NCBI RefSeq assembly: GCF_013391085.1
Contig: NZ_CP058334.1
Coordinates: forward strand, 1,240,001-1,304,000
DNA from: Natronomonas halophila
GTDB lineage: Archaea; Halobacteriota; Halobacteria; Halobacteriales; Haloarculaceae
Direction: 5' to 3'
DNA length: 64,000 nt
Made by a program: the position numbers and the translations under genes
Shown here: positions 1 through 64,000 of the stretch, piece after piece
Position numbering within the stretch: position 1 is the stretch's first letter
Layout: each line of letters opens with the position of its first letter
Notes under the pieces: model-generated
The model's database searches: none
Told to the model about the DNA's origin: nothing
The model's input: the letters and a program-made list of their open reading frames with translations, nothing else

Positions 1-201
1 GACAACGACGAGTTCATCGGCCGCCCCGTCCGCGAGGTCGGACCGGAACTCCCCGGCCGCTGTCTCATCGCGCTCGTGACACACGGCGACGAGACGTTCG
101 TTCCGGAAGCCGACTACGTCCTCGAGCGCGGCGACCACATCACGCTCATGGGCGAACACGATTCGGTCCGGAAATCGATGGCCCGCTGCCGCGGCGAATA
201 G
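1..201 (+). CDS. TrkA-C (RCK_C) domain protein, C-terminal fragment
   Basis: The first 66 codons of the window, in frame 1, end at a TAG. The peptide runs from DNDEFIGRPVREVG through a segment reading LVTHGDETFVPEADYVLERG to a tail GDHITLMGEHDSVRKS. This is the usual beta-rich pattern of RCK_C/TrkA-C ligand-binding domains that gate potassium channels and transporters or regulate other membrane carriers. The start and any NAD-binding or membrane part lie outside the window, so it could be a Trk subunit, a SLC13-type carrier or a stand-alone regulator. The domain call is fairly safe; the specific role is not. Confidence 0.7.
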   Translation, partial: DNDEFIGRPVREVGPELPGRCLIALVTHGDETFVPEADYVLERGDHITLMGEHDSVRKSMARCRGE

Positions 202-210
202 TCGCCGGCT

Positions 211-1176
211 CTACAACTCGCCTTGCTGGACGACGGCGATATTCAGGCCGACGTCCTCGTTTGCCATCTCCTTGCATCGCTCGATAGTCGTCCCTGCCGT
301 TCCCTGTGCCGTGAGGTGGGTCAGCGCGCCGGCCGCTACCGTCCCCTCGGGGTCGGCGGTCGGGTCCGCGCCCAAGATTGCGGACCCGGAATCGCCGGGG
401 GTCCCGCGGAGGGCGGCATGCCAACTCCGGTAGTTGTCGAGGTCGCCAAGCGAGGCGCCACGACGGCCCTTCGTCGCGAACACTTCGCCGTTCCCGACGC
501 CGTTTCCGTACTGGCAAATCGGCTCACCCGAGGGGAGCGCCCCCGAGTCGACGACGCCGGTCGGTCCGCCGAACTGCGGTAGCGAGGGGTTAACGACGCC
601 CTCCCTAACCGCCGCGTCCGGTATTTCGACCAGCCCGAAGTCGTGGCCGACCTGCGTCCCGTCGGCGGCGGCCTGCCGTGCGTAGACCACGTCGCCGAGT
701 TCGTAGGTCGTCCCGCGGAGGCCGTTCAGAGCGGTTAGCCCGCCGAAGGTGTAGTCGATACCGACACGGACGGTGACGTTTCTCAAGTCGTCGCCGTCCG
801 GCGAGGTGTTGTCGCCGACGGCACCGTTTCCGAGGAAACAGTGGCCCGCCGCGCCGAGGTAGTAGGAGCCGCCATCCTCCCAGACGAAGTTCGCGGTACA
901 ACCGGCGGTGGTGCCGTCGCGCTCGACGAGGAGCATCGACCCCGGACCGATACCCGAGGACCGTTCGGGGACCGACGCCGCGGTTACCGTTTCAGTGCGG
1001 TCGGTGACGCCGCTCAGGTCTCGCGGGCCGAGGCGTTCGGCGGAATCCCGCAACGCCGCCTCGTCCACGTCGGTCGGTTCCGCGGCCGATGCCGCGCCGA
1101 TACCGCCGAGTCCGGCAATCCCGGCGACTCCGGCACGAAGGACGTGCCGCCGTGTCGTTGAATCGTACTCGGTCAT
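211..1176 (-). CDS. Tat-exported trypsin-like serine protease
   Basis: This is a 321-residue protein of chymotrypsin/trypsin (S1-like) fold, predicted to act outside the cell. The N-terminus has a twin-arginine signal (TTRRHVLRAG followed by a Gly/Ala-rich hydrophobic stretch to about residue 32). The catalytic triad can be read as His112 in GAAGHC, Asp179 in GHDFGLVEI and Ser263 in GTPGDSGSA. Cys93 and Cys113 probably form the disulfide beside the catalytic His. The ATG at 1176 was chosen because it places the RR motif next to the N-terminus; the longer open frame has no signal. It is divergent from the AOR gene across a gap of about 170 bp. Substrates are unknown. Confidence 0.85.
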   Translation of the reverse strand: MTEYDSTTRRHVLRAGVAGIAGLGGIGAASAAEPTDVDEAALRDSAERLGPRDLSGVTDRTETVTAASVPERSSGIGPGSMLLVERDGTTAGCTANFVWEDGGSYYLGAAGHCFLGNGAVGDNTSPDGDDLRNVTVRVGIDYTFGGLTALNGLRGTTYELGDVVYARQAAADGTQVGHDFGLVEIPDAAVREGVVNPSLPQFGGPTGVVDSGALPSGEPICQYGNGVGNGEVFATKGRRGASLGDLDNYRSWHAALRGTPGDSGSAILGADPTADPEGTVAAGALTHLTAQGTAGTTIERCKEMANEDVGLNIAVVQQGEL

Positions 1177-1308
1177 TCGATAACGTTGTTCGCTGATTCC
1201 CGAATAGGCCTGCTGGTGGCCATAAGCGGGAGTTTTAGTGCTTGGTTGCGACGTCGCCGCGGAAACCGGATGCCCGTTTAAGAATGCCCTGTCGTCCAAC
1301 GGCGTACG

Positions 1309-1316
1309 CTTTATTG
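1309..1316 (+). promoter_or_regulatory. TATA box of the AOR gene
   Basis: CTTTATTG sits about 30 nt before the ATG at 1344. That is the spacing expected for a haloarchaeal promoter giving a leaderless or very short-leader mRNA. Confidence 0.5.
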
Positions 1317-1343
1317 TGGGCGGGTGTAACCTACCCACAGAGA

Positions 1344-3041
1344 ATGATACACAGCGAGGGTCCGCTACTCACTATCGACGTCGGCGCACAGGAGACGACT
1401 GAGGAGGCAATCGACGACGTCCTCGAATCGTTCATCGGCGGCCGCGGCGCCGGGACGAAACTCGCCCACGACCGCATCCCCTTCGATGCCGACCCGCTCG
1501 GCCCGGAGAACCGACTGGTCTTCGCGGCCGGCCCCCTGCAGACCTCGATAATGAGCTACACCGGCCGGATGTCCTGTACGGGCCTCTCGCCGCTTACCGA
1601 TGGCCTGCTGTCGTCGAACGCCGGCGGCTTCATGTCCCGTCCGTTCATCGACACCGGCTATTCGGCGGTCGAAATCACCGGGTCGAGCGACGAACTCGTC
1701 GGCATCCACGTCACCGACGAGGGCGTCGAGTTCGAGACGGTCGACGAACTCGAAGCAGCCACCGTCGAGGAGACCATCGAGCACATCGAGGAGGCGACCG
1801 GCCTCGACAAGGAACACACCGCCGTCGTCGGTCCGGCCGGTGAAAACGAGGTGCGGTTCGCCTCGATTATGACCTCCGAATCCCGCGCGTTCGGCCGCGG
1901 CGGGCTGGGTGCGGTCCTCGGGTCGAAGAACGTCAAGTTCCTCACCTTCGACGGCGACTCCCGACCCGACATCGAGGGGCTGAACGACGACCTCATCCGC
2001 GAGATTCACGCGGAGGCTTCCCAGTCCAGCAGCCCCATGAAGGACGCCGGCACCGTGTCGGTCTCCGATTACGCCAACTCCGTCGGCGCGCTGCCGACGA
2101 AGTACTTCGAGGAACTCAGCTACGACAAGGTCGACCAGATCGGCTCGGCGGCCGTCATCGAGCACAAATACAAGAAGGGCACCTGCTCGTCGTGTGCCTT
2201 CGCGTGCAAACTCCCGACCCGCGACGAGGAAAGCGGCCTCGAAACCGAGGGGCCCGAATACGAGACGATGATGTCCTTCGGCTCGAACGCGCTGGTCGAT
2301 GACTTCGTCGCCATCATGAAATCCAACGAGCTGTGCGACACCTACGGGCTGGACACCATCTCCTGTGGCGACGCCATCGCCGCCTACCTCGCCGCCGAAG
2401 ACGAGTTCGGCAACGTCGACCTCATCCACGACCTCATCGAGAAAATCGCCCACCGCGAGGGCGTCGGCGACACCCTCGCCGAGGGCATCGACCGCTTCCA
2501 CGACGAACTGGGCGTCGACAACTGGACGATGAAGGGCATGGAGTTCGCCGCCCACGACGGCCGCACGCTCAACGGGCAGGGCCTCTCCTTTGCCACCTCG
2601 AACCGCGGTGCCGACCACATGTACGCCGAGATGTACCAACTGGAGTACCCGCTCGTCGCGCCCGACCAGGCGCTGGATTCCGACGGCGTCGAGGGGAAAT
2701 CCGAACGCCTCATCGAGATGGAGAACAAGAACGCCGTCCACGACTCCGGCGTCCTCTGTAAGTTCGCCTTCTCGAATATGACCCATGAGCGGTACGCGCG
2801 CCTGTTCGATACCGACTGGGACACGCTACAGGACGTCGGCAGCCGAATCATCGAACTCGAACGCCACTTCAACAGCAAGCGCGGCTTCGACCGCTCGGAC
2901 GACAACGACCTGCCCTACGAACTGGAGGGCCTCGACGACGAACTCGACAACTACTACGACCTGCGCGGCTGGAACGACGACGGTACTGTGCCTGATGCAA
3001 GCGTTGGTGGGTCGACGGGCGCGACGCCCGCTGACGACTAG
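1344..3041 (+). CDS. aor: Tungsten-dependent aldehyde:ferredoxin oxidoreductase family protein
   Basis: This 565-residue cytoplasmic enzyme belongs to the AOR family, which oxidises aldehydes to carboxylic acids with ferredoxin using a tungstopterin cofactor and one [4Fe-4S] cluster. The cluster ligands are visible as Cys281, Cys284 and Cys288 (CSSCAFAC) plus Cys472 (GVLCKF), which matches the family pattern CX2CX3C plus a distant Cys. The N-terminal domain shows GGRGAGTKL and RMSCTGLSPLT, and the C-terminus has the usual LRGWNDDGTVP tail. The ATG at 1344 is preferred over an upstream in-frame ATG because the upstream part is not family-like and a TATA box precedes 1344. No cofactor-assembly gene is adjacent. 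The substrate cannot be told from sequence. Confidence 0.9.
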   Translation: MIHSEGPLLTIDVGAQETTEEAIDDVLESFIGGRGAGTKLAHDRIPFDADPLGPENRLVFAAGPLQTSIMSYTGRMSCTGLSPLTDGLLSSNAGGFMSRPFIDTGYSAVEITGSSDELVGIHVTDEGVEFETVDELEAATVEETIEHIEEATGLDKEHTAVVGPAGENEVRFASIMTSESRAFGRGGLGAVLGSKNVKFLTFDGDSRPDIEGLNDDLIREIHAEASQSSSPMKDAGTVSVSDYANSVGALPTKYFEELSYDKVDQIGSAAVIEHKYKKGTCSSCAFACKLPTRDEESGLETEGPEYETMMSFGSNALVDDFVAIMKSNELCDTYGLDTISCGDAIAAYLAAEDEFGNVDLIHDLIEKIAHREGVGDTLAEGIDRFHDELGVDNWTMKGMEFAAHDGRTLNGQGLSFATSNRGADHMYAEMYQLEYPLVAPDQALDSDGVEGKSERLIEMENKNAVHDSGVLCKFAFSNMTHERYARLFDTDWDTLQDVGSRIIELERHFNSKRGFDRSDDNDLPYELEGLDDELDNYYDLRGWNDDGTVPDASVGGSTGATPADD

Positions 3042-3060
3042 CTTCTCACGTCTTTCTTTA
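3016..3060 (+). terminator. Hairpin plus T-rich tract at the end of the AOR gene
   Basis: A 6-bp stem (CGGGCG / CGCCCG, loop CGA, 3016-3030) lies in the last codons. It is followed by a pyrimidine-rich stretch with TCTTTCTTTA after the stop. Archaeal termination mainly needs the T-rich tract, so this is a plausible 3' end. Confidence 0.4.
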
Positions 3061-3234
3061 TAAATCGCGTTTCGTTGGCTTCTCGACTACCACGGCCCCG
3101 ACCATCGGCCCGCTGGCAGCCGAGTATTTATAACCCAAAACGAGACCATCGACGCCATGACCTGAGAACTGCCGGCCGGCGTCTCGCGGGAGCGTGGTGC
3201 AGCGCCGGTCGAGAGGTATCGCACCGCCTGTTCG
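3042..3234. other. Intergenic gap with two orphan TATA-like boxes
   Basis: There is no convincing protein gene in these 193 bp. There are two strong TATA-like strings, TTTATAAA at 3057-3064 and TATTTATAA at 3125-3133. Neither precedes a gene on the plus strand, because the next gene downstream is on the minus strand and ends at 3235. A short non-coding transcript or antisense promoter is possible but not shown. Confidence 0.4.
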
Positions 3235-3663
3235 CTATTCGGCTTCCTCGCCGCGCCACGCCGAGCCGTCGTCGCCGCCGCCCGTCTTGTAGGTCCCGCG
3301 AGCGGTTGCGATGTCGGTTCCGTCCTCGTCGGTGACGTCGACCGAGACGGTGGCGACGCTGTCGCCGTTGCGGATGACCTCGGCCTCCGCACGGAGCGTC
3401 CCGCCGGTCGCGGGTGCGAGATAATCCATCCGCATGTTGATAGTCGGCGTGACGGTGAAGTTCGCGGACATGACCGCCGCGCCGCCGACGGTGTCGGCCA
3501 GCGAGTAGGCCACGCCGCCGTGGGCGACCAACTGGTTCGGGTTCGAGGAGTGTTCCTGGGAGAGCTCCAGCTCCCCGACCGCGTAGCCGTCTTCAGCTTC
3601 CAGTAGCTCGATGCCGAGGTGGTCGTTGTACGGCATCCGAGCGAACATCTCGGAGAGGTCCAT
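3235..3663 (-). CDS. PaaI-type hotdog-fold acyl-CoA thioesterase
   Basis: This 142-residue protein of the PaaI/YdiI hotdog thioesterase family hydrolyses acyl- or aryl-CoA esters in the cytoplasm. The family signature is the stretch NQLVAHGGVAYSLADTVGGA at the central helix, followed by the strand motifs TINMRMDYLAPA and TARGTYK. The start at 3663 (MDLSEMFARMPYNDHLG) gives the normal family length; the longer frame adds 35 unlike residues. It converges with AOR and diverges from the ACT-domain gene at 3774. The acyl substrate is unknown. Confidence 0.85.
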   Translation of the reverse strand: MDLSEMFARMPYNDHLGIELLEAEDGYAVGELELSQEHSSNPNQLVAHGGVAYSLADTVGGAAVMSANFTVTPTINMRMDYLAPATGGTLRAEAEVIRNGDSVATVSVDVTDEDGTDIATARGTYKTGGGDDGSAWRGEEAE

Positions 3664-3773
3664 ACTCGCCGATGAACCGCCGGCGACCAAAAGGCCGTTC
3701 AATCGCGACGGTCGACCCGCCGCCAGTTCGCGGACGGCGCAACTAACAACACCCCGGACCGTGACCAACGGGT

Positions 3774-4277
3774 ATGTTCGACGAGATTATGCGGAAGTTC
3801 GAGGACAGCCCGAGCCAGCAGGCTGTCATTCGGCTCCTGCTCGAACGCGGCTTCTCCGTCAACGACGACGGCCGCGTCGTCTCCGGCGGCATCGAGATTC
3901 CGAACACGGGCATCGCCCGCGAAATCGACGTCGACCGCCGGGTCGTCGACGCGACGACCGACGCCATCCTCGAAGACGACGAACTCCGTCGTATCTTCCA
4001 GAACATCTCGGCGATTCCGTCGCTAATGGACCTCGCGCCCGTGTTGGACCTGAACGTCCTGACGGTTCGGGTGGGAAATGCCGACCAGCCGGGTATCGTC
4101 GCGGAAATCACGGGGATGCTCGCCGACAACGACATCTCGATTCGCCAGACTATCAGCGAGGACCCGGAGTTCACCGACGAGCCGAAACTCTACATCATCA
4201 CCGACGAACCGCTGCCGGGCGAGTTGCTCAACGAGATTCGCGCCCTCGACTTCGTCCGCAAAATCGAACTGGAGTAG
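3774..4277 (+). CDS. ACT-domain regulator of amino-acid metabolism
   Basis: This 167-residue protein has a helical, winged-helix-like N-terminal half (residues 1-75, with SQQAVIRLLLERGFSVNDDG) and a C-terminal ACT domain from about residue 92 (LNVLTVRVGNADQPGIVAEI, then DNDISIRQTISEDP). ACT domains bind amino acids, and proteins of this archaeal type (COG2061-like) are taken to be ligand-responsive transcription regulators. The target and ligand are not visible. The stop codon is followed one base later by an inverted-repeat element that fills the gap to the convergent gene. Confidence 0.75.
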   Translation: MFDEIMRKFEDSPSQQAVIRLLLERGFSVNDDGRVVSGGIEIPNTGIAREIDVDRRVVDATTDAILEDDELRRIFQNISAIPSLMDLAPVLDLNVLTVRVGNADQPGIVAEITGMLADNDISIRQTISEDPEFTDEPKLYIITDEPLPGELLNEIRALDFVRKIELE

Positions 4278-4278
4278 A

Positions 4279-4383
4279 TACTGTCGGACGTAATTTCGTG
4301 AATATTCGAATAGCCGACGTGTCTGAGCCCCATCTCAGGGCTTGCCAACGGGACAGAAATCCGAGTAGTTACGTCCGACAGTA
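4279..4383. repeat. 105-bp element bounded by perfect 15-bp inverted repeats
   Basis: The ends are TACTGTCGGACGTAA (4279-4293) and its exact reverse complement (4369-4383). The element fills the gap between two convergent genes: one base after the stop of the ACT gene and immediately before the stop of the gene at 4384. Inside is a small hairpin (CTGAG...CTCAG near 4324-4339). There is no coding potential. A solo copy of the same end, GATACTGTCGGACGT, occurs at 49796-49810. It may be a MITE-like element or a bidirectional terminator. Confidence 0.75.
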
Positions 4384-5091
4384 CTAATTCTTCGTCGGTT
4401 CGGACTCGCCGTGGGTTTCCTCTTCGCCTTCCTCCGGCGGCGGGTGACCTTCGACGGCTTCGGCCACGTTGGTTTCCTTCGGGATGTCGACGTGCCAGCG
4501 GTCGACCGAGGTTTCGTAGTCCGCGAGTTTGTTGGAGACGCGAATCTTCAGGTCGTCGTCGTTGATGTTGACCTCGAAGACGTAGTCGTCGCCATCGCCG
4601 GCCGACTGGACGTTCGCACTGACCAGTTGGTTGTCGAAGTAGTACGGCGATACCTGTGTCATGACCTTCTTGTAAACGCCCCCCTCGACTTTCCGGAGCG
4701 CTTTCCGGGTCGCCGAGTCTGCCGCGCGAGCAACGTGATTGATGGAATCGCGCCACTCGCCGACGGCCTCGACTGGCTCTTCGAGGCTCTCGTAGGAGTC
4801 CGCCAACTTCTCGCCGGCGGTCTTGAGATCGTCCTCGGGCTCTTTGCCCGCCTTCTCGCCTTCGCCCTCCGCGACGGCCGCTTGCTCGGCGGTCTTTTCG
4901 CTGACGTCCTTGCTGAGCCGTTCTTCGGCTTTCGGTCGCCAGTCGTCCCATTCTTCGAGTGCGTCCTCGTCGACCGGCTGGTCCTCATCCGCGAGGTCCT
5001 TGAGTGCTCGCGTGATTCGTTCGCCGTGTTCGACGATGTCTCCCCAGCGTCCGCGGACCTTGAACCCGGAGACGCTCTCTTCGACCTCCAT
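4384..5091 (-). CDS. Conserved haloarchaeal protein, possibly DUF5828
   Basis: This is a 235-residue, strongly acidic soluble protein without signal or membrane segments. It begins MEVEESVSGFKVRGRWGDIVE and has a long Glu/Lys/Ala-rich, probably coiled-coil middle (residues 45-120). The C-terminal part has a beta-like segment (YVFEVNINDDDLKIRV) and an acidic tail. The longer open frame to 5916 is ignored because the extension is the shadow of upp on the other strand. It resembles what is annotated as DUF5828 in halophiles, recalled rather than searched. The function is unknown. It is divergent from upp, with 81 bp between. Confidence 0.7.
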   Translation of the reverse strand: MEVEESVSGFKVRGRWGDIVEHGERITRALKDLADEDQPVDEDALEEWDDWRPKAEERLSKDVSEKTAEQAAVAEGEGEKAGKEPEDDLKTAGEKLADSYESLEEPVEAVGEWRDSINHVARAADSATRKALRKVEGGVYKKVMTQVSPYYFDNQLVSANVQSAGDGDDYVFEVNINDDDLKIRVSNKLADYETSVDRWHVDIPKETNVAEAVEGHPPPEEGEEETHGESEPTKN

Positions 5092-5142
5092 TACGGTCCG
5101 GTTCGTGCCACGTGGCCTTACGTTTTGTCGCCCATCGGCGGG

Positions 5143-5149
5143 CTTTAAG
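5143..5149 (+). promoter_or_regulatory. TATA box of upp
   Basis: CTTTAAG lies 24-30 nt before the ATG at 5173, consistent with a leaderless upp transcript. Confidence 0.5.
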
Positions 5150-5172
5150 CCGACGGGGGCCACGATACCTGT

Positions 5173-5844
5173 ATGCCCATCGAGGACCGCGATGACGCAC
5201 ACGTCATCACCCACTCGCTGGCGAAGCATACCCTCTCGGAGCTTCGCTCGGTCGAAACCGACCAGGTGGCGTTTCGGAACGGCCTCGTCGACCTCGGTCG
5301 TCTCTGTGGTTTCGAAATCATCGACGGGATGCTGGAAACCGAATACGTCTCGATTACGACGCCGCTGGCCGAAACCACCGGCGAGGTCGTCAAAGGCCTC
5401 GACGACGTCGTCATCGTCAACGTACTTCGCGCGGCGACGCCCTTCGTGGAGGGGCTCGTCGAAGCGTTCCCGCACGCCCGTCAGGGCGTCATTTCCGCGG
5501 GGCGCGACGAGGAAGCCGGCATGGACGAGGACGGCGAGTTCCCCATCACCGTCGACTACGTGAAACTCCCCGAAATCAACGAGGACGATACGGTTATCGT
5601 CGCCGACCCGATGCTCGCGACGGGGTCGACGATGGTCGCCGTCCTTGAAGAGGTCATGAATATGGGCGACCCCGAACGGCTGGTCGTCCTCTCGGCGGTG
5701 AGCGCGCCGCCGGGACTCGTCCGCGTCGACGAGGCGTTCCCGAGCGTCGACATCCTCACCGTCAGCATCGACGAGCGCCTCGACGACGACGGCTACATCG
5801 TCCCCGGCGTCGGCGACGCGGGCGACCGCGCGTTCGGTACCTGA
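5173..5844 (+). CDS. upp: Uracil phosphoribosyltransferase
   Basis: This 223-residue enzyme makes UMP from uracil and PRPP (pyrimidine salvage). The PRPP-binding signature reads [15 protein letters not shown] in the second half. The upstream flexible-loop region and [12 protein letters not shown] are typical of UPRTase. The C-terminal uracil-binding segment [24 protein letters not shown] is complete, so the gene is intact. It has its own promoter and no obvious operon partner. Confidence 0.95.
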
Positions 5845-5938
5845 GCTCGCCCACCGTTTCAGGTCGAAATCCGATACGCGACGCGTGGGAACTATCTCCA
5901 CGAGAACCCGGCACAACCCCTCGTTTTCACCTGGAGAT

Positions 5939-5962
5939 AACCGCCCTCCTGCGGTTTCGTTC
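5939..5962. terminator. Hairpin between convergent upp and yigZ genes
   Basis: AACCGC (5939-5944), a 6-nt loop and GCGGTT (5951-5956) are followed by TCGTTCC. A second small palindrome (AGCGTCAGACGCT) lies about 15 bp on. Both sit in the 153-bp gap between the 3' ends of two convergent genes, which suggests a shared terminator. Confidence 0.35.
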
Positions 5963-5997
5963 CTCCCGAAGCGTCAGACGCTCGGCAGACGTCGCTA

Positions 5998-6624
5998 TCA
6001 GGGGTCGGCGCGACCGCTCGTTGCACTCCGAAGGCGGTCCCGAAGCGCCTCGGCTTCGGCGACGGGGACACGAATATCGAAGGCGACGGCCTCGCCGTAC
6101 TCGGCCTCGAACTCGACGCCCTCGCTTTCGAGGATTCTGCGGACCGTACCAGAGTCGTCGTAGTCGACGGTAATCGAAAACTGCTCGTGAGGCCGTTCCT
6201 CGACGATATCGGCGGCATCGAGGACGTCCTTAACTGCCCCGGAGTAGGCGCGCACGAGTCCGCCGACGCCGAGTTCGGTGCCGCCGTAATAGCGGGTGAT
6301 GACGACACAGACGTTCTCTATCTCCTGACCCTGTAGCACCGACAACATCGGCTTGCCCGCGCTCCCGGAGGGTTCGCCGTCGTCCGAGGAGTACTCGCGG
6401 AACGGGTCCGCGCGGACGCGATAGGCCGGGACGTTGTGGGTCGCATCAGCGTAGGTGTCCTCGATGTCCTCGATGAACGACTCGGCGGCGTCGACGCCCT
6501 CGACGGGCGCGGCATGGGCGAGAAACTCCGAGCCCTGAACGGTGAAACTCGCCTCCGCGCGGTCGGCGAGCGTCAGGTAGGCGTCGTCAGCGTCGGCCGC
6601 AGCGTCAGCATCATCGTCCGGCAC
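5998..6624 (-). CDS. YigZ/IMPACT family protein
   Basis: This 208-residue protein of the YigZ/IMPACT family has a conserved N-terminal domain with the motifs HNVPAYRV, DDGEPSGSAGKPML and VITRYYGGTELGVGGLVRAY, plus a C-terminal ferredoxin-like DUF1949 domain. Eukaryotic IMPACT modulates translation through GCN2. The bacterial and archaeal role is not settled, though binding to nucleic acid or ribosome-linked roles have been proposed. The start used is GTG at 6624. It is not in an operon. Confidence 0.85.
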   Translation of the reverse strand: MPDDDADAAADADDAYLTLADRAEASFTVQGSEFLAHAAPVEGVDAAESFIEDIEDTYADATHNVPAYRVRADPFREYSSDDGEPSGSAGKPMLSVLQGQEIENVCVVITRYYGGTELGVGGLVRAYSGAVKDVLDAADIVEERPHEQFSITVDYDDSGTVRRILESEGVEFEAEYGEAVAFDIRVPVAEAEALRDRLRSATSGRADP

Positions 6625-6686
6625 ACCTGCGTTTCGGGGATGCTAGCCCAAACCCGTTTCGCGTTCGCGGGCGGGCGTCCAACGGG

Positions 6687-6694
6687 TATTTATA
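6687..6694 (+). promoter_or_regulatory. TATA box of the PiT transporter gene
   Basis: TATTTATA lies 26-33 nt upstream of the ATG at 6720, a clear archaeal TATA element for a leaderless mRNA. Confidence 0.6.
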
Positions 6695-6719
6695 CGGCGG
6701 GCCGACCTATCGGACGCCA

Positions 6720-7892
6720 ATGGATACGGTCACCCTCGTGACGTTTCTGGCTGCCGGCGGCGCGAGTCTCTTTATGGCGTGGGCCATCGGCGCCGGGTCC
6801 TCGGGGTCGACGCCCTTTGCCCCCGCGGTCGGCGCCAACGCCATCTCGGTGATGCGCGCCGGGTTCTTCGTCGGGATTCTCGGCTTGCTCGGCGCCACCC
6901 TGCAGGGTGCGAACGTGACCGAAGCCGTCGGCCGCGAACTCGTCGTCGGGGCGACCCTCTCGCCGATTGCGGCCATCGTCGCGCTGACGATTGCCGCCGG
7001 CCTCGTCGCAATCGGCATCTTCACCGGTTATCCCATCGCCACCGCCTTCACCGTCACCGGGGCCGTCGTCGGTGCCGGACTGGCGATGGGCGGCGGCCCA
7101 GCGTGGGCGAAATACGGCGAGATTCTGGCCGTCTGGACGCTGACGCCGTTCGTCGGCGGCGGCATCGCCTACGGGACGGCCAGAGCCCTCCGAAACGATG
7201 CCGTGCCGGAACTGGTCGCGATTCCCCTCCTCGCGGGCGTCGTCGGCGCCATCATCGCCAACGTCGAGTTCGTCCTGCTCGGGCCACCGGGCGAGGCCGC
7301 CTCCCTCGCCACCTCGGTTACCGCGTCGATGGCCGGCCGCCTCGGCGTGACGCTACTTTTGGCGGCCGCCGCGGCCGCCGCCCTCGGCGCCGACATGCGC
7401 AACGAGCGGGCGGCCGGCCAGCGGCACTTCCTGCTGGCGCTTGGCGGCCTGGTGGCCTTCTCGGCCGGCGGCAGTCAGGTCGGCCTCGCACTGGGGCCGC
7501 TGCTACCGCTGTTCGATACGGTCGATTTCGCGATACCGCTCGTCGCCCTGCTGTTCGGCGGCGGCCTCGGCCTCCTGTTGGGTTCGTGGACCGCCGCCCC
7601 GCGGATGATAAAGGCCATCGCACAGGACTACTCCTCGCTCGGGCCGCGACGCTCCATCGCCGCGCTCATTCCCTCCTTTACTATCGCACAGGTGGCTATC
7701 TTCCTCGGCGTCCCCATCTCTTTCAACGAAATCATCGTCTCGGGTGTCATCGGCGCGGGCGCGGCCGCCGGCACCGGCGGCGTCAGCGGCGGGAAAATCG
7801 GCTACACCGTCCTCGCGTGGTTCGGGTCGCTGCTCAGTGCCGGCGTCCTCAGTTACACGCTGTATACGGGGCTGTCGCTGGTGTTTCTGTAA
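6720..7892 (+). CDS. PiT-family inorganic phosphate (or sulfate) transporter
   Basis: This is a 390-residue polytopic membrane protein with about 11 hydrophobic segments. It has the inverted-repeat architecture of the PiT/PHO4 family. The first half carries PFAPAVGANAISVMRAG and GIFTGYPIATAFTVTGAV. The second half carries FNEIIVSGVIGAG and GTGGVSGGKIGYTVLAW. Family members move phosphate, or in some cases sulfate, with H+ or Na+. The gene is single, with a strong TATA box, and converges with the CorC-like gene. The substrate is inferred from family only. Confidence 0.88.
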   Translation: MDTVTLVTFLAAGGASLFMAWAIGAGSSGSTPFAPAVGANAISVMRAGFFVGILGLLGATLQGANVTEAVGRELVVGATLSPIAAIVALTIAAGLVAIGIFTGYPIATAFTVTGAVVGAGLAMGGGPAWAKYGEILAVWTLTPFVGGGIAYGTARALRNDAVPELVAIPLLAGVVGAIIANVEFVLLGPPGEAASLATSVTASMAGRLGVTLLLAAAAAAALGADMRNERAAGQRHFLLALGGLVAFSAGGSQVGLALGPLLPLFDTVDFAIPLVALLFGGGLGLLLGSWTAAPRMIKAIAQDYSSLGPRRSIAALIPSFTIAQVAIFLGVPISFNEIIVSGVIGAGAAAGTGGVSGGKIGYTVLAWFGSLLSAGVLSYTLYTGLSLVFL

Positions 7893-7915
7893 CCGACAAA
7901 ACAGGCGGGCGTCCC

Positions 7916-9289
7916 TTACTCCTCTTCGGGTGCCTCTTCGACCGCCGCTTCCTCGTCGTAGGCCTCGGTTCGGGTGACCCGGGCTTTCATGATGCGCGTG
8001 TTCTCGACGCGCTCGACGAGGATTTCGAGGCCGTCGTACTCGATGACCTCGCCTTCCTCGACGAGGCGACCCGCGAGGTTGAAGATGAAGCCCGCGAGCG
8101 TCTCGAACTCCTCGCCTTCGGGGATGTTGACGTCGAGTTCCTCGTTGACCTCGTCGATGTTGACCTCGCCTTTGACGATGGCCGTATCGTCGTCGATGAA
8201 CTCGATAGGCTCTTCCTCGCCGGCTTCGAGCAGTTCGCCGACGATTTCCTCGGTGATGTCCTCCATCGTCACCAGCCCCTCGGTGGTGCCGAACTCGTCG
8301 ATGACGATGACCATGTGGAGGCGCTTGCGGCGCATCTCCTTGAGCAACTCGTCGACGTTCTTCGATTCGGGGACGTGAAGCGTCTCCTCGATGAGATCCT
8401 CGAGTTCGATGTCCTCCTTTTCGCCGTAGGTGTAGTCCCGCACGAGGTCGCTGACGTGAACGATGCCGAGGACGTTGTCGAGGCTCCCCTCGTAGACCGG
8501 CAGCCGAGTGTGGCCGCCCTGCACGCATTTCTGGAGAGCGTCCTCGATGGTCGCGTCCGTCGAGACGGCCTCCATATCGAGCCGCGGCGTCATGACCTCC
8601 TTGGCGATGGTATTGGTAAACCGGAAGATGCGCTGGAGCATCTCGCGTTCGTCCTCTTCGAGGACGCCCGCGCGCTCGCCCGTCTCGATGATGTCGCGGA
8701 TTTCCTCGCGGGTGACGTAGGTGGATTCGATTTCCCCGCGGCCGCCGGTGATGCGGTTGACCTGCCGGGTGAGGTAATCGAAGGTGACGATAAGCGGCAA
8801 CAGCAGGTATTCGGAGTACTTCAGCGGGCGCGCGATGCGGAGGGCCCACGATTCGGTGTTCTCGACGGCGTAGGATTTCGGGGCACTCTCGCCGAACAGC
8901 AACACGAGCGCGGTGATGCCGAAGGTGGCGATGAAGACGGCGAGGGACTGCCGGAAGTAGAGCGCGAGCAGTCCCGTTGCGATGGAGGACATCGCGATAT
9001 TGACGATGTTGTTGCCCACCAGAATCGTGACGAGCAGGCGGTGAGGGTCGTCCTTCAACGATTTCAGCGTCTCCGCGCCGGGCATGCCGTCGGACACGAG
9101 CGAGTCGACGCGATGCGGCGGCAAGGAGAACATCGCAATCTCCGACGAGGAGAAGAACGCCGACAGCAACAACAGCGCGAAAATCGCCACCCCGCCGAGG
9201 GCGGCGATGGTCGTGTCACTAAAGGGGAGTTCACCCGGATCGGGGCCGACCTGTATCGCACTAACGACGTACCACGCGAGAGAGCCCAT
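7916..9289 (-). CDS. CNNM/CorC-HlyC family membrane protein with CBS pair
   Basis: This 457-residue protein has the full hemolysin-family layout. The N-terminal CNNM (DUF21) membrane domain has about four segments (residues 30-190, with SAFFSSSEIAMFSL). Two CBS domains follow (about 205-330, with VMTPRLDMEAVS and MVIVIDEFGTTEGLVTMEDI). Last is a C-terminal CorC/HlyC FAD-like domain (GFIFNLAGRLVEEGE). Relatives are linked to magnesium or other divalent-cation efflux and to sodium/magnesium exchange. The 'hemolysin' name is historical. The last residues are very acidic. Confidence 0.88.
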   Translation of the reverse strand: MGSLAWYVVSAIQVGPDPGELPFSDTTIAALGGVAIFALLLLSAFFSSSEIAMFSLPPHRVDSLVSDGMPGAETLKSLKDDPHRLLVTILVGNNIVNIAMSSIATGLLALYFRQSLAVFIATFGITALVLLFGESAPKSYAVENTESWALRIARPLKYSEYLLLPLIVTFDYLTRQVNRITGGRGEIESTYVTREEIRDIIETGERAGVLEEDEREMLQRIFRFTNTIAKEVMTPRLDMEAVSTDATIEDALQKCVQGGHTRLPVYEGSLDNVLGIVHVSDLVRDYTYGEKEDIELEDLIEETLHVPESKNVDELLKEMRRKRLHMVIVIDEFGTTEGLVTMEDITEEIVGELLEAGEEEPIEFIDDDTAIVKGEVNIDEVNEELDVNIPEGEEFETLAGFIFNLAGRLVEEGEVIEYDGLEILVERVENTRIMKARVTRTEAYDEEAAVEEAPEEE

Positions 9290-9406
9290 CTGGACGTGCG
9301 CTTTTCTGCGGGCGCGGGATTAAGGCTTACTCATGTCTCACGCGGTCGTGTCGAACCGATGGCCGCGGGCGACACGCTTACGCGCGGACCGCTCGTATGG
9401 TCAGCC

Positions 9407-9715
9407 ATGAGCGAACCAGCAATCACGCTATATCGACTACAGGCGTGTCCGTTCTGCGAACGCGTCGTCCGCGTCCTGAACGACCTCGACCTCGAGTACG
9501 AATCCCGCTTCGTCGAGGCCCGACACTCCCGTCGGGACGCCGTCAAGCGACTGACCGGCGCCCGGACGGTTCCCGCCATCGTCGACGACAACACCGGCAT
9601 CACGATGAGCGAGAGCGCGAACATCGTCGAGTACCTTCAGGCGACCTATGGCGACGGCGCGACCGACGCCACGCGCGTCACCGCAAGCGCCGCGAGCGGG
9701 GGTGACGACGAATGA
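9407..9715 (+). CDS. Glutaredoxin/GST-N-like thioredoxin-fold protein
   Basis: This 102-residue thioredoxin-fold protein begins ITLYRLQACPFCERVVRVL, with the redox pair Cys14-Cys17 (CPFC). The cis-Pro loop RTVPAIVDDN and the GST-N-type ending SANIVEYLQATYG follow. It probably acts as a cytoplasmic thiol-disulfide reductant. The start at 9407 was chosen inside a long open frame that is otherwise a shadow of the neighbours. Its stop overlaps the next start (ATGA at 9712), so the two genes are translationally coupled. Confidence 0.85.
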   Translation: MSEPAITLYRLQACPFCERVVRVLNDLDLEYESRFVEARHSRRDAVKRLTGARTVPAIVDDNTGITMSESANIVEYLQATYGDGATDATRVTASAASGGDDE

Positions 9716-10227
9716 ATCTGGGCTTCGATATCGTCGAACTCGGCCCCGCCGACCACCCCGAGGCCGGCGAGAAGGCGCCCGACTTCACCCGCCCGCTGGT
9801 CAACGACGAGTACTGGGCCGACGCCTCGCTGTCGGAGTTGACCGACGACGGCCCCGTCATCCTCGTTTTCCACCCGATGGACGGCGACTTCCCGTCGACG
9901 TACATCTGGCAGGAAATCGACGACCGCGACTGGGACGACTACGACGCCTCCGTCGTCGGTCTCTCGATTTCCTCGCCGTACGAACACTCGCGGTTCCTCG
10001 AAGAGTGGGACGTCGAGCAGTATCGGCTCTTCTCGGACCCCCAGAACGGCGTCGCCGAGGAGTACGGCATCGTCCACGAACTCGACGGGATGGAGGGTAT
10101 CGCCGAACCGCGGCCCGCCGTCTTCGTCATCGACGGGGACCGCACCATCGAGTTCGCGTGGGTCGCCACCGACTGGCCGGAGTTCCCGCCGTACGACGAT
10201 ATCGAATCGGCCATCGAAGGACTGTAA
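9712..10227 (+). CDS. Redoxin (peroxiredoxin-fold) protein lacking cysteine
   Basis: This 171-residue AhpC/TSA-type redoxin shows AGEKAPDFTRPLVND, PVILVFHPMDGDFPSTYIWQ, GLSISSPYEHSRFLEEW and PRPAVFVIDGDRTIEFAWVA. In true peroxiredoxins the FHP loop carries the peroxidatic Cys; here the place reads DFPSTY and the protein contains no Cys at all. It cannot be a classical thiol peroxidase, so a chaperone-like or partner role for the coupled CPFC protein is possible. It overlaps the upstream gene by 4 bp. Confidence 0.8.
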   Translation: MNLGFDIVELGPADHPEAGEKAPDFTRPLVNDEYWADASLSELTDDGPVILVFHPMDGDFPSTYIWQEIDDRDWDDYDASVVGLSISSPYEHSRFLEEWDVEQYRLFSDPQNGVAEEYGIVHELDGMEGIAEPRPAVFVIDGDRTIEFAWVATDWPEFPPYDDIESAIEGL

Positions 10228-10251
10228 ACGCCAGCAACCCTACGTCCGGCC

Positions 10252-10845
10252 GTGACCGAGACCGACATCGACCTCACCGACGCCGTCGCCGCGATTCGCC
10301 GCGGTGACCTCGTGGTCTATCCGACCGAGACGGTCTACGGACTGGCCGCCGACGCGCTGGACCCCGAGGCCATCGAGCGCGTCTTCGAAGCGAAGGGTCG
10401 GGCCCGCGACAAGCCGATTTCGATGGCGCTGCCCGACGCCGAGGTCGCACGGGATTTTGCGGAGGTTTCGGACCGTGAGGCCTCCTTCTGTGCCCGCTTT
10501 CTGCCCGGCCCCGTGACCGTCCTTCTGGAGCGGACCGACCGCGTACCGGACGTGCTGGTCGCCGGCGAGGACCGCGTCGGGATTCGCGTCCCCGACCACG
10601 ACCTCTCGCGGGAACTGGCGCGACGGACCGGCCCGATTACCTCGACCAGCGCGAACAAGAGCGGCCAACCGAGCGCCCGGCGTGTCGAGGACATCGCCCC
10701 CGAAGTCCGGGAGCGAGCAGCCGTCGTGCTCGATACCGGCGAGACGCCGGGCACGGAGAGCACGGTTGTCAACATCGCCGAAAACGACATCGTCCGTCGG
10801 GGCGCCCGCGCCGACGAAATCGAGGGTTGGCTGGCGGAGAACTGA
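10252..10845 (+). CDS. sua5: Threonylcarbamoyl-AMP synthase (Sua5/YrdC)
   Basis: This 197-residue YrdC-domain enzyme makes L-threonylcarbamoyl-adenylate from Thr, bicarbonate and ATP, the first step of t6A tRNA modification. Visible signatures are VYPTETVYGLAADAL, KGRARDKPIS (the KxR-type basic ATP/Thr site), FLPGPVTVLLE and TSTSANKSGQPS. It lacks the extra Sua5 C-terminal domain, so it is the short YrdC-like form. The start is GTG at 10252, 24 bp after the redoxin stop, and it may be co-transcribed with that pair. Confidence 0.9.
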   Translation: MTETDIDLTDAVAAIRRGDLVVYPTETVYGLAADALDPEAIERVFEAKGRARDKPISMALPDAEVARDFAEVSDREASFCARFLPGPVTVLLERTDRVPDVLVAGEDRVGIRVPDHDLSRELARRTGPITSTSANKSGQPSARRVEDIAPEVRERAAVVLDTGETPGTESTVVNIAENDIVRRGARADEIEGWLAEN

Positions 10846-10927
10846 AAGGCAGTCACACCGCTTTCGTGCAGTATCGAGTTCTGCCCGCGACAGAAGGCTT
10901 TTGAGCGATACAGACCAACCTTCGTCC

Positions 10928-11305
10928 ATGCGCCGAGACGACCGCGACGACCCCTTCGACGACATCTTCAGCGAGATAGAGCGGATGATGGAGGAGATGA
11001 CGGGCGGCGTGAGCGGCCCGGGCAACGCCGGCTTCGGCGACGATGCCCACGTCTCCGTCTACGAGAGCGACGAGGAACTCACCGTCGTCGCGGACATGCC
11101 GGGCGTCGACAAGGAGAACATCGACATCAAATGCGACGGCCGGCACGTCACCATCTCGGCTTCGACCGCCCGCAGCGAGTACGAGGAGCGCATCGAGTTG
11201 CCCGCCCGCGTCGACGAACACTCTGCCACCGCGACGTTCAACAACGGCGTCCTCGAAATCCGCCTCGACCGCACCGGCAGTTCCGCGAACATCGATCTCT
11301 CGTAG
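10928..11305 (+). CDS. Hsp20/alpha-crystallin small heat-shock protein
   Basis: This is a 125-residue small heat-shock protein. Residues 1-40 are an acidic, Met-rich head (FDDIFSEIERMMEEM). Residues 42-120 form an alpha-crystallin domain with VVADMPGVDKENIDIKCDG, SEYEERIELPARVDE and the terminal NNGVLEIRLDR strand. It should act as an ATP-independent holdase for unfolding proteins. It lacks a clear IXI tail. The ATG at 10928 was chosen by the head sequence. A weak TATA-like string (GGCTTTTGAG) lies about 30 nt upstream. Confidence 0.9.
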   Translation: MRRDDRDDPFDDIFSEIERMMEEMTGGVSGPGNAGFGDDAHVSVYESDEELTVVADMPGVDKENIDIKCDGRHVTISASTARSEYEERIELPARVDEHSATATFNNGVLEIRLDRTGSSANIDLS

Positions 11306-11334
11306 CGCCGCTCAGTCGTCGAAATCGTCGGCAC

Positions 11335-11340
11335 TTTTAT
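11335..11340 (+). promoter_or_regulatory. TATA box of the hybrid histidine-kinase gene
   Basis: TTTTAT lies 26-31 nt before the ATG at 11366. This spacing favours 11366 over the in-frame TTG at 11354 as the start. Confidence 0.45.
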
Positions 11341-11365
11341 TCGAGATAAATCGTTGGATGAGATA

Positions 11366-13546
11366 ATGGATTCCCACGGGAGGGGGGCTCGGGATTCTGC
11401 CTCCGTCGACGGTTCCGCAAACGCGGGACGAGGGGCCGATTCGACGGCGCGCGTCCTACATCTGGACGACGAACCGACCTTTCTGGAGACGTCGAAACGC
11501 CTTCTGGAACACCACGAGGATTTCGTCGTCAAACTCGAGACGGACCCGGAGGCCGCACTCGACCGACTGGATTCGGTCGACTGTATCGTCTCCGATTACG
11601 ACATGCCGACGATGAACGGCATCGAGTTTCTGGAGGCCGTCCGGGCGCAGGACCCCGACCTACCGTTCATCCTCTTTACCGGGAAGGGAAGCGAGGAAAT
11701 CGCCAGCGAGGCCATCCGGGCCGGCGTCACCGACTACCTCCAGAAGGGGGCCGATTCAGACCGCTTTGCCATCCTCGCGAACCGGATTACGAACGCCGTC
11801 GAGCGGCATCGCGCGGAAAAGCGGGCAACCGCCGCAGACCATCGGGCCCGCCGCGTCTACGAACGCATCGACGACGCCTTCATCGCCGTCGACGACGAGT
11901 GGCGCTTTACCTACGTCAACCAGCGGGCCGGCGAACTGCTCGATTCGGACCCCGAAGCACTGGTTGGAACGAAGGTTCGGGACGCCTTCCCCGAGGTAGT
12001 CGGCAGCCGGTTCGACGAAGAATACAGACGCGCCGTCGAACAGCAGGAGACGGTCACTTTCGAGGAGTATTACGAGCCACTCGACGCGTGGTTCGAGGTG
12101 CGGGCCTATCCCGACGACTCCGGCCTGTCGGTGTACTTCCGTGACGTGACCGAAAAGAAGGAACGGGAACGTCGCTACGACGCCGTCTTCAACAACACCT
12201 ACCAGTTCACGGGGCTGCTCGAACCCGACGGCACGCTTATCGAGGCCAACGAGGCGGCCCTCTCCTTCGTCGATGCCGACCGCGAGGAGGTGGTCGACCG
12301 GTCGCTGTGGGAGACGCCGTGGTTCCAGTTGAACGACGAGACGCGCCGCATCGCCCGCCAGTCGGTCCAGCAGGCGCGAGAGGGGTCCTTCTATCGCGAC
12401 GAACTCCCCGTCGAGGGCGCCGACGGCCAGACCATCATCGTCGATTACTCCGTGCGGCCGGTCACCGACGAATCCGGCGAGGTGACGCTTCTGGTCCCCG
12501 AGGGTCGGGACATCACCGACCGTAAAGAGCGGGAGGCGGAACTCCGCGAGGAGCGAGCGATAACCGAGAGCATCTTCTCGGCGCTTCCTGATGTCCTCTA
12601 CGTGTTCGACGAGAGCGGGCGGTTCATCCGCTGGAACGACCAACTCTCGTCGGTGACCGGCTACAGCGACGAGGAGATAACCGAGATGCGCCCGTGGGAT
12701 TTCGTCCCGGAATCCGAGCGCGAGAAGATTCAAGAGGCCATCGACGGCGTCTTCGACGCCGACCGGACGATGACCGTCGAATCGGCGTTCGTAACGAAGG
12801 ACGGCGAGCGAATCCCCTACGAGTTCACGGGCGCCCAACTGACTGACGACGACGGTCAGACGCTCGGCCTCGTCGGCATCGGCCGCGACATCAGCGAGCG
12901 GAAGGAGCGAGAGCAGCAACTCGAACGGAAAAACGAGCAGTTAGAGGAGTTCGCCTCGCTCATCTCCCACGACCTCAAGACGCCGCTGTCGGTCGCCAGC
13001 GGGAACCTTCGACTCGCTCGCGAGACGGGCGAAGACCGGTATCTCGACGAGATAGAAACCGCCCTCGACCGGATGGGGACGCTCGTCGACGAGGTCCTGG
13101 AGTTGGCCAAGCAGGGCGAAGTCGTCGACGACGTGGCGCCAGTCAGGCTCCGGCCGATGCTCTCGGATATCGAGACGGCCACCGGAGCAGACGTCGAGAC
13201 GGCCTATCCAGACGGCGCCGCCGTCATGGCCGAGAAATCCCGACTCTATTCGCTTTTGAGTAACCTGGTCGCGAATTCCGACGACCACGGCGGCGAGGAC
13301 GTCACCGTCGAAGTCGGCCTTGATGGCGAAACGCTCTACGTCGCCGACGACGGCCGTGGCATACCCGAAGAGGAACGCGACACCGTCTTCGACCCCGGAT
13401 ATTCGGGCGACGACGGCAGCGGTTTCGGTCTCGCCATCGCCGAAGCCATCGCCGACGCACACGGCTGGGAGATCGACGTCACCGACAGCGAGGCGGGCGG
13501 CGCGCGCTTCGAAATCAGCGGCGTCAATGCGCAGTCCGTCGAATGA
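11366..13546 (+). CDS. Sensor histidine kinase with N-terminal receiver and three PAS domains
   Basis: This 726-residue soluble signalling protein has four kinds of domain. A receiver domain covers about residues 29-150, with phospho-acceptor Asp77 in DCIVSDYDMP and KGA near 127. Three PAS modules span about 160-515, each ending in a PAC-like DVTEKKER, DITDRKER or DISERKER. HisKA has His535 in ASLISHDLKTP. The HATPase domain shows LLSNLVANSDDHGG, VADDGRGIP and GSGFGLAIA. There is no membrane segment, so it senses an internal signal. No cognate output regulator is adjacent. Its 3' end overlaps the convergent ATP-grasp gene by 23 bp. Confidence 0.9.
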   Translation: MDSHGRGARDSASVDGSANAGRGADSTARVLHLDDEPTFLETSKRLLEHHEDFVVKLETDPEAALDRLDSVDCIVSDYDMPTMNGIEFLEAVRAQDPDLPFILFTGKGSEEIASEAIRAGVTDYLQKGADSDRFAILANRITNAVERHRAEKRATAADHRARRVYERIDDAFIAVDDEWRFTYVNQRAGELLDSDPEALVGTKVRDAFPEVVGSRFDEEYRRAVEQQETVTFEEYYEPLDAWFEVRAYPDDSGLSVYFRDVTEKKERERRYDAVFNNTYQFTGLLEPDGTLIEANEAALSFVDADREEVVDRSLWETPWFQLNDETRRIARQSVQQAREGSFYRDELPVEGADGQTIIVDYSVRPVTDESGEVTLLVPEGRDITDRKEREAELREERAITESIFSALPDVLYVFDESGRFIRWNDQLSSVTGYSDEEITEMRPWDFVPESEREKIQEAIDGVFDADRTMTVESAFVTKDGERIPYEFTGAQLTDDDGQTLGLVGIGRDISERKEREQQLERKNEQLEEFASLISHDLKTPLSVASGNLRLARETGEDRYLDEIETALDRMGTLVDEVLELAKQGEVVDDVAPVRLRPMLSDIETATGADVETAYPDGAAVMAEKSRLYSLLSNLVANSDDHGGEDVTVEVGLDGETLYVADDGRGIPEEERDTVFDPGYSGDDGSGFGLAIAEAIADAHGWEIDVTDSEAGGARFEISGVNAQSVE

Positions 13547-14387
13547 GGTCCGCCAGTCGGTCGTAGAAATCCGCCTCGTATTTCGTCACCTCGTCGACGG
13601 TCGGCCGGGCGTTGGTTTCGTTGACGACGGCCCGGTCGTCGGTCGCGAGGATGTCGACGCCGAGCCAGTCGATATCGAGCGCATCGGCCGCGTCTTCCGC
13701 GAGCGTTCGGAGGTCCGGGGGCAGGTCGACGCCCTCGGCGACGGCCCCCCGGTGGACGTTGTGCTTCCAGCGGCCCGCCTCGCGTTCGGCCTCGGGCAGG
13801 CGCCGTTCGACGGCCCCGACGAACTCGCCGTCGACGACCATCGCCCGGTAGTCGCGAGCGTCGGGAAGATACTCCTGAACGAGGAACGACCGGTCGTCGG
13901 CCGCCCGGTAGTCGTGGACCAGGGAGAGGTAATCGCAGACGCCGAGGAAGGAATCGAGGTCGTGGGCTTTCGCGATGCCGACCCCGCGAGTCGTGGAGTT
14001 GGGTTTGACGACGACGGGCGGGTCGAACCGCTCGAAGGCGGCCCGGAGTTCCGACTCGTCGACGGGGTTCGAGACGTAGACGCTGGCGGGCGTATCGAGG
14101 CCGGCCTTGCCGAGACGGGCGAGCGCGCCGGCCTTGTTCCGACTCCGTAGAATCGCTTCGCGGTCGTTGACCCACGGCACGCCGAGCAACGCGTCGCCGA
14201 CGCCGCCCTCCATGATGCGGGGCGGGTAGACGAAGCCGACGTCGAAGGCCTCGTCGACGAGCGGTTCGTCCAGCGGTTGGGCACGCTCGCGGGTCGGCAC
14301 GTGTTCGGCCTCGATGCCACGCTCACGGAGGGGTTCGCGGATACGACCGAGGGTTTCGGCGTTCGTCGCCACCGCCAACCGGAGCAT
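13524..14387 (-). CDS. RimK-like ATP-grasp ligase
   Basis: This 287-residue ATP-grasp protein begins MLRLAVATNAETLG. It shows PPVVVKPNSTTRGVGI, the RSFLVQEYLPDARDYRAMVV lid and metal site, and a C-terminal DWLGVDILATDDRAVVNETN. This order matches RimK-like enzymes that join an amino acid or other amine to a carboxylate with ATP and magnesium. The substrate cannot be inferred. The start at 14387 was chosen because the open frame upstream is the shadow of the ABC gene. It may be co-transcribed downstream of the exporter (52 bp gap). Confidence 0.82.
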   Translation of the reverse strand: MLRLAVATNAETLGRIREPLRERGIEAEHVPTRERAQPLDEPLVDEAFDVGFVYPPRIMEGGVGDALLGVPWVNDREAILRSRNKAGALARLGKAGLDTPASVYVSNPVDESELRAAFERFDPPVVVKPNSTTRGVGIAKAHDLDSFLGVCDYLSLVHDYRAADDRSFLVQEYLPDARDYRAMVVDGEFVGAVERRLPEAEREAGRWKHNVHRGAVAEGVDLPPDLRTLAEDAADALDIDWLGVDILATDDRAVVNETNARPTVDEVTKYEADFYDRLADLIRRTAH

Positions 14388-14439
14388 ACACGGGCGTCGG
14401 GTGCCCGCGCCTTGAATCCGCCGCCCTGCGATTGCCCTG

Positions 14440-16386
14440 TCAGTCGTCGTCGGTTTCGGCCTCGACGTCGGTCCGGGCCTGCCGTTCGGCGGCGCGCTCG
14501 ATGAACTCCTGTGGGAGTTCGTCGATTTCGCCGGCTTGCACGCCCCAGAGGTGGGCGTACAGACCCTCGTTGTCCAGCAAATCCTCGTGGGTGCCGCGCT
14601 CGACGATTTGACCGTCCTCAAGGACGAGAATCGTGTCGGCGTCCTTGATGGTCGACAGGCGGTGGGCGATGGCGAAGGTGGTCCGGTCGGCCGTCAGTTT
14701 GTCCAGCGACCGCTGGATGAGCATCTCGGTTTCGGTGTCGACGTCCGAGGTGGCCTCGTCGAGGACGAGGATATCGGGGTCTTTGAGGACCGCGCGGGCG
14801 ATGGAGATGCGCTGCCGTTGGCCGCCGGAGAGTTTCACGCCCCGCTCGCCGACCATCGTATCGTAACCGTCCGGCAGGTTCTGGATGAAATCGTGGGCCT
14901 CGGCGGCCTTTGCGGCCTCGACGACGGCCTCGTCGTCGGCTTCGAAGGTGCCGTAGGTGATGTTCTCCCGGACTGTCCCGTAGAAGAGGAACGTGTCCTG
15001 ACCGACGTAGCCGATGGCCTGCCGCAGCGAGGGCAGCGTCACCTCTCGGAGGTCCTGGCCGTCGATGCGAATCCCACCGTCGTCGACGTCGTAGAGGCGA
15101 AGCAGGAGTTTCAGAACGGTGGATTTGCCGGCACCCGTCGGGCCCACCAGCGCGAGCGTCTCGCCGCCCTCGACCTCGAAGTCGACGTCCTCGATGATGG
15201 TCTCGTCGTCGTAGCCGAAGGAGACGTCGTCGTATACGACGTTGCCCTCCCCGACTTCGAGCGGTTCGGCGTCGGGGTCGACCACGAGTCGGTTGGGCTC
15301 GTCCATCAGGCCGAAAATCCGCTCGGCGGAGGCGTAGGCCCGCTGGTACATATTGATAATTTGCCCGAACTGCGCCATCGGCCAGATGAACCGCTGGGTC
15401 AGGAGGATGAACGTGACGAACTCGCCGGTGTAGAGCGGTTCGGTGAGGGGGCCGGGGGCAGCGCCGGTAGTCTCGGTCGCCAGCACCCAGATACCGCCGA
15501 CGAGGAACGTGAGGACGAAGCCGATGCCCGCGATGACCCGCAGGCCGGGGAAGAACTTGATGCGGGTCTCGATGGCGTCCCAGTTGGCGTCGAAGTAATC
15601 CCCGGAGACGTCCTCGACGCGCTCGGATTCGTAGGGTTCGGTGTTGGCCGATTTGATGACCTGAATCCCGCCGAGATTGTTTTCGAGTCGGGAGTTGACC
15701 TGCCCGACAGTCGAGCGAACCTCGGCGTATTTCGGCTGGATAATCTGGATGAACTTGTAGGTAAACAGCGCGATGAGCGGCACCGGCACTAAGGCGATGA
15801 GCGCGAGCTGCCAGTTGAGCCAAAAGAGGATGCCGGCGATACCGAGGACCATCACAGACAGCCGGAACGTCGAATTGAGGCCGTCGTTGAGGAAGCGTTC
15901 GAGGCGGTTGACGTCGTTCGAGAGGATGGACATTAGTTCGCCGGTCTGCTTGTCGGCGAAGAAGTCCATGTTCAGCCGCTGCATCGTGTCGTAGGTGTCG
16001 GTCCGGATGCTGTGCTGGATGTTCTGGGCGAAGGAGTTGAACCCCCAGTTACGCACCCAGTGGAATATCGCGCCGGAGAAGAAGGCCGCCGCGATGAGGC
16101 CGACCGTAAAGAGCAACTGCTCGTCCTGCGTCGTCGGCGTCCACGCATCCGGCACCAGCAACAGCGTGAACGCCTTGTCGTTCCGGAAGATGGCGTCGAC
16201 AGCCAACCCCAGCAGGACTGGCGGCAGCAAATCGAGGAGTCGCGCGAAGATACTCGCCGTGACAGCAACGGCGAACTGGAAGCTGTTCGGCCGACCGTAT
16301 TCGCCGAACAGACGGCGCATCGGGTCCTCGGCGTTCTCGCGTTGCTCCTCGAAGGGATCGTCGTCCTCCGGCGCGATATCTCCCAT
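14440..16386 (-). CDS. ABC exporter half-transporter (MdlB/MsbA type)
   Basis: This 648-residue fused permease-ATPase has an N-terminal six-helix ABC exporter domain (about residues 35-345) and a nucleotide-binding domain. The latter has Walker A GPTGAGKST, Q-loop YVGQDTFLF, signature LSGGQRQRISIARAV and Walker B ILVLDEATSDVD. It acts as a dimer in the membrane and exports lipids, drugs or peptides; the substrate is unknown. The promoter carries a palindrome of TetR-operator type just before the ATG, which fits an efflux pump induced by its substrate. No TetR gene is seen in this window. Confidence 0.92.
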   Translation of the reverse strand: MGDIAPEDDDPFEEQRENAEDPMRRLFGEYGRPNSFQFAVAVTASIFARLLDLLPPVLLGLAVDAIFRNDKAFTLLLVPDAWTPTTQDEQLLFTVGLIAAAFFSGAIFHWVRNWGFNSFAQNIQHSIRTDTYDTMQRLNMDFFADKQTGELMSILSNDVNRLERFLNDGLNSTFRLSVMVLGIAGILFWLNWQLALIALVPVPLIALFTYKFIQIIQPKYAEVRSTVGQVNSRLENNLGGIQVIKSANTEPYESERVEDVSGDYFDANWDAIETRIKFFPGLRVIAGIGFVLTFLVGGIWVLATETTGAAPGPLTEPLYTGEFVTFILLTQRFIWPMAQFGQIINMYQRAYASAERIFGLMDEPNRLVVDPDAEPLEVGEGNVVYDDVSFGYDDETIIEDVDFEVEGGETLALVGPTGAGKSTVLKLLLRLYDVDDGGIRIDGQDLREVTLPSLRQAIGYVGQDTFLFYGTVRENITYGTFEADDEAVVEAAKAAEAHDFIQNLPDGYDTMVGERGVKLSGGQRQRISIARAVLKDPDILVLDEATSDVDTETEMLIQRSLDKLTADRTTFAIAHRLSTIKDADTILVLEDGQIVERGTHEDLLDNEGLYAHLWGVQAGEIDELPQEFIERAAERQARTDVEAETDDD

Positions 16387-16393
16387 TCGTGTT

Positions 16394-16413
16394 AAACTGA
16401 CCGTTCAGTCAGC
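16394..16413 (-). promoter_or_regulatory. TetR-type operator at the ABC exporter promoter
   Basis: ACTGA (16396-16400), CCGT and TCAGT (16405-16409) make a palindrome identical in form to common TetR-family operators (TGACTGaacgGTCAGT-like). It ends 10 nt before the start codon, between it and an AT-rich TTATGC box. A bound repressor would block initiation. Confidence 0.55.
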
Positions 16414-16460
16414 ATAACCCTTCGGCTTGGGTGAGACCGGATGGCAAATCGCCAGCCGCC

Positions 16461-16991
16461 TCACACGTCGAACTCGACGCGGTCGCCTTCCTCGATGCCG
16501 CGGTCGGTCGTCCAGCCCTTGTTGACTTCGAGGACGTACTGGCCCTCACCGGAGTAGCGCTGGTCCTCACCGTCCTCGTTCGGCCCCGGTTTCGGCGCCT
16601 CGTGAATCGTCGTAATCGTCCCGTTCGGCGCGATGAAGACGATATCGATGCCGAAGGACATGTTCCGCATCACGTAGGTGCGTTCGGCCGAGCCGTCGTG
16701 GATGAAGAGCATGCCACGTTCCTCTGGCAACTCGTCGGTCTCGCTGAGTCCGACGTACCGCTTGGAGAAGGTATCGGCGACTGCGGCCGTAACGCTGCCG
16801 AGTTCCTCGCCCGTCTCGTCGTCGGTGACGACGACCTCGGTGTGGTTGTAGTCCCGCGATTCGTTGAAATCGGCGTCGGCGTCGTAGCCGCCGAGATACG
16901 GCGCGAGCATGCCGGTCGACAGCCCCAACAGGACGACCGCGAGGACGACGGCTACCAGCCCGAAGCCGACGCCAACCAACCGAGTGTTCAT
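16461..16991 (-). CDS. Membrane-anchored DUF192 protein
   Basis: This 176-residue protein has an N-terminal hydrophobic segment (residues 5-30) acting as signal or anchor, then a DUF192 domain. That domain shows FSKRYVGLSETDELPEERGMLFIHD, YVMRNMSFGIDIVFI and VLEVNKGWTTDRGIEEGDRVEF. DUF192 domains are small beta folds found outside the cytoplasm in many prokaryotes, with no proven activity. It is complete. A 10-bp inverted repeat lies upstream in the gap to tRNA-Val. Confidence 0.85.
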   Translation of the reverse strand: MNTRLVGVGFGLVAVVLAVVLLGLSTGMLAPYLGGYDADADFNESRDYNHTEVVVTDDETGEELGSVTAAVADTFSKRYVGLSETDELPEERGMLFIHDGSAERTYVMRNMSFGIDIVFIAPNGTITTIHEAPKPGPNEDGEDQRYSGEGQYVLEVNKGWTTDRGIEEGDRVEFDV

Positions 16992-17013
16992 CGCCGAAAC
17001 GAACGGCCCGCGA

Positions 17014-17053
17014 GCGGGTAAGCGTTCCGTCGCGGAAAGTAAGGCTTACCCGC
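17014..17053. repeat. 10-bp inverted repeat upstream of tRNA-Val
   Basis: GCGGGTAAGC (17014-17023) and GCTTACCCGC (17044-17053) enclose a smaller TTCCG/CGGAA hairpin. The pair lies between the divergently oriented DUF192 gene and tRNA-Val, and could be an operator or part of both promoters. Confidence 0.5.
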
Positions 17054-17076
17054 ACGGGCGCTCTCCCGTCGGATGC

Positions 17077-17150
17077 GGGCGCGTGGTCTAGTTGGCTATG
17101 ACGCGGCCCTTACAAGGCCGAGATCGGCGGTTCGAACCCGCCCGCGCCCA
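17077..17150 (+). tRNA. tRNA-Val (TAC anticodon)
   Basis: A 74-nt cloverleaf has acceptor GGGCGCG/CGCGCCC with discriminator A, anticodon stem GGCCC/GGGCC-type pairing around CTTACAA (anticodon TAC), and T-arm GGCGGTTCGAACCCGCC. There is no intron and no encoded CCA. The last 23 nt are repeated exactly twice downstream. Confidence 0.95.
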
Positions 17151-17394
17151 TCCTGCGGCGAGCTATACCCCGAGCCGCAGGTGTGGAGAAGGGTTCGAAG
17201 CCCGAAAGACGCAGCGGCGAGCGAAGCGAGCCGACCGGCTTTCCTCGGTTCGAACCCGCCCGCGCCCATACTCCCGTGGCGAACAACTCCGTGAGCCACG
17301 GGTGTACGCCCGGCAGGTTCGCACCCTGGAAGTCGCGCACAACGAGCGAAGCGAGTGAGCACGTCTCCCTCCGGTTCGAACCCGCCCGCGCCCA
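17128..17394 (+). repeat. Tandem tRNA-Val tail array (three copies of a 23-mer)
   Basis: The 3' terminal 23 nt of tRNA-Val (CGGTTCGAACCCGCCCGCGCCCA) occurs at 17128-17150 (in the gene), 17246-17268 and 17372-17394. Each spacer starts with an 8-bp stem and 14-nt loop (17152-17181 and 17273-17302). The stems differ at two base pairs with both partners changed. Each spacer ends with CGAGCGAAGCGAG (17218-17230 and 17343-17355), 15-16 nt before the tail copy. No full pseudo-tRNA is present. Integration scars or a tRNA-tail-bearing element are the main explanations. Confidence 0.85.
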
Positions 17395-17500
17395 CTTCTC
17401 TGACGGAACATCGCGAACAGTGCTGGCCCCGCGGCCGACCCACGCAGGGCGGCGGTTTTCGAAACCCTTTTTGATAGCCTCGGCGTCGGTGGGCATGCAA

Positions 17501-17574
17501 GCCGCCTTAGCTCAGATTGGGAGAGCACTCGACTGAAGATCGAGCTGTCCCCGGTTCAAATCCGGGAGGCGGCA
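17501..17574 (+). tRNA. tRNA-Phe (GAA anticodon)
   Basis: A 74-nt cloverleaf has acceptor GCCGCCT/AGGCGGC with discriminator A, anticodon loop CTGAAGA (GAA), and T-arm CCCCGGTTCAAATCCGGG. There is no intron and no encoded CCA. The 3' end recurs imperfectly at 17670-17688. Confidence 0.95.
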
Positions 17575-17699
17575 TTTTCCTGCGACCGAAGGGAGCAGTG
17601 AAAACGCCCCCGACCGCGATTTGAATGTCGGGAGTCGCAGCCGAGCGAAGCGAGGACCGTCTCCCGGAAGTTCATCCGGGAGGCGGCATACTTCTCTGA
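17575..17699 (+). repeat. tRNA-Phe tail repeat unit
   Basis: Downstream of tRNA-Phe there is a 7-bp stem (CTGCGAC 17580-17586 / GTCGCAG 17634-17640), then CGAGCGAAGCGAG (17642-17654), then 15 nt, then a shortened copy of the tRNA-Phe end (GTTCATCCGGGAGGCGGCA, 17670-17688, lacking two A of the T-loop). ACTTCTCTGA at 17690-17699 closes it. The same 10-mer closes the Val array at 17394-17403. The layout parallels the Val units. Confidence 0.75.
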
Positions 17700-17820
17700 A
17701 GCCGCTCGCTGGGCGTAGCGAACGCAGCAGGTGGCGCGAATAGTCCTGACCGGCCAACGGAGCTGGAAGTGCTCCACCCGAACGCCTATATGGGCAGGTG
17801 AACCCCACAACGAAGAAGAC

Positions 17821-18462
17821 ATGGCCGGAGACGAGATCGGGTTTCATCCAGTCGTGGCCGCGCTGTACGACCCGGTGCAGTGGTACTTCGAGCGGGTACA
17901 GGCGCCCGAACACCGGGCATATCTGGCGGCGGGGCTCGACGGTCGGGTGCTGGAAATCGGCGTGGGGACGGGCGCGATGCTGCCCTACTACGAAGGGGGA
18001 ATCGAGTCGGGGGCCGATATCCACGGCGTCGAACCGGACCCGACGATGTGGCAACGCGCTCGCGAGAAAATCGCCGACAGCACCGTCGATATGCAACTGG
18101 TCAGTGCGCGCGGGGAGTCGCTTCCCTACGAGGACGACTCGTTCGACTACGTCGTCGAATGCGGGGTGTTCTGTTCGGTTCCGTCGATACCGCCGATGCT
18201 GTCGGAGGTCGCCCGCGTGCTACGAGACGGAGGCGAGTTCCGATTTCTCGACCACGTCCGTTCCGATGGGCTGGTCGGGCGAAGCCAAGACGCGTTGACG
18301 CCGCTGTGGCGTCGAATCGGCGGAAACTGCCATCTGAACCGTCGAGTCCGGCCGCTGCTCGAGACGTCCGACCGGCTGACGCTGGAGGAGTTCGACCGTC
18401 CGACGATCGGCTACTGGCCAATCCGGAAGTTCGCTCGCGGCACCGCGACACTCAGCGGCTGA
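17821..18462 (+). CDS. Class I SAM-dependent methyltransferase
   Basis: This 213-residue Rossmann-fold methyltransferase has motif I VLEIGVGTGAMLPYY, motif II acidic residues HGVEPDPTMW, post-motif ARGESLPYEDDSFDYVVECGVFCSV and the late motif VLRDGGEFRFLDHVRSDG. This is a UbiE/Methyltransf_11-type small-molecule or lipid methylase; the acceptor is unknown. The start at 17821 was chosen since the upstream extension runs into the tRNA repeat region. Confidence 0.85.
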   Translation: MAGDEIGFHPVVAALYDPVQWYFERVQAPEHRAYLAAGLDGRVLEIGVGTGAMLPYYEGGIESGADIHGVEPDPTMWQRAREKIADSTVDMQLVSARGESLPYEDDSFDYVVECGVFCSVPSIPPMLSEVARVLRDGGEFRFLDHVRSDGLVGRSQDALTPLWRRIGGNCHLNRRVRPLLETSDRLTLEEFDRPTIGYWPIRKFARGTATLSG

Positions 18463-18562
18463 CGACGGTGTAATCCGACTGATTGGATATCGTTCAGGAA
18501 ACGTCGTTTACATCGGAAGAGCAGCATCCGGTTTCAACACGCCGTTCGAATTCCTCGATATC

Positions 18563-19282
18563 TCAAACCGACAACGCCTCGCCATCCTCAGGAATCAATA
18601 CCTCCGAAACCGCGTCTCCCAGGTCCTCACGGGTCAGCAGGCAGTGGTTGATGGCGTCCATGTGGACCGCCGCGACGGGGCAGTCGGCGGCTTCGACAGT
18701 CGATGTGACATCCTCGGCGTCCATCGTGATTGGGTCGCCCTCCACGAACTGCGCGGCGCCGGCGTTGACCACGGCAGCGTCGGGGTCGTGGCGGTCGATG
18801 GTCTCGGCGACCGGGTCGTACCAGACGGTATCGCCGGCGAGATACAGGGTTCGGTCGCCATCGAGGACGAACCCCGAGGCGGGGCCCATCTGCTCGGCGA
18901 GGCCACCGTGGCCGTGGCGGGCCGGCGTCCGGGTAATCTCGATGCCGTCGAAGGTCACCGACTCGTCGACGGGGCGGACGTCGGTGAAGCCGTCCTCGCG
19001 GAAGGCGTCGGCCTCTTCGGGCTGACAGAGCAGCGGGACATCATCGTCTAGCCGTTCGGTCGCAGCGTCATCGAAGTGGTCGCGGTGCCGGTGGGAGACG
19101 AGGACCGCGTCGTGTGCGAGGTCGACGTCGGGAAGCGGAACTAGCGGGTTTTCTCGGTCGTTCGGCGAGTTTGGGATGGGTGGAATATCACCGGGCGCGC
19201 CGAGCATTGGGTCGACTAGGATGGTCGTTCCGTCCATGGAGACGAGCAGCGTCGCATGGCGAACGAGCTGGATGGTTGCCAT
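18563..19282 (-). CDS. Metallo-beta-lactamase-fold hydrolase (UlaG-like)
   Basis: This 239-residue MBL-fold protein begins MATIQLVRHATLLVSMDGTTILVDPML. The metal-binding HRHRDHFDDAA is present, followed by HGHGGLAEQMGPASGFVLDGDRTLYLAGDT and a late HMDAIN His. This order matches the UlaG/YcbL-like branch of MBL hydrolases, which often act on lactones or phosphodiesters. The start is ATG at 19282; upstream codons are low-complexity shadow. It is 75 bp downstream of the MFS gene's stop and on the same strand. Confidence 0.85.
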   Translation of the reverse strand: MATIQLVRHATLLVSMDGTTILVDPMLGAPGDIPPIPNSPNDRENPLVPLPDVDLAHDAVLVSHRHRDHFDDAATERLDDDVPLLCQPEEADAFREDGFTDVRPVDESVTFDGIEITRTPARHGHGGLAEQMGPASGFVLDGDRTLYLAGDTVWYDPVAETIDRHDPDAAVVNAGAAQFVEGDPITMDAEDVTSTVEAADCPVAAVHMDAINHCLLTREDLGDAVSEVLIPEDGEALSV

Positions 19283-19357
19283 ACGGGCACAGCGATTTCG
19301 TCGGGGGTAAGGGTACGGCTTCCGGTCGGTACGGCCGGGGCTGTCCTTCGGGGCCAC

Positions 19358-20587
19358 TCAGCCACGGCCGCCTGCGAGCGCCTCCGCCTCCGGCAGCCGC
19401 CGCAGCGTGAGCATCGCGACAGTGCCGATTAGCGGGCCGACCGCAAGCGGTGCGAAAGCCCACCGCCAGCCGACCGACTCGGCGACGATGGGCGTCAACT
19501 GAATCGAACCCAGAGTCAGCAGGTAGCCGATAGCGGTCTGGAAGGTGAGCGCACTGCCGACGTAGGAATCCTCGGCGAGTTCCGAGACGGCCGTCGAGAA
19601 CTGCGCGGAGTCGGCGACGATGGCGAAGCCCCACAGGAGGACGAACGGGACGACGATGAGCGTCGAGGCGCCGAAGACGAAGCCGGCTGCCACACAGGCG
19701 CTACCGCTGATAATCATGCTGGCGCTTGTAACCGTCGTTCGCCCGAGTCGGTCGGAGGTGACCCCGGCGATGACGGCCCCGAGGCCGCCGATTGCGATGG
19801 TGCCGAAGGTCACGAACGCGGCGAAGGCTTCGGTTTCGCCGCCGTTGGCAGTGAAGCTCGCCGAGAGGTACACCGGAATCCAGGCCCAGACCGCGTAGAG
19901 TTCCCACATGTGGCCGAAGTAGCCGAGATTGGCGAGGACCGTCCCGCGGTCCCCCGCGATTCGGCGGATAGCGCTCGGGTCGAATGGCGCGGCGGGCGCC
20001 TGATACGGCCCGGGTTCGACGAAGAGGACGAGAATCGCACCGAGGACGGCGAGGCCCGAAGCCCCGAGCAACACCGGCGTCGGCCGACCGACGCCACCCA
20101 CTCCGCGCAGGAGATGCGGCATCGCGGAGCCGACGGTGAGCGCGCCGACCAGCACGCCGATGGCGAACCCGCGGCCCTTCCGGAACCAGCCGGCCATAAT
20201 TTTCATGCCCGGCGGATACACCCCCGCGAGAGCCATCCCGGTCAGGAACCGGAGGACGACCGCCGGGAGGAACGACCCGACGCTTGTGGCGATGACGACG
20301 GTCGCGGCGGCGCCGACGACCGCCGACGCCGAAAACAGGTATCGCGGCTGGACGACGTCCGAGATGGTAAACACCGCCGAGAGCAGCGCACCGGCGACGA
20401 AGCCGAGTTGGACCGCGTTGGTGAGCCACGCCGTCTCGGCGGCCGAAAGGCCCCACATCGTCGCGAGTTCCGGCCCGACTGCGGAGACGCTGAACCACAG
20501 CGTCATCGCCAGCAGTTCGGCGGTCGCAAGCAGGCCGAGCACCCGGTATTTCCGGTATCGTCCCGGTGGTTCGTTGCCGTCTGTCAT
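19358..20587 (-). CDS. MFS transporter
   Basis: This 409-residue membrane protein has about 12 hydrophobic segments and typical major-facilitator loops. There is a basic loop after segment 2 (DVVQPRYLFSAS), FLTGMALAGVYPPGMKIMAGWFRKGRG in helix 4, and a second-half loop GVTSDRLGRTTVT between helices 8 and 9. The G-rich helix-4 motif resembles nitrate/nitrite and other anion or cyanate porters, but the substrate is not decided. The MBL-fold gene follows it on the same strand. Confidence 0.88.
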   Translation of the reverse strand: MTDGNEPPGRYRKYRVLGLLATAELLAMTLWFSVSAVGPELATMWGLSAAETAWLTNAVQLGFVAGALLSAVFTISDVVQPRYLFSASAVVGAAATVVIATSVGSFLPAVVLRFLTGMALAGVYPPGMKIMAGWFRKGRGFAIGVLVGALTVGSAMPHLLRGVGGVGRPTPVLLGASGLAVLGAILVLFVEPGPYQAPAAPFDPSAIRRIAGDRGTVLANLGYFGHMWELYAVWAWIPVYLSASFTANGGETEAFAAFVTFGTIAIGGLGAVIAGVTSDRLGRTTVTSASMIISGSACVAAGFVFGASTLIVVPFVLLWGFAIVADSAQFSTAVSELAEDSYVGSALTFQTAIGYLLTLGSIQLTPIVAESVGWRWAFAPLAVGPLIGTVAMLTLRRLPEAEALAGGRG

Positions 20588-20743
20588 CCTGTGTCACCTC
20601 CTTCGTCTCCGGCAGGGTAGTTATTCGATTGGGTAGTCCCATCGAACAGGAACAAAAAGGAGACGTTCCCCGGATGACCCGGCCGCGGCGGAGGCGGTTC
20701 GACGCAGTGGAACGGCCCGCGTCACTCGGCGCCTATTCGGCCC

Positions 20744-21067
20744 TTACTCCAGACAGGCGTCGTGGACGGTGTCGCCCTCGTCGTTCGGCTGGCGGCCCTG
20801 TCCGACGACGATGGGTTCACCGCACGCCGCACAGCGCATGCCCTCGCGTTCGCTCGTCGGTTCGATGCTGCTCGTTCGGGGGGCCTGCTCCGCCGAGGTG
20901 TCCCCCGCCGTCGCCGTATAGCCGAGCGCGACCGCGCCGGCGCCCGACAGCAACGCGAGCAACCGCTTGCGTTTCCGGAGCGAGGCGATAGCGACCGCGC
21001 CCAGAGCGACGGCGGACAGGAGACGGACGGGCCCCTCTCGACTGACGTCGGTTTCGGTAGATTCCAT
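20744..21067 (-). CDS. Small membrane protein with C-terminal zinc-ribbon-like motif
   Basis: This 107-residue protein has one or two hydrophobic segments (about residues 14-55, LLSAVALGAVAIASL and LLALLSGAGAVALGYTAT). A C-terminal CAACGEPIVVGQG...TVHDACLE motif with CxxC and H-x-x-C could bind zinc. The family is not recognised. A similar design (membrane helix plus zinc ribbon) is found in the next gene at 21156. The role is unknown. Confidence 0.7.
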   Translation of the reverse strand: MESTETDVSREGPVRLLSAVALGAVAIASLRKRKRLLALLSGAGAVALGYTATAGDTSAEQAPRTSSIEPTSEREGMRCAACGEPIVVGQGRQPNDEGDTVHDACLE

Positions 21068-21155
21068 AGACGTATTTCGGGCCCCACACGCTTGTAGTTC
21101 ACCCTCACCCGTCGGCCCCAGTCGCCGGCCGCCGAGTCAGGCTCGGGGCGACCCG

Positions 21156-21437
21156 TTAGAGGCGGGCACCACACTCCCGGCAGTAGGAAAAGTCAGGGTC
21201 GTTCGGCGTCCCGCAGTCGGCACAGACGGCGTGCGGCCCGACGGACCCGTCCGGCGACGATTCTTCGGCGGTAGCCGACCGTACGGTTGTATCGCCCTCC
21301 CGATTGCGCTCGATGCCGTCGATGACGATACCCTTGAGTACGGGGATGGCGACCCCCAGCGCGATGAGCAACAACAGGGCCGTGACGACGATATAGAGGT
21401 TCTCGGGCGAAACCACGGGGCGCACTACGTGCGGCAT
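21156..21437 (-). CDS. Membrane-anchored zinc-ribbon protein
   Basis: This 93-residue protein has one transmembrane segment (YIVVTALLLLIALGVAIPVL, residues about 15-34) and a C-terminal double-CxxC zinc ribbon (VCADCGTPNDPDFSYCRECGARL in two halves). The start at 21437 was chosen because the upstream frame is non-specific. Zinc ribbons of this form are typical of small regulatory or scaffold proteins. No function can be assigned. Confidence 0.75.
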   Translation of the reverse strand: MPHVVRPVVSPENLYIVVTALLLLIALGVAIPVLKGIVIDGIERNREGDTTVRSATAEESSPDGSVGPHAVCADCGTPNDPDFSYCRECGARL

Positions 21438-21509
21438 CGGTTTAGCTATCCCGCCGGTCGAGCGGTGCCGTTCCCGGAGTCCTAATACGAACGCGTCCGG
21501 AGTCAGACC

Positions 21510-21980
21510 ATGACCGATGGCCGCACCTTCGCCGCGAGCGCAGCCGCGCTTGGCCTCGCCGCCCTCGCCCACGCGATACTGAGTTGGCCCGCCGAGATGA
21601 CGCTCGCGTTCTTCGGGGTCGGCGCCGCCGTCGCCTTCGTCGCGGAAGCGGTCGTCATCCGCCTCGGGTTCCTAGAGCACCACATCGGCCCGAAGGTCCT
21701 CGGCGTACCCCTCTACGCCCTCTTCGGGTGGACGGGCGTGATTTACGTCGCCTTCCGGTTCGCGCTGCTCGTCGCCGAGGGCTGGGGCGCCGTCGCCCTC
21801 GCGGCTCTGCTGGCGACCGGATACGACGCCCTCACGGACCCCAGAGGCGTCAGCGAGGGCTTCTGGAGTTATACGGACGACCTGCCCGGACCCCGGTATC
21901 GCGGCATCCCGTGGTGGAACACCGTCGGCTGGCTGGTCATCAGCGCCGTCACCGCCGGGGCCGCCGTCCTCGTCCGTTGA
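21510..21980 (+). CDS. Membrane protein related to carotenoid biosynthesis (CruF/DUF422)
   Basis: This 156-residue protein has about four transmembrane segments. The C-terminal signature TGYDALTDPRGVSEGFWSYT, then GPRYRGIPWWNTVGWLV, matches the DUF422 family. That family includes the haloarchaeal bisanhydrobacterioruberin hydratase CruF. At 156 residues it is much shorter than full CruF, so it may be a half-size paralog rather than the bacterioruberin enzyme. No other carotenoid gene is nearby. Confidence 0.65.
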   Translation: MTDGRTFAASAAALGLAALAHAILSWPAEMTLAFFGVGAAVAFVAEAVVIRLGFLEHHIGPKVLGVPLYALFGWTGVIYVAFRFALLVAEGWGAVALAALLATGYDALTDPRGVSEGFWSYTDDLPGPRYRGIPWWNTVGWLVISAVTAGAAVLVR

Positions 21981-22038
21981 GGTGGCCACCAGTGTTTTGC
22001 CCGTTTCCCGCGAACGAGCTACTGGATGAATAGTTGAC

Positions 22039-22938
22039 ATGAGTTCGGAGTCAGCCGCCGAACAGCCGGATCCGATTTCCGTCGCCGAAGCCCTCCAGCG
22101 TCTCGATACGCGGACGTTGCGCGACCTCGTGAGGCGGCTGTGGGAGGAACGCGGCTGGACGCTGGAGGACGAATCCAGCCCGGACGACGGGGGCGTCGAC
22201 CTGGTGTTCGCCCGCGAGTGGCCACAACACCGCCGGGTGCTGCTTCGGGTCCGGTCCTTCGACGCGAACGACCACCTCAACACCGCCGACGTGCAGGCGT
22301 TCGTCCGGACCGTCCAGCGCGAGGAGGTCGACATCGCCCGCATCGTCACGACAACCGAGACGCCCTCCAGCGTCGAGGCGAAGGCCCGCGAGTACGGCGT
22401 CGACGTCATGGGACCGGCGGCGCTCGGTACCCTGCTCGACCGACTCGGCGAGCGGGCGGCGCTGGCGGCCCACGTCGACGCACCCGTGATAACCGACACC
22501 GGAACGTCGCTGCCGGCCTGGGTGCCCGACCGACTGGCCGCCGCGGCCGACCGCCTGAACCTCGCGGACCGACTGGAGCGACTGTTGGCCCGGTATCTCC
22601 CGCCGGACCCGACGATGGCCGATATGGCCGCGCTGAGTTTCACCGGCCACCGAATCGCGCTCGTCGCCTCGGCGCTTGCACTCCTGTTCTTGGTGCCGGT
22701 CGGAACCCAGGCGGTCCTTTTCTGGGTGCTGATGACCGCCTATCTGCTCGTCACCTACGGCGCGCTGCTGCCGGCGATGACCGCGGACATCTATCTCCGC
22801 CGGCAGATTCGCGGCGAGTGGGTGCCGTCGTGGTGGTATCTCGGGGCGTTCATCGCCGTCCCGTTGCCGCTGCTGGCGGGGGCGCTCTACTGGTATCGGC
22901 GCCGGAACCACCGACCGGCGAGAAACGATGTCGTCTGA
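22039..22938 (+). CDS. Mrr-like restriction-endonuclease-fold protein with membrane segments
   Basis: This is a 299-residue protein. Residues 15-130 resemble an Mrr/RecB-type nuclease domain (LVRRLWEERGWTLEDESSPDDGGVDLVFARE, quoted here as the first strand and active-site region, then VLLRVRSF). The usual catalytic pair would be D plus E/QxK. Here Asp54 is kept but the second site reads Arg70-Val-Arg72, so catalysis is doubtful. Residues about 208-285 contain three membrane segments. A membrane-tethered, possibly inactive nuclease fold is unusual. It stands alone. Confidence 0.7.
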   Translation: MSSESAAEQPDPISVAEALQRLDTRTLRDLVRRLWEERGWTLEDESSPDDGGVDLVFAREWPQHRRVLLRVRSFDANDHLNTADVQAFVRTVQREEVDIARIVTTTETPSSVEAKAREYGVDVMGPAALGTLLDRLGERAALAAHVDAPVITDTGTSLPAWVPDRLAAAADRLNLADRLERLLARYLPPDPTMADMAALSFTGHRIALVASALALLFLVPVGTQAVLFWVLMTAYLLVTYGALLPAMTADIYLRRQIRGEWVPSWWYLGAFIAVPLPLLAGALYWYRRRNHRPARNDVV

Positions 22939-22944
22939 GCCGCT

Positions 22945-23238
22945 TCAGGTGTGGTCCAGTTTGGTCGCGTCGACGACGGTTCCGGCGTCCTCCCAGTCGT
23001 CCTCGTAGAAGGACTGCTGTTCGAGGTGGATGTCCCCACCGGGCTGTGGGCCGGTCGTCAGCCGGAAGCGGAGTTCTTCCCCCTCGTTTCGGCCCTCGGC
23101 TTCCAGCCCGCGGTTCTCGTCGACGTCGACCTCGTCGAGGTCCGCCTCGACGGTCTCACCGCTTTCGAGGGTCAGTTCCCAGGGCCCTTCGCCGAGCTTC
23201 CCGATGGTAATCGCGAGTTCGTCGAACTCCTCGGGCAT
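22945..23238 (-). CDS. Small acidic haloarchaeal protein, unknown
   Basis: This 97-residue soluble, acidic protein begins MPEEFDELAITIGKLGEG. It has mostly beta-like alternation (WELTLESGETVEADL, ELRFRLTTGPQ) and no cysteine, signal or membrane helix. Its 3' end lies 6 bp from the end of the convergent Mrr-like gene. The family is not recognised. A 7-bp inverted repeat just upstream of its start may be regulatory. Confidence 0.65.
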   Translation of the reverse strand: MPEEFDELAITIGKLGEGPWELTLESGETVEADLDEVDVDENRGLEAEGRNEGEELRFRLTTGPQPGGDIHLEQQSFYEDDWEDAGTVVDATKLDHT

Positions 23239-23244
23239 ACGCCA

Positions 23245-23265
23245 TTGTTGACAGCCTATCAACAA
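23245..23265. promoter_or_regulatory. Inverted repeat in divergent promoter region
   Basis: TTGTTGA (23245-23251) and TCAACAA (23259-23265) are 7 bp upstream of the ATG at 23238. About 20 bp on, a CGGGG/CCCCG hairpin followed by TTTT (23282-23302) looks like a terminator or attenuator pointing to the TPR gene. The role is not shown. Confidence 0.4.
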
Positions 23266-23360
23266 AAGAGTCGGGGCCACGCGGGGAGCAAAGCCCCGTT
23301 TTGACGGCCTGTGCGCTCCAGCCCGCAACCCTTACCCGCGCGCGTGGCTAACGACGGAAC

Positions 23361-24167
23361 ATGACTGACGAGGAGCCAGCCGACTCCCACGAGTTCTCCG
23401 AGGGGCAGGGCTTCGAGGACCCCTACGATGGGTTCGACCTCGACCCGCCGGAACTCGACGTCGACCCCGAGCAGGTCGACCCCGTCGACTCCCGTGTCGT
23501 CGCCGACACGCTCGACCGCCGACAGATCGCGGCCGACGAGGTCGACGCCGAGGAACTGCTCGACGTCGGGCTGGAGTACATGCGCATCAACCGCCACGAA
23601 CAGGCGACCGACGCCTTCGAGCGCGTCGCCAGCTACGCCGACGACGACATCATCGAGCAGGAAGCGTGGGTGAACAAGGGCGCCGCTCACGCGGAGATGC
23701 AGGAGTTCGAGGCGGCCATCGACGCCTACCGGCAGGCGCTGCACATCGACGACGAATCCGAGCACGCCGCCACCGCCGAGACCAACCTCGCCTACGCGCT
23801 GTGGGAATCCGGCCGCAGCGAGCAGGCACTCGAACACGCCGAACGCGCCGTCGAACTCGACCCGCGCTTCCCGCAGGCGTGGTACAACCGTGGGTTCTTC
23901 CTGCTGGAGCGCGGCCTCGCCGAGGACGCCGTCTCCTGTTTCGACAACGCGATGCGGCTCGGCCAGCGGTCGGTCGACGTCCTCGAAGAGAAGGCCCGTG
24001 CACTCGAACAGCAGGGCAAGGACGAGGAAGCCGAGAAGGTCGCCGAGGAAGCCGAGGAGATGCGCCAGCGCGCCGAAGACCAGCTCGTCGACGACCACGG
24101 CTCGGGCGGCCCCGCGGGCGGTCCCGGCGGCGACCGCGGCGGGCGTGAACGCCAGCGCGAACGATGA
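23361..24167 (+). CDS. Tetratricopeptide-repeat protein
   Basis: This is a 268-residue acidic cytoplasmic protein. After an acidic head (residues 1-65), three or so TPR units cover about residues 68-230. They show INRHEQATDAFERVASYADD, EFEAAIDAYRQALHIDDESE, SEQALEHAERAVELDPRFPQ and LAEDAVSCFDNAMRLGQ. A Glu/Lys/Ala-rich helix and a Gly/Arg-rich tail follow. TPRs mediate protein-protein contacts. It is coupled (ATGA) to the DUF424 gene downstream, so they may work together. Confidence 0.88.
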   Translation: MTDEEPADSHEFSEGQGFEDPYDGFDLDPPELDVDPEQVDPVDSRVVADTLDRRQIAADEVDAEELLDVGLEYMRINRHEQATDAFERVASYADDDIIEQEAWVNKGAAHAEMQEFEAAIDAYRQALHIDDESEHAATAETNLAYALWESGRSEQALEHAERAVELDPRFPQAWYNRGFFLLERGLAEDAVSCFDNAMRLGQRSVDVLEEKARALEQQGKDEEAEKVAEEAEEMRQRAEDQLVDDHGSGGPAGGPGGDRGGRERQRER

Positions 24168-24457
24168 TGCTACTGTGCGAACGGGAAACGCAGGAGGGGA
24201 CGCTCGTCTCCGTCTGTGACGCCGACGTACTCGGCGAGACCTTCGAGAACGGCGAGGTTTCGCTAACGGTCGAACGCGACTTCTACGACGGCGAGGAGGC
24301 GACCGCCGAGGAGGTCGTCGCCAGCCTCTCGCGGGCCGCCGTCGCCAACCTCGTCGGCTACGAATCGGTCGACGTGGCCGTCGAACACGGCTTCGTCGAG
24401 GAGACGAACGTCCTCGAGTTCGAGGGGACGGTACACGCCCAGTACCTCCGGCTCTAA
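24164..24457 (+). CDS. DUF424 domain protein
   Basis: This 97-residue protein has ETQEGTLVSVCDADVLGETF, VERDFYDGEE and a C-terminal NVLEFEGTVHAQYLRL, the pattern of archaeal DUF424 proteins. The family is widespread in archaea and often placed with translation or information genes, but has no proven activity. The start overlaps the TPR stop (ATGATG; either Met is possible). Confidence 0.75.
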   Translation: MMLLCERETQEGTLVSVCDADVLGETFENGEVSLTVERDFYDGEEATAEEVVASLSRAAVANLVGYESVDVAVEHGFVEETNVLEFEGTVHAQYLRL

Positions 24458-24507
24458 GCGGACCGACGCGTCGACGCCCCGCGATTTTTCGGCGTAATGC
24501 CCGATAG

Positions 24508-24513
24508 TATTAA
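24508..24513 (+). promoter_or_regulatory. TATA-like box of the 7TM histidine kinase gene
   Basis: TATTAA lies 28-33 nt before the ATG at 24541, as expected for a leaderless transcript. Confidence 0.4.
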
Positions 24514-24540
24514 CCACCACCCCTGTTATTCAGGCACTTA

Positions 24541-26229
24541 ATGGCGACGGCCACGTCGTGGACGGTGTTACTGCTGGTGGGCTATGCGATGGCCGCCGGT
24601 ATCACCGCCAGCATCGCCGCCTACTGTTTCCTCCGGCGGTCGGGGCGCGCACCGCGGGCGTTCGGCGGCTGTATGCTCGCGCTGGTGCTGTGGTCGCTGG
24701 GAGCGTTCGGCCGACTGCTCGCCGCGACGGAAGTCGGCTGGTACGCCTGGACGGTCGTGATGTATCTCGGCGTCGTCTCGACGGCGGTGTTGCTTTTCGT
24801 CTTTGCAGCCCTCTATACGGGCTCCGGGTTCCCGCTCTCGCGGTGGCGAACGGGGGCGCTTTTCGCCGTCCCCGGCGTGTCGATGCTACTGCTGGCGACA
24901 AACGGGCACCACGGCCTCTTCTTCGCCGATATCTCGCTCGTCTCCTTCTGGGGGATGGCGACGTTCACGCCGGAGACGGGGCCGTGGTTCTGGGTGCATG
25001 CGACGTACAACTACCTCCTTTTCGGCGCCGCGACGACCCTGCTGGCCCGGTTTGCCATCGGCAGCCACCGGCTCTATCGCCGCCAGACCCTCGCCGTCCT
25101 CGGCGGCGCCGCGATTCCGTGGGTTGCCAACGTCACGTACGTCTTCGTGCTCGGACCGGGCGTCCCCATCGACCCGACGCCGCTCGGCTTTGCCTTCGGG
25201 AGCCTCCTGTTCGCCTACGCCGTCTTCGGCCTCGGGTTGACGGACCTGACGCCGGTCGCCCGCTCGACGGTCATCGACGCCATCGACGACGCCGTCTTCG
25301 TCCTCGGCGAGGACGGCCGACTCGTCGACCTCAATCCCGCCGCGGAGGCGCTCGCCCGCGGCGAGGACCCCATCGGTCGACCCCTCGATGCCGCGCTTCC
25401 GGCCGAATTGCCGGGCGAAACCGACGACCCACAGCCGGTCACCGTCGACGGCCAGCAACGGTGGTATCAGACGCGCGAACTCCCTCTCGACGGCCGAAGC
25501 GGCGGCACCGTCCTGCTGGCTTCGGATTTGACCGAGCAGATGCGGCGGCGGCGACAACTCCGCGAGCAGAACCGCCGCCTCGAGGAGTTCACCCGCGTCG
25601 CCGCACACGACCTCCGGAACCCGCTCAATGCGGTTTCCGGCTACACCGAACTGGCCCGCGAGACGGGTAACGTCGACCACCTCGAAAAGGTCGACCCCGC
25701 GACCGACCGGATGGAGGCGCTCATCGACGACCTGTTGACGCTCGGCCAGGAGACCCGCGTCATCGAGGAAACCATCCCCGTCTCGCTTCCGGAGGCCGCT
25801 CGGCGGGCGTGGGGCGGCGTCGAAACGGGCAGCGCATGCCTCGACGTCGTCGACGAGGGCGTCCTTCTGGCCCACGAAAAGCGGTTCGTCCAACTGCTGG
25901 AGAACCTCTTTCGGAACGCTGCGGCCCACGGCGGCGAGGACGTCACCGTCCGGGTCGGCATGCCCCCGAACGGCTTTTTCGTCGCCGACGACGGCACCGG
26001 CATCCCGACCGACCGGCGGGCCGACGTCTTCGAGTACGGCTACTCGACGCACGGCGGCACCGGTCTCGGGCTACCGGTCGTCCGTTCCATCGCCGTCGCC
26101 CACGGCTGGACGGTCGACGTCACCGACGCCGACGACGGCGGCGCGCGCTTCGAGTTCACGGACGTCCGGGTCCGCTCGGGGCCTGCCTCGGAGGGAGCAA
26201 TCGAGGAGGAAGCCGACTCCCGCTCTTAA
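24541..26229 (+). CDS. Membrane sensor histidine kinase (7TM-PAS-HisKA-HATPase)
   Basis: This 562-residue protein has an N-terminal 7TM sensor region (residues about 7-240), a PAS domain (about 245-335, VIDAIDDAVFVLGEDGRL), HisKA with His356 in TRVAAHDLRNP, and HATPase (ENLFRNAAAHGG, VADDGTGIP, GGTGLGLPVV). The 7TM region resembles the histidine-kinase N-terminal 7TM domain common in haloarchaea, whose ligand is unknown. No response regulator is adjacent. Confidence 0.9.
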   Translation: MATATSWTVLLLVGYAMAAGITASIAAYCFLRRSGRAPRAFGGCMLALVLWSLGAFGRLLAATEVGWYAWTVVMYLGVVSTAVLLFVFAALYTGSGFPLSRWRTGALFAVPGVSMLLLATNGHHGLFFADISLVSFWGMATFTPETGPWFWVHATYNYLLFGAATTLLARFAIGSHRLYRRQTLAVLGGAAIPWVANVTYVFVLGPGVPIDPTPLGFAFGSLLFAYAVFGLGLTDLTPVARSTVIDAIDDAVFVLGEDGRLVDLNPAAEALARGEDPIGRPLDAALPAELPGETDDPQPVTVDGQQRWYQTRELPLDGRSGGTVLLASDLTEQMRRRRQLREQNRRLEEFTRVAAHDLRNPLNAVSGYTELARETGNVDHLEKVDPATDRMEALIDDLLTLGQETRVIEETIPVSLPEAARRAWGGVETGSACLDVVDEGVLLAHEKRFVQLLENLFRNAAAHGGEDVTVRVGMPPNGFFVADDGTGIPTDRRADVFEYGYSTHGGTGLGLPVVRSIAVAHGWTVDVTDADDGGARFEFTDVRVRSGPASEGAIEEEADSRS

Positions 26230-26284
26230 GTCCCCGTCAAGGCTCGGCAAAGCGTTGAAGCCACCGGGGCGCGCGAGGCCGCCC

Positions 26285-27388
26285 ATGCAGATAACCGGCG
26301 TCAACCAGTACCACCTCGACCACACCCTCGAGGAGCCGTTCTATCCGACGTGGATACCGGGCTATCCGCAATCGACCCACGAACTCGAACTGTTCGAGAT
26401 CGAGACCGACGAGGGAATAACGGGCTACGGCGCCTCACCCTCCTTTGCCGGCGGCCTCGATTACGAGACGCCGCTGGAACTCTTCCTGACCGGCGAGGAC
26501 CCCCACGACGTCGAGTCGATTCTCGGGAAACTGGAAACGGTCAACCTCGTCGGGCCGCGCCCGTGGCACGTCGAGATGGCGCTGTGGGACATCATCGGCA
26601 AGGATTCGGGCAAGCCCGTCTACGAACTCTTCGGCGCCAGCCAGCGGGAGATTCCGGTCTACGCCTCGACGGGCGAGTTGATGGACGCCGACGAGCGCAT
26701 CGACTACGTCGAACAGCGCGTCGAGGAGGGATTCGAGGCAGTCAAACTCCGCGTCACGGAGGTCGACCACATCGAGACTGTCCGGCGGGTCCGCGAAGCC
26801 TTCCCCGACCTCACGCTGATGGTCGACGCGAACAAGGGGTGGGCCGTCCGGGTCATGGAAGACCCCGTCGAGTGGTCCTTCTCCGACGCCTTGGAGTTCG
26901 CTCGCGGCCTCGAAGAGGTGGGCAATATCGGCTGGCTGGAAGAGCCGCTTCACCGCCACGACTACGAGGGCTATGCCCGCCTCCGGGATGCCGTCGACAT
27001 CGACATCGCCGGCGGCGAGTTCAACAACGGCACCCACCATTTTCGGGAGTTCATCGACCACGGCTCGCTCGATATCCTCCAGCCAGACGCGGCGCTGGCG
27101 ACGGGCATCCGACAGGGCGTCGACGTCGCCCGGATGGCCCAGGAGCACGGCCTGCAGTTCGTCCCGCACACGTGGACGAACGCGCTGGGCTTCGCCGCGA
27201 ACCTCCACGTCATGACCGCCGTCGGGAGCCCGTGGTGTGAGTACCCGATGGAGCCGCCGTGGACGCCCGACGTCTGGTCGTTCATGCTCGAAGACGGCTT
27301 CGAACAGGAGGACGGGACGATTACCGCGCCCGACGCCCCCGGCCTCGGGATTACGATTCCGGACGACGTACTTGAGGACGCAGAGTGA
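26285..27388 (+). CDS. Mandelate racemase/muconate lactonizing (enolase superfamily) enzyme
   Basis: This 367-residue enzyme has an N-terminal capping domain (1-120) and a (beta/alpha)7-beta barrel. Metal ligands are Asp181 (LMVDANKGW), Glu219 (IGWLEEP) and Glu245 (IAGGEF). Candidate acid/base residues are Lys154 in EAVKLRV (a KxR rather than KxK pattern) and His295 in VPHTWTN. The His on strand 7 and the ligand set fit sugar-acid dehydratases of the MR subgroup. The substrate (galactarate, gluconate or xylonate type) is not decided. No catabolic neighbours are present. Confidence 0.85.
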   Translation: MQITGVNQYHLDHTLEEPFYPTWIPGYPQSTHELELFEIETDEGITGYGASPSFAGGLDYETPLELFLTGEDPHDVESILGKLETVNLVGPRPWHVEMALWDIIGKDSGKPVYELFGASQREIPVYASTGELMDADERIDYVEQRVEEGFEAVKLRVTEVDHIETVRRVREAFPDLTLMVDANKGWAVRVMEDPVEWSFSDALEFARGLEEVGNIGWLEEPLHRHDYEGYARLRDAVDIDIAGGEFNNGTHHFREFIDHGSLDILQPDAALATGIRQGVDVARMAQEHGLQFVPHTWTNALGFAANLHVMTAVGSPWCEYPMEPPWTPDVWSFMLEDGFEQEDGTITAPDAPGLGITIPDDVLEDAE

Positions 27389-27487
27389 CGGCGCCGCCGC
27401 CCACGAGCGGCGCGTAACCGGTTTCAGTTCCGACTGTGGGGTCCGGGACCGAAGGAGTAACCACCCTCGAAGCCGTGTTCCTATCTA

Positions 27488-28729
27488 ATGAGTCAACAGG
27501 CCGAGCCGCTCGATGTCGAGCGTCTCCGCGAGGACTTCCCCATCCTGGAGCGGGAGTTCGACGGAACGCAACTCGTCTATCTCGACAACGCGGCCACCAC
27601 CCAGACGCCCGAGCCGGTTATCGAGGCCATCACGGACTACTACCGGGGCTACAACGCCAACGTCCACCGCGGTATCCACCAACTGAGCCAGGAGGCCTCC
27701 ATTGCCTACGAGGAGGCCCACGACCGCGTCGCGGAGTTCATCGGCGCCTCCGGCGGCCGAAAGGAAGTCGTCTTCACGAAGAACACGACGGAGGCGATGA
27801 ACCTCGTCGCCTACGCGTGGGGGCTCAACGAACTCGGACCCGGCGACGAAGTCGTCCTGACCGAGATGGAACATCACTCGTCGCTGGTCACGTGGCAGCA
27901 AATCGCCAAGCGCACCGGCGCCGATTGTAAGTACATCCCCATCACCGACGAGGGCCGTCTCGACATGGACGCCGCCCGCGAGATGATTACCGACGACACG
28001 CAGATGGTGTCGGCAGTCCACGTCTCGAACACGCTTGGGACGATTAATCCGGTCTCCCAACTGGCCGACATCGCCCACGACCACGACGCCTATATGTTCG
28101 TCGACGGCGCCCAGTCGGTCCCGAACCGACCGGTCGACGTCGAGGAGTTGGACGCCGACTTCATGGCCTTCTCCGGCCACAAGATGTGCGGCCCGACGGG
28201 TATCGGCGTCCTCTACGGCAAGGAGCACATCCTCGAAGGGATGGAGCCGTACCTCTACGGCGGTGAGATGATTCTGAAGGTCACCTTTGAAGACTCCAAA
28301 TGGAACGAACTGCCCTGGAAGTACGAGGCCGGCACGCCGGTCATCTCGCAGGGCATCGCGCTGGCGGAGGCCTGCGATTATCTGGACGACATCGGTCTGG
28401 AGAACATCCAGCGCCACGAGGCCGAACTCGCCGAATACGCCTACGAGCAGTTGACCGCGAAGGACGACGTCGAAGTCTACGGCCCGCCCGCCGACGACCG
28501 GGGTGGCCTCGTCGCCTTCAACCTCGATGGCGTCCACGCCCACGACCTCTCGTCGATTCTCAACGACAGCGCCGTCGCCATCCGGGCCGGCGACCACTGC
28601 ACCCAGCCGCTCCACGACGTGCTCGGCGCCACCGCCTCGGCCCGAGCGTCGTTCTACCTCTACAATACGAAGGAAGAGGTCGACAAACTCGTCGAGGCCG
28701 TCGACGACGCGCGGCAACTATTTAAATAA
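27488..28729 (+). CDS. sufS: Cysteine desulfurase SufS
   Basis: This 413-residue class-V PLP aminotransferase takes sulfur from cysteine for Fe-S cluster building. The PLP Lys is Lys232 in FSGHKMCGPTG. The persulfide Cys is Cys371 in RAGDHCTQPLH. The substrate-facing motifs LDNAATTQTP, NVHRGIHQLS and EMEHHSSLV are intact. It is of SufS (group II) type by its length and RAGxHC loop. The scaffold gene sufU follows 540 bp on, separated by one gene on the other strand. Confidence 0.93.
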   Translation: MSQQAEPLDVERLREDFPILEREFDGTQLVYLDNAATTQTPEPVIEAITDYYRGYNANVHRGIHQLSQEASIAYEEAHDRVAEFIGASGGRKEVVFTKNTTEAMNLVAYAWGLNELGPGDEVVLTEMEHHSSLVTWQQIAKRTGADCKYIPITDEGRLDMDAAREMITDDTQMVSAVHVSNTLGTINPVSQLADIAHDHDAYMFVDGAQSVPNRPVDVEELDADFMAFSGHKMCGPTGIGVLYGKEHILEGMEPYLYGGEMILKVTFEDSKWNELPWKYEAGTPVISQGIALAEACDYLDDIGLENIQRHEAELAEYAYEQLTAKDDVEVYGPPADDRGGLVAFNLDGVHAHDLSSILNDSAVAIRAGDHCTQPLHDVLGATASARASFYLYNTKEEVDKLVEAVDDARQLFK

Positions 28730-28730
28730 C

Positions 28731-29099
28731 TCAGGACTCCTTTCCTCGATATTCGACTTCGAAAACCCGTCCGAGACCCATCAGCCCCGCGACGGCGAGC
28801 GTCGCGATGTTGGCGTAGTGTCGGCCGGGAACGGCGAAAGCGGCGCCGACGAGCGCGCTGGCGCCCAACAGGAGGTGGATGCGGATGGTGGGCACGTAGT
28901 CGGTCGCGAGGTCGGCGACGACGGCGGCGAGGGCGGGTACCGCGGCCAGCATCGCGAAGACGATGACGGCGTCGGGTTGGCTCCGACTGTAAGCGGTGTT
29001 GGCCGCGAGGAGACACGCCGCGCCTGCGAGCGCGAGGATGAGGCCGTCGTCGGACAGCCGCTTCTCGCCGCTCTCGTCGCCACCGGACTCGTCGCTCAT
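28731..29099 (-). CDS. Small polytopic membrane protein, unknown
   Basis: This 122-residue protein has an acidic head (MSDESGGDESGEKRLSDDG) and about four hydrophobic segments (ILALAGAACLLAANT, VIVFAMLAAVPALAAVVADL, IHLLLGASALVGAAFAV, IATLAVAGLMGL). The family is not recognised. It lies between sufS and sufU on the opposite strand; its stop is 1 bp from the sufS stop. The start at 29099 is chosen by the acidic head. Confidence 0.7.
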   Translation of the reverse strand: MSDESGGDESGEKRLSDDGLILALAGAACLLAANTAYSRSQPDAVIVFAMLAAVPALAAVVADLATDYVPTIRIHLLLGASALVGAAFAVPGRHYANIATLAVAGLMGLGRVFEVEYRGKES

Positions 29100-29270
29100 A
29101 CACACCCCTGCTGGCGGGAGGGTATTCGCCTTTGTGCTCCGACGCTTCGGTTCCGGGGTTCTCGCGGCGACTACCGATAGGGACACGAAGTCCGGAATCA
29201 CGGCCTCTGCCGGGGAGTACCACCCCGACCGACGCCCTTTTGGGTGTCATCCTCCTTTCCTAGGATAACA

Positions 29271-29687
29271 ATGGGTATGGGCTCGGACATGTACCGCCAG
29301 CAGATCCTCGATCACTACAAGAACCCCCGTAACTACGGGGAAATCGAGGACCCCGACATCGAGCACGTCGGCGAGAACCCGATGTGCGGCGACACCATCA
29401 AGATGTTCGTGGTGCTGGCGGACGACGACGAGACGATAGAGCACGTGAGTTTCATCGGCGACGGCTGTGCCATCAGCCAGGCCTCCGCGAGCATGCTGTC
29501 GAGCGAACTGCAGGGTATGACGCTCGACGAGGTCCGGAAGATGGACCGCGAGGACATCGAGGACATGCTGGGCGTCGAACTCAGCCCGATGCGTATCAAA
29601 TGCGCCGTCCTCGCCGAGAAAGTCGCCCAGGACGGCATCAAAATCCACCAGGGCGAGGCCGACATCGACGAGACGACGACCGAATAG
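29271..29687 (+). CDS. sufU: Fe-S cluster scaffold SufU/IscU
   Basis: This 138-residue SufU/IscU-type scaffold accepts sulfur from SufS and holds nascent [2Fe-2S] clusters. The three ligand Cys are Cys39 (NPMCGD), Cys66 (GDGCAISQASAS) and Cys111 (MRIKCAVLAEK). The N-terminus YRQQILDHYKNPRN is typical. An ATG at 29277 is an alternative start. It forms a functional group with sufS and the rubredoxin-like gene after it. Confidence 0.92.
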   Translation: MGMGSDMYRQQILDHYKNPRNYGEIEDPDIEHVGENPMCGDTIKMFVVLADDDETIEHVSFIGDGCAISQASASMLSSELQGMTLDEVRKMDREDIEDMLGVELSPMRIKCAVLAEKVAQDGIKIHQGEADIDETTTE

Positions 29688-29734
29688 CGGAACGGACCTC
29701 CGGTTTTTTGGCGTGTGAGGACATACCACACAGT

Positions 29735-30019
29735 ATGGCCATCGAGGACCAACAGCCCCGAGTACGGTTCGGACAGACCGTCTACGACGACGAGGGCAAC
29801 GAACTGGGACAGGTCCGGAACTTCGGCGACGATGGGTTCTACGTGACGACCATAGAGGGCGTCTCGACAACCACACAGGCCGAAAGCAAGGCCGGCGAGA
29901 AGACGCTGATGTGGCGCTGTATGGAGTGCGGTGAAGTCGGAGAAATCGACGATTTCCCCGATATGTGTCCCTCCTGTGGCGCCTCCGGGGAGAGCATCGG
30001 CTACGTGCAGGAGGACTGA
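29735..30019 (+). CDS. Rubredoxin-like zinc/iron-binding protein (possibly DUF7130)
   Basis: This 94-residue protein has an N-terminal beta domain (VRFGQTVYDDEGNELGQVRNFG) and a C-terminal rubredoxin-like knuckle pair: Cys62, Cys65 (CMEC), then Cys78, Cys81 (CPSCGASGESIGYVQ). This pattern can hold Fe or Zn. It lies 47 bp after sufU on the same strand. I recall it as DUF7130 in halophiles. An electron-carrier or Zn-ribbon role is plausible, not shown. Confidence 0.8.
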   Translation: MAIEDQQPRVRFGQTVYDDEGNELGQVRNFGDDGFYVTTIEGVSTTTQAESKAGEKTLMWRCMECGEVGEIDDFPDMCPSCGASGESIGYVQED

Positions 30020-30058
30020 ATCCGGTATTTTTCTACCCGGCCGGTCGAAGCCGTCGGT

Positions 30059-30955
30059 ATGAACGTCGTCGTTTTCGGCGCCGGCAGTCTCGGGAGCCTG
30101 CTCGGCGGCCTGCTCGCCCGCGAACACGCAGTGACACTCGTCGGGCGCGACCCGCACATGGACGCCGTCCGGGCCGAGGGGCTCCGCATCACCGGCGCCG
30201 TCGAGGAGACGGTCCATCCCGACGCGCGAACGGAGGCTCCGGAAAGCGCCGACCTCGCTGTCGTCTGCGTGAAAGCCTTCGATACGCCCGAAGCGGCCGA
30301 CGCACTCGCTGACGTTGACCTCGACTACTGCCTCTCGGTCCAGAATGGCATGGGCAACGAGGAGCAGTTGGCCGACGCCCTCGACGCCCCCGTCCTCGCA
30401 GGAACCTGCACCTATGGGGCGCTCACTCCGAAACCCGGCGTCGTCCGCTGTACCGGCATCGGCGAAGTCGTCCTCGGCGCACGAGAAGGCGGCCACTCTG
30501 CGGCCGCCGACACGGTCGGCGAGGCCTTCGAAGCAGCCAATATCGTCACCACCGTCGCCGAGGACATGCCGCGGCGCCTCTGGGAGAAACTCGCGGTCAA
30601 CGCCGGTATCAACGCGACGACGGCGCTGGCCCGCGTCGACAACGGCGCGCTCTTGGACGGCGACGCGAACGCGGTAGCGACAGCGGCGGGCCGGGAAGTC
30701 GCCCGCGTCGCCCGCGCGGAGGGAGTCGACCTGTCGAACGCCGAGGCCGAGCGGGCGGTCGAACGCGTCGCCGAGGCGACCGCCGACAACACCTCCTCGA
30801 TGCAGCAGGACGTACTGGCCGAGCGGCGAACCGAAGTCGACGCCATCGGCGGCTACGTCCTCGAACGGGCCGATGAACACGCTATCGACGTGCCGGTCAA
30901 CGAGACGATGACGCGACTGTTGCGGGCCTGGGAGAGAGGACGGGGGCTGCGCTGA
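30059..30955 (+). CDS. Ketopantoate reductase family protein (2-dehydropantoate 2-reductase)
   Basis: This 298-residue ApbA/PanE-type protein has an N-terminal NADP Rossmann motif (VVVFGAGSLGSLLGG), then VCVKAFDTPEAADAL, the central LSVQNGMGNEEQL and GTCTYGALTPKPGVVRCTG. The C-terminal helical domain has WEKLAVNAGINATTALA and TSSMQQDVLAERRTEVDAIGGY (Lys, Asn, Ser and Glu active-site positions kept). It reduces ketopantoate to pantoate in CoA synthesis, though paralogs with other substrates exist. No other CoA gene is adjacent. Confidence 0.88.
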   Translation: MNVVVFGAGSLGSLLGGLLAREHAVTLVGRDPHMDAVRAEGLRITGAVEETVHPDARTEAPESADLAVVCVKAFDTPEAADALADVDLDYCLSVQNGMGNEEQLADALDAPVLAGTCTYGALTPKPGVVRCTGIGEVVLGAREGGHSAAADTVGEAFEAANIVTTVAEDMPRRLWEKLAVNAGINATTALARVDNGALLDGDANAVATAAGREVARVARAEGVDLSNAEAERAVERVAEATADNTSSMQQDVLAERRTEVDAIGGYVLERADEHAIDVPVNETMTRLLRAWERGRGLR

Positions 30956-30973
30956 GCATCGCGTCGGTGCGGC

Positions 30974-31465
30974 TCACACCTCTAGCACGTAGCGGGTTTC
31001 CTGATAGGTTTCCTCGCCGATTTGCGTCTCACTTTCGTCCGCCCGCTCGAATCCGAACCGTTCGTAGAAGGCGTTTCCGGGCTCGTTTTCGGCCAGGACC
31101 ATCGCGTGTATCCGGTCGACGCCGTAGCCCGAAAGGGCCTTCCGCGTCCGTTCGAGCAGTTCCGCGCCGACGCCGCGGCTCCGGTGGTCCGGGTGGACGT
31201 AGAGCCGGAGGATGTACCCCTCGTCCTCGCTCGCGTTCCAGGTTGCGTGGGCGAAGCCGACCACCGCGCCGTCGCGTTCGGCGACCAGCAGTTCCGTCCG
31301 CCCCTCGGCGATGGCCTCGGCGATGCTGTCGGCGTCGTACCACTGCGCAACCGCCTCCTCGGCCGTCTCTCGGGTCAGAATCGTCGGATAATCCACCTCC
31401 CAGGACCGCTCGGCGACTCCTCTGATAGCGTCGATGTCACCATCCGTCGCCTCGCGCACGTTCAT
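30974..31465 (-). CDS. GNAT N-acetyltransferase
   Basis: This 163-residue GNAT-fold enzyme begins MNVREATDGDIDAIRGVAE. The acetyl-CoA motif is LYVHPDHRSRGVGAELLER and the C-terminal Tyr/Glu region is NEPGNAFYERFGFE. It transfers an acetyl group to an amine; the acceptor is unknown. It converges with the panE-like gene. Confidence 0.88.
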   Translation of the reverse strand: MNVREATDGDIDAIRGVAERSWEVDYPTILTRETAEEAVAQWYDADSIAEAIAEGRTELLVAERDGAVVGFAHATWNASEDEGYILRLYVHPDHRSRGVGAELLERTRKALSGYGVDRIHAMVLAENEPGNAFYERFGFERADESETQIGEETYQETRYVLEV

Positions 31466-31532
31466 GCTATTCTATAGCACGGCCTATCCGTTAGGCCTTT
31501 CTCCGCACCCAGCAGCACGAAAACCGAAGCCG

Positions 31533-33023
31533 CTATTCCATGTAGCCGAGGTCCTGTAGGCGCTCTTTGGCTTCCTCGTCCATATGGTCGAGGGCCTCGT
31601 CCGCATCGGCGGCGGCCGGAGCGTCCCACTCGTCGGCCGCCCGGTCTTCGAAGCGTTCGAGCGCAGCGAAAACTTCCTCGATGACCTCGTCGTCGGTGCT
31701 CACGCGCTCGGTTTCGCCGGGGTCCGAATCGAGACGATAGGCTTCGTCCGGAATCCGCTCGTTTCGGATGTACTTGCCGTCGGGGCGACGGGCCGCGCGC
31801 ATCCGGGAGTAGAACCGCGAATCCTCATCGAGTTCGATGCCGGCCTCGGCGGCCTTGGTTTCGAGTTGGTTGAGTTCGACGACCGGCCGGTGGTAGTCGA
31901 CGAAGGCGTACTCGCCGTCCTCGATATCCCGGCCTTCGGTCAGCAGCGAGCGGTTCGAGTCGAAACTCCGGGCGCCCACCCGGTCGGTGTAGTCGCCCGC
32001 TTCCGTCACGTCGAGGACGGTGTCGTAGAGGTCCAGCAGTTCGACTTGCTCGTCGGTGCGGCCCGCCTCGACGTCGGGGTGTTTGACCATCAGCGGGACG
32101 TTGACAAGCGGGTCGTAGATGCCGAACTCGTGGCCGTAGAGGCCGTGTTCGCCGTGGAGTTCGCCGTGGTCCGCACAGACGACGACCAGCGTGTCCTCCC
32201 ACTGGTCGGTTTCCTTGAGGTGGTCGAAAAGCCGCTCCAGTTCCGCGTCGATGTGTCTGATTTCGGCGTCGTAGAGGCCCTCGATGTCCTCGAACTCCTC
32301 GTCGCTGATATCGCGGGCCCCCGAGTTGTACTCCTTGGAGTTCTGACAGACCGCGTGGGGGTCGACGCCCGGCGCGAACTCCTCGCGGTACTCCTCGGGC
32401 GGGTAGTACGGCAGGTGGGCGTCCATCAGGTTGATAAAGGCGAACCAGTCGTCGTTGTCGTCGACGAAATCCATCGTGTTGTCGACGATGCGGGGCGTTT
32501 TCGATGCCTCGCCCTCGCCGCTGGCGAGGTACTCGTGGATCTCGTTGCCGAACTCGACGAGGCGGTCGGCGACCCCGCGGAAGCGGCTATCGGTGAGTTT
32601 CTGCCAGAACGAGGCCAGCGCGCCGGAGAGGACGTCACCCGGGAGGACCTTGAAGAAGTTGTCCTGGTCCTCGAAGCCGGCGGTCAGCCGCGTGTAGGGC
32701 GTAATCCACGCGTTCGAGGAGTAGCAGGCGGTTGCATAGCCCGCCTCGGAGAGGGTCTGAGCGAGCGTGCCCATATCGTCGGGAAGGTAGGGCGCCTCCT
32801 GTGTGGCGGTGTGCTGGGACGGATAGCGGCCGGTGAACATCGACGCGTGGACCGGCAGCGTCCACGGTGCCTGCGCGACGGCCTGTTCGTAGACGAGCGC
32901 CTCCTCGGCGAAGTCCTCCAGGCCGGGCGTCGTCGGCCGGTCGTAGCCGTACGGCGTCAGATGGCTCTTGCGAACCGTGTCCATTACCACGAAGAGCACG
33001 TTCCGACCGTCGTCAGCGGGCAT
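31533..33023 (-). CDS. Sulfatase-superfamily (alkaline phosphatase fold) enzyme
   Basis: This 496-residue soluble protein has the sulfatase fold: NVLFVVMDTVRKSHL with metal Asp15, PWTLPVHASMFTGRYPSQH at the nucleophile site, FINLMDAHLPY and VVVCADHGELHGEHGLYGHE with late metal Asp/His. Classical sulfatases have C/S-x-P-x-R; here it reads Thr55-Leu-Pro-Val-His, as in Thr-nucleophile phospho-transferases or phosphodiesterases. It therefore may not be a sulfatase. ATG 33023 is preferred over GTG 33035 because a TTTAAG box (33051-33056) is about 30 nt upstream. Confidence 0.85.
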   Translation of the reverse strand: MPADDGRNVLFVVMDTVRKSHLTPYGYDRPTTPGLEDFAEEALVYEQAVAQAPWTLPVHASMFTGRYPSQHTATQEAPYLPDDMGTLAQTLSEAGYATACYSSNAWITPYTRLTAGFEDQDNFFKVLPGDVLSGALASFWQKLTDSRFRGVADRLVEFGNEIHEYLASGEGEASKTPRIVDNTMDFVDDNDDWFAFINLMDAHLPYYPPEEYREEFAPGVDPHAVCQNSKEYNSGARDISDEEFEDIEGLYDAEIRHIDAELERLFDHLKETDQWEDTLVVVCADHGELHGEHGLYGHEFGIYDPLVNVPLMVKHPDVEAGRTDEQVELLDLYDTVLDVTEAGDYTDRVGARSFDSNRSLLTEGRDIEDGEYAFVDYHRPVVELNQLETKAAEAGIELDEDSRFYSRMRAARRPDGKYIRNERIPDEAYRLDSDPGETERVSTDDEVIEEVFAALERFEDRAADEWDAPAAADADEALDHMDEEAKERLQDLGYME

Positions 33024-33095
33024 TCTGGCTGACACTCCGGGAGTGGCAGGCTTAAAGACCGTGGTGTGGATTCTCGGCGCGTGCCCGGCCCGGCG

Positions 33096-33248
33096 TCACT
33101 CGAAAACCGGTTCGAGTTCGCGCTCGTAGCAGGCCCGACAGACGTACCGGTCGACCACCCCCGATTCCCCGTGCGTGTGGACGAGAACGTGCACGGTCTC
33201 GTCGAACGGGACCTCGCGTTCGCACAGACCGCAGGCCTCCACCGCCAT
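33096..33248 (-). CDS. 50-residue double-CxxC zinc-finger microprotein
   Basis: This short gene reads MAVEACGLCEREVPFDET and ends VCRACYERELEPVFE, with CxxC at residues 6-9 and CxxC near residue 38-41. The two pairs would bind one zinc ion, a common architecture of haloarchaeal small zinc-finger proteins. The codon pattern fits neighbours and it has its own start after an AT-rich upstream segment (CTATTTGG near 33273). The partner and role are unknown. Confidence 0.75.
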   Translation of the reverse strand: MAVEACGLCEREVPFDETVHVLVHTHGESGVVDRYVCRACYERELEPVFE

Positions 33249-33339
33249 GGGATACTCTTTGGTCCGTGTAACCAAATAGCATTCCCCGAAGCGCGGCGCT
33301 ACGGCTATGGAGCGTTAAAAACAGGAAGTTGAAACGGAT

Positions 33340-33708
33340 TTAGAACGGGGCTTCGGGGCCTTCGTCGGCCTCGTCGTCGCTGTCGCCCTCGTGGCCGGGG
33401 AAGGACGGCGACATCTGGCCGCCGGCCATGCCCTCGCTGCCGCCGTCCATGCCGGTGTCGGCGTGGACGGTGTCGATCTCGGGGATCTCCTCGGTCATCC
33501 GGCTCTTGATGGCCTGAATCGTCATGGGGGAGATGCCACAGCCGGAACAGGCACCACCGAGCATGATGGTGACCTCGCCGGCCTCGCGGTCGAGGTTCTG
33601 GACGGCGGCGCTGCCACCGTGCATCTGAATCTGCGGGAAGTTACGCCGGAGGAAGTTGCTGATGCGCTCGCGAAGGTCCTCGTCGGCGTCGGCGGATTCG
33701 GTACTCAT
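33340..33708 (-). CDS. NifU C-terminal domain (Nfu-type) Fe-S protein
   Basis: This is a 122-residue Nfu-type protein. The domain covers residues 12-85, with IQMHGGSAAVQNL and the CxxC of GGACSGCGISPMTIQ, which binds a labile [4Fe-4S] cluster for delivery to target enzymes. A Met/Gly/Asp-rich tail follows (residues 90-122). Together with sufS and sufU at 27.5-29.7 kb it completes a small Fe-S assembly group. The start is ATG at 33708. Confidence 0.9.
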   Translation of the reverse strand: MSTESADADEDLRERISNFLRRNFPQIQMHGGSAAVQNLDREAGEVTIMLGGACSGCGISPMTIQAIKSRMTEEIPEIDTVHADTGMDGGSEGMAGGQMSPSFPGHEGDSDDEADEGPEAPF

Positions 33709-33839
33709 GAACGACCCTATGCGGCGCAGCCGTATGAAGATTTGGCTCCGCACGCCGATTGCCTCCAACGGCGACGTCCGACGGCGCGGCGACGGGCGTC
33801 TGACGGGAGTTTATGCGTGATGGTGACCGCTAGGAAGGT

Positions 33840-34289
33840 ATGCCAACGCGCCGCCACCTGCTCGCGACCGTCGGCCTCGCCGCCACGGGAGCCGGCTGTA
33901 TGGGTGCCCTCGGCGACGAGGGCGACGGCGACTCCGAGGGGACCGCCACCCCAACCACGACGGGCGGTACCGTCCGCCTCGGGGAACTCGCCGTCGAGAA
34001 CAACCACGAGGAGAACCACCAGATACAACTCGCCATCGAGGACGGCGACGACGTCCTCCACCTCGGCACCTACGACCTGGAGGCCGGTGGTAGCACGACC
34101 GTCGACGGGGAGTGGCTCGAAGAGGACGGCGACTACCGTATCCACGCGCGGCTGGACGACGGCGAGGTTCGAACCGCCGACATCTCCGAGAAGGGCAGCG
34201 AGGAGACCGACTGCGTTCGCGTGCTGGTCCGGGTCGGTCGCTCCGGGCGCCTCGACATCTGGGACGGCGCAGGCTGCGAGGAGACCTAG
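33840..34289 (+). CDS. Tat-exported lipoprotein, unknown
   Basis: This 149-residue protein has a Tat/lipobox signal (MPTRRHLLATVGLAATGAGC, lipid Cys20), a Thr/Asp-rich linker, and a beta-rich domain (TVRLGELAVENNHEENHQI, YDLEAGGSTTVDGEW, DYRIHARLDDGEV) resembling immunoglobulin-like haloarchaeal lipoproteins. Two late Cys (near residues 125 and 146) may form a disulfide. It would sit on the outer face of the membrane. Its end overlaps the next convergent gene by 4 bp. Confidence 0.75.
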   Translation: MPTRRHLLATVGLAATGAGCMGALGDEGDGDSEGTATPTTTGGTVRLGELAVENNHEENHQIQLAIEDGDDVLHLGTYDLEAGGSTTVDGEWLEEDGDYRIHARLDDGEVRTADISEKGSEETDCVRVLVRVGRSGRLDIWDGAGCEET

Positions 34290-34594
34290 TCCTCGAAGGT
34301 CCGTTCGAGTTCCGTTTCTATCTCTTCGACGTACTCCTCGAGAACCGCTTCGAACTTCTCTTCGCTCGTCACGACGCCGGTCAGTCGGTCGTAGGGGTTC
34401 TCCGGAAGCTCCAGACTGAACCCCTCCTCGTCGTCGTAGACTGGCTCGGACTCGTTGAGAATCTGCTGGTCGATGCCGTGGACCAGCGTCGAATCGTACG
34501 TCTCGTTGACGCGGTTGAACGCGTTCTTGTACGCCTGCTGGAGTTGTGGGAAGAAGTCGGTGAACTTCTTTTCCTCGAAGGTTTCGGCGTCCAT
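34286..34594 (-). CDS. Conserved haloarchaeal protein, possibly DUF5783
   Basis: This 102-residue acidic protein begins MDAETFEEKKFTDFFPQLQQ and has helical segments AYKNAFNRVNETYDS and FEAVLEEYVEEIETELERTF. It has no signal or membrane part. I recall it as DUF5783 of halophilic archaea; this was not searched. The function is unknown. It converges with the lipoprotein gene and is divergent from dut. Confidence 0.7.
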   Translation of the reverse strand: MDAETFEEKKFTDFFPQLQQAYKNAFNRVNETYDSTLVHGIDQQILNESEPVYDDEEGFSLELPENPYDRLTGVVTSEEKFEAVLEEYVEEIETELERTFED

Positions 34595-34686
34595 ACCCCG
34601 TCGTATGGCGCCGTCGCCTAAAAGCCGGTCGAACGCTCGCCGCACGCGAGCGCAAGCGACTTTAGCGACGCGGGAGAGACGCCGCT

Positions 34687-35190
34687 ATGTATCGGAGCGG
34701 GGAGTTCGTCGCCGAACACGTCACGCCCACGAGCGAGGAACAGGTCCAGCCCAACGGCATCGATCTGACGCTGCAGGCGGTCTACGAACAGCGCGAACCC
34801 GGCCGCATCGGCCGCGACGGCAAGGAAGTCGGTACCCGGAACCGCCGGCCCGCCGACCCCGTCGTCGAAGGGTCATCCATCGACGAAGTGACCGAACAGA
34901 ACGACACCTACTACCTCCCGCCGGGCGGCTACGTCGTCCAGTACGCCGAAATCGTCTCCGTGCCCGAGGACCACATCGGCTTTATCTACCCCCGGTCGTC
35001 GCTGATGCGGAACTCCTGTATGCTCAACACCGCCGTCTGGGACGCCGGCTACGAGGGGAAAGGCGAGGGGCTCCTGCAGGTCCACCACGACATCGAGATC
35101 GAGACCGGCGCTCGCATCGCGCAGTTCGTCCTCGCGGAGGCCGAAGGCGAGGACACCTACGACGGGAGCTACCAGAAGGAGAACATCTGA
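34687..35190 (+). CDS. dut: Deoxyuridine triphosphatase / dCTP deaminase family
   Basis: This 167-residue enzyme of the dUTPase/Dcd fold has QPNGIDLTLQAVYEQ, YLPPGGYVVQYAEIVSVPEDHIG, the phosphate-binding IYPRSSLMRNS, and MLNTAVWDAGYEGKGEG in the nucleotide pocket. The order and size fit the archaeal dUTPase that lowers dUTP and gives dUMP; a bifunctional dCTP deaminase activity is possible. It is complete, single and likely leaderless. Confidence 0.85.
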   Translation: MYRSGEFVAEHVTPTSEEQVQPNGIDLTLQAVYEQREPGRIGRDGKEVGTRNRRPADPVVEGSSIDEVTEQNDTYYLPPGGYVVQYAEIVSVPEDHIGFIYPRSSLMRNSCMLNTAVWDAGYEGKGEGLLQVHHDIEIETGARIAQFVLAEAEGEDTYDGSYQKENI

Positions 35191-35444
35191 ACGACAAGCA
35201 AGAGCCCACCACGGCCCGCGGTTCGTGTTCCTGCAAGTGTTGACATGGTTGGACGGTGTTGCCACTACCCTTAATGCGGAGACCCAGAGCCCTTTATCAA
35301 CCTTCCCCCGGAGAAGGGCCGGATACCGGGAAGACAGCCCCTCTTCGGCTCCTCGCCTTAAAGCCCCAGATATGCACAGCCAAATCACTATGCGTAGCCG
35401 AGCGAATGAGCCAGTAACTCCGAGGTTTGGGCCTGCCTCACACC
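35191..35444. other. Intergenic region with several TATA-like strings
   Basis: This 254-bp gap separates dut and the membrane-bound regulator. It holds CCTTAATGC (near 35270), CCTTTATCAACC (near 35291) and CCTTAAAGCC (near 35357), more than one gene needs. No ORF or clear RNA fold was recognised. A short RNA or a long, regulated leader of the regulator gene is possible. Confidence 0.4.
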
Positions 35445-36815
35445 ATGTCATTTAATAACAAACGCCGGCTGTTCGCGCTGTTGGCCGCGATTCTGGTCGT
35501 CTGTTCGTTCGCCGCCGTCCCCGCAGCGGGGGCGGGCGGAACCAGCGACTGGAGCAGCGGCCTGGACGGGTCGAGCAGTTCGAACGACACCAACAGCACC
35601 GACTCCCAGACCACAGAGTCGGACGGTGACGGCTCCAGCGACACCAACGAGACGGCCGAGTCGGACGGCGACGCCAGCGACGAATCCACCAATAGCAGTA
35701 CGACGTCGGACGGTAGCGAGACGACATCCGACGGGAGCGACGACGCGACCGAGCACATCAACGACACCGTCGAGGACACGGCCGACACGCTCGAAGATAC
35801 GACCGAAAGCACGACCGACACCGTCGAGGATACCACCGACACGCTCGAAGACACGACCGAAAGCACGACCGACACCGTCGAGGGCACCACCGACACGCTC
35901 GCGCTTGAGGCGGCCTTCGTGAACGCCGATCACATCGACCGTACCGACACGACCTATCTCAAGCTAGCGACCGACGGCTCGCTACAGGTCGACGCCGAAT
36001 CCGATACCGAGCCGACGCGGACGGGTATCCACGAAGTCGCCGCCGCCGATGCCGATGATGCCGACGCCGGCAGCGATGACGTCGCGATGTCGACCCGCGC
36101 CGCCAACGGTGGCCAGCCGCTGCCGAGCGTGCCGGTCGGTGCCGGCGGCATCGCCGTCAGTTTCAGTCTGCTCGCCGGGATGGCCGCCCTGCGAAGTACG
36201 CCGCTGGTCGCCGGCGGGCTCCCCTCCCTGAGTTCCCTCGGGACCGGCATCTCGACGCCAGCCATCCTGAGCAAGCTCCGGCCGTTCCTCTTCCCGCTTC
36301 GGTACAGCCGCTACGACGATTCCGACCCGCTCGAACACGAGGCCCGCGAGGAAGTCTACGAAATCGTCAACGAATCGCCGGGCGCGTACCTCTCGGAACT
36401 CTCCGAGGAGGCCGGCCTCCCGCTGTCGACGACGCGACACCACATCAAAGTCCTCGAACGAGAAGACCTCGTTTCCGGGGCCAAACTTCGGGGAAAGCGT
36501 CGGTTCTACCCCGCCTACGCCGAGGGCGTCGAACTCGCCGCCGCGCTCAACGACGAGGCGACCGCCTCTATCATCGACGCCATCGCCCGCCTCGGGTCGG
36601 CCTCCGTCAGCGACCTCGCCGACGACATCGGCCGTGACCCCTCGACCATCAGCCACCACCTCCAGCGACTCGAAGAGGACGGCATCATCACCCGCGAACG
36701 CGAGGGGCGTGCGGTCATGAACAAGCTCTCCGGGGAAGCCCGGACGGCGCTGGAACCCGACTCGACGCCCAAGCCTGACGACACCGGCAGCGCGGTCGCG
36801 GGCGGCGCCGACTGA
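35445..36815 (+). CDS. Membrane-anchored winged-helix transcription regulator with extracellular repeat domain
   Basis: This is a 456-residue protein. It has a signal/anchor (RRLFALLAAILVVCSF, residues 8-28), a Ser/Thr/Asp-rich outer region (30-155) ending in 18-residue repeats (DTTESTTDTVEDTTDTLE at 118-135 and a near copy at 136-153), and a beta-like segment. A membrane helix lies near 231-260. Two winged-helix domains follow in the cytoplasm (295-360, LSTTRHHIKVLEREDL; 372-440, DPSTISHHLQRLEEDG). It looks like a one-component sensor linking the cell surface to DNA. Confidence 0.8.
   Translation: MSFNNKRRLFALLAAILVVCSFAAVPAAGAGGTSDWSSGLDGSSSSNDTNSTDSQTTESDGDGSSDTNETAESDGDASDESTNSSTTSDGSETTSDGSDDATEHINDTVEDTADTLEDTTESTTDTVEDTTDTLEDTTESTTDTVEGTTDTLALEAAFVNADHIDRTDTTYLKLATDGSLQVDAESDTEPTRTGIHEVAAADADDADAGSDDVAMSTRAANGGQPLPSVPVGAGGIAVSFSLLAGMAALRSTPLVAGGLPSLSSLGTGISTPAILSKLRPFLFPLRYSRYDDSDPLEHEAREEVYEIVNESPGAYLSELSEEAGLPLSTTRHHIKVLEREDLVSGAKLRGKRRFYPAYAEGVELAAALNDEATASIIDAIARLGSASVSDLADDIGRDPSTISHHLQRLEEDGIITREREGRAVMNKLSGEARTALEPDSTPKPDDTGSAVAGGAD
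35796..35903 (+). repeat. 54-bp direct repeat inside the regulator gene
   Basis: Two near-identical 54-bp units encode the 18-residue repeats at residues 118-135 and 136-153. A shorter related piece precedes them. Confidence 0.7.
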
Positions 36816-36857
36816 CGACGCTTTCGCTGTCGCGTTCTTCGTCTCGATACCGCCGAA

Positions 36858-37166
36858 TTAGCGGTCCGAGCGCGACAGGTCCAGAACCTCACGTTCGTCC
36901 CCCTCTTCGGGGAACCGTACGACGGGCCGACTGAATTTCTGTGTGTTCGACCCCGCTGTCGAACGGATTTCGAGCAGGTCGCCGTCGAAGTCACCGCCCT
37001 CGATTCGGACGTCGATACCGACGACGCCCTCCTCGCGACTCTCGGGCGCCGCGTAGTGGGTGGCCTCGATATCGCCACCGTATTCTTCGGTATCTGTCCG
37101 AACGGTCACGTGGTCGCCCTCCTCGGCCCGGTTCATCTCGTCGATGAGTTCCGTCGTCGTCTTCAT
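36858..37166 (-). CDS. Small acidic protein, unknown
   Basis: This 102-residue soluble protein begins MKTTTELIDEMNRAEEGDHVTV. Strands follow (EEYGGDIEATHYA, VVGIDVRIEGGDFDGDLLEI, KFSRPVVRFPEEGDEREV), so it looks like a small beta barrel. It contains no Cys. The family is not recognised. It converges with the regulator gene. Confidence 0.65.
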   Translation of the reverse strand: MKTTTELIDEMNRAEEGDHVTVRTDTEEYGGDIEATHYAAPESREEGVVGIDVRIEGGDFDGDLLEIRSTAGSNTQKFSRPVVRFPEEGDEREVLDLSRSDR

Positions 37167-37235
37167 TGCTGAGGGCGTTCTTCCCGTATCGCCGTAAAAG
37201 GTTGCTAAACTGAACGGAATCGATACGACGGTAGC

Positions 37236-37739
37236 CTATTCGATGGAGACCGTATCCGTCGCGGTCTGCTCGTCGTTCAGCCGTATCTCGACCTCGTAAT
37301 CGCCCGGCTCCGAGGGGTTATCGACTGCCGGATAGCTGACGACGACCGTATCGCCCTCCTGAAGCGTGTAGCCGGTGTCCAGCGAGATGTCGAAGGAGTA
37401 GTCGTTGTTGTTGACACCGCTGATATGCGTCTCGTTGAACTCGGTTTCGAGTTCACCGTCGCCGTCGGTATCGACGCCGAGTTCTATTTGGTCGTGTTGG
37501 GCGGAATCGACGGTGAAGTTCTCGCGCGGATAGGTCGCACCGATGGCCGTCAACTCGGAGTCGGCCGTCGTCTCGTTGACGTCGATGCGGAGCGTCTGGG
37601 TCACGTTCGTCGCTCCGGGGTCATCGTTCTCGATGGCAACGTCGTCAGGTGTTCCGTCCGGTGAGCCGCCATTGAGCGCCGCACACCCGGAGAACGCTAC
37701 CAGCGTTACGACTGCAACGACCAGTAGAATCCGTCGCAC
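37236..37739 (-). CDS. Lipoprotein with immunoglobulin-like domain, unknown
   Basis: This 167-residue protein has a lipobox signal (ILLVVAVVTLVAFSGC, lipid Cys19). An acidic Thr/Asn-rich beta domain follows (TQTLRIDVNETTADSELTAIG, SFDISLDTGYTLQEGD, GDYEVEIRLNDEQTATDTVSI) of the type seen in haloarchaeal surface lipoproteins. The start is GTG at 37739. The function is unknown. Confidence 0.7.
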   Translation of the reverse strand: MRRILLVVAVVTLVAFSGCAALNGGSPDGTPDDVAIENDDPGATNVTQTLRIDVNETTADSELTAIGATYPRENFTVDSAQHDQIELGVDTDGDGELETEFNETHISGVNNNDYSFDISLDTGYTLQEGDTVVVSYPAVDNPSEPGDYEVEIRLNDEQTATDTVSIE

Positions 37740-37963
37740 ACCGAATCGTGTTGCTTCGATAAGGGGTAAATCTTCTGGGAGACGGACAGGGAGCCTCGCT
37801 CTCCATATGCGTCATGGGTCATCGGCTGCTCGTCCGGCAGCCCAACAGAGTGAGTCGGCGCGGCGTCCTTCTCGGCATCACCGTCACACCCCTGCCGCCC
37901 CGTCCCGCCGAATCGTCGTCGCTCGATACGATGGGTTTTCCGTCTGGCTCCCGTCGTCTCCGT

Positions 37964-38434
37964 ATGACGATAGCAACTGGCGATTCCGTTACGCTCGAAT
38001 ACACCGGCCGACTGGACGACGAAACCGTCTTCGACACCTCACGCGAATCCGTCGCCGAGGAGAACGGCCTGGACGAGGCCCAGCCCGACCGGGAGTATAC
38101 TCCGCTGACAGTCGACGTCGGCGCCGAACAGGTCATCGAAGGCATGGAGGAAGGCCTCATCGGCATGGAAGCCGGCGAGACGACCACCCTGACGATTCCG
38201 CCCGAGAAGGCCTACGGCGAGCGAAGCGAGGAGAACGTCCAGGAGTTCGACGCCGACGAACTGCAGGAGATGCTCGGCGGCCAGACGCCCGAGGAAGGCG
38301 CCTACCTCGAAGCCCAGAACGGCCAGCACGGCGAAATCATCCACTCCGGCGACGACGTCGTTCGCGTAGATTTCAACCCCGAACTCGCCGGCGAAACGCT
38401 GACGTTCGATATCGAAATCATCGACGTCAACTAA
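37964..38434 (+). CDS. FKBP-type peptidyl-prolyl cis-trans isomerase (SlyD-like)
   Basis: This 156-residue FKBP has SVTLEYTGRLDDETVFDTS, QVIEGMEEGLIGMEAGE and IPPEKAYGERS. It then has an insert-in-flap (VQEFDADELQEMLGG) and the closing strand VDFNPELAGETLTFDIEI. This SlyD-like form combines prolyl isomerase and chaperone parts. The ATG at 37964 was chosen since the longer frame adds a basic, unlike segment. It lies between a divergent lipoprotein and tRNA-Ala. Confidence 0.9.
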   Translation: MTIATGDSVTLEYTGRLDDETVFDTSRESVAEENGLDEAQPDREYTPLTVDVGAEQVIEGMEEGLIGMEAGETTTLTIPPEKAYGERSEENVQEFDADELQEMLGGQTPEEGAYLEAQNGQHGEIIHSGDDVVRVDFNPELAGETLTFDIEIIDVN

Positions 38435-38551
38435 CGCCTGAGCGTTTCTAACGACTGCTGGCAGTAATTCTACGATACCATTTTATTAGACTCGCCGGGA
38501 CGCCTGCGAGCGAAGCAAGCAGGGCTAGGCGAACGTAGCGAAGTGAAGGAA

Positions 38552-38623
38552 TGGACCAGCTGGGATTTGAACCCAGGGCCTCTTCCTTGCGAAGGAAGCG
38601 ATCTGCCGCTGATCTACTGGCCC
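38552..38623 (-). tRNA. tRNA-Ala (CGC anticodon)
   Basis: A 72-nt cloverleaf on the minus strand has acceptor GGGCCAG/CTGGTCC with discriminator A, anticodon arm CTTCC-TTCGCAA-GGAAG (CGC), and T-arm CTGGGTTCAAATCCCAG. There is no intron and no encoded CCA. Downstream on its strand is a GC-rich palindromic stretch (38501-38551) containing GCGAGCGAAGC but no tail copy. Confidence 0.95.
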
Positions 38624-38782
38624 GCGATTTTCAGTTAACGATTCGGCCGTTTGTACCTTCCGTTTTGCAACACCAAAGGCGACGAAAGCAGTCGCGCGTG
38701 AGTGTTGCGGCGGGCGGAACCCGGGGTGAACGACCGGTCGAAAGCGCCCTCGTTCGCAACCCGCGATTCCCGCGGAGTCGCG

Positions 38783-39091
38783 TTAGTCTTCGAGGACGAT
38801 CTCGATGGAGACGTCGTTCGGGACCTGAATCCGCATTAGCTGGCGGAGGGCGCGTTCGTCGGCGTCGATGTCGATGAGACGCTTGTGGACGCGCATCTCC
38901 CAGTGTTCCCACGTCGCGGTCCCCTCACCGTCGGGGGACTTGCGTGCGGGGATTTCCAGCGTTTTCGTCGGCAGCGGAACCGGACCCGACAGCTCGACGC
39001 CGGTCTTGTCCGCGATTTCGCGGACGTCTTCCGTGATGTCGTCGAGGTCCTCGGGTGCCGTGCCCGCGAGGCGAACGCGTGCCTGCTGCAT
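38783..39091 (-). CDS. rps10: 30S ribosomal protein S10
   Basis: This 102-residue uS10 protein has [51 protein letters not shown] and the ending [13 protein letters not shown]. It is part of the 30S head. It follows tuf with 3 bp between, a conserved archaeal pair, so it is co-transcribed from the tuf promoter. Confidence 0.96.
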
Positions 39092-39094
39092 GCG

Positions 39095-40360
39095 TTATCG
39101 CTCGTTGATGCTGAGGACCTTGCCGGCCGCGACGGTCTGACCCATGTCACGGATGGCGAAGCTGCCCAGCTCCGGGATCTCGTTCGAGGACTCGATGCTG
39201 AGCGGCTTCTGGGGTCGGACCGTCACGACAGCGGCGTCGCCGGACTGGATGAAGTCCGGGTTCTCCTCGGCGACCTCGCCGGAGGAGGGGTCGATTTTCT
39301 TGTCGATGGACTCGATGGTACACGCGACCTGCGCCGTGTGGGCGTGGAAGACCGGCGTGTAGCCAGCGGTGATGACCGACGGGTGCTGCATGACGACGAC
39401 CTGCGCCTGGAAGGTCTCGGCGACCGACGGCGGGTCGTCAGCGGGACCACAGACGTCACCACGGCGGATGTCGTCCTTACCGATGCCACGGACGTTGAAG
39501 CCAACGTTGTCACCGGGCTCGGCCTTGGGGACCTCTTCGTGGTGCATCTCGATGGTCTTGACCTCGCCACCGACGTCAGACGGCTGGAACGAGACGTTGT
39601 CGCCGGTGTTGAGGATGCCGGTCTCGATACGGCCGACCGGGACCGTACCGATGCCGGAAATCGTGTAAACGTCCTGAATCGGGAGGCGCAGCGGCGCGTC
39701 CGTCGGCGGCTGCGGCTCCGGCAGATCGTTGAGGGCCTCGAGCAGGCTCGGGCCATCGTACCAGGGCGTGTTCTCGGAGGCTTCGGAGACGTTGTCGCCT
39801 TCGAAGGCCGAGGTCGGGATGTACTTGGCGTCGTCCGTGTTGAAGCGGACCTGCTGGAGCAGTTCGTTGACCTCGTCAACGACGGCCTTGTACTTGTTCT
39901 CGTCGTAGTCGACGAGGTCCATCTTGTTGACCGCGATGATGAGTTCGTCGATGCCGAGGGTACGAGCCAGGAAAACGTGCTCCTGGGTCTGCGGCTGGAC
40001 ACCGTCGTCGGCGGCGACGACGAGGACCGCGTTGTCGGCCTGGCTCGCGCCAGTAATCATGTTCTTGACGAAGTCGCGGTGGCCCGGACAGTCGACGATA
40101 GTGAAGTAGTACTCGTCGGTGTCGAACTCCTGGTGGGCGATGTCGATGGTGACACCACGCTCTCGCTCCTCGGCGAGGTTGTCCATCACGTAGGCGAACT
40201 CGAAGCCGCCCTTGCCCTTCTCTTCTGCTTCTTCCTTGTGCTGTTCGATGACGTGTTCGGGGACGCTCCCGGTCTCGTAGAGGAGTCGCCCGACCATCGT
40301 GCTCTTACCGTGGTCGACGTGGCCGATTACGGCCAAGTTCTGGTGCGGTTTGTCACTCAT
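39095..40360 (-). CDS. tuf: Translation elongation factor EF-1 alpha
   Basis: This 421-residue aEF-1A brings aminoacyl-tRNA to the ribosome with GTP. The G motifs are [21 protein letters not shown] and NKMDLVDYD. Domains 2 and 3 follow ([50 protein letters not shown]). The start at 40360 is the family start. A GTTTTACGGG box about 55 nt upstream may be the TATA element. Confidence 0.97.
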
Positions 40361-40510
40361 TGTATTCTCACGCGCGAATGCGCTGTGTCCGAATCTTTGG
40401 TCGGTGGCCCGTAAAACGATTTCGAAAGGGATTCGGCCGAAACCGGGCGCGTCGGGCGGTTTGCGAGCAGATACCACGGCGTACGGTGAAACCAGCCCCG
40501 AGGCGCGTAC

Positions 40511-41458
40511 TCACTCGCGTGGCGGCAATCGCCCCACGTCCGCCAGCACCGCACTCGCCGTCTCCGGCCCGCCGGCGCCCCGCCCCGAGATGTTGAGGCG
40601 GCCGGCGTGTTTGGTTTCCAGTTGGACGATGTTCAGCGTCCCCGAAACCGCAAGCGTGCCGTTCTCGGGAACGAGGCGGGGACCGACACGAACCTCGCCG
40701 TCCGCAACCTCGCCGATGAGTCGAATCGTCCGGCCGTCCTCGGCCGCCAACTCCAGCGGGCTTCCCGGCAGGTCCGCGATGCCCTCGACCTCGGCGTCCT
40801 CGAGCGTGTACGTCTCGTCGTAGAGGACGTTCGCGAGGATGACACACTTCAGCGCGGCGTCGGTGCCCTCCACGTCGAAGGTGGGGTCGGCTTCCGCGAC
40901 CCCGAGGTCCTGGGCCTCGGCCAGCACGTGCTCGTAGTCCAGTCCCTCGGCGGCCATCCGACTGAGGATGAAGTTGGCCGTCCCGTTGAGGACGCCGCGG
41001 GCCGCCGTGACCTGCCCGTTGAGGTCGTCGATGGTCGACAGTACCGGAATCGCACCGCCGACCGCGGCCTCGAACAGTACCGACCCCTGCGAGTCGGCAT
41101 CCAGTTGCCGAACGTCCTCGTAGCGTTCGGCGACCGGTCCCTTGTTGGCGAGGACGACGTGGCGGTCACGCTCCAGCGCGCGCTCGACGTGGGAGAAGCC
41201 GGGTTCGGCGTCGCCGAGCGTCGTCGGCGTTGCTTCGACGAGGACGTCGTAGTCGGCTGCAAGCGCCGCCTCGACGTCGGCGTCGCCGACGACACCGCGA
41301 CTCCGCTTTCGGGAGAGGACGTCCTCGGCATTGAGGCCCTCCTCGTCGACGGCGGCCGTCGAGGAGTCGGCGACTGCGACGATGTCGTGGCCGTATTCGC
41401 CGGCCAACTCGACGACGGAGGTGCCGACCGCGCCGGCACCCAGTACGGCGAGTTTCAT
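40511..41458 (-). CDS. hom: Homoserine dehydrogenase
   Basis: This 315-residue NAD(P)-dependent enzyme converts aspartate semialdehyde to homoserine on the path to Thr and Met. It shows MKLAVLGAGAVGTSVVEL (Rossmann), VLANKGPVAERY, the GGAIPVLSTIDDL region, the signature GVLNGTANFILSRM and EADPTFDVEGTDAALK. It has no C-terminal ACT domain. That function may be supplied by the ACT protein whose stop overlaps its start by 4 bp. Confidence 0.93.
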   Translation of the reverse strand: MKLAVLGAGAVGTSVVELAGEYGHDIVAVADSSTAAVDEEGLNAEDVLSRKRSRGVVGDADVEAALAADYDVLVEATPTTLGDAEPGFSHVERALERDRHVVLANKGPVAERYEDVRQLDADSQGSVLFEAAVGGAIPVLSTIDDLNGQVTAARGVLNGTANFILSRMAAEGLDYEHVLAEAQDLGVAEADPTFDVEGTDAALKCVILANVLYDETYTLEDAEVEGIADLPGSPLELAAEDGRTIRLIGEVADGEVRVGPRLVPENGTLAVSGTLNIVQLETKHAGRLNISGRGAGGPETASAVLADVGRLPPRE

Positions 41459-41979
41459 TGGGACCCCTCCGTCAGCGGTTCGATGACGCGCAGGTCCTTC
41501 TCGTCGGCTATTTCACGGACGGTCGTCAGGGCATCGGACGTCTGGCCCTCGCTGGCGACGATTCGAAGCCGTGCGCTGGAGGGGTTTTCGGTGCCCTGCG
41601 GCGCCGAAAGCGAGACGTCAGCCACGGAGACGCCGCCACACTCCTGGAACCGCTGAAGGGTATCCGACAGGTCGGTATCGACGAGATGGCCGACCAACAC
41701 CACCGTCAGTTCCTCGCTGTACCGCTCGGCGCCCGCCTGAATGATATTGACGCCGGCGTCCCGAAGCGCGTCGACGATGACGTCGAACTGCGATTGGGTC
41801 GCTTCGAGGTCGACCTCGACGGGGATGTGTCCCCGGGGTGTGAGGTTGCCACGCTCGTGGAATATCGAGAGGAGGTTCCCACCGTTGTTGGCGATGGGTT
41901 CGAGCGCGCGCAGTAGTTCACCGGGTTCGTCGACGAGTTCGAGACGCACCGTGTAGGACCGCACGTCCGCCTCGCTCAT
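41455..41979 (-). CDS. ACT-domain amino-acid-binding protein, partner of Hom
   Basis: This 174-residue protein has an ACT domain at residues 8-80 (YTVRLELVDEPGELLRALEPIANNGGN, shown in part, then IFHERGNLTPRGHIPVEV). A second ACT-like half follows (ELTVVLVGHLVDTDLSDTLQ, SSARLRIVASEGQTS). It overlaps hom by ATGA, so it probably senses Thr or a related amino acid to control homoserine dehydrogenase. It has a perfect GGAGGTGA Shine-Dalgarno (41984-41991), which is unusual in this largely leaderless genome. Confidence 0.85.
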   Translation of the reverse strand: MSEADVRSYTVRLELVDEPGELLRALEPIANNGGNLLSIFHERGNLTPRGHIPVEVDLEATQSQFDVIVDALRDAGVNIIQAGAERYSEELTVVLVGHLVDTDLSDTLQRFQECGGVSVADVSLSAPQGTENPSSARLRIVASEGQTSDALTTVREIADEKDLRVIEPLTEGSQ

Positions 41980-42005
41980 CGGCTCACCTCCGAACGTTCA
42001 CTCAT
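41976..42005 (-). CDS. Nine-codon leader ORF upstream of ACT-hom
   Basis: ATG at 42005 encodes MSERSEVSR. Its TGA overlaps the ATG of the ACT gene (ATGA). A CTTATAGC TATA box at 42028-42035 places the expected transcript start at or near this ATG. The leader would then be read leaderless, and the GGAGGTGA inside it would drive re-initiation at the ACT gene. The peptide has no Thr or Met run typical of attenuators. Confidence 0.45.
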   Translation of the reverse strand: MSERSEVSR

Positions 42006-42027
42006 TACCCAATCTCAGGTGGCGGCG

Positions 42028-42035
42028 GCTATAAG
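42028..42035 (-). promoter_or_regulatory. TATA box of the ACT-hom operon
   Basis: CTTATAGC on the minus strand is 23-30 nt before the leader ATG at 42005. Confidence 0.55.
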
Positions 42036-42070
42036 AACGACGGGGTTTGCAAATCTCTCCGGGTCAGCGG

Positions 42071-42982
42071 TCAGGCCTCATCGGTCCAGTCGGGCCGCCG
42101 GACGTTCGTCCCGCCGACATCGACGTAGGTGGCCTCGTAGCTGTAGGTCGTCCGCTCGCCGGAGACTGTCGTGACGAACTGATAGGCGACGTACCGGACG
42201 GCCCCGTTCTCGTCAACCGCCATCGTGGCCGCCCCCTCGGCGTTCGGTCCCAGTTGTCCGGCCCCAAACCGCTCGCCCGAGGTATCGTATCGCGTGACCC
42301 TCTCGCCGTCGAACGTGCCGGAGCCGGTTTCGTTCCACGTCGAGTTGTCGATGACTTCACGGGCGATTTCGCCGAGCGAGTAGGCGACCGACCGGTTGAC
42401 CGGCTGGAGGCCCGAGTCGTTGTACGGCGCCGACGCCGACCGGTAGCCGACCTCCGTGCCGTTGTCGGTGCGAGCGACCTGTCGTTCGTAGGTCGTGTCA
42501 CTCTCGGTGTATCTGGTCGACGTCGGGAAATCCCGCGTCCCGTTCGGGCCGACGAAGGTGATGTTCGCCGTGTTCGCCGCGGGGCCGCCACGCTCGATGG
42601 CGTAGCTCCCGTTTATATACCGCACCGAGTCCTCGCTACGGATAATCAGCGAGCTTTCGGCGGTGAAGCTTCCGGCGTTTTGTAGTGCCGTAACGTGGCC
42701 ATCGTTGAGTGCCGCAGCATCGAAGGTGGACAACGACGCCGACGATGCCGGTGTCCGGGTCGGCGTCGAGTCGTCGCTGTCCGCCGGCGTCGAAGAACCA
42801 CCGGTCGTCGGGGTCGAAGTCGCCTCACCCGCTGGCACCGGCGTCGACCCGTCGTCACCTGTCGGTGCTGGCGTCGAAACATCGCCGACCGGCGCCGAGT
42901 CGCCGTCATCGAGGAGTACCGAACACCCCGAAAGCATCGCGAGGACGAGGACTGCAACCACCAGTAATGGACGTGAACGCAT
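42071..42982 (-). CDS. Haloarchaeal surface lipoprotein, unknown
   Basis: This 303-residue lipoprotein has a signal with lipobox (VLVLAMLSGC, Cys20), a Thr/Pro/Ser-rich linker to about residue 82, and a large beta-rich domain (HVTALQNAGSFTAESSLIIRS, NGSYAIERGGPAANTANITFV, VAYSLGEIAREVIDNSTWN). This domain resembles a haloarchaeal lipoprotein family (DUF7537 type, recalled, not searched). N-glycosylation sequons are frequent. The function is unknown. It follows the repeat-protein gene by 6 bp on the same strand, so the two may be co-expressed. Confidence 0.75.
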   Translation of the reverse strand: MRSRPLLVVAVLVLAMLSGCSVLLDDGDSAPVGDVSTPAPTGDDGSTPVPAGEATSTPTTGGSSTPADSDDSTPTRTPASSASLSTFDAAALNDGHVTALQNAGSFTAESSLIIRSEDSVRYINGSYAIERGGPAANTANITFVGPNGTRDFPTSTRYTESDTTYERQVARTDNGTEVGYRSASAPYNDSGLQPVNRSVAYSLGEIAREVIDNSTWNETGSGTFDGERVTRYDTSGERFGAGQLGPNAEGAATMAVDENGAVRYVAYQFVTTVSGERTTYSYEATYVDVGGTNVRRPDWTDEA

Positions 42983-42988
42983 CGGTGA

Positions 42989-44371
42989 TTAGAGGCTTAG
43001 CAGGTTATCCGGATTGATGGGGAGTTCCTCGCCGGGGAGCAGCGGCTCTTCGCCGACGCTATCGCCGGCCCCGAGAACGATATCCAGAATTTGTGCGGGT
43101 CCGATGGGCGGGTTCATCAGACCGATGACCGTGTACTCACAGGGACCGAGCGGGTCTTCCTGTAGCTCGCCGAGGTCCAGACTGACCTGTTCGGGTCGCT
43201 CACAGGAGACGCCCGCACCGAGGTTCTTGCCGAGCAGGACGAGTTTGGCTTCACCCCAGATACGCTCGTCGTTGTACCGCAGTCGCGGGTCGACGGCGTA
43301 TTCCTTTTCGCCGTCTTTGACGCCGTATCGCAGGTCGATGTCACCGTAGTCGGGGTTCGCGCCGATGGCGGTCACCGTCGAGATCCCGGGGCCGTTGCCC
43401 GACTCGTTCAGCGTCGCGTCGTAGAGCACCACGGCGAGAATGCCACCGTCGTTCTCGCCGATGTACTGGATTTCCTCGTCTTGTGCGGGGTCGAACTCGT
43501 CGTCACCGGTTATCGGGTCGTAGGGCGGGTCGTTCGGGTTGAAGACCTCACAGGGCGCGGGGATGATACCGAGCGCGATACCGAGAAGCGCCTGCGTCGA
43601 AAGCAGGTCGGTCGGCACGCCGGCGGGGACCACTTCGGACGGAAGGTCATCGAGTCCGGGCAGGGACTCCGCAGGCAAGTCGTCCGTGCCGATATCGAGC
43701 GTATCACAGGCGTTTATCGGCGCATCCTCGCCACCGATCGGGAAGTCTTGGGAGGGAACCGAATCACCGGCGCCCGAAAGCGAGTCGTCGGGAAGCGTTT
43801 CGACACCATGGTCGCCTCCCGTGAGGCCGTCGATTTCCGATGTCACGTCGCTGGGGTTGCCGTCAACGCCGCCGATGCCGTCGGAGTTCTCGACGGGAAG
43901 GCTTTCGATACCGTCACTGCCGATATCTTCGCCGGCGACGGACACGCCGTCGCTATCGACACCAGCGGCGTCCTCGCCGGCAGCATCGACATCGACGCCG
44001 TCCTCGGTATCCGCGCCGACATCAACGCCACGGTCACCGCCAACGGCGACGTCGACGCCGTCCTCGGTATCGGCACCGACTTCGACGCCGCTGTCCCCGC
44101 CAGCGCCGATTTCCACGCCGTCTTCGGTATCAGCACCGACCTCGACGCCACGGTCACCGCCGGCACTGACTTCGATGCCGTCGCCGGAACTGGTATTGAT
44201 ATCGATGCCCTCATCGCCGCCGATGCTAACGCCGTCGGTCCCGATACTGACGCTGTCGTCGTCGCCGATGTTGACTCCGTCGGCCGCCGCGACGGGAGCG
44301 ACCGACATCGCGCTGAAGACGCTTATCGCGAGTGCGATAACCGCCAGTCGGTGGAGGCTTCGTCTCATCAT
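42989..44371 (-). CDS. Secreted protein with 20-residue Asp/Gly tandem repeats
   Basis: This is a 460-residue exported protein with signal peptide (VIALAISVFSAMSVAPVAAA). Residues 31-150 are a repeat region whose core is three 20-residue units at 71-130 (GGDRGVEVGADTEDGVEIGA and near copies). The alternation of Val/Ile with Asp/Gly suggests a stacked beta-solenoid, possibly Ca-binding. A Ser/Asp/Leu-rich linker (150-230) and a Cys-containing globular C-terminal part (about 235-455) follow. The family is not recognised. Confidence 0.75.
   Translation of the reverse strand: MMRRSLHRLAVIALAISVFSAMSVAPVAAADGVNIGDDDSVSIGTDGVSIGGDEGIDINTSSGDGIEVSAGGDRGVEVGADTEDGVEIGAGGDSGVEVGADTEDGVDVAVGGDRGVDVGADTEDGVDVDAAGEDAAGVDSDGVSVAGEDIGSDGIESLPVENSDGIGGVDGNPSDVTSEIDGLTGGDHGVETLPDDSLSGAGDSVPSQDFPIGGEDAPINACDTLDIGTDDLPAESLPGLDDLPSEVVPAGVPTDLLSTQALLGIALGIIPAPCEVFNPNDPPYDPITGDDEFDPAQDEEIQYIGENDGGILAVVLYDATLNESGNGPGISTVTAIGANPDYGDIDLRYGVKDGEKEYAVDPRLRYNDERIWGEAKLVLLGKNLGAGVSCERPEQVSLDLGELQEDPLGPCEYTVIGLMNPPIGPAQILDIVLGAGDSVGEEPLLPGEELPINPDNLLSL
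43982..44161 (-). repeat. Three 60-bp coding repeats
   Basis: Residues 71-130 of the secreted protein are encoded by three 60-bp units. The protein units differ at only a few places. The flanks carry more diverged copies. Confidence 0.7.
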
Positions 44372-44386
44372 ACCGAATAAGCCCCG

Positions 44387-44396
44387 TATATATTAA
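44387..44396 (-). promoter_or_regulatory. AT-rich promoter of the secreted-repeat gene
   Basis: TATATATTAA lies 16-25 nt before the ATG at 44371. A direct repeat TATTTAGCCG/GATTTAGCCG follows at 44400-44420 and may be a regulator or TFB site. Confidence 0.45.
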
Positions 44397-44485
44397 TCAG
44401 TATTTAGCCGGATTTAGCCGCTGTTTTAAGTATAAACGGGGAATCCGGCCGAACGCGGGTTTCGAGCCGCGATATCCATCCCTCG

Positions 44486-44493
44486 TTTATAAG
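44486..44493 (+). promoter_or_regulatory. TATA box of the small membrane protein gene
   Basis: TTTATAAG lies 26-33 nt before the ATG at 44519. Confidence 0.55.
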
Positions 44494-44518
44494 ATATCGG
44501 AACGAACCAATATGAGAG

Positions 44519-44929
44519 ATGGTGCTCGGTCGACCGACGGAGTGGCTCGTCGCGGTGGTCGCCAGCGGCGTCATCACACTCGTCGCCGCATCCGCCGTGT
44601 TCGTCGACCCGACCCGCACCGAGTTACTGGTGGCCGCCCTCACCGTCTGGGTCCCGCTCGCGGCCGTGTTCGGCGCCGCGGGGACCGACCCGGCACGGCT
44701 ATCGCGGTTCACGGTCGTCTTCTGTGGCTCGCTCGTCGGGCTGACGCTGCTGACGAATTCGCTATCCAGCGGTCCCGTCCTCGATGCCGCGTTCTACGGC
44801 CTCGAAGCGGGCCGCCTCGCGGTCCCGATTAACCCCGTGATGGCCGTCCTCGTCGGCGGCGCGACGTCGCTGTCCTACTACGGTGTCTTCGAGTGGGGCC
44901 CCGAGACGAACGACGGCACGCCGGTCTGA
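44519..44929 (+). CDS. Four-helix membrane protein, unknown
   Basis: This 136-residue protein has about four hydrophobic segments (WLVAVVASGVITLVAASAVF, LLVAALTVWVPLAAVFGAAG, FTVVFCGSLVGLTLLTNSL, INPVMAVLVGGATSLSYYGV) and a short acidic end. It is divergent from the repeat-protein gene with TATA boxes for both. The family is not recognised. Confidence 0.7.
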   Translation: MVLGRPTEWLVAVVASGVITLVAASAVFVDPTRTELLVAALTVWVPLAAVFGAAGTDPARLSRFTVVFCGSLVGLTLLTNSLSSGPVLDAAFYGLEAGRLAVPINPVMAVLVGGATSLSYYGVFEWGPETNDGTPV

Positions 44930-45203
44930 TTTCGCTCGGTCTTTATTAGTCGGCTGCTGCTAATCGTCACCAGCAAGGTCAGCTGTTTAGAAACGGTAGT
45001 GTCACGTCTGGCGGTAGTACGCGAGAGGAAAGCAATCAATAAGATAGCATCCGCGAGGCGCGCGAAGCGCGCTGAGCGGTTCAACCGCGCCGAGCGTCAG
45101 CGAGGCGCGGGACCGAGGCCTGACCGTAGGGAAGGCCGACGTGTCTTTTTCATCGAAGTTTTTGCCGGGGCGCCGCAGGCGCCCCGTGCAAAAAGTTCGA
45201 GGT
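44930..45203. other. GC-rich hairpin cluster behind fusA
   Basis: There is no gene in these 274 bp. The segment 45050-45194 holds a GCGCGC-GAA-GCGCGC hairpin, GCGGTT-C-AACCGC, and the long hairpin 45159-45194 listed separately. AGCATCCGC near 45048 recurs near 51417 in the cluster behind nusA. It is probably the 3' region of fusA. Confidence 0.6.
45159..45194 (-). terminator. TTTTTGC-capped hairpin downstream of fusA
   Basis: TTTTTGC (45159-45165) and GCAAAAA (45188-45194) enclose a 9-bp stem CGGGGCGCC/GGCGCCCCG with a GCA loop and one bulged T. It lies 10 bp after the fusA stop. Read on the minus strand it starts with a T-run as well. A second hairpin of the same plan is at 51574-51629. Confidence 0.6.
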
Positions 45204-47393
45204 TTAGAAGTAGTCGATACGCTCGGGCAGTTCCGTCTTCATGCCCTTCCGCTCGCGGATCTCCGTGATGGTCTCCGGCTGGAGGTTGTCGGCCATGACG
45301 CGGAAGCCGGCGTTCTCCGTGTTCCAGGAGGCGCGACCCTCGGTCGCACTACGGATGTCCGAGGAGAAGCCGATCATCTCGTCGACGGGTGCGATACCCT
45401 CGACGACCATGAGGTCGCCTTCCTGGTACATGTCGTCGACGCGGCCACGGCGGCCCTGAATCTCGCCGGATGCGGCGCCCATGTGCTCGTTGGGCACGTC
45501 GATGCGGACTTCCTGAATCGGCTCCAAGAGCTTGATGTCCGCGTCGATGAGGGCGTTGTGGACGGCCTCGCGGACGGCGGGGATGACCTGCGCCGGACCG
45601 CGGTGGATGGCGTCCTCGTGGAGGCGAGCGTCGTGGAGGCGGATGAGTGCGCCTTCGACGGGCTCAGCAGCGAGGGGACCGTCGTCGAGCGCCTCTTCGA
45701 GGCCCTCGATGACGAGTTCCATCGTCTCGTTGAGGTGCTGGATACCCTTCGTGTCGTCGATGAAGACGTTCGTGTTGTGGATCTCCTCGACGTTCTGGGC
45801 GGTGTCCTTGTCCATGCCCTCTTCCATGAGCGCCTCGCGGCGTTCGAGTTCGGGCATGTCCATCGAGATGTCGCCCATCTTGATGCCCTCGACGATGTCG
45901 TCGCTGAGGGGTTCGACGGTGATGTAGAAGCGGTTGTGGTTGTTCGGCGAGCGGCCTTCGACCTCGCGGGATTCGGTCTGCGGCGCCTCGCGGAAGACGA
46001 CGATGGGTTCGCCGGTGTGGACCGGGATACCCTGATTCCGCTCGATACGCTGGGTGATGACCTCGAGGTGGAGTTCACCCTGCCCGGAGATGAGGTGTTC
46101 GCCGGTGTCCTCGTTGATCTCGATCTGGATGGTCGGGTCTTCCTTGGCGACCTGCTGGAGCGTCTCGATGAGCTTCGGCAGGTCGTCCATGTTCTTCGCC
46201 TCGACGGACTTCGTGATGACCGGCTCCGAGATGTGTTCGATGGACTCGAACGGCGTCATCTCGACGGAGGAGACGGTCGAACCGGCGATGGCGTCCTTGA
46301 GGCCGGTGACGGCGGCGATGTTCCCAGCGGGAACGCGCTCGACTTCCTCGCGTTCGCCACCCATGTAGATGCCGACGCTCTGGACGCGGTTCTTGCCGGC
46401 GGTCCCGGAGACGTAGAGCTCTTGGCCCTTCTCGATGGTCCCGGAGAAGACACGCCCCGCGGCGATTTCGCCGGCGTGGGGGTCGACACCGATGTCGGTG
46501 ACCATCATGACGACTTCGCCGTCCTCGTCGACCAGCCGCATCGTGTCGGCGATGTCGGATTCGGGGTCGCCACGCCAGATACGCGGGATACGCATCGGCT
46601 GGGCGTCGATGGGGTTCGGGAAGTGCTCACAGACCATGTCGAGCACGACGTCCGAAAGCGGCGTCCGCTCGTGGAGTTCCTGCCGCTTGTCGGCCCGTTC
46701 GAGGTCGATGATTTCGCCGAAGTCCATGCCGGTGCGCTGCATCGACGGCATCGAGACGCCCCACTTGTAGAGGGCAGACCCGAAGCCGACGGTGCCTTCC
46801 TCGACGGAAACCGTCCAGTCTTCCTCGATTTCGTCCATCTCCTCGGTCATCCCGCGGATGAGCTCGTTGACGTCGGCGATGACGCCAAGGAGTCGCTCCT
46901 GCATTTCCTCGGGACCTTCCTGCAGTTCGGAGATGAGGCGGTCGACCTTGTTGATGAACAGCGTCGGCTTGACGCCCTCACGGAGCGCCTGCCGGAGCAC
47001 GGTCTCCGTCTGAGGCATGGCGCCCTCGACGGCGTCGACGACGACGAGCGCGCCGTCGACGGCACGCATCGCCCGCGTCACGTCGCCACCGAAGTCGACG
47101 TGGCCCGGCGTGTCGATGAGGTTGACGAGGTGGTTCTTGTCCTCGTACTCGTGGGTCATCGAAACGTTTGCCGCGTCGATGGTGATGCCGCGTTCCTGTT
47201 CGTCCTCTTCGGTGTCCATCGCGAGCTGTTCGCCGGCGCTCTCCTCGGCGATCATGCCCGCACCAGCCAGCAGATTGTCGGTGAGAGTGGTCTTCCCGTG
47301 GTCAACGTGGGCGGCAATGGCGATGTTCCGGATGTTCTCCGGTTCGTCCATCAGCCGTTCGCACTCCTGTACGATCTTCTTACGTCGGCCCAT
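45204..47393 (-). CDS. fusA: Translation elongation factor EF-2
   Basis: This 729-residue aEF-2 GTPase drives translocation. The G motifs are [26 protein letters not shown] and [10 protein letters not shown]. The later domains include the diphthamide loop in [18 protein letters not shown], with the modified His expected in this loop. The start [15 protein letters not shown] at 47393 is the family start. It is single, with its own promoter region that includes an inverted repeat. Confidence 0.97.
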
Positions 47394-47404
47394 TATACAG
47401 TCAG

Positions 47405-47425
47405 TTTTCACCAGCAGGGTGAAAA
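47405..47425. promoter_or_regulatory. Inverted repeat just upstream of fusA
   Basis: TTTTCACC (47405-47412), AGCAG, GGTGAAAA (47418-47425) is a perfect 8-bp inverted repeat 12 nt before the fusA ATG. It covers the area where the transcript should begin, so it may be an operator or a leader hairpin. Confidence 0.5.
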
Positions 47426-47584
47426 GGGTAGTGTTTTGCCGCGGCCAAAACCGGCGTTTTCGGGATGTATCCCCTGTTTTCGTCCCGCACGGTACGACGT
47501 CACGAGTCGTGGTTCCGGGAAAGCCGGCCATTCCCTTCACCATACGTAAGAGTCAAACGGCAACATCCCCTGTGAATAGATGAC

Positions 47585-48337
47585 ATGGATGTTCGCGTGA
47601 CGGGACGTGGGCCGGCCGAGCCGTTTCTGAGCGCGCGTGACGTCTTCGAGACGGAGTACGAACTCGCGTTGCCGGTCGACGTCGAGATACGGGAAAACCC
47701 CGACGAACGGACCGTGGCAGGCCACTACGACGACCACCACGAGTTGCTGGTCTCCCGGCGCGCAGCGACGTCGGCGATGGCCCGGGAACTCGCCCTCCAC
47801 GAGTTCGCCCACATGGCGCGCTACGAGGAGGAACACCCCTCCCACGTCCAATCGACCGAGGAGGCCCTCTATCTTGCCTTGGCCGGCAAAAGCGTCGAAC
47901 GGCGAAAGCTATCCCACTGTTATCAGATCGCGAATCACATGAAAGACATCTACGCTGACGACATCACGCTCGATATCGGGCCGACGGAGAAACTGGTCGC
48001 GTTCATGGAGTCGTCGCTGGCCAGCGCCGTCGCCGATTCGCCGCCCGCCGCACCCGGTGACTGGCAGCGGCGAACCAGTGCCGCCGACCCGGAGATTACG
48101 GCGGTCAACGCCGCCTTCGCACTCGCGCTCTTGGAGCGACACGACGCCATCGCTGCGGACCACCGGCTTTACGACCTCGCGGACGCCGCCGCGGCCGACG
48201 CGCCCGGCGTCTCCCTGTCGGCGTTCAAAACCCACTTCCTGTCGCTACAGCGGAACCCCGACGAATCGGAGTATCGGCAGGCCCTCGTGGACGTGACCCG
48301 CGAGTACGCCATCGACAGCGGGCAGGCCGCTGACTGA
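47585..48337 (+). CDS. Zincin-like protein with HExxH motif (possibly DUF5781)
   Basis: This 250-residue protein has His72-Glu73-x-x-His76 in ELALHEFAHMARYEEEHPSH, the core of zinc metalloproteases. A downstream Glu/His-rich helix (STEEALYLALAGKSVERRKL) could give the third ligand. There is no signal, so it is cytoplasmic. I recall this family as DUF5781 in halophiles. It lies between fusA and the str-type genes. Its stop codon touches the inverted-repeat element at 48337. Confidence 0.75.
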   Translation: MDVRVTGRGPAEPFLSARDVFETEYELALPVDVEIRENPDERTVAGHYDDHHELLVSRRAATSAMARELALHEFAHMARYEEEHPSHVQSTEEALYLALAGKSVERRKLSHCYQIANHMKDIYADDITLDIGPTEKLVAFMESSLASAVADSPPAAPGDWQRRTSAADPEITAVNAAFALALLERHDAIAADHRLYDLADAAAADAPGVSLSAFKTHFLSLQRNPDESEYRQALVDVTREYAIDSGQAAD

Positions 48338-48417
48338 TACGGTTTATTGTAACGAGTTGCCGGTCATCGCCAACATGGGGCTGGCGATGACCGGTAAAAG
48401 GCTACAATAATCCGTAT
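48337..48417. repeat. 81-bp nested inverted-repeat element between convergent genes
   Basis: The outer arms are ATACGGTTTATTGTA (48337-48351) and TACAATAATCCGTAT (48403-48417), matching 14 of 15. The inner perfect 13-bp stem is CCGGTCATCGCCA (48360-48372) / TGGCGATGACCGG (48382-48394) with a 9-nt loop. It fills the gap between a plus-strand stop (48335-48337) and a minus-strand stop (48423-48425). It looks like a MITE-like element or a two-way terminator. Confidence 0.75.
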
Positions 48418-48422
48418 GAGCC

Positions 48423-49760
48423 TCAGTTCTGGACGATACGCACGAGGCGGTCGTCACCCTCCTTCGGGAACGCCTCGGTCGCGCGGCCGTCCCGGTTAGA
48501 GGTAATCGCATAGAGGTTGCCGTCCGGCCCCTGTTCGACGTGACGGATACGACCGAGTTCGTCCTCGAAGATGTGGTGAGCGACCGCGTCGTATTCGGGA
48601 TGCTGCCAGTCGGCCTCGAATCGCTGACCACCGATGTCGGGGGCCTGACCCTCGAAGGCCGTGACGATGTTGACCCGCTGTGAGACGAGTCCACCCGTGA
48701 CGAAGCGGTTCTGCAGCGCAGGGACCGAATCGCCGGTGTAGAAGACGCCGCCACAGGGCGCCCACGATTCGCCGGCACCGGTGTTGACAAGCGGGTTCAC
48801 GACATCGTCGTGGGCCGAATAGGATTCGTACTCGCCGTCGTTCGGCCCGCCGCGAACGCCGCGCCAGCCGTAGTTGCCGCCTGACTCGATGAGGTTGACC
48901 TCGTCGCGGCCGGCGGGGCCGTGTTCGGGCGCGATGGGCATCCCGTCGGGAAGGTAGGAGATACCCTGTGGGTTCCGATGACCGTAGCTGTATACGCGGG
49001 GGTCCTCGAAGCCGGGGTTACCGTCGGGGGCCGTCCCGTCAGGCTTGATTCGGAGGATTTTGCCGGCGAGGTTCCCCGTGTTCTGGGGCGCCGACTCGAT
49101 GTTCGCGTCGCCGGTCGTCACCCACAGGTAGTTTCGGGGGCCGAAGGCGAGGCGAGCGCCGTTGTGGATGATGCGATGGCCCGGGATATCGTCGATGACG
49201 ACTGACTCCTCGTTGCCGTTATCGAGGTCGTAGAGGACCAGCCGATTGCGGTAGTCTTCCTCGCCCGCCTGATACGTGTAGAAGGCATACAGCACGGGCA
49301 CGTCGGGGTAGTTCGGGTGGAGCGCGATGCCGAGCAGGCCGCCTTCGCTGCCGCCGGCCCACCAGCCGCCTTCCTCACCGGTTTCGATGGCGTCGGCGTG
49401 GTCGATGACGGCGTCGGGGTCGGCGACCGACTCCAGTTCGCCGGAACTGTAGTGGCTGATGCGGCCGACGCGCTCGGAGATGAACACCTCGCCGTCGGGG
49501 GCGAACTCGAGGTCCCAGGGGACTTCGAGGCCTTCGATAATCGTCTCCGTGCCGAAGGAGGCATCCAGCGGCGAGGATTGGGGCGCCGACCACTCGGGGT
49601 CGTGGCGGTCCCAGTCGTCGATGTCGTGGTCGACCGAGAGGTCGTATTCGGAGTCGACCGGTTCGGTGTCGTCGAAGGGACTGAAACAGCCAGCGAGGGC
49701 AGCGATGCCGGCCGCCCCGGTGGAGGCGAGGAACCGTCGTCGGGAGGCAAGCGGGCGCAT
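48423..49760 (-). CDS. PQQ-dependent sugar dehydrogenase-like Tat lipoprotein
   Basis: This 445-residue secreted protein has a Tat signal SRRRFLASTGAAG with lipobox LAGC (Cys24) and a six-bladed beta-propeller of the soluble glucose dehydrogenase (GSDH) family. Readable motifs are GLEVPWDLEFAPDGEVFISE, LLGIALHPNYP, HNGARLAFGPRNYLWVTTGD, YGHRNPQGISYLPDG, EHGPAGRDEVNLIESGGNYG and DGNLYAITSNRDGR. It probably oxidises sugars outside the cell with PQQ. No PQQ synthesis gene is nearby. Confidence 0.88.
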   Translation of the reverse strand: MRPLASRRRFLASTGAAGIAALAGCFSPFDDTEPVDSEYDLSVDHDIDDWDRHDPEWSAPQSSPLDASFGTETIIEGLEVPWDLEFAPDGEVFISERVGRISHYSSGELESVADPDAVIDHADAIETGEEGGWWAGGSEGGLLGIALHPNYPDVPVLYAFYTYQAGEEDYRNRLVLYDLDNGNEESVVIDDIPGHRIIHNGARLAFGPRNYLWVTTGDANIESAPQNTGNLAGKILRIKPDGTAPDGNPGFEDPRVYSYGHRNPQGISYLPDGMPIAPEHGPAGRDEVNLIESGGNYGWRGVRGGPNDGEYESYSAHDDVVNPLVNTGAGESWAPCGGVFYTGDSVPALQNRFVTGGLVSQRVNIVTAFEGQAPDIGGQRFEADWQHPEYDAVAHHIFEDELGRIRHVEQGPDGNLYAITSNRDGRATEAFPKEGDDRLVRIVQN

Positions 49761-49795
49761 ACCGGTTGCTATGAGGCAAGCCGCTAAAGATTGCT

Positions 49796-49810
49796 GATAC
49801 TGTCGGACGT
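49796..49810. repeat. Solo copy of the 15-bp TIR sequence
   Basis: GATACTGTCGGACGT matches 4277-4291 exactly, in the gap between rps7 and the sugar dehydrogenase. No inverted partner was found nearby. Confidence 0.7.
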
Positions 49811-49854
49811 TGGTAGCTATCCGTCCGCGAAAACGAAAGAAGGGTGACGAACGG

Positions 49855-50466
49855 TTAGCGAGCGGCGGCCGCGACGCGTTCCTGTTCTTCCTTCTGGCTG
49901 ACCGGGTAGGCCTGCAGGTCGTAGTTGGCCGCGCCGACGAGCTGGTTGGCCAGCGCCTCGGCGGCGGGCGTCGTCGTCTTGAACGACCCGCTGTAGGTGC
50001 CCTGGGCAATGAACTTCAGCGCCTGGTCGACGCGCCGCTGAGGGGCGACGTCGACGGCCTTCGGGACCGAGATGCCACCGTACTTCAGGCGGACGGTCTC
50101 CTCCCGCGGGCCGGCGTTCTCGACGGCCGTCACGAGTACCTGCACCGGGTTCTCCTCGGTGCGCTCGTGGACGAGTTCGAAGGCGTCCTGCACGATGCTG
50201 GTCGCCTTCTGCTTTTTGCCGGTGTTCTCATCGGTCTGCATGAGGCGGTTGATGAGCCGCTCGACGATAGAGATTTCCGACTTCTTGAACTGCTTTTCGG
50301 AGTGTCGACCCATCGTGTGGGCAATCGGCGTGACGGTGATGTACCGTCGCGTCGAGGGGTCCGAATACTCGATGCCGTCGACGTCCCATTCGCCGAAGAG
50401 CTTGGCCGACACGCGCTCGTCCTCGGTGGAGGCGGGCGCGTCGGGTTCGGGTGCTTCCGAGCTCAT
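49855..50466 (-). CDS. rps7: 30S ribosomal protein S7
   Basis: This 203-residue uS7 has FGEWDVDGIEYSDPSTRRYI, PIAHTMGRHSEKQF, ISIVERLINRLMQT, GPREETVRLKYGGISVPKAV, DVAPQRRVDQALKFI and a C-terminal NYDLQAYPVSQKEEQERV. It assembles the 30S head. It overlaps rps12 by one base (TAATG), so the two are translationally coupled. Confidence 0.96.
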   Translation of the reverse strand: MSSEAPEPDAPASTEDERVSAKLFGEWDVDGIEYSDPSTRRYITVTPIAHTMGRHSEKQFKKSEISIVERLINRLMQTDENTGKKQKATSIVQDAFELVHERTEENPVQVLVTAVENAGPREETVRLKYGGISVPKAVDVAPQRRVDQALKFIAQGTYSGSFKTTTPAAEALANQLVGAANYDLQAYPVSQKEEQERVAAAAR

Positions 50467-50894
50467 TATCGGACCGGTTTCTCCGCGTTCCCGCGGACGA
50501 GTTCGATCAGGGAGACGCCGTTCACCTTCTCGACCTTGTAGTTGACACCCGAGAGGTCGCCCATCGCACGACCCTTGGCACCGCCGATACCGGCGATGGT
50601 AACCTCGTCGTGCTCGTCGATGAACGAAATTGCACCGTCACCGGGACAGAAGGCGGTGACCTGCTTGCCGTTCTTGATGAGCTGCACCCGGACGCATTTC
50701 CGGATGGCCGAGTTGGGCTGCTTTGCTTCGATACCGACCTTCTCGAGGACGATGCCCCGACCCTGCGGGGCGCCCTCGAGGGGGTCGGACTTCTTGCCGA
50801 GTCCGCGGGCACGGCGCGCGTAATCCGAGTCGGACCACCGATGCTTCTGGCGGTCCTTCTTGAGTTTCCGCGCGGCGTATTTGCCGTTCGCCAT
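50466..50894 (-). CDS. rps12: 30S ribosomal protein S12
   Basis: This 142-residue uS12 has [60 protein letters not shown] and [20 protein letters not shown]. It contacts the decoding centre. It is first gene of the rps12-rps7 pair with a TATA box about 30 nt upstream. Confidence 0.97.
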
Positions 50895-50920
50895 AGTGCC
50901 AGTAGCTTCCCGACGGAGCT

Positions 50921-50928
50921 ACTTAAGC
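50921..50928 (-). promoter_or_regulatory. TATA box of rps12-rps7
   Basis: GCTTAAGT on the minus strand lies 27-34 nt before the rps12 ATG, giving a leaderless transcript. Confidence 0.55.
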
Positions 50929-51065
50929 ATCCCTTTTCGAAACAGCGGGCGTGAGCCACCACCACGGCGCGATTCGCCACGCCGACCCGACCCTGACCTG
51001 CCCCACCGTCGGCACCTCCGACAACACGAAGATTTAGTTTCCGTGGGAACGTATGCCACAGTACG

Positions 51066-51386
51066 ATGCCCTCGGACAACGAGCGGCGACTCTTCGCCAT
51101 CGCGGGCGACCCCGACTGCGACCACGACGCCGCTCGCGAACTCGGCAGCGACGGCGCCAACCGCTTCTTCGAGTGTCCGGACTGCGGCAGCGCCCTGATA
51201 AAGGAAGGCCGCACCACCGACCGACAGAAGGCCACCAACGAGTTTGGCGACATGGATTCACGCCTCGGCGACCTGCTGGACGATATCGACGCCTACCACA
51301 AGGGCGAGCCCACCGCGTTCTCCCAACAGCGACCCGACTCCTTCGTGGACCGACTCGCGGCCGCGCTCGCCCGGCTGTTGCCCTGA
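51066..51386 (+). CDS. Small zinc-ribbon-like protein, unknown
   Basis: This is a 106-residue soluble protein. FFECPDCGSALIKEG holds one CxxC, and PDCDHDAARE upstream gives Cys/His for a possible zinc site. The rest is helical (FGDMDSRLGDLLDDIDAY, DSFVDRLAAALARLL). The family is not recognised. It sits head-to-head with rps12 and converges with nusA, inserted in the transcription/translation cluster. Confidence 0.7.
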   Translation: MPSDNERRLFAIAGDPDCDHDAARELGSDGANRFFECPDCGSALIKEGRTTDRQKATNEFGDMDSRLGDLLDDIDAYHKGEPTAFSQQRPDSFVDRLAAALARLLP

Positions 51387-51635
51387 CGAAAACCGATTGA
51401 GCAGACAACGGAGGTAGCATCCGCCGAGCGGGGCCTTCGGAGAAGGCCCCCGAGGCGGTTCCCCGGACAAGGGCGCCGAAGGCGCCCGCAGTCCGGTAGC
51501 GCCCGACGACTACCGCGCCCACGAGCGAAGCGAGTGGGCGCGACTGGAGGAGGGCGCGCATATTTTCCCCATGTTTTTGCCGAGAACCGGGGTCGCGGCA
51601 ACGCCGCGACCCGCGTTCTCGTGCAAAAAGTGGGG
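51387..51635. other. Hairpin cluster behind the rpo-nusA operon
   Basis: There is no gene in these 249 bp. It holds three GC-rich hairpins: a CCGCC...GGCGG hairpin with GGGGCCTT/AAGGCCCC, near 51418-51456; a CCGGAC/GTCCGG hairpin with GGGCGCC/GGCGCCC, near 51462-51495; and GCGCCCA/TGGGCGC around CGAGCGAAGCGAG, 51515-51541. The TTTTTGC hairpin listed next follows. Together they look like a strong end for the rpo operon. Confidence 0.6.
51574..51629 (-). terminator. TTTTTGC-capped hairpin downstream of nusA
   Basis: TTTTTGC (51574-51580) and GCAAAAA (51623-51629) enclose a stem CGAGAAC...GTTCTCG plus GGTCGCGGC/GCCGCGACC with an AAC loop. A bulged T before GCAAAAA is in the same place as in the fusA copy. 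It ends 6 bp from the nusA stop. Confidence 0.6.
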
Positions 51636-52061
51636 TTACGGCAGCTCAATCTCGTCCACGTCGAAGTGCCGCTTCGCCAACCGCCGAGCGAGGTCGATGT
51701 TCCGGCCGTCCGTCCCGATGGCGACGCCGACATCGTCGCGGTCCACTTCAGCGTAAGCGACGGTAGTGTCGTTCTCGGAAATCGTGACGTTGTAGACCGC
51801 TGCCGGGGCCAACGCGTTGGCGACGAAGTTCTCGGGTGTGTCGGCACCCTCGACGATTTCGATGTCTTGGCCGATTTTGTCCTCGAGTTGCTGGACGTGC
51901 GTGCCGCCAGGGCCGATGGCCTTGCCCATCGTGCCGGGCGGGACGACGAAGACGACCCGGTCGTACTCGTCGTCGACAATGCAGTCGGTGGCCGCCACGT
52001 CGGTTTCCTCGTCGAAGAGGGCGATATACTGTCGTGCCTCGTCGGTTAGCGTGACGGCCAT
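51636..52061 (-). CDS. nusA: Archaeal NusA-like KH-domain transcription factor
   Basis: This 141-residue protein has two KH domains (GKAIGPGGTHVQQLEDKI near 46-63 and GVAIGTDGRNIDLARRLA near 110-127). It lacks the S1 and N-terminal domains of bacterial NusA, as is normal in archaea. It binds RNA and is linked with RNA polymerase elongation or termination. It is the last gene of the rpo operon, 28 bp after rpoA2. Confidence 0.92.
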   Translation of the reverse strand: MAVTLTDEARQYIALFDEETDVAATDCIVDDEYDRVVFVVPPGTMGKAIGPGGTHVQQLEDKIGQDIEIVEGADTPENFVANALAPAAVYNVTISENDTTVAYAEVDRDDVGVAIGTDGRNIDLARRLAKRHFDVDEIELP

Positions 52062-52089
52062 GGAAAGAACGTAGTGTGGGGGTAGCGGG

Positions 52090-53295
52090 TTAGTCGTCGG
52101 CGGGTTCGACGCTCTGGGTGGCGCCCATCCGGAGGTCGACGTCGCCGGTGCCCAGTTTGATGGGCTTGCCGACGATGACGTTCTCGGTGACGCCGTCGAG
52201 TTCGTCGACTTCACCGTGGATGGCCGCATCGAGCAGGTGGTTGACCGTAACCTCGAATGCGGCACGGGCGAGCACGGAGTCCTTGTTGCCGGAGATGCCG
52301 TGCCGGCCGATGGACTCGATTTCGCCGTTGTTGGTCATGATGTCAGCCACGAGCATCAGGTGCCGGATGTTCACGTCGTCGAGGCCCTGCTCTTCGAGCG
52401 TGTTCATCGTCTCCTCGATGATGGCTTCGCGGGCAGCCTCGATGCCGAGGTTGTTGCGAATCTCGTGGATGTTGTTACACGTCGTCCGCGAGGCGTCGAC
52501 GCCCTCGATGTCGAGGACGTCCTTCAGCGAGGAGCCCTCGGTGTAGAGGACGAACTCCTCGCCGTTCTCGGTTTCTTCCTTGCGGATGACGACGCGGGTG
52601 ATGTCCTCGATGCCCTTGAAGACGATTTCGCGCAGCTCCTCGACGAGTTGGAGGAGCTGGCGGTAGGAGGGCTGGTCGGGGCCGAACTCGATGAGCGTCG
52701 GTTCGGGCTGGACCGTCTCGACGCCGAGTTTGGATTCGATGGTGTCGGCGATTTCGCCGGCCACCTCGTCGGTGTTCGGGGCGGTCGGCCAGCGCTCTTC
52801 CAGCGTCTCCTCGTTGAGGTCGATCTGGACGAGCATGTCGGCGACGTTCGTCGAGACGTCACCCAGCGCGAGGATTTTCGTGGCCTCGATCTTCCAGACG
52901 ACCTCGTGGGCGCGGTCCCGTTCTTCGGCGAACTCGTCTTCGAGATGGACCGTCATCATCGGCGTGTCGGGCGTCTTCCGGGCGTCCACCAGCTCGATGA
53001 GCCGGGGCAGCCCCTGCGTGACGTCGATTTCCGCGACGCCCGCGTAGTGGAAGGTGTTCATCGTCATCTGCGTGCCCGGTTCGCCGATGGACTGGGCGGA
53101 GACGGTCCCGACGGGGTCCAGCGGGTCGACGCGGGATTCGAGGTACTGGGATTCGACGGCCTCGACGATATCCGCAGCATCGTCGGCGGTCACGTCGCTT
53201 CGGTCCTCAATGGTCGCGTACAGTTCGTCCTTCAGTCGTCGAGGCAGGTCGGTGCCCTCGACGAGGTTTTCGATGTCGCCGGTGATCTCAGTCAT
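52090..53295 (-). CDS. rpoA2: RNA polymerase subunit A''
   Basis: This 401-residue C-terminal part of the split largest subunit has the trigger-loop region [21 protein letters not shown], the [16 protein letters not shown] segment, and the C-terminal [15 protein letters not shown]-like part ([19 protein letters not shown]). It forms the cleft and jaw. Its start overlaps rpoA1 by 8 bp. Confidence 0.97.
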
Positions 53296-56242
53296 CGGAT
53301 TCTACCCCCGTAGCGGAGTCAGCCCGCCAGCGCTCGCCGTGTTCCGAGAGGTTCGTTTCGTGTTCCTCGATGCCGAGGAACTCCTGTTTCTCCTGTTCGC
53401 TGGCGAACTCCTCGTCGACGATGCGGTCCGTGATGGACTCGATGTCGATGTCGTAGTCCTCGCTGGAGGAGACCCGAACCGGCGAGGTGCCGTCCTCGCC
53501 GAACTCGAACTGGACGATGGTGTCGGAAGTGTCCCGAACCGTACCGTCGTACTGGGCTTCGAGTTCGGAGAGGGCGTTGATGAGCCGACGCTGCAGGTAA
53601 CCGGACTTGGAGGTCCGGACTGCAGTGTCGACAAGCCCCTCGCGGCCGCCCATCGCGTGGAAGAAGAACTCCTTGGGGGTCAGGCCGTTCCGGTAGGAGT
53701 TCTCGACGAAGCCGTGGGCGTCCGCCGACAGGTCGTTGCGCTTGAAGTGGCTGAGGGTGCGGTCCTCGTAGCCGCGGTTGATACGCTCGCCGCGGACCGC
53801 CTGCTGGCCGACACAGCCGGCCATCTGCGTGAGGTTGAGCATCGACCCACGCGCGCCGGATTCGGCCATGACGACCGCCGGGTTGTCGTTGTCGAAGTGG
53901 TCGTCGGCGATGTCACCCGCGGAGTCGCGGGCCTTGCCGAGCGTCTGCATGATCTTCATCTCCAGGGTCTCGTCGACCGTCCGCCCCGGCAGCGATTCGA
54001 GTTCGCCGTCGCGGTACGCCTGAATGAGGTCCTGAACGCGGTCGTAGGCGCCGTCGATTGCCTCGGCGATCTGCTCTTCGGCCTCTCGCTCGATGGATTC
54101 GTCGTCGATACCGATCGAGAACCCGAAGTGCATGATCGAGCGCATCGCCAGCGTGGCGACCTCGTTGACGAACACGCGCGCTCGCGTGTTGCCGTAGACC
54201 TTACAGATGGTGTCGACGACCTCGCCGCCGAAGGCACCGGCAGCGTCCTCGTCGATGGTCCCGGAGACGAGTTCGCCGTCCTCGATAAGCACCGTGTCGC
54301 CCGCGGAGGAGGTGAACTCGAGGTTGAGTCCGTCCGGCAGCAGTTCGGAGAAGACCGTCCGGCCGGTCCAGTACTGCTTGCCCTCCTCGTCGGTGCCGTC
54401 CGATTCGGGGAGTTCGTCGATGCTGGTCGCACGGAGCAGGTCCAGCGCCTGCGTCTCGTTGAACTTGGGGTTCTGGTTGGTCAGCAGGTAGAGCCCCGAG
54501 ATGTGGTCCTGAATCGCGCCGATGATGTTCTCACCGAAGCGCGGGCTGAGAATCTGCTCCTGGACGCGCATGAGGACGCGCGCCTCGGCACGGGCCTCCT
54601 CGTTCTGGAGGGCGTGCATGTTCATCTCGTCGCCGTCGAAGTCGGCGTTGTACGGCGGACAGACCGTCGTGTTCAGGCGGAACGTCTTGTACGGCATCAC
54701 GACCACTTCGTGGGCCATGATGGACATCCGGTGCAACGAGGGCTGCCGGTTGAAGATGATGATGTCGCCGTCGATGAGGTGTCGGGCGACCTCCCAGCCG
54801 GGTTCGATCTTCTCGGCGAGTTCCTCGCAGTTCTTCTCGGTGACCTTCAGACGTCGGCCGTCGGGTCGCTTGACGTAGTTGGCGCCCGGATGTACTTCGG
54901 GGCCGTTGGCGACGTAGCGACGGGCGTCATCGAGGTTCCGGTCGTTGACGATCATCGTCTGGGTCATCTCGCTGGCGACGCGGTCGGGGACGCCGACCTC
55001 GTTCAGCGACAGGGTCGGGTCCGGCGAGATGACGGTCCGCGCGGAGAAGTTGACACGCTTGCCGGAGAGGCTGCCACGGAATCGGCCTTCCTTGCCCTTC
55101 AGCCGCTGGCTGAGGGTCTTGAGCGGCCGGCCGGAGCGGTGTCGGGCCGGCGGCGTGCCCGAAATCTCGTTGTCCATGAACGTCGTGACGTGGTACTGGA
55201 GCAGTTCCCAGAGGTCCTCGATAATCAGCTGGGGCGCACCCGCCTCGCGGTTCTCCATGAACCGCTGGTTGATGCGGATGATGTCGACCAGCTTGTGGGT
55301 GAGGTCGTCCTCGCTCCGCTGGCCGTTGTCCAGCGTAATCGACGGCCGCGCGGTTACCGGCGGGACCGGAAGCACCGTCAGGATGATCCACTCGGGACGG
55401 GACTTCTCGGCGTCGATGCCGAGCGTGCGCATGTCCTCGTCCGGGATGTCCTCGAACCAGTCGCGGATGTCCGAGGGCATCAGCTTGTTCATGTCCTCCT
55501 CGGTCAGGTCGACGTCCAGCGCCTTCTCGAGGGCCTTCCGGTCGTCCTTCTTGGGGCGGAACTCCCCGGAGAGGATCTGGTTGATGCGTTCGAGGTCGAT
55601 GCCCGTCTCCTCGGAGAGTTCGTTCGGCGAGACCGGTTCGCGGTCCTCGTCTTCCTCGCCCTCTTCGGCATCGGGGTCGCGACCTTCCATGGCCGCGGCG
55701 ATGCGCTCGGGGTACTCCGACGAGAGGACCTGCTGGACCTCGTAGTAGGTCGTCGGCTTCTCGTGGTTGATGTCGAACTGCTTTTCGCCGCAGTGCGGAC
55801 AGCGGTCCTTCTTCCGTGCGAGGCGGATGGCCGCCTTCGTCACGTCGTTGAGGTCCTCGCCGAGTTGGCGGGTCCGGTCGAGTCGGTCGCGGAACTCCGC
55901 CTGTTCGTCCTCGGTCAGACAGAGTCGCGAACACTCACGACAGGTACCGCGAAGCAGGCGGCGGATGAGTTTCGCGAAGCCGACGTGGATGACGGGCGCG
56001 GCGAGTTCGATGTGGCCGAAGTGGCCGTTACACGAACCCGAGTGCTTCCCGCAGGTCTTACATTCCAGACCGGGGTCGATGACGCCCAGTCGGGGGTCCA
56101 TCAGCCCCATGTCGATGGGGAAACCGTCGTCGTCGTAGGTGTCGGCCGTAATCACTTTCGTGGCCGACATGTCACGGTACTCCTCGGGGTCCATGAGGCC
56201 GAAACTGAGCTGGCCGATTTCTTTGGGGGCTTTGCCTTGCAT
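53288..56242 (-). CDS. rpoA1: RNA polymerase subunit A'
   Basis: This 984-residue N-terminal part of the largest subunit has clamp zinc sites ([20 protein letters not shown], then CRECSRLCL). The catalytic magnesium loop is [13 protein letters not shown] and the bridge-helix region is near [20 protein letters not shown] highly acidic insert lies near residues 185-205 ([15 protein letters not shown]), a halophile feature. It overlaps rpoB1 by one base. Confidence 0.97.
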
Positions 56243-58068
56243 TATACTGCGTCCTCCAGTTCGATTCGCGGGGCGATACCCAGCGCCTTCATCTCGTCGA
56301 GCAGGAGTTTGAACGCGTAACTCATCTCGACTTCGTGGACGTCGGTCTCCTCGTCACAGTTCGGACAGTAGACTCGGCGTTGCTCGACGTTCTCGACGGC
56401 GCTCATCCCACACTGCCCACAGACGTGGATGAGTTCGCGGTCGGATTCGTCCAGCAGGCGCTCTTTGAGCGTCATGGCCGCGCCGTGGCCGATGAAGACG
56501 TCACGTTCCATCTCACCGATACGGAGGCCACCCTCACGGGCGCGCCCCTCGGTGGGTTGGCGGGTCAGCACCTGCACCGGCCCGCGGGAGCGGGCGTGCA
56601 GCTTGTTGGAGACCATGTGGTAGAGCTTCTGGTAGAAAATCACGCCGACGAAGATTTCGGCCTCGATTTTCTCGCCAGTAATCCCGGAGTACATGACCTC
56701 CTTGCCGTTGGACTTGTAGCCGCGGTCGACGAGTGCCTCGCGGAGTTCGTCCTCGTCTTCGCCCTGGAACGGCGTCCCGTCGACACGGCGGCCCTCCAGC
56801 GAGCCGACCTTGCCGCCGAGCATCTCCAGAATGTGGCCCACCGTCATCCGCGACGGGAGGGCGTGGGGGTTCAGGATGAGGTCCGGTACGACGCCGTCCT
56901 GCGTAAAGGGCATGTCCTCCTGCGGTGCGAGGTGGCCCACGACACCCTTCTGGCCGTGCCGGGAGGCGAACTTGTCGCCGAGTTCCGGCACCCGCTCGTC
57001 GCGGACCTTGACCTTCGAGAGCTTCGAGCCGTCCTCGCCTTCCATCAGCGTGACGGTGTCGACGACCCCGGACTCGCCGGAGCGCATCGTCACCGACGTC
57101 TCACGCCGCTTCTGCGGGGAGAGACCGCCCATCTCCTCCGGCTCTTCGAGGAACCGGGGCGGGCTGGTCTTGCCCAGCAGGACGTCGTTTTCGCCGACAC
57201 GCGTTTCGGGGTTGACGAGGCCGTCCTCGTCGAGGTGCGTGTAGGCTTCCTCGCCGCGTGCGCCGCGGACCTCGTCGTCCGGAATCTCGAAGCGGTCCTC
57301 CTGACCGCCGGGGTAGCGCCGTTCCTCGCCCTCGTAGGTCCGGAAGAAGTGCGACCGCGCGAGCGCGCGTTCGACGCTGGCCTTGTTCATGACGAGGGCG
57401 TCCTCGATGTTGAAACCCTCGTAGGACATGACCGCGACGACGAAGTTCTGTGCGGCCGGTCGGTCGTCGTAGCCGATCTGTTCGGTCGTCTGGGTCTTGA
57501 CGATGGACAGTTGCGGATAGTGAAGCAGGTGCTGGCGGGTGTCCGGCCGGATACGGTAGTTGGCCGACGGCAGACCGAGCGACTGCTTGATCATCCCCGA
57601 CCCCATCGTAATCCGCGGCGACGCGTTGTGTTCGGGGTACGGAATCATGCCCGCGCCGATACCGAACATCAGCTGCGGGTCGACCTCGAGGTGCGTGTGG
57701 TCCTCGGTCAGTTCGTCCTCGTCGACGGCGACGTAGATGTCCTCTTCCTCCTCGGCGTCGATGAACTCGACGTAGCCGCGGTCGACGAGGTCCTCGAATT
57801 CGAGTTCGTCGTTCTCGACGGCTTCGAGTTCTTCGTCCGAGAGGAGCGGTTCGCCGTCCTCGACGACGATGAGGGGCCGCCGGGCACGGCCGGCGTCGGC
57901 ATTGACGATGACCTCGTCGGTCCGGTCACGTACCGCGACGTTGACCATCTCGTCGATTTCACCGCGGCGGCGTGCCTCACGGATGTCGTCTGCGAGTTTA
58001 TGCGGGTCCGGATGGGTGCCGATGAGGCTCCCGTTGACGTAGACTTTGGCTTCTCTTCCCTGGCTCAT
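56242..58068 (-). CDS. rpoB1: RNA polymerase subunit B'
   Basis: This 608-residue C-terminal part of the split second-largest subunit has [51 protein letters not shown], the clamp-side [15 protein letters not shown], and a zinc ribbon [20 protein letters not shown] (CxxC, CxxC). It carries active-site Lys/Arg and the wall. It starts 1 bp after the rpoB2 stop. Confidence 0.97.
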
Positions 58069-58069
58069 A

Positions 58070-59635
58070 TTAGTCGTCTGCCGTGTGTGTTTCGACCGTC
58101 TCGATTCCCGGAATGCCCTCGACGCCCATCGAGGCGAGTTCGCGTTTCAACCCGCGCTCGTCGTCGACGTTCTGGGACAGTTCCATCGCCTGTGCGAAGT
58201 TCTTCACCAGCCCACAGTTCGGACCCTCCGGCGTCTCGGAGGGGCAGATACGACCCCACTGGGTCGCGTGCAGGTCACGCGCTTCGAAGTGCGGCTGCGA
58301 GCGGGAAAGCGGCGACCGAAGGCGACGGAGGTGGGACAGCACACCCATGTAGTCCGTCCGGTCGACCAGCTGGCTCACGCCGGAGCGGCCACCCACCCAG
58401 TTCCCGGTCGCGATGGGGTGTTCGAGCCGCTCGGTCAGGACGTCCGACCGAACGACGGTGTTGACCGACAGCTGTCGGTTCCGCATGTTGGCGCGTTCGA
58501 GCTGGTACTTCACGTCGCGTGCCAGCTTGTTCAGCGCCGTCCGGAAGAGGTCCTTCATCAGGTCGCCCGAAACCTTCAGGCGCTTGTTGGCGTAGTGGTC
58601 CTTGTCGTCGGATTCGCGGCGTTCGAGCGCCAGCTCGAAACACGCCTCGGCCATCCGACAGAGGTAGACCGCCTTGTTCATGCGGACTTCCTCGTCCTCG
58701 ACGCCCTCCTCGTGGAGGTGCGGGAGGAGATAGCGGTCGATGACGTAGTTGGCCCGCTTGAGCTGGTAGTTCTTGCCCTGCCCGGAGGCGACGCGCTGGC
58801 CCAGTTTCTCGATGGCCTCGGCGGTCGACTGGACCTCCGCTTCCTCCAGGTTTTCGAGCATGAACTTCACGATCTCCGGGTCGTCGGAGACGCGGTGAAC
58901 GATTTCCTCGTCGGATTCCAAGCCGAGCGCCCGCACGAGGGTCACGAAGTTGATAGAGCCGGAGACCGACGGGAAGGAGACCTCCAGAATCCCGCTGCGG
59001 TTCCGCTCACAGAGAACCAGCGCGCGGTAGCCACGGCGCTGGGAGAACGTCTTGGCAATCTGAATCTGGTCGCCGTATTTGGTGTCGTATTCGGCGAGAA
59101 TCTTGTTCGGCGCGAGGTCCTCGCTCGTCATCAGGACGCGCTCGGAGCCGTTGACGATGAAGTAACCACCGGGGTCGGCGGGGTCCTCACCGATTTCGAT
59201 GAGTTCCTCGTCGGTGAAATCGGCGATGTTACACTTGTTGGAGCCGACCATAATCGGCATCCGGCCGACCTTCGTCTCGGACTGGTCGACGATGTGTTCT
59301 TCCTCCTCGTCGCCGCCGCGGATGATGCTCATCTCCATGAACACCGGCGCCGAGTAGGTGATGTTACGCAGGCGGGCTTCCTGCGGATAGAGGAGTTCTT
59401 CGGAGCCGTCGGCCTCGCGGACGCGCGGGGTCACGATGCGGACGTTCCCGAGGTCGACGCGGACCGGCTCTTGGCCTTCCTTGTCGCCGATGTCGGTGTC
59501 GATGCTTTCCTTCTCGTCAACAACGTCCTGCATCCCCCGGTCGAGGAAGTTGTTGAACGAGCGGAAGTGGTGCTCTGCGAGTCGGTCCCGCGAGAAGTAC
59601 TCCCGGGAAATCGAACGTCGGTCTTGCCTATTCAT
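58070..59635 (-). CDS. rpoB2: RNA polymerase subunit B''
   Basis: This 521-residue N-terminal part of subunit B has the protrusion and lobe. Readable parts are [32 protein letters not shown]-type region ([17 protein letters not shown]), [17 protein letters not shown] and the fork region with [19 protein letters not shown]. It overlaps rpoH by 4 bp. Confidence 0.97.
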
Positions 59636-59862
59636 TCTACCACCAGTCGATAAACGACGGCTTCGTTCGGTGCCGTCCGCGAATCGCGGACGATTTTGAG
59701 CACGTCGCCGACCTCTGCCTCGCTCGGCAGGGCAGGGTCACGACGCTCGATTTTCGGCAGGTCTGTGCGGTCGATGTCGTACTCCGCGAGCACCTCCTCG
59801 ACTTCGTCTTCCTCGAGGACCGTGTGCTCCGGAACCAGATTGTGTTGGCTTACGTCTACCAT
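59632..59862 (-). CDS. rpoH: RNA polymerase subunit H
   Basis: This 76-residue RPB5-C-like subunit shows [21 protein letters not shown] and [23 protein letters not shown], ending AVVYRLVVE. It sits at the lower jaw. It is first gene of the operon rpoH-B''-B'-A'-A''-nusA. All joints overlap or nearly touch. Confidence 0.97.
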
Positions 59863-60161
59863 GTGTTGGGCTGGCCGGGTGAAGAAGCTGTCACGAGATA
59901 CTACAGCGTGCTACTGTCGCGAGGGATTTAACAGTTACCAAATCCGACGGCAGCCGCTATGCGTGTCGGCCCTCGACCGGGCGAGCACCGACGGGTCGTT
60001 ATCACCCCTTGGAGACCGGATAGCAAAAAACCTCGACTTTTTTCGACCCCCGAACGCGCCGGATGCACAGAATCGCCGGACGGTGGTGTGTGAGCGCACA
60101 CCGGGGCGCCATCCATTGGAAAGCCTTAAGGTTCAAACCCGGTTACGAGTGAGTGCAGGGA
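59863..60161. other. Gap between rpoH and tRNA-Asp
   Basis: This 299-bp divergent region holds the rpo promoter, an AAAAAA...TTTTTT inverted pair (near 60025-60042), and a CCTTAAGG box (near 60124-60131) suited to tRNA-Asp. No convincing gene is seen. Confidence 0.5.
59925..59932 (-). promoter_or_regulatory. TATA box of the RNA polymerase operon
   Basis: TTAAATCC on the minus strand is 63-70 nt before the rpoH ATG, so the mRNA should have a 5' leader of about 35-40 nt, longer than most here. Confidence 0.5.
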
Positions 60162-60234
60162 GCCCGGGTGGTGTAGTGGCCCATCATACAACCCTGTCAC
60201 GGTTGTGACGCGGGTTCAAATCCCGCCTCGGGCG
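60162..60234 (+). tRNA. tRNA-Asp (GTC anticodon)
   Basis: A 73-nt cloverleaf has acceptor GCCCGGG/CTCGGGC with discriminator G, anticodon arm CAACC-CTGTCAC-GGTTG (GTC) and T-arm GCGGGTTCAAATCCCGC. There is no intron or CCA. A nuclease gene of atypical composition follows. Confidence 0.95.
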
Positions 60235-60388
60235 CTTTCTCCGAACGTTACTTCGATAGAGACCCGTGCAGCCGGAGCACAGGTATTCCTCCGGCAGACG
60301 TCGTGGGTTAGTGGATGCTGAAACAGCAACCCAGTATAGCCGCAACCTCCTCAAACCTATCCGATATCCAGAAGCAAGGCGACGCAGG

Positions 60389-60808
60389 ATGAAGAACAGC
60401 AAACGCCGGGGTGATGAAACCGAGTCCAAAGTCATCCACGAACTGATTACACGAGGTTACAGCGTTTCGGTTCCATTCGGTGACAACGACAAGTACGACC
60501 TGATTGCGGATATCGACAGCCAGCTATACCGGCTCCAATGCAAGACTGCCTGGCGAAACAAGCAGGAAACGATTCGGTTCAACACCCATAGCCAGACGAC
60601 GAATCAGGGCGAGTATTCCGAGGAAACGTATCATGGGGAGATAGACGCCTTTGTCGTCCGCTATCCCGAAACGGAACAGCTCTACTGGATCGACGTCGCC
60701 GATGCCACCGACCAGAAGATGGAACTTCGGTTCGACGCCGAAATCGATCACCCATCAATCAACTGGGCAGTCGACTACGAACTCGGCGATAGCGTTCCCC
60801 CGGAATAA
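60389..60808 (+). CDS. PD-(D/E)XK endonuclease (PDDEXK_5-like)
   Basis: This 139-residue protein reads KRRGDETESKVIHELITRGY, SVPFGDNDKYDLIADID and YRLQCKTAWRN, the pattern of small PD-(D/E)XK nucleases. The active site is Glu10/Glu12, Asp37 and Gln50-x-Lys52. The gene is more AT-rich and less acidic than neighbours and lies about 150 bp behind tRNA-Asp, which points to lateral gain at a tRNA. It could be a homing or host-restriction type enzyme. The start at 60389 was chosen because the upstream frame is unlike the family. Confidence 0.75.
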   Translation: MKNSKRRGDETESKVIHELITRGYSVSVPFGDNDKYDLIADIDSQLYRLQCKTAWRNKQETIRFNTHSQTTNQGEYSEETYHGEIDAFVVRYPETEQLYWIDVADATDQKMELRFDAEIDHPSINWAVDYELGDSVPPE

Positions 60809-60861
60809 GAACGCCTGTCCTGAGCACGAACTACTTACAACCGGGAGTACGGATACTGACT

Positions 60862-61308
60862 ATGCCAACGTGGAACGGGGCGTGGTCGGCCGCCGAGGCG
60901 ACGGCGTATCTGGAAGACGCAACAGTGCCGATTCGGCTCGCGTGCAATCGGCCGAACGGCGGACTGTGGATGCTCTCGCTGTGGTACGCCTATCGGGACG
61001 GCGAGTTCCTCTGTGCGACGGGCGCCAGCGCCGATATCGTCGAGTATCTCGAAGCCAACGGCTCGATTGCGTTCGAGGTATCGGACAACGACCCGCCGTA
61101 CCGGGGGGTCCGCGGGGCGGGAACCGTGAGCATCGAACCGGACCCAGAGAAGGAACTCCTCCAAGAGTTGTTCGAGCGGTATCTGGGCGGGACGGACAAC
61201 TCGTTGGCCGACAAACTGCTCGTGGAGGGCCGAAAGGAAGTGCGGCTCCGAATCCAGCCAGAACGGCTCTACACGTGGGATTTCTCCGACCGGATGGCCG
61301 ACGTCTAA
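60862..61308 (+). CDS. Pyridoxamine-phosphate-oxidase-fold protein
   Basis: This 148-residue split-beta-barrel protein of the PNPOx-like (flavin-binding) group has DATVPIRLACNRPNGGLWM, SLWYAYRDGEFLCATG, ASADIVEYLEANGSIAFEVSD and PYRGVRGAGTVSIEPD. Such proteins use FMN, F420 or heme as cofactor; the reaction is unknown. The last 17 bp are repeated once after the stop. Confidence 0.82.
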   Translation: MPTWNGAWSAAEATAYLEDATVPIRLACNRPNGGLWMLSLWYAYRDGEFLCATGASADIVEYLEANGSIAFEVSDNDPPYRGVRGAGTVSIEPDPEKELLQELFERYLGGTDNSLADKLLVEGRKEVRLRIQPERLYTWDFSDRMADV

Positions 61309-61328
61309 GCCAGATGGCCGATGTCTAG

Positions 61329-62633
61329 TCAGGCCGTGTGGTCGGCTTCCTCGGGGTCCTCGACGACTTCGAGGCCGCGGTTGTTGATGGCGTGGGCGTC
61401 GAGGCCGACCTCTTCGAGGAAGTCTTTATAAATCCGCTCGCAGGTTTCGCCGTCCTTCTGCTTGTCGCTGGCGTGGTCACAGAGGTCCGCGATACCCTCG
61501 GGCACCTCGTTGGTGTAGATGATCCAGTGGTTGACGAGGTCCGAGAGTCGGCGGATGGGGGAGGTGAAGTGGCCGTAAATCTCGAAGTTCAGGGCGTGGT
61601 GGCCGCCGAAGGGGTCGGACATGTACTTCGCCCGGGGCATGACCTTCATCACGGCCCACTGAATCTTGTTGAGTTGGCGACCGGGTGCCTCTTCGAGCGT
61701 GGCGTTGACGGCCTTCCGGGGGTCGTCCCACGCGCTGCCCGGAATCGAGACGCCGTCGAGGTCCTGAATCTCCTGGAGGGCCTCGTCCCACTCCTCGGGG
61801 GTCGGCTGGGGGTGGACGCGGAACATGGCTTCGAGGCCGCGGTCCCACTGGAGCGTGTGGGTGACGGCCTTGTTCGCCTTCAGCATGCACTCCTCGATGA
61901 TGGTGTGGGCGCGGTCCCGCTTGGGGTTGAGCACGAGCGACCCGTCCTCTTTCCGCTGTTCGTGGAGTTTCTCGGCGAGTTCGTAGGCGAGTTTGTTCTC
62001 CTTGTGAAGCGGCGCGTCGGGGTCGTCCAGTCGGTCCTCGCAGTCGTTGTAGGTCTGGCGGGCGTCCGAGTGGATGACCGATTTATAAATGTCGATGGAC
62101 TCGTGGGAGAGTGTCTCGCCGTTGATGTGCATCTCGACGGTGTGGGCCAGTCGGTCCTCGTTGGGAACGAGCGAGCAAACCGTCTCGGCGAGGATGGGCG
62201 GCAGCATGTGCATCGTGTAGCCCGGCAGGTAGACCGTGTTGCCGCGCTTCTGGGCTTCCTCCCACATCTTGGTCTCGGGATTGACGTAGTGGGTGACGTC
62301 GGCGATGTGGACCCACAGCCGGTAGCCCTCCTCGGTGCGTTCGATGGAGATGGCGTCGTCGAAGTCCTGGGCGTCGGCGGGGTCGGTCGTCCACGTCGTC
62401 AGGTCCCGGAGGTCCTTGCGCTCTTCGAGTTCCGTCTCGATGTCGCCTTCGGGGTCGCTGGCGACCTCTTCGGCCTCGTTGAGTACTTCACGGGGGAATT
62501 CGTCGCGGATGTCGAACTCCTCGAAGAGTTCCTCCCGCTTGTTTTCGAGGTGCCGGGCGAGTTCCTCGTCGATGACGACGGGGCCTTGCCCCTCCGCAGT
62601 GCCGGCATGCGCCTGTTCGTCGGTGTCAGTCAT
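61329..62633 (-). CDS. RNB-domain exoribonuclease (RNase R/II type)
   Basis: This 434-residue protein is almost all RNB catalytic domain. The metal site is DPADAQDFDDAISI, followed by WVHIADVTHYV, GNTVYLPGYTMHMLPP, the HKENKLAYELAEKLHE region and FGGHHALNFEIYGHFTSPIRRLSDL. It degrades RNA 3' to 5'. It lacks cold-shock and S1 domains, as in short archaeal forms, so substrate binding may rest on partners. The start MTDTDEQAHAG gives an acidic head. Confidence 0.9.
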   Translation of the reverse strand: MTDTDEQAHAGTAEGQGPVVIDEELARHLENKREELFEEFDIRDEFPREVLNEAEEVASDPEGDIETELEERKDLRDLTTWTTDPADAQDFDDAISIERTEEGYRLWVHIADVTHYVNPETKMWEEAQKRGNTVYLPGYTMHMLPPILAETVCSLVPNEDRLAHTVEMHINGETLSHESIDIYKSVIHSDARQTYNDCEDRLDDPDAPLHKENKLAYELAEKLHEQRKEDGSLVLNPKRDRAHTIIEECMLKANKAVTHTLQWDRGLEAMFRVHPQPTPEEWDEALQEIQDLDGVSIPGSAWDDPRKAVNATLEEAPGRQLNKIQWAVMKVMPRAKYMSDPFGGHHALNFEIYGHFTSPIRRLSDLVNHWIIYTNEVPEGIADLCDHASDKQKDGETCERIYKDFLEEVGLDAHAINNRGLEVVEDPEEADHTA

Positions 62634-62700
62634 ACCGACAGGTAGTAGCGAGGAGTAGTTAGGAGTTGTGTGCGACAGCCACGTTCGAGACGGGACTGGG

Positions 62701-63000
62701 CTACTGTTCGGGGCCGCGTTCGCTCTCGCCGTCGGCCGCGCCGTCGACCGCTTCGCTGTATCGTCGGAGGAACTCCGATCGGGGAACGTCGCCAGCGCCG
62801 GACTCCGACAGCAGCGATTCCAGACCTTTGCGGGGCTGGTGGCACAGCGTCCGGTAACAGGGTTTACAGAGGTGTTCGAACTCCTTGTCCTCCCGGTCCC
62901 AGCGGTCGCCGTGTTTGTCGTACTCGCGGGCCTTCGACCGGGGGACGCTCTCGCCGCAGGCGATACAGGTCACCTCGGTCCGGCTTCCCCGTTGCCACAT
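62701..63000 (-). CDS. Small zinc-finger protein, unknown
   Basis: This 99-residue protein has VTCIACGESVPRSKAREYDK and HLCKPCYRTLCHQP, a CxxC...CxxC (plus extra Cys) zinc-finger set like HNH- or treble-clef-type folds. The C-terminal half is helical and acidic. The start at 63000 was chosen because it begins MWQRGSRTEVTC close to the first Cys. The partner is unknown. It precedes the RNB gene (67 bp) on the same strand. Confidence 0.75.
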   Translation of the reverse strand: MWQRGSRTEVTCIACGESVPRSKAREYDKHGDRWDREDKEFEHLCKPCYRTLCHQPRKGLESLLSESGAGDVPRSEFLRRYSEAVDGAADGESERGPEQ

Positions 63001-63054
63001 GACTGGGCGTAACACGGGCCGGCACTTAGCATTATCTCAGTCGGAGAGTCGAAG

Positions 63055-63063
63055 ACATATAGG
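63055..63063 (+). promoter_or_regulatory. TATA box of the M29 aminopeptidase gene
   Basis: ACATATAGG lies 22-30 nt before the ATG at 63085, fitting a leaderless transcript. Confidence 0.55.
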
Positions 63064-63084
63064 GGTGCATAACAACACTCGGAT

Positions 63085-64000
63085 ATGGACCCGCGAATCC
63101 GTGAACACGCAGAAATCATCGTCGACCACTCCACCGGGGTCGAACAGGGGGACAACGTCGTCATCAGCACGCCGCCTTCGGCCGAGGACCTCGCGGTCGC
63201 CCTCCACGAAGTCGTCGGCGACCGGGGCGCGACGCCCATCCATCTCGCCAGCAACGCCCGCGCCGGTCGCGCCTACCTACAGGCCGTCGACGACGACGAG
63301 ATCGAGACGCCGACCCACGCGAAGGCCCTCTACGAGGAAACCGACGTCCTGATTCGCGTTCGCGGCGAGGGTAACGCGACCGAACAGAGCGACGTCCCGC
63401 CCGAAACGCAGGCCGCCCACACGAAGGCCCGCCGGCCCGTCCAGGAGGAAGCCCTCTCGAAGCGCTGGTGTCTCACTCAGTTCCCGACGCAGAGCCACGC
63501 CCAACTCGCGGGCATGAGCACCGAGGGCTACGAGAACTTCGTCTACGACGCCGTCAACAAGGACTGGGACGCCCAGCGAGAGCATCAGGCCCAGATGGTC
63601 GATATCCTCGACCCCGCCAGTGAGGTCCGCATCAAAAGCGGCGACACGACCGACGTGACGATGTCCGTCGACGGCATGACGACCATCAACGACTACGCCG
63701 AGAAGAACCTCCCCGGCGGCGAGGTCTTCACCGCGCCCGTCCCCGACAGCGTCGAGGGCGAAGTCCTCTTCGACAAGCCCCTCTACCATCAGGGTCGCGA
63801 GATTACGGGCGCCCACCTCGTCTTCGAGGACGGCGAAGTCGTCGAACACAGCGCCGACCAAAACGAGAACCTGCTGACCGAGGTGCTCGATACCGACGAG
63901 GGCGCGCGCCGTCTCGGCGAACTCGGGATCGGCATGAACCGTGACATCGACCAGTTCACCTACAACATGCTCTTCGACGAGAAGATGGGCGATACCGTCC
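63085..64000 (+). CDS. M29-family aminopeptidase, 3' truncated by the window
   Basis: The first 305 codons read as a thermophilic metalloaminopeptidase (M29, AmpS/PepS). Readable parts are EIIVDHSTGVEQGDNVVIS, LSKRWCLTQFPTQSHAQLAG, IKSGDTTDVTMSVDG, the metal Glu in NLPGGEVFTAPV and the end IGMNRDIDQFTYNMLFDEKM, where the next metal Glu lies. It removes N-terminal residues from peptides using two metal ions. The remaining C-terminal part, probably 60-70 codons, lies past 64000. The gene is intact up to there. Confidence 0.9.
   Translation, partial: MDPRIREHAEIIVDHSTGVEQGDNVVISTPPSAEDLAVALHEVVGDRGATPIHLASNARAGRAYLQAVDDDEIETPTHAKALYEETDVLIRVRGEGNATEQSDVPPETQAAHTKARRPVQEEALSKRWCLTQFPTQSHAQLAGMSTEGYENFVYDAVNKDWDAQREHQAQMVDILDPASEVRIKSGDTTDVTMSVDGMTTINDYAEKNLPGGEVFTAPVPDSVEGEVLFDKPLYHQGREITGAHLVFEDGEVVEHSADQNENLLTEVLDTDEGARRLGELGIGMNRDIDQFTYNMLFDEKMGDTV

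Follow-up and report, generated by a model that had tools for sequence, protein, structure and literature searches.

A 105-bp insertion between convergent genes of Natronomonas halophila, probably an old copy of a non-autonomous haloarchaeal mini-element

The Small Mobile Repeats (SMRs) of Haloquadratum walsbyi come in two kinds, SMR-A of about 110 bp and SMR-B (HqIRS41) of about 80 bp, with prominent inverted ends and up to 54 copies, and are too short to encode a transposase; the available part of the original report mentions no transposon with similar ends, calls the mobilization of these repeats enigmatic, and presents them without target duplication, with SMR-A aimed at the palindromes of PATEs and IS605 elements (PMC3119063). 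As far as that part of the report extends, the movement of haloarchaeal small mobile repeats was left open in 2011. Other non-autonomous elements of haloarchaea include ISH2, which is moved in trans by ISH8, has ISH8-type ends and generates a 10-bp duplication, and MITEHsal2, which is 411-413 bp long and has a duplication of 6-8 bp (the accessible part of PMC10264941).

We analyzed a stretch of 64,000 nucleotides (hereafter, the window; G000, C1:1240001-1304000) from the single-contig 3.21-Mb genome of Natronomonas halophila. Between the stops of two convergent genes, for an ACT-domain protein and a DUF5828 protein, the window contains a 105-bp element that fills the intervening space (Table 1; for the DUF5828 gene, 5055 is the limit of the scanned span 4387-5055). 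Comparison with relatives and with orthologous loci indicates that this element is an insertion, apparently an old copy of a mobile mini-element, and very probably one that is non-autonomous and transposon-like.

Table 1. Features of the window discussed in the text (window coordinates)
Feature	Position	Strand	Basis or remark
105-bp probable mobile element copy, long size class, TACTGTCGGACGTAA ends	4279..4383		arms, relatives and empty orthologous gaps
Left terminal inverted repeat, TACTGTCGGACGTAA	4279..4293	+	sequence
Right terminal inverted repeat, TTACGTCCGACAGTA, perfect inverse of the left arm	4369..4383	-	sequence
ACT-domain protein gene, stop TAG at 4275-4277	3774..4277	+	PF01842
DUF5828 protein gene, stop (CTA) at 4384-4386	4384..5055	-	PF19146
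Second element, 79 bp, TACGGTTTATTGTAA-type ends, near-complete hairpin (z -8)	48338..48416		inverted-end scan and folding
Left TGA target duplication, the stop codon of the DUF5781 gene (47585-48337)	48335..48337	+	sequence
Right TGA target duplication	48417..48419	+	sequence
Stop of the convergent GSDH (glucose/sorbosone dehydrogenase) gene	48423-48425	convergent	6 bp past the 79-bp element
Solo 13-base arm match after CTGA, possible relic	49796..49810	+	exact GATACTGTCGGACGT match

The perfect 15-bp terminal inverted repeats reported in the initial annotation, and their placement in the convergent gap, were confirmed; the right arm directly adjoins the DUF5828 stop, and the left arm is separated from the TAG of the ACT gene by a single A (position 4278). 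The element is short and non-coding and has inverted ends, as is typical of a MITE. At the left end, the identity with relatives extends inward beyond the arm, amounting to 28 of 28 bases, counted from two bases outside the arm, with some copies from Natronomonas sp. LN261; the right end differs from the left one at positions 16 and 18 inward. The flanks are TAGA and CTAA, with no TNA duplication; when the junction found in relatives is taken as the template, the duplication could have been lost when 1 bp was inserted at the left junction and 4 bp were deleted at the right one. Having lost its duplication, the copy therefore appears to be old. The window has two perfect 15-bp inverted pairs that span 50-250 bp, this one and another at 12457-12661, against 0.05 on average in 60 dinucleotide-shuffled sequences; thus, the arms are unlikely to have arisen by chance yet are not unique, so that the evidence from the family is decisive.

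A query of 112 bases (positions 4275-4386) was searched against 60 relatives including the own genome and found matches in seven of these, the own genome counted. In LN261 (G019), which yielded 15 matches, the copies are 107 bp long, share about 27 bases on the left with the window copy and differ in their interiors; their flanks are TGA/TGA, TAA/TAA, TCA/TCA or TTA/TTA. Nested insertions were detected at two loci of this genome: at L056, a copy is nested in an older copy, with a single TTA as the empty target in comparison with the intact L106 and L110, and at L060, a second element is nested within a copy, with TGA duplicated and an empty target TGA. The matched triplet flanks and the empty targets of the nested copies therefore identify 3-bp TNA target duplications; in an earlier scan, TNA flanks were identical in 77 of 96 elements. 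Among MITE hallmarks, a fixed-length target duplication is thus present in the family, being eroded in the 105-bp copy and intact in the 79-bp element described below.

Examination of the surroundings of the ACT gene at 30 loci revealed the convergent DUF5828 gene at 12 besides the own one, and the arms are absent from the orthologous gap in all 12 of these other genomes. The stop-to-stop gaps measure 1, 9, 6, 9, 13, 114, 1, 191, 11, 31, 56 and 22 bp. At L021 and L027, where a single base pair separates the stops, the sequence is stop-G-CTA, against TAG-A-element-CTA in the window. Hence both dispersed copies and empty sites, again as in MITEs, are on record. The orthologous convergent gap of LN261 (L033, C12, downstream of the ACT gene) contains a short tandem repeat with units of about 27 bases and no element. 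The initial annotation had proposed looking for paired arms across haloarchaeal genomes, for target-site duplications and for empty sites in close strains; paired copies and target duplications turned up, as did empty sites in the other genomes with the convergent pair, with the proviso that the 105-bp copy itself carries no duplication.

The class to which the element belongs is recognized by inverted ends of about 15 bp that start with TAC or TAG, by CTNAG-like targets and by duplication of the central TNA. A pattern of two ends whose outer distance was restricted to 78-108 bp matched 101 stretches in named genomes; all 101 have haloarchaeal titles, and the hosts include LN261, Halostella pelagica, Halomarina halobia, Salinirussus and Halobacteriales MAGs. 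With at most two mismatches, a 22-base end motif was found in 102 of the 392 Halobacteriales genomes, with some of the single matches attributable to chance, and its reversed control gave scattered single matches only. A second end type, TASKGDTTRYTGTRA, matched in 15 of 60 relatives, and one 6-Mb haloarchaeal genome (G100, L311-L314) contains eight dispersed end motifs, TACTGTCGGTCATAATTACGTG, with one 106-bp element confirmed by its TCA duplication. Dozens of near-identical 78-bp copies are present in Natribaculum breve (G322), which therefore points to recent activity.

When all 64 possible start trimers were tried on 338 non-viral loci totaling 1.58 Mb, 225 TNA-flanked candidates with inverted ends were obtained, of which 198 start with TAC, 21 with TAG and 6 with other trimers; most of the scanned loci had been fetched via TAC-type patterns, and the TAG type emerged unasked. 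Once composites were dropped, 208 of the 219 TAC/TAG starters were left. All nine small candidates in 400 kb of plasmid DNA around known copies also start with TAC (eight of 78 bp and one of 108 bp).

The elements come in two sizes. Clustering at 70% identity produced 39 clusters, 35 of which contain elements of 50-135 bp, and 27 of these 35 fall in the ranges of 77-82 or 104-109 bp. Patterns based on the ends only retrieved 58 elements, including 45 of 77-81 bp, 8 of 104-109 bp and three of 98-99 bp; for the second end type, the corresponding figures are 11 elements of the short and two of the long size among 13. Because the two sizes return with end-only patterns, they are not owed to the 78-108 bp limits of the pattern used for the named genomes. 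Elements with TAGTGATT-type ends are 79-80 and 108-109 bp long, with one of 90 bp. Families with unrelated ends share the two preferred lengths, which suggests a geometric limit on the pairing of the ends of such short DNA. In the short class, almost the whole element forms a hairpin (interior z mostly -3 to -8), whereas in most clusters of the long class the interior structure does not exceed chance (z near 0). Thus, the hairpin does not explain the length of the long elements, and we retained an internal hairpin as a feature of the short class while rejecting it for the long one.

The two ends of an element diverge at specific positions. Among 69 elements dereplicated at 85%, the ends agree in 53-69 elements at positions 1-13, in 3 at position 16 and in 2 at position 18; among 29 cluster representatives, agreement is found in 2 each at positions 16 and 18 and in 21-28 at positions 13, 14, 15 and 17. 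Against a baseline of 25%, the disagreement at positions 16 and 18 has P of 0.013 each for the 29 clusters, a clear pattern with modest statistics. Position 16 is usually C at one end, and G (short class) or T (much of the long class) at the other.

The target logo obtained from 200 elements is CTNAG, and the duplicated triplets are TCA (103), TGA (77), TAA (12) and TTA (8). The gene context was assessed with a crude GC3-based gene caller and YTNAR sites as controls, leaving out sites too near a locus end or gap (12 elements and 210 controls); given that the element copies are related, these counts are descriptive. A coding frame enters the site at 13 of 188 elements compared to 586 of 1290 controls, 34 of 188 elements lie within convergent gaps compared to 28 of 1290 controls, and exact abutment is seen for 58 of the 150 gene ends that point at elements compared to 41 of 302 at controls. 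In GC-rich genomes, CTNAG would coincide with TGA and TAA stop codons, which the target duplication would leave in place; insertions where convergent genes meet would be harmless and so could build up there. That stop codons make good targets and are kept upon insertion would account for both elements of the window filling convergent gaps. At both orthologous sites, convergent haloarchaeal genes often leave almost no gap.

No inverted repeat in the window is longer than the second of these elements, which the initial annotation does not mention. This element (flanks CTGA/TGAG) is also the single match when the window is scanned without bias for inverted ends with TNA flanks. It occupies the gap between the convergent DUF5781 and GSDH genes, with an intact TGA duplication. 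Among 25 other loci for this site, the dehydrogenase was matched in nine; two of these were set aside (L560, with 872 bp of other sequence in between, and L567, with a broken match), and the element is absent from all seven usable orthologous sites, where the gap is 21 bp in one case, 19 bp in another and -4 bp in the remaining five. A third member in the own genome, also of 79 bp and flanked by TCA, is located at about C1:715783 (L516). Plasmid relatives of the 79-bp element in Halomicrobium mukohataei and Haloarcula (H1-H4) overlap annotated genes, for glycoside hydrolase family 2 and for a CPBP/CAAX peptidase, and some copies may accordingly sit inside genes or at gene ends. Elsewhere in the window, a GC-rich inverted repeat at 51567-51635 has 33-nt arms that are 79% complementary, with a 3-nt loop; it has no TAC/TAG ends, and its arms contain TTTTTG and CAAAAA.

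The initial annotation also reported a recurrence of the arm 15-mer as a solo arm at 49796-49810. The exact 15-mer, GATACTGTCGGACGT, is indeed present there and at 4277-4291, but it is made up of GA and arm bases 1-13, which leaves only 13 of the 15 arm bases matched; no second end was found near the solo arm. Across the whole own genome, the arm 13-mer with one mismatch allowed has 9 matches compared to 5 for the reversed control. Single arms at six other loci (L109, L113, L118, L121, L123 and L125), in which the match ceases at about TACTGTCGGACG and no second end is present, were rejected as chance matches, and three solo arms of LN261 (L053, L108 and L110) run into assembly gaps.

With respect to the mechanism, a transposase acting in trans would pair both ends and, as the duplications imply, cut the target with a 3-bp stagger. 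A transposase-bearing element with these ends is absent at the PF01609 loci of 8 genomes, no long element with such ends was found in 350 kb of N. breve and 50 kb of Haloarcula plasmid DNA, and among the sampled loci, end pairs 250-7000 bp apart with equal TNA included no autonomous partner. The long end pairs that we inspected were rejected as autonomous elements, being neighboring mini-elements that enclose host genes; the enclosed ORFs, named by eye, are reductase-like and others (L242), aminotransferase-like (L246) and cupin-like (L365). In viral contigs, no TNA-flanked pair was seen by eye among 80 of the 83 stretches matching the 15-mer, the 24-mer form of the end had no matches, and TAG-type ends matched at least 120 stretches. 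The MITE-like reading offered by the initial annotation is supported by dispersed copies, TNA duplications, nested insertions and empty sites, but the transposase with matching ends that it expected elsewhere was not found in the DNA searched. The same applies to its caveat that the mobile-element reading would be weakened if there were neither other paired copies nor matching transposase ends: the former do exist, whereas the latter did not come to light.

The 3-bp TNA duplication is typical of IS1031-type elements of the IS5 superfamily and, together with the symmetric CTNAG target, would fit a MITE of a conventional IS, most likely IS1031-like, whose full-length partner was lost or is unsampled. 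We regard this origin as possible but on balance doubtful: the PF01609 loci carry no such ends, PF13586 did not score above the cut-off in any of 10 element-rich genomes, and fixed sizes and an end asymmetry of the 16/18 type are not known features of MITEs. Tentatively, and with no greater conviction, we envisage that the TAC/TAG-TNA elements and probably the SMRs of Haloquadratum form one order-wide, size-quantized superfamily served by an orphan mobilizer that does not reside in a same-ended element and may be a transposase that the host encodes or has domesticated; the lengths of about 79 and 108 bp would then stem from a constraint of helical phase or synapsis on pairing ends so close together, and the enzyme would distinguish left from right by positions 16 and 18. 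Movement of a REP/REPIN-like palindrome by a single-strand (HUH, Y1) transposase is very unlikely, even though short-class elements fold into a single long hairpin whose mismatches at positions 16 and 18 are conserved, because direct target duplications such as those of TNA are not expected from Y1 transposition and most of the long class does not form a hairpin over its full length.

The initial annotation had offered, as the alternative to a mobile element, a dedicated two-way transcription terminator of the convergent pair. The location between two stop codons would suit such a terminator, and the whole element folds well on either strand (z -5.1 and -4.0). However, this folding is mainly owing to the arms, the interior being unstructured (z -0.1), there is no terminator-like site in 4200-4460, where the criterion was a stem plus a T-run, and no Rfam match was obtained; on the latter grounds and that of the interior z, a structured RNA was rejected for this copy as well. 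Furthermore, the element is missing from the 12 other orthologous gaps, and its relatives are scattered across many unrelated sites. A dedicated terminator is therefore very unlikely, although the element may affect 3' ends as a by-product. No sigma-type promoter-like sites were found at the element.

For the non-autonomous mini-element that we favor, the defined ends, the 3-bp duplication, the target motif and the two sizes make the question of movement testable, and the fresh near-identical copies in N. breve and LN261 help in this regard. Where a palindrome separates two convergent genes in haloarchaea and might be taken for a terminator or a small RNA, this class may be the explanation, and harmless insertion at stop codons would offer a simple account of the persistence of such DNA in compact genomes. 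In the literature searched, including the available parts of PMC3119063, PMC10969869 and PMC10264941, with most subscription papers and ISfinder outside its range, we found neither the TNA duplication nor the rule of two sizes nor the asymmetry of the ends described.

REP/REPIN palindromes, which are associated with RAYT transposases, are likewise small, palindromic, intergenic and non-autonomous; the elements described here differ in having the TNA duplication and transposon-type ends. The IS1031 group and its MITEs share the TNA duplication, but no matching transposase was found in the tested genomes. The haloarchaeal MITEs ISH2 and MITEHsal2, as presented in the available part of their description, are similarly non-autonomous, whereas the elements analyzed here are 78-108 bp long and have a 3-bp duplication, with no partner with matching ends found. 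No such element was found on the Haloquadratum plasmid PL47. Compared by description rather than by sequence, and with the published account available in part, the SMRs differ in that the TNA duplication and the CTNAG or stop-codon targets are features of the present elements; by the same description, with two sizes (77-82 and 104-109 bp here), prominent inverted ends and a partner that was not found in the DNA searched, the SMRs are the closest described elements to the TAC/TAG-TNA class.

Follow-up and report, generated by a model that had tools for sequence, protein, structure and literature searches.

Introduction

tRNA genes are the main landing sites of mobile DNA in archaea and bacteria, and several described systems place repeated or inverted sequences next to them. 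In Escherichia coli, the tyrT/argT loci display tandem terminal repeats of tRNA tails together with the rtT RNA (Rfam RF00391); this arrangement is transcribed and is known from one or two bacterial loci. The attC sites of integrons are built from short inverted boxes around a spacer, an inner stem and a terminal hairpin that varies between sites, and their R box reads GTTRRRY. Archaeal integrative elements of the tyrosine recombinase type use tRNA genes (PMC8371274), while the PATEs, SMRs and MITEs of haloarchaea are small non-coding hairpin or palindrome elements that are moved in trans (PMC3119063). Finally, casposases insert at the 3' end of tRNA genes with duplication of the target; casposon duplications measure 14-15 bp, and in M. 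mazei their overlap with the tRNA is confined to the last 4 bp of the gene (PMC6977970).

Here we analysed a stretch of 64,000 nt (hereafter the window) that is part of the 3.21-Mb chromosome of the haloarchaeon Natronomonas halophila, and in which a tRNA-Val and a tRNA-Phe gene are followed by small structured units ending in a copy of the tRNA tail. An Rfam scan of positions 16900-17900 (cmscan, E up to 5) returned nothing besides tRNA, with no RtT match, and a description of the family was not found in the open-access literature. As far as these two sources show, the family appears to be undescribed.

Results

Architecture of the units behind tRNA-Val and tRNA-Phe

Both arrays lie on the forward strand. 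The first starts with tRNA-Val(TAC) (17077-17150; ARAGORN, Rfam RF00005), whose tail at 17130-17150 is the source of the copies, and continues with unit 1 (118 nt, 17151-17268) and unit 2 (126 nt, 17269-17394). The second comprises tRNA-Phe(GAA) (17501-17574; ARAGORN, Rfam) and a unit of 114 nt (17575-17688). All three units are matched by R1, a covariance model built from nine units (17184-17268, 81.3 bits; 17308-17394, 89.8 bits; 17610-17688, 53.9 bits). Behind the tRNA, which is left intact, a unit displays a first hairpin (hairpin 1), an inverted T-arm, a core of the form GGAAG.CGC...cap...CGTCTTCC and a tail copy corresponding to nucleotides ~53-73 of the host tRNA. Units measure about 90-170 nt and are protein-free, and the spacers of 90-150 nt have no gene inside. 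The tail copy is usually 21-22 nt long and ends exactly at the discriminator base, and the T-loop box GTTCRAAT is conserved in unit alignments.

An earlier note on this DNA had described exact repeats of a 23-nt Val tail, CGGTTCGAACCCGCCCGCGCCCA, and these were recovered at 17128-17150, 17246-17268 and 17372-17394; the 21-nt core of the repeat forms tail copy 1 (17248-17268), ending at the discriminator base, and tail copy 2 (17374-17394). The further Phe tail copy was likewise found at 17670-17688, with 19 nt, 2 nt short, and a T-loop that lacks two A. Hairpin 1 occupies 17152-17181 in unit 1 (loop flanked by GA/GA; RNA fold z -3.0), 17273-17302 in unit 2 (z -4.7) and 17575-17604 in the Phe unit (TTTTCCTGC-GACCGAAGGGA-GCAGTGAAAA, by RNA fold). 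As the same note had proposed, both Val hairpins pair over 8 bp around a 14-nt loop and are distinguished by two compensated pairs, and the 13-mer CGAGCGAAGCGAG is located at 17218-17230 (C-GA-G-CGAAG-C-GA-G), 17343-17355 and 17642-17654, each time 15-16 nt upstream of the tail copy. What this first reading missed is the inverted T-arm copy in each spacer, at 17191-17202 (GGGTTCGAAGCC) and 17312-17326 (GGCAGGTTCGCACCC) in the Val units, according to fold and R1 structure, and at 17617-17627 (CGATTTGAATG) in the Phe unit, according to sequence and alignment. The inverted T-arm is predicted to pair with the following tail copy, so that spacer and tail together form a single long hairpin whose tip is the 13-mer. 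The lowest-energy fold of the Phe unit deviates from this plan, which there rests on the alignment.

The closing sequence ACTTCTCTGA is present at 17394-17403 and 17690-17699, as first noticed; it ends both arrays here and is not a regular feature of other arrays. On the reverse strand, long ORFs run antisense across the tRNAs and units (17096-17822, e.g. 17110-17496) and would give repeated GFEP-like peptides if translated. They are likely spurious and constitute an annotation hazard.

Stem covariation and the possibility of an RNA

Pairing matters in the stems of the units, as their covariation in the R1 structure exceeds both shuffled and slid controls. Hairpin 1 folds well as RNA (z -2.8 to -4.7). 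Single-sequence folding of the core hairpin in the Val units is not clearly better than that of shuffles, and the structural claim for the core rests for this reason on comparison. Besides, the GA-cap motif is always found on the transcript strand of the tRNA, and the nucleotide at position 74, directly behind the tail copies, proved to be T or C 60 times out of 67, as it usually is behind tRNAs, which also suits RNA 3' processing. Covariation, the folding of hairpin 1, the sense-strand asymmetry of the motif and the tRNA-like T/C all speak for the main rival explanation, in which the units would be structured-RNA genes, co-transcribed with the tRNA and excised by a tRNA 3'-end enzyme that reads the tail copy, comparable to rtT RNA in the tyrT operon of E. 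coli. We nevertheless regard it as unlikely, though it deserves serious weight, because presence and number of units are patchy at orthologous tRNAs, cores are interchangeable, many copies are decayed, and the Rfam matches are to tRNA only. In addition, the free stems, which are under no tRNA constraint, show little wobble preference, with 23 GU against 12 AC (tallied from the cells of a pair table), compared with 24 against 1 in the tRNA acceptor stems of the same loci. The low GU excess, together with patchy presence and a DNA-type loop, leans towards the units being a DNA element rather than an RNA. The earlier note had left the choice between a small element and an RNA; its idea of a small structured element that belongs to tRNA 3' ends is supported, and the choice itself leans towards DNA.

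Strict copying of the anti-tail from its target was only partly backed, with a complementarity to the own tail of 10.6 versus 9.1 in permutations (sd 0.2), which is strong in only about one fifth of units. As a marker of unit-bearing tRNAs, hairpin 1 showed only a moderate enrichment under a strict rule (31/69 vs 33/133).

The 13-mer is a generic hairpin cap

The earlier note had described the 13-mer as fixed, and its 5 occurrences in the window, against 0.01 expected, are not due to chance. However, CGAGCGAAGCGAG has 53 exact copies in the genome, mostly away from tRNAs and mostly at the tips of unrelated hairpins, and other units use other caps. The 13-mer is a generic, exchangeable, genome-wide hairpin cap, and it was discarded as a family signature. 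The spacer plan itself is not due to chance either, since 8 further tRNA genes of this genome have it downstream, and it is shared by units elsewhere. The cap follows the pattern C-GA-N-CG-n-AG-N'-GA-G, and in the unit cores that display it N and N' are always complementary (GC 31, AT 21, CG 3, mismatches 0); this pattern resembles the very stable GNA-loop mini-hairpin with flanking sheared G-A pairs.

Two further repeated families were encountered in this genome. One, located around the 13-mer and away from tRNAs, has the form TAGTCGCTnnGCnGGC - cap - GCCnGCnnAGCGACCGCCAG...GAGGGCTTTC and shows evident compensatory changes (loci L019, L024, L033, L038, L039, L044, L046 and L054); no Rfam match was obtained at L039, the one locus tested. 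The other is structured as AGCATCCGCGAG...GCGGTTC...multiple capped hairpins...GTGTCTTTTTCATCGAAGTTTTTGC, with a T-rich end (L009, L016, L017, L020, L021, L035, L036 and L040), and had no Rfam match in the loci tested.

Units are linked to the 3' tail of their own tRNA

In the named set, a tRNA lies at most 700 nt upstream of 77 of 85 units, and 7 of the other 8 start less than 500 nt from the locus edge. When all 153 distinct units are considered, a tRNA directly precedes 140 of them, and the hosts represent more than 20 isoacceptors. The tail copy is identical to the tail of its own tRNA at 21/21 positions in 93 of these 140, the tails of other tRNAs matching at a median of 14/21, and the identity stops at the discriminator base. 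We then considered sites at which, among units of the same isoacceptor, the tRNA tail of a genome departs from the isoacceptor consensus: out of 105 such informative sites, the copy agrees with its own tRNA at 100, with the consensus at 3 and with neither at 2.

At tRNA-Gln of Haloarcula (L228, L233), the tRNA and unit 1 of H. rara have one version of the tail, and unit 2 has the H. amylolytica version; this distal unit therefore records an older tail of the tRNA. Across arrays, such a polarity with older copies placed distally is weak, the tail identity being 20.5, 19.9 and 20.8 of 21 at ranks 1, 2 and 3, respectively. Separately, tRNA-Leu(gag) of Halorubrum (L328-L332) is followed in five species by a different, well conserved trailer made of a hairpin and a short CCCACGCA tail copy.

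Distribution in this genome and across Halobacteriales

We surveyed the downstream flank of every tRNA match of the genome. Units with a tail copy, one or two each, stand behind 10 of the 39 tRNA genes recognised by ARAGORN, namely Val(tac), Phe, Lys(ctt), Lys(ttt), Leu(taa), Leu(tag), Arg(cct), Thr(cgt), which has a reduced core, Gly(tcc) and Tyr. Degenerate remnants are seen behind some further tRNAs. At tRNA-Ala(ggc) (L057) and tRNA-Val(cac) (L068), the degenerate units have been reduced to an acceptor-tail copy of ~12 nt together with its inverted partner. In the window, the remnant CCCGGCGAGTC (38489-38499, reverse strand) behind tRNA-Ala(cgc) matches the tail of tRNA-Ala(ggc) and not that of the tRNA that it follows, which may be a vestige of movement from one tRNA-Ala gene to another.

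Building and searching a covariance model had been suggested from the start, and R1 yielded 15 matches in this genome and about 830 across 60 relatives, 56 of which have matches, so that the plan recurs across haloarchaea. When the search was extended to a sample of the whole phylum, 51 of the 53 Halobacteriales genomes and none of 242 outside the order had matches, unlisted genomes without a match being assigned to the outside group. Hosts include Halorubrum, Haloferax, Haloarcula, Halorientalis, Halosimplex and Natronomonas, the upper end of the copy number is reached in genome G059 with 36 units, and many copies are decayed. The model did not match bacterial contigs or 13 viral contigs that had matched the DNA pattern, and the R1 search found no unit in phages and plasmids. 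Of the places in which the earlier note proposed to look for the plan, other tRNA genes throughout the order thus proved to have it, and viruses and plasmids did not; with none found among viral contigs, phages and plasmids, virus or plasmid carriers were dropped as candidates.

Exchange of cores and presence or absence of units

Near-identical cores were found at different tRNAs and in different species and genera. The cores of a Cys (L208) and an Arg (L126) unit differ at 2 of 51 nt, and the core of the Lys(ctt) unit in L174 is identical over 52 nt to that of Lys(ttt) in the present genome. A core shares its tRNA with its nearest neighbour in 23 of 106 cases, with 8 expected by shuffling, which points to some vertical inheritance and mostly free exchange of cores. 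At tRNA-Leu(tag), Halorubrum halodurans and H. rubrum have the downstream gene and hairpin 1 in common, while the core is swapped exactly between the inverted and the direct T-arm and one species carries an extra unit. More generally, presence and number of units vary at orthologous tRNAs of relatives, and tandem stacking occurs.

A clean comparison was provided by tRNA-Val. In genome G010 the flank TGCGATTCTGCGAGGAACGA directly follows the tRNA, while in G013, of the same genus, exactly one unit with a 22-nt tail copy is placed between position 73 of the tRNA and the same flank. Both G013 tail copies share a substitution that is absent from G010 and the outgroup, and at the same tRNA of the outgroup, G006, stands an older unit that has decayed but whose hairpin 1 is homologous. 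Because of this older unit, the pair is explained more simply by a clean loss in G010; as the one clean empty/filled pair, it more likely represents a loss than a gain, which counts against mobility. Judging from this comparison, units come or go whole and leave the tRNA intact.

The G010/G013/G006 trio also fits precise loss by tail-tail recombination within an old, vertically inherited tandem duplication of tRNA tails and trailer, with no mobile element involved, that is kept uniform by gene conversion with the tRNA and between loci, in which the hairpins would be template-switching by-products of a GC-rich genome. Homogenisation of tail copies with the tRNA, core exchange at short T-arm repeats and the genome-wide abundance of hairpins with the same cap also agree with such a history. 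We consider it rather improbable, since near-identical 50-nt cores at unrelated tRNAs of different genera, and a constant plan that is restricted to the 3' ends of more than 20 isoacceptors, are hard to obtain without directed insertion.

Integrase elements at the same tRNAs and candidate enzymes

Tail duplication is a hallmark of integrase elements, and such elements do occupy the same tRNAs, so that the units might be ordinary scars of integrated plasmids or viruses, i.e. attachment-site duplications that persist once the interior has been deleted. One classical integrase element, of 8 kb, is inserted at tRNA-Gly of G038; its repeat covers about 50 nt of the tRNA and takes in the anticodon arm, and two hairpin units are found on its far side. 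Similarly, an integrase gene stands behind tRNA-Leu(tag) of H. yunnanense and H. coriense, while a partial tRNA copy and a unit are found elsewhere, about 20 kb away on the same contig in H. coriense. The repeats of real integrase elements, of about 50 nt or more, come with genes and without the hairpin plan; units are located beyond such elements and were absent from viral contigs, phages and plasmids, and no integrase gene was found between or beside the unit repeats. Simple integrase scars were ruled out on these grounds, in line with the earlier view that they are insufficient, and the explanation as a whole is very improbable.

A casposon- or CRISPR-like insertion by a Cas1-type enzyme, with target-site duplication at tRNA 3' ends, has in its favour that casposases choose this very target and duplicate it (PMC6977970). 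Here, however, the duplication covers 21-22 nt from the T-loop to position 73 instead of 14-15 bp (PMC6977970), and Cas1 (PF01867) had no match in this genome or in G059 with its 36 units, and this explanation is very improbable. The Y1 (HUH) transposase PF01797 is absent from the unit-rich genomes G059, G056, G010, G012 and G038. Neither Cas1 nor Y1 was thus retained as an obligate driver. A tyrosine recombinase (PF00589) was detected in all 37 of 37 genomes of good completeness, which is weak evidence since the family is ubiquitous. With Y1 and Cas1 absent from unit-rich genomes, a putative tyrosine recombinase acting at the T-loop is the most plausible mover.

Discussion

With moderate confidence, and from comparative sequence data, we propose that the units form a Halobacteriales family of non-autonomous hairpin elements that are targeted to tRNA 3' ends and moved in trans. 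They would have spread as non-autonomous mobile elements whose target is the universally conserved T-loop (GTTCRAAT). A trans-acting recombinase, most plausibly of the tyrosine type, whose archaeal representatives are known to use tRNA genes, would recognise the folded hairpin of inverted and direct T-arms, and the tail would be duplicated at insertion or homogenised with the tRNA later by gene conversion. A strict crossover at the T-loop would import the donor tail and break a non-cognate tRNA, and movement between tRNAs would consequently need tail duplication or later conversion. Recombination between tail copies would produce clean losses, and the short T-arm repeats would be the sites of core swaps. 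Inheritance is probably vertical to a large extent, given that nearest neighbours share their tRNA above chance.

A broader interpretation, which we put forward only tentatively, is that the units represent a new class of mobile DNA: gene-free hairpins of a single order that enter behind almost any tRNA via the T-loop, regenerate its tail and are read as folded single strands by a host recombinase, in other words a tRNA-borne analogue of integron cassettes. If true, a major unrecognised inhabitant of tRNA sites would be present in nearly every haloarchaeon, at up to three dozen sites. The units can alter how integrases find their targets and confuse tRNA annotation, and if transcribed they would constitute a set of tRNA-tail RNAs. 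They also raise a testable question, namely which enzyme moves or homogenises T-loop sequences.

Among the described systems, tyrT/rtT is similar in having tandem tRNA 3'-tail copies and spacers directly behind a tRNA gene. In contrast, the haloarchaeal units form a class-wide archaeal family that occurs at many isoacceptors and is characterised by an inverted T-arm hairpin and by cores that can be exchanged, and the RtT model does not match them. Integron attC sites share the inverted boxes, inner stem, variable terminal hairpin and tandem organisation, but the units carry no gene, and their alignments show a conserved GTTCRAAT instead of the R box GTTRRRY. A conserved palindrome also follows about half of the tRNA genes of the archaeon M. 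kandleri; it is short and fixed, without a tail copy, and reported to be specific to M. kandleri. Like tRNA-targeted integrative elements, the units use tRNA genes, copy the 3' part of the tRNA and leave it intact, while they differ in the lack of an integrase or any gene, in a repeat of only ~53-73, in the conserved hairpin and in the occurrence of one family at many tRNAs. PATEs and SMRs do not duplicate their target and have no tie to tRNAs (PMC3119063), and the Y1 transposase of an IS200/IS605-type PATE is absent from several unit-rich genomes. Casposons are set apart by duplications of 14-15 bp, as compared with the 21-22 nt (~53-73) of the units. Altogether, as judged by sequence comparison, the units depart from casposons, PATEs, attC sites and integrase scars and behave like a non-autonomous, tRNA-targeted element.
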